Source: Desulfobacteraceae bacterium 4572_19
GTDB lineage: Bacteria > Desulfobacterota > Desulfobacteria > Desulfobacterales > NBLS01
Direction: 5' to 3'
DNA length: 5,095 nt
Assembly (NCBI GenBank): GCA_002084385.1
Contig: NBLS01000117.1
Span: 1 to 5,095 of the forward strand
Position numbers and translations under genes: made by a program. Below, in pieces: positions 1 to 5,095 of the stretch (the first letter of the stretch is position 1; each line of letters opens with the position of its first letter). Below the pieces are notes generated by a model. It was not told the origin of the DNA, searched no databases, and saw only the letters and a program-made list of their open reading frames with translations.

Positions 1-1191
1 TTACTTTGCCATCAACTGCCCCACCGCCTTTTCCAAGCCGTCGAGGGAGAGTTCAAACATGGGGAAAATTGAGCCTATCATTTGAATTGTTTGGGTGTAG
101 CCCCACATATTTGCTTGAACAGGGTTTAGCCATACACAATGGGGAAAAGTTTCGGAAAGAAATTTTAACTGTTCAAGGCTTGGTTTTCCACTTCTGTCCT
201 GAATGTATATGGAGCCGTTGGTTGACATAAGTTCGTATGGTGCCATGCTGGCATCTCCTACGATAATCAGCCGAGTATCAGGGTCCAATCGTGTAAAATC
301 ATTTACATTAACAGGTTGTTGGTATCGTTGGGAATCTTTCCACATATGGGCATATATGGTGTTATGGAAAAAATAAGTTGAGATATCTTTAAACTGTGCC
401 CTTGCATAATCAAAAATTGTTTGAACAATTGAAATATAAGGATCCATTGACCACCCACCATTATCTATGGCAAGGATTAATTTCAGACGGTCTTTCATTC
501 CCCTTTCAAAAACTATTTCAATCTCCCCTGCATTTTTCATGGTTTGATAAATACTCTCATCAATATTTATTACATCTTTGGGACCTGCCGGTGTAAGATT
601 TCTTAAACGTTTTAATGCTTCACCTATCATTGATTGGGTTAAAGGTCCTTCTGTTGAATACTCTTTATACCTTCTTTCCCCTGCAACTTTTACAGCTGAT
701 CTGTTTTGGGAACCTCCGCCGACACGCATTCCCCCAGGGTGATGTCCCGAATGTCCAACAGGAGATCTGCCACCTGTGCCTATCCATTTACTGCCCCCAT
801 CATGGCGTTCAGTTTGATCTTTAAGTCTCTTTTTAAAGTAATCTATTAATTCATCGGGGGAGAGTTTGCTTAACTCTTTTTCATCAAGACCAAGGGCGTT
901 TGCAAGCTGTTTTGGATTTTTTAACCACTCATTTAACATGGAGTTTACAATTTCATCAAGCTCTAACCCTTCTGTATCAGGAAGTTCGGCTCCTTCAAAA
1001 TAGTGTGCAAAAATCCTATCGAAAAGATCAAAATATCTTTCACTTTTTATAAGAACAGTTCTTGCTGTTATATAAAAATCATCTAACGAGTTTATCATGC
1101 CGTTTGAAAGGGCTTTTTGAAGTTTTAAAAAAGATGTGGGGCTGATGGGAATACCCATATCCCTTAACTTATAAAAAAAATTGATAAACAT
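1..1191 (-). CDS. CoxE-like von Willebrand factor A domain protein, partner of a MoxR ATPase
   Basis: This is a complete 396-residue protein, starting at ATG 1191-1189 and ending with TAA at 3-1. Residues 1-70 form a helical N-terminal region typical of VWA proteins encoded beside MoxR ATPases. Residues about 129-165 are a Gly/Ser/His-rich linker. Residues about 233-396 form the VWA fold. The metal site (MIDAS) loop reads DNGGWS at 243-248 instead of the canonical DxSxS, keeping the first Asp but replacing the first Ser with Gly and the second with Trp. A later loop VGDAS (311-315) supplies a further acidic residue, D313. There is no signal peptide or membrane segment, so it should be cytoplasmic. 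The start is supported by an AAGGTGG-type ribosome binding site at 1202-1196 that overlaps the TAA stop of the upstream ATPase gene, which implies translational coupling. Family knowledge: such proteins act with MoxR ATPases in the activation or metal insertion of a client complex. The client is not visible here, so the specific role is unknown. Confidence 0.85.
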   Translation of the reverse strand: MFINFFYKLRDMGIPISPTSFLKLQKALSNGMINSLDDFYITARTVLIKSERYFDLFDRIFAHYFEGAELPDTEGLELDEIVNSMLNEWLKNPKQLANALGLDEKELSKLSPDELIDYFKKRLKDQTERHDGGSKWIGTGGRSPVGHSGHHPGGMRVGGGSQNRSAVKVAGERRYKEYSTEGPLTQSMIGEALKRLRNLTPAGPKDVINIDESIYQTMKNAGEIEIVFERGMKDRLKLILAIDNGGWSMDPYISIVQTIFDYARAQFKDISTYFFHNTIYAHMWKDSQRYQQPVNVNDFTRLDPDTRLIIVGDASMAPYELMSTNGSIYIQDRSGKPSLEQLKFLSETFPHCVWLNPVQANMWGYTQTIQMIGSIFPMFELSLDGLEKAVGQLMAK

Positions 1192-1200
1192 AAAGCCACC

Positions 1201-1960
1201 TTAAAATATTCTGCGTCGAATTAAACCAGCTGCCGCCCTTGCATAATCAGGACTTTTTTTAAACAGGATACCAAGATATGGTATCTCTCCTTTTACCAGT
1301 TTGCTTGCTTTAAAATCGGGGTCAACCTGAAGAGCACGTAACCAGTTTATAAGCTCCCTTGTGGCTGGTTTTTTTTCAATAGCATCTAACTCTCGAAGTT
1401 TGTAAAAAGCCTGAATAGCATTTTCGGCAAGTTTTGAATCAATTTCAGGAAAGTGGGCATTAATTATTTTTCTCATCATTTTAGGATCAGGAAATGCAAT
1501 ATGATGAAAATTGCACCTTCCAAGAAATGGATCTGAAAGGTCTTTTTTAGCATTTGATGTAATTAGTATTACAGGTCTTTTTTTTGTTTTTATCGTTTTA
1601 TCAGTTTCTATAATATCAAACTGCATCTGATCTAACACGTCAAGCATATCATCTTGAAAATCTGTATCGGCTTTATCTATCTCATCAATAAGAAGAACTG
1701 TCCGCTCATCGGCTGTAAAAGCCTGTCCGATTTTTCCCATTATAAAGTGCCTCAATAAGTTTCATGCTGGATTTTACATTTAAAACAATAAGGGGCATTT
1801 TCAAAGTTTGTGCAATGGAATACCCAAGCATGGTTTTTCCTGTACCCGGCTCGCCTTTAAGAAGAAGTGGCATTTCCAGAGCCATGGAAATATTAACTAT
1901 TTTTGCAAGTTCATCATCCAACACATAATTGGATGCACCTGTAAATTTCTTAATTGTCAT
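1201..1960 (-). pseudogene. MoxR-family AAA+ ATPase, disrupted by internal deletion with frameshift
   Basis: Two overlapping minus-strand frames together encode one MoxR ATPase. The first (1960-1706, 84 codons) starts at ATG 1960 with an AAAGGAG site at 1974-1968, 7 nt upstream. It carries Walker A GEPGTGKT (residues 36-43) and follows the family up to KLIEALY (residue 73), then runs 11 foreign residues to a TGA at 1708-1706. The second frame picks up family sequence at MGKIGQAF (from 1740). It carries Walker B LLIDEIDKAD, a sensor-1-like ITSNAKKDL, a candidate arginine finger in DPFLGRC and a sensor-2-like PATREL, and ends with TAA at 1203-1201. The two parts give about 252 residues, against roughly 280 for close relatives as I remember them. 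The gap lies between Walker A and Walker B, so around 80-90 bp appear lost and not merely a base inserted. The ATPase is probably inactive. A GAGG at 1753-1750 lies 9 nt before ATG 1740 and could allow restart, giving a product without Walker A. A sequencing or assembly error is the main alternative. Confidence 0.85.
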
Positions 1961-2055
1961 TTTAACACTCCTTTTTACCAGAAAATATATATTTTTATTC
2001 GTAAATGGTTATTTTTTATATAACCGCCACGGCGAATAGTACGCCACAACAAAAA

Positions 2056-2101
2056 ATGAAAGTCTTTATAACGTAGCATTTCTATGAACTTTCATATGAA
2101 A
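2056..2101. repeat. Cluster of ATGAA/TTCAT dyads
   Basis: ATGAAAGT at 2056-2063 is matched by its exact inverted copy ACTTTCAT at 2088-2095. The right copy also takes part in two closer dyads: ATGAA-CT-TTCAT (2084-2095) and the perfect 12-bp palindrome TTTCATATGAAA (2090-2101). Nested dyads between divergent genes and just upstream of the rightward promoter look like a regulator binding region. However, in AT-rich DNA some such symmetry arises by chance and no regulator can be named. Confidence 0.4.
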
Positions 2102-2152
2102 AAAGAATCAATATGCTAATAAATAAAATGATACAAGTGTTTTTTTGTATTA

Positions 2153-2181
2153 TTGTTAAAAATAAAACTTGATACTATAAG
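2153..2181 (+). promoter_or_regulatory. Putative sigma70-type promoter for tatA-glnD
   Basis: TTGTTA at 2153-2158 (four of six consensus -35 bases) is separated by 17 bp from TATAAG at 2176-2181 (five of six consensus -10 bases). Transcription would begin near 2188, giving a leader of about 210 nt before tatA that includes the long palindrome. A weaker alternative is TTGATA (2169-2174) with CATAGT (2192-2197), also spaced 17 bp. In this AT-rich DNA the call rests on spacing plus position only. Confidence 0.45.
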
Positions 2182-2187
2182 ATTTAT

Positions 2188-2216
2188 GACTCATAGTAAG
2201 AGTCTTAATTTAAGAC
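2188..2216. repeat. Overlapping dyads at the predicted transcript start
   Basis: GACTC (2188-2192) pairs with GAGTC (2200-2204) across 7 bases. The perfect dyad GTCTTAA-T-TTAAGAC spans 2202-2216, sharing GTC (2202-2204) with the first. The two stems are therefore mutually exclusive if formed in RNA. As DNA, the second could be an operator just downstream of the -10 element. The function is inferred only from symmetry and position. Confidence 0.4.
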
Positions 2217-2226
2217 ATAAAAAAGG

Positions 2227-2335
2227 GTAAGCGTTCACAATACCTCATCTTCGCATAAATAGCTTGTCATATATATTTAGGACAACTATTATATGATAAG
2301 CTGTTTATGCGAATATAAGACTTGTGAACGCTTAC
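2227..2335. repeat. 109-bp imperfect palindrome (REP/MITE-like element or leader hairpin)
   Basis: The outer 14 bases (2227-2240, GTAAGCGTTCACAA) are perfectly complementary to 2322-2335. After a poorly matched stretch (2241-2249 against 2314-2321) pairing resumes: TTCGCATAAA (2250-2259) with 2304-2313, AGCTT (2261-2265) with 2298-2302, and TCATATA (2267-2273) with 2290-2296. The positions between these blocks are T2260/G2303 and G2266/T2297, both of which keep U-G or G-U wobble pairs in plus-strand RNA. The apex is about 2274-2289. No obvious target-site duplication flanks it. A non-autonomous mobile palindrome (REP/MITE type) and a stable 5' leader hairpin are both possible. The end motif recurs at 2372, which favours a repeat family or shared binding site. 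Confidence 0.8.
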
Positions 2336-2367
2336 AAATGTGAAATTACTGAAAAATCACATTTTTT
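2336..2367 (+). terminator. Weak stem followed by T run in the tatA leader
   Basis: AAATGTGA (2336-2343) pairs with TCACATTT (2357-2364) over a 13-base loop, and the right arm runs into six T (2362-2367). The shape resembles an intrinsic terminator or attenuator. The stem has only two G-C pairs and the loop is long, so efficient termination is unlikely. It begins right after the long palindrome and ends before the tatA ribosome binding site. Confidence 0.25.
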
Positions 2368-2371
2368 GTTC

Positions 2372-2383
2372 GTGAACGGTTAC
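2372..2383 (+). repeat. Third copy of the palindrome end motif
   Basis: GTGAACGGTTAC differs at one base from GTGAACGCTTAC at 2324-2335, the right end of the palindrome, and both are followed by ACAA-like sequence (TTACAAA). It ends 4 bases before the AAGGAG ribosome binding site of tatA. All copies have a central CG and partial dyad symmetry, similar in style to LacI/GalR-type operators. They could equally be the conserved ends of a small repeat. Confidence 0.6.
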
Positions 2384-2387
2384 AAAA

Positions 2388-2393
2388 AAGGAG
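2388..2393 (+). promoter_or_regulatory. Ribosome binding site of tatA
   Basis: AAGGAG lies 6 bases before ATG 2400 and fixes the tatA start. It directly follows the repeat copy at 2372-2383, so a protein bound there, or pairing of that copy with 2227-2238, could influence access to it. Confidence 0.8.
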
Positions 2394-2399
2394 ATAGCT

Positions 2400-2612
2400 A
2401 TGTTTGGAATTGGAATGCCGGAATTAATAATTATTCTTGTAATTATTCTTATTATTTTCGGAGCCGGTAAGTTACCGGAAATAGGATCGGGGATTGGAAA
2501 GGGAATAAAAAATTTTAAAAAGGCAACTAACGATGAGCTGGAAGAAAAAAAACCGGATCAAGAAGAATTAGAGGGAAAGCAAACCGATAAAATACTCGAA
2601 AAAAATGCTTAA
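2400..2612 (+). CDS. tatA: Twin-arginine translocase subunit TatA/TatE family
   Basis: This is a 70-residue protein with the standard TatA layout. It has a short N-terminus (MFGIGMPE), a membrane segment of Leu/Ile/Val at about residues 9-20, the invariant FG hinge (F20-G21), then AGKLPEIG and an amphipathic helix with basic residues to about 42, followed by a charged Glu/Lys-rich tail. TatA forms the pore-like oligomer that moves folded twin-arginine proteins across the inner membrane with TatC. The length suits TatA better than the usually longer TatB. No tatB or tatC is in the window, so this is either an isolated tatA or one of several copies. It is transcribed with glnD, whose start is 24 bases downstream. 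Its TAA stop (2610-2612) is in the same frame as glnD. Confidence 0.93.
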
Positions 2613-2636
2613 AAGTTCACAAATAAAAAATATGCT

Positions 2637-5095
2637 ATGCTTCAAAAAACTTTAAAACAAAATAGGGAAAAACTTACAGCAAGTTTTATCAAGGGGAAAG
2701 TTCCTAATTTTCTTGATCGCAATGCACAGCTTATAGATGATTATTTTTGTGACAGTTTTGCAGAGAGTAAAGCCGGCCTTACGATAGGTATTGCAAAAAA
2801 CCCATATGCAATTATTGCCCTTGGAGGGTATGGCAGGCGAGAGCAATGTATCCATTCAGATGTTGATTTTCTTGTTCTTTTTAGAGATAAAATTCCAGAA
2901 AAAGTAGGAGAGCTTGTTAGAGAATTTGTATATCCCTTGTGGGATGTTGATCTGGAAATTGGTTATGCGGTACGAACCATCGAAGATTGTGTAAAACTAT
3001 CAAGTAAAAGCCTTGAAACCCTTACAGCTCTTTTAGATGCCCGATTTATCTGCGGTGCTTCAGATCTTTTCTGGGAGTTTGAAGATTTATTTATAAAAAC
3101 CGTTATCAAGCCGGAATCAGAAGTAATTATTAAATTAATTATTGATAGAAATCGAAAACGGCATGAAAGGTTTGGTGATTCAACATATCTTTTAGAGCCA
3201 AACATTAAAGATGGACAAGGCGGATTGCGTGACTATCATGCAATGCTCTGGTTTGCAGGAATTAAAAAAAATTTTAACCGTCCAAGGGATCTTGAATATA
3301 ACGGATGTATCTCCCGTGAAGAAAAAGTTGCCTTACAACAATCTCTTAATTATATATGGAATGTTCGCAATAGGTTGCATTTTATTACCGGCAGGAAATG
3401 CGATCAACTCTATTTTGAGCATCAGATTTCATTGGCAACAATGCTTAAATTAAAAGAAAAAAATGGTCAGCGACCAGTAGAGATATTTTTAAGCACCCTG
3501 CATGGAAAAATGGAAAACCTAAAACAGTATCATTTAATGCAAATTGATATGTTAAAGCTTTCCAGACAGGTTATTATAAAACAGCAAGAGAACGTAGTTG
3601 TTTTTGAACGTATATTAGTGACACAGTCGCGTAAATATAATGTTCTTTTTGAAATGCATAATACAGGTTTTCTCGGACAATTTATTCCGGAATTTAGAAA
3701 AATTGAAAATAGAATTCAATATAATCAATACCATCTTTATCCTGTTGATTTGCACTCTTTACGAACAGTTCAGGTTCTTAAAGATTTCAGAAATATGAAT
3801 GGTGGAGCTTGCAATAAATTATGCTCCGAGCTGTATTGTGGATTAAAACGCCGAAAACTATTATTATGGGCGGCTCTGCTCCATGATATAGGTAAAGCAG
3901 ATTCAGATTATGATCACTCAAAAACCGGAGCTAAAATTGCACGGGTTGTATTAAAAAGAAGTGGTATTGAAGGGACTTCTTTGGAAGATATTGTCTTTTT
4001 AATTGAAAACCATCTGTTTCTTGTAAAAATAGCGACAAGAAGAGATCTCCATGATGAGGATACGATTTTTTTCTGTGCCGGTAAAATTAAAGATGCAACC
4101 CGATTAAAAATGTTATTTCTATTAACTATAGCGGACTCTATTGCAACCGGACCTAAAGCATGGAATGAATGGACAGCTCATCTTTTACACGATCTTTTTA
4201 GCAAGGTTTTAGATGCTTTGAAAAGTGGAGAACTGTCTAAGAGAAATGCATTAAAAAATCTTGGTTATAAAAAAAATATGATTTGCACCTGTGCAAAAAC
4301 TCCGGCAGAAAAAAAAAAGCTGTTGGCAAAAGTAGAAACCATGTCCATTCGTTATCTTCTTTCAACTTCATCAAGGGATATTCAAAAACATATTAGACTT
4401 TATGAAAACCTGGGAAGTGCTGAATTTGTTTGGGAAATTGATAGAAAAGAGGGTTCTGGATTACGTACAGTTACAATATGTGGAAAGGAAAGATCCGGTT
4501 TTTTTTCCAAAGCAGCTGGTGTTTTTGCTCTTAATGGTATATGGATTGTTGAAGCACAGGGTAATGTTTGGGGTAATAATATTGCTTTTGATATTTTCAG
4601 GGTAAAGCCTCCTGTTGATTTGCTTTATGAAGATAAGGTATGGGAAAAAACCAAAAAAGATCTAAATCTTGCACTTCAAGACAATACCTATCTTTCTGTA
4701 CTCCATAAAAGCACGGATAAAGTTGGTATGCAAAGAAGAACCAAACCCCATAGCATTGAACCCTATCGTATTAATTTTGACAATCACTCATCAAGGTTTT
4801 TTACTATTATAGAGGTGTTTTCGTCTAACTATAACGGACTGCTTTTTAGAATAACGGATGTTCTTGATAAGTGTGAATTAGATATTAGAATTGCAAAAAT
4901 TTCTACAAAAGTTGACCAGGTGGTTAATGTGTTTTATGTAAGGTCTGCTGTAAATGGTTTAAAAATTAATAAAAAAGATACAATAGAGAGTATAAAAAAG
5001 TTGGAAATTGTAGTCGAAGCAAAAAGAGTTTCTCAGGTAATTGATATGATAGTAAACACAGCAAGTACCGGTAAAATAGGCGATGGAAAAATTTT
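2637..5095 (+). CDS. glnD: Bifunctional PII uridylyltransferase/uridylyl-removing enzyme GlnD, 3' end off the window and fused to a PII tail
   Basis: An open frame of 819 codons has no stop before the right edge. GlnD adds UMP to PII when glutamine is low and removes it when glutamine is high. Domain order is standard. The nucleotidyltransferase has GGYGRRE (63-69) and SDVD (74-77, D75 and D77 catalytic), then the GlnD-typical EPNIKDGQGGLRD (187-199). The HD hydrolase has H373, LHDIGK with H416-D417, DHS with H427, H459 and D500. ACT domains lie at about 610-660 and 719-788. All key residues are present, so both activities are predicted. ATG 2637 is the first possible in-frame start after the tatA stop, but no Shine-Dalgarno sequence precedes it, so translation may depend on coupling to tatA. 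An out-of-frame ATG at 2632 overlaps it. Just where GlnD should end, near residue 788, the frame instead continues into PII-like sequence (see 4998-5095). GlnD identity is certain; the true C-terminus is not. Confidence 0.95.
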   Translation, partial: MLQKTLKQNREKLTASFIKGKVPNFLDRNAQLIDDYFCDSFAESKAGLTIGIAKNPYAIIALGGYGRREQCIHSDVDFLVLFRDKIPEKVGELVREFVYPLWDVDLEIGYAVRTIEDCVKLSSKSLETLTALLDARFICGASDLFWEFEDLFIKTVIKPESEVIIKLIIDRNRKRHERFGDSTYLLEPNIKDGQGGLRDYHAMLWFAGIKKNFNRPRDLEYNGCISREEKVALQQSLNYIWNVRNRLHFITGRKCDQLYFEHQISLATMLKLKEKNGQRPVEIFLSTLHGKMENLKQYHLMQIDMLKLSRQVIIKQQENVVVFERILVTQSRKYNVLFEMHNTGFLGQFIPEFRKIENRIQYNQYHLYPVDLHSLRTVQVLKDFRNMNGGACNKLCSELYCGLKRRKLLLWAALLHDIGKADSDYDHSKTGAKIARVVLKRSGIEGTSLEDIVFLIENHLFLVKIATRRDLHDEDTIFFCAGKIKDATRLKMLFLLTIADSIATGPKAWNEWTAHLLHDLFSKVLDALKSGELSKRNALKNLGYKKNMICTCAKTPAEKKKLLAKVETMSIRYLLSTSSRDIQKHIRLYENLGSAEFVWEIDRKEGSGLRTVTICGKERSGFFSKAAGVFALNGIWIVEAQGNVWGNNIAFDIFRVKPPVDLLYEDKVWEKTKKDLNLALQDNTYLSVLHKSTDKVGMQRRTKPHSIEPYRINFDNHSSRFFTIIEVFSSNYNGLLFRITDVLDKCELDIRIAKISTKVDQVVNVFYVRSAVNGLKINKKDTIESIKKLEIVVEAKRVSQVIDMIVNTASTGKIGDGKI
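4998..5095 (+). other. PII (GlnB/GlnK) C-terminal fragment fused in frame to GlnD
   Basis: From about residue 788 of the GlnD frame the sequence reads KLEIVVEAKRV, then IDMIVNTA, then STGKIGDGKI to the edge. This matches the C-terminal region of PII proteins in order and spacing. In E. coli GlnB the equivalents are KIEIVV, VDTIIRTAQ and TGKIGDGKIF, starting near residue 59. The last part is the B-loop signature that contacts ATP phosphate. The N-terminal half of PII, including the T-loop and its uridylylated tyrosine (Tyr51), is missing: the preceding residues are the end of the second ACT domain. No start codon with a ribosome binding site marks a separate glnB here. Either the fusion is real or a deletion of roughly 200 bp or more joined glnD to a neighbouring glnB. 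The recognition of PII sequence is firm; its origin is inferred. Confidence 0.8.

Follow-up and report, generated by a model that had tools for sequence, protein, structure and literature searches.

The in-frame fusion of GlnD to the C-terminal part of PII at the right end of the window (the whole stretch of DNA that was analysed, 5095 nt) is almost certainly not real. Results of our analysis indicate, with a probability of about 0.9, that the locus is an ordinary one of a Desulfobacteraceae-like bacterium and that the contig forming the window is faulty, three stretches of DNA having been lost and their flanks abutted. The three losses of DNA on this contig, together with the presence of intact, separate proteins in matching records, argue for an ordinary gene pair and not for a fusion. 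The features of the window are as follows:

1..1191, minus strand: VWA-like gene adjoining moxR, 396 aa (weak assignment; PF05762, 14 bits vs. a cut-off of 26.4)
1201..1960, minus strand: gene of a moxR-type AAA+ ATPase, split over two frames with ORFs of 84 and 184 aa, the name MoxR being taken from annotated matches
1741..1742, minus strand: join inside moxR that breaks the frame; compared with the intact protein P0054, 83 nt are lost (28 codons less 1 nt)
2400..2612, plus strand: small gene, 70 aa by translation, which we take to be TatA/E-like
2637..4997, plus strand: glnD, in which residues 1-317 are joined directly to residues 387-856 of the intact protein P0002 (870 aa); 787/787 shared residues identical
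3587..3588, plus strand: join inside glnD that keeps the frame; compared with P0002, 207 nt are lost (69 codons)
4997..4998, plus strand: glnD/glnB join, where glnD codon 787 (codon 856 of P0002) abuts glnB codon 60
4998..5095, plus strand: glnB codons 60-91, the C-terminal part of PII, the rest being cut off by the contig end; 32/32 residues identical to the intact protein P0173

The fused frame and its PII tail

Translation of the ORFs of the window gives an 819-aa frame (2637-5093, plus strand) that is open up to the contig end and contains no stop. Its GlnD part stops at residue 787 (nt 4997), and its last 32 codons (4998-5093) encode PII. A reading made earlier from the sequence only had described a GlnD frame that passes without a stop into PII lacking the T-loop and its target tyrosine, and both of these observations were borne out. 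The 32 residues are identical to residues 60-91 of P0173, an intact GlnB of 112 aa; the first 59 residues of GlnB are therefore missing (the number of lost codons had been put at about 57), and the contig ends short of the last 21. In this protein family, GlnD uridylylates GlnB at the T-loop tyrosine. P0173 has a tyrosine at position 51, which, following the numbering of E. coli PII, we take to be the modified one, and this part of the protein is absent from the window.

In a search of the PDB with the 46-aa tail of the frame, the best match was a PII chain (E = 8.1e-07), while the 85-aa tail matched two PII models of NCBIfam (E = 7.9e-06 and 3.2e-05). With Pfam PF00543, the whole frame scored 14.1 bits and the 85-aa tail 17.8 bits, i.e., below the curated gathering cut-off of 25, as is to be expected of a fragment. 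A chance likeness to PII is ruled out by the PDB match and by the exact identity of all 32 residues with P0173.

Intact counterparts of the three damaged genes

The search for GlnD homologs was scored on residues 700-819 of the window frame and yielded 52 proteins from 147 scored candidates, a sample of matches to this region rather than an inventory of the whole GlnD family. The list is headed by the protein of the window itself (P0001; longest contig 5095 bp), followed by P0002, a GlnD of 870 aa that has its own C-terminus and whose longest contig has 6131 bp. The alignment of the window frame with P0002 comprises 317/317 identical residues, 69 residues present only in P0002, a further 470/470 identical residues, and 14 C-terminal residues that again occur only in P0002. 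With the larger piece of MoxR as query, the scoring being capped at 8000 candidates and the best 120 matches listed, an intact MoxR of 280 aa was retrieved (P0054; longest contig 6131 bp). The two MoxR pieces of the window are identical to it over 73 and 179 residues (252/252), with 28 residues of P0054 lying between them. In a search around the 32 PII residues, P0173, an intact GlnB with its T-loop (longest contig likewise 6131 bp), was found among the best 120 of 1580 matches.

Altogether, the window agrees with these records at all 1071 residues that can be compared (GlnD 787/787, MoxR 252/252, GlnB 32/32), an identity at the protein level that covers these three genes. The equal longest-contig value of 6131 bp suggests that the records of intact GlnD, MoxR, and GlnB share one contig. 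P0173 is listed in two contigs, and its source is given as "-", the mark of window-encoded proteins, yet no more than 32 of its 112 residues are encoded there. The sequence-only reading had named a stop codon followed by a full glnB as the sign of an assembly artefact; these are seen in the protein records P0002 and P0173, that is, at the level of proteins and not of raw reads.

Three stretches of missing DNA

Compared to the intact records, the window lacks three stretches of DNA within 3.3 kb: 83 nt in moxR, 207 nt in glnD, and, at the glnD/glnB boundary, 14 glnD codons, the stop codon, the spacing, and 59 glnB codons (222 nt plus spacing). The loss of 69 residues after glnD residue 317 and the broken moxR had gone unmentioned in the sequence-only reading. 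The split of moxR by the 83-nt loss (1706-1755, minus strand) is the earliest sign of a faulty contig.

The sequence common to the joins and to the lost DNA amounts to at most 0 nt (moxR), 2 nt (inner glnD), and 3 nt (glnD/glnB), values that are upper limits judged from codons or protein sequence. With at most 0-3 nt shared at the joins, a collapse of repeats is disfavoured as the cause of the losses.

The segment missing from the inner part of glnD lies between the GlnD_UR_UTase and HD matches. While the window copy has 0 residues there, 50 of the 51 other GlnD matches have 65-71; the remaining one, P0042, is incomplete (520 aa) and has its start within this segment. Such a consistent presence makes the inner 69-residue segment look indispensable.

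The organization of glnD and glnB in related bacteria

The comparison with glnD-glnB loci of relatives that had been proposed with the first description of the frame was performed for 56 related loci from genome contigs, mostly labelled as Desulfobacteraceae or Desulfobacterales. In 56/56 of these loci, glnD closes with its own stop codon, and none carries a GlnD-PII fusion. The start of glnB lies -20 to +30 nt from the glnD stop in 26 loci, 31-200 nt from it in 9, and more than 200 nt from it in 10. With the filter that was used, glnB was not found downstream of glnD in the remaining 11/56; in one of them, L045, a PII match about 1.5 kb downstream of glnD had been dropped by this filter. A count of fusions by matches to the GlnB N-terminus (first 5 residues) could miss a cut-down PII, which is covered by the search of the 56 loci with the 32 PII residues (E up to 0.1). 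The plus-strand matches of this search all start either beyond the stop codon of glnD or a long way upstream of this gene. In some of the related loci, glnB starts before glnD ends; the overlap measures 14 nt in 11 of the 56, 4 nt in 9, and 1 nt in one more, which hints at a coupled translation of the genes of the enzyme and its substrate.

The database search for GlnD proteins with C-terminal PII, proposed likewise, gave no support for such proteins: a PII tail was detected in 0 of the 51 other GlnD matches (phmmer and Pfam, E up to 1 in each), the only one among the 52 being that of the window. A known fused GlnD-PII architecture was considered and rejected, there being no second case among the 51 other matches or the 56 loci. 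Among the titles and abstract openings listed in a literature search, none of the titles reports a GlnD-PII fusion.

A fusion protein maintained by selection, which would sense ATP or act as a pseudo-substrate in cis, as had been suggested for the window, is very unlikely. The open frame and the exact match to C-terminal residues of PII are what one would expect of it. However, such a protein would be devoid of the 69 inner residues that 50/51 other GlnD matches have, of the last 14 residues of GlnD, and of the first 59/112 residues of PII; no other case occurs in the 51 further matches or the 56 loci, and intact, separate versions of GlnD and GlnB exist. With two further losses of DNA on the same contig and no PII tail in 51 matches and 56 loci, the suggested sensing of ATP in cis or built-in pseudo-substrate is left unsupported. 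A genuine fusion would mean that GlnD bears a piece of its own substrate as a tail, an arrangement unseen in the 51 other matches and the 56 loci.

The origin of the losses

The ordinary locus would comprise moxR and the VWA-like gene on one strand, and the TatA-like gene, glnD, and glnB on the other. Most likely during scaffolding or joining, contig pieces from this locus were probably abutted and the gaps between them dropped. The loss between the end of glnD and glnB would then have kept an open frame by chance, giving rise to the apparent fusion. Three unmarked gaps would most simply account for three clean-edged losses without any amino acid change in the compared genes, and we infer that the losses arose in assembly. 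Two facts speak against an artefact, namely, that two of the three joins are in frame, where chance gives about one-third for each, and that P0173 is listed in a second contig.

The retention of the frame at two of the three joins would also fit a real strain variant, in which three recent deletions fused and damaged glnD and glnB and broke moxR, in a process of gene decay in a subpopulation; the 0-3 nt common at the joins could come from end joining as well. Nevertheless, such a variant is unlikely, as it would take three deletions, each an event of its own, within a very brief period, with 3 losses inside 3.3 kb against 1071/1071 identical residues. Quite improbable, too, is a minority strain with a real glnD-glnB fusion and two other fresh deletions, in which the working GlnD/GlnB switch has been lost; if true, this would be a case of a Desulfobacteraceae-like bacterium in which control by PII was lost naturally. 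The simpler explanation offered previously was that a deletion removed the last part of glnD together with the first codons of the adjacent glnB. Its anatomy agrees with the alignment of the window to P0002 and P0173, but a real deletion is less likely than a loss in assembly. Under the faulty-contig explanation, the organism most likely makes GlnD and GlnB as ordinary, separate proteins from genes lying side by side, and GlnD would uridylylate GlnB at the T-loop tyrosine.

Other regions of the window

The VWA-like gene gave no sign of loss: among the best 12 rows of its comparison with related loci, 9 show gap-free alignments over the full 396 residues, one aligns over 395 residues, and two are cut by the end of the locus.

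Nested inverted repeats are present between moxR and the TatA-like gene (2227-2335). Their 30-nt arms, 87% complementary, are enclosed by perfect 14-nt arms, GTAAGCGTTCACAA and TTGTGAACGCTTAC, and a similar stretch, GTGAACGGTTACAAA, was noticed by eye at 2372-2386. A search of Rfam at the gathering threshold gave 0 matches in the window, the inverted repeats included.

Significance and comparison with known systems

The apparent fusion leaves the biology of nitrogen regulation unchanged. It calls for caution, as adjacent co-directional genes that lose the intervening DNA in a contig can mimic an in-frame fusion of an enzyme and its substrate. A disrupted gene nearby on that contig is an inexpensive alert to such a false fusion.

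The window frame scores above the NCBIfam equivalog cut-off for GlnD, the [protein-PII] uridylyltransferase/uridylyl-removing enzyme (TIGR01693; 540.4 vs. 519.4 bits), and contains the GlnD_UR_UTase, HD, and ACT-like matches. It differs from GlnD in that it is devoid of 69 inner residues and, beyond the last ACT-like match, of the final 14 residues and its own stop codon, and enters PII. Similarly, its terminal part corresponds to the PII signal protein GlnB (PF00543) in 32/32 of the residues 60-91 of P0173 but is devoid of the 59 N-terminal residues, the T-loop tyrosine among them, and of the last 21. The order and the strand of the two genes are the same as in the glnD-glnB pairs of relatives, whereas in those pairs glnD ends with a stop codon and glnB is a separate gene.
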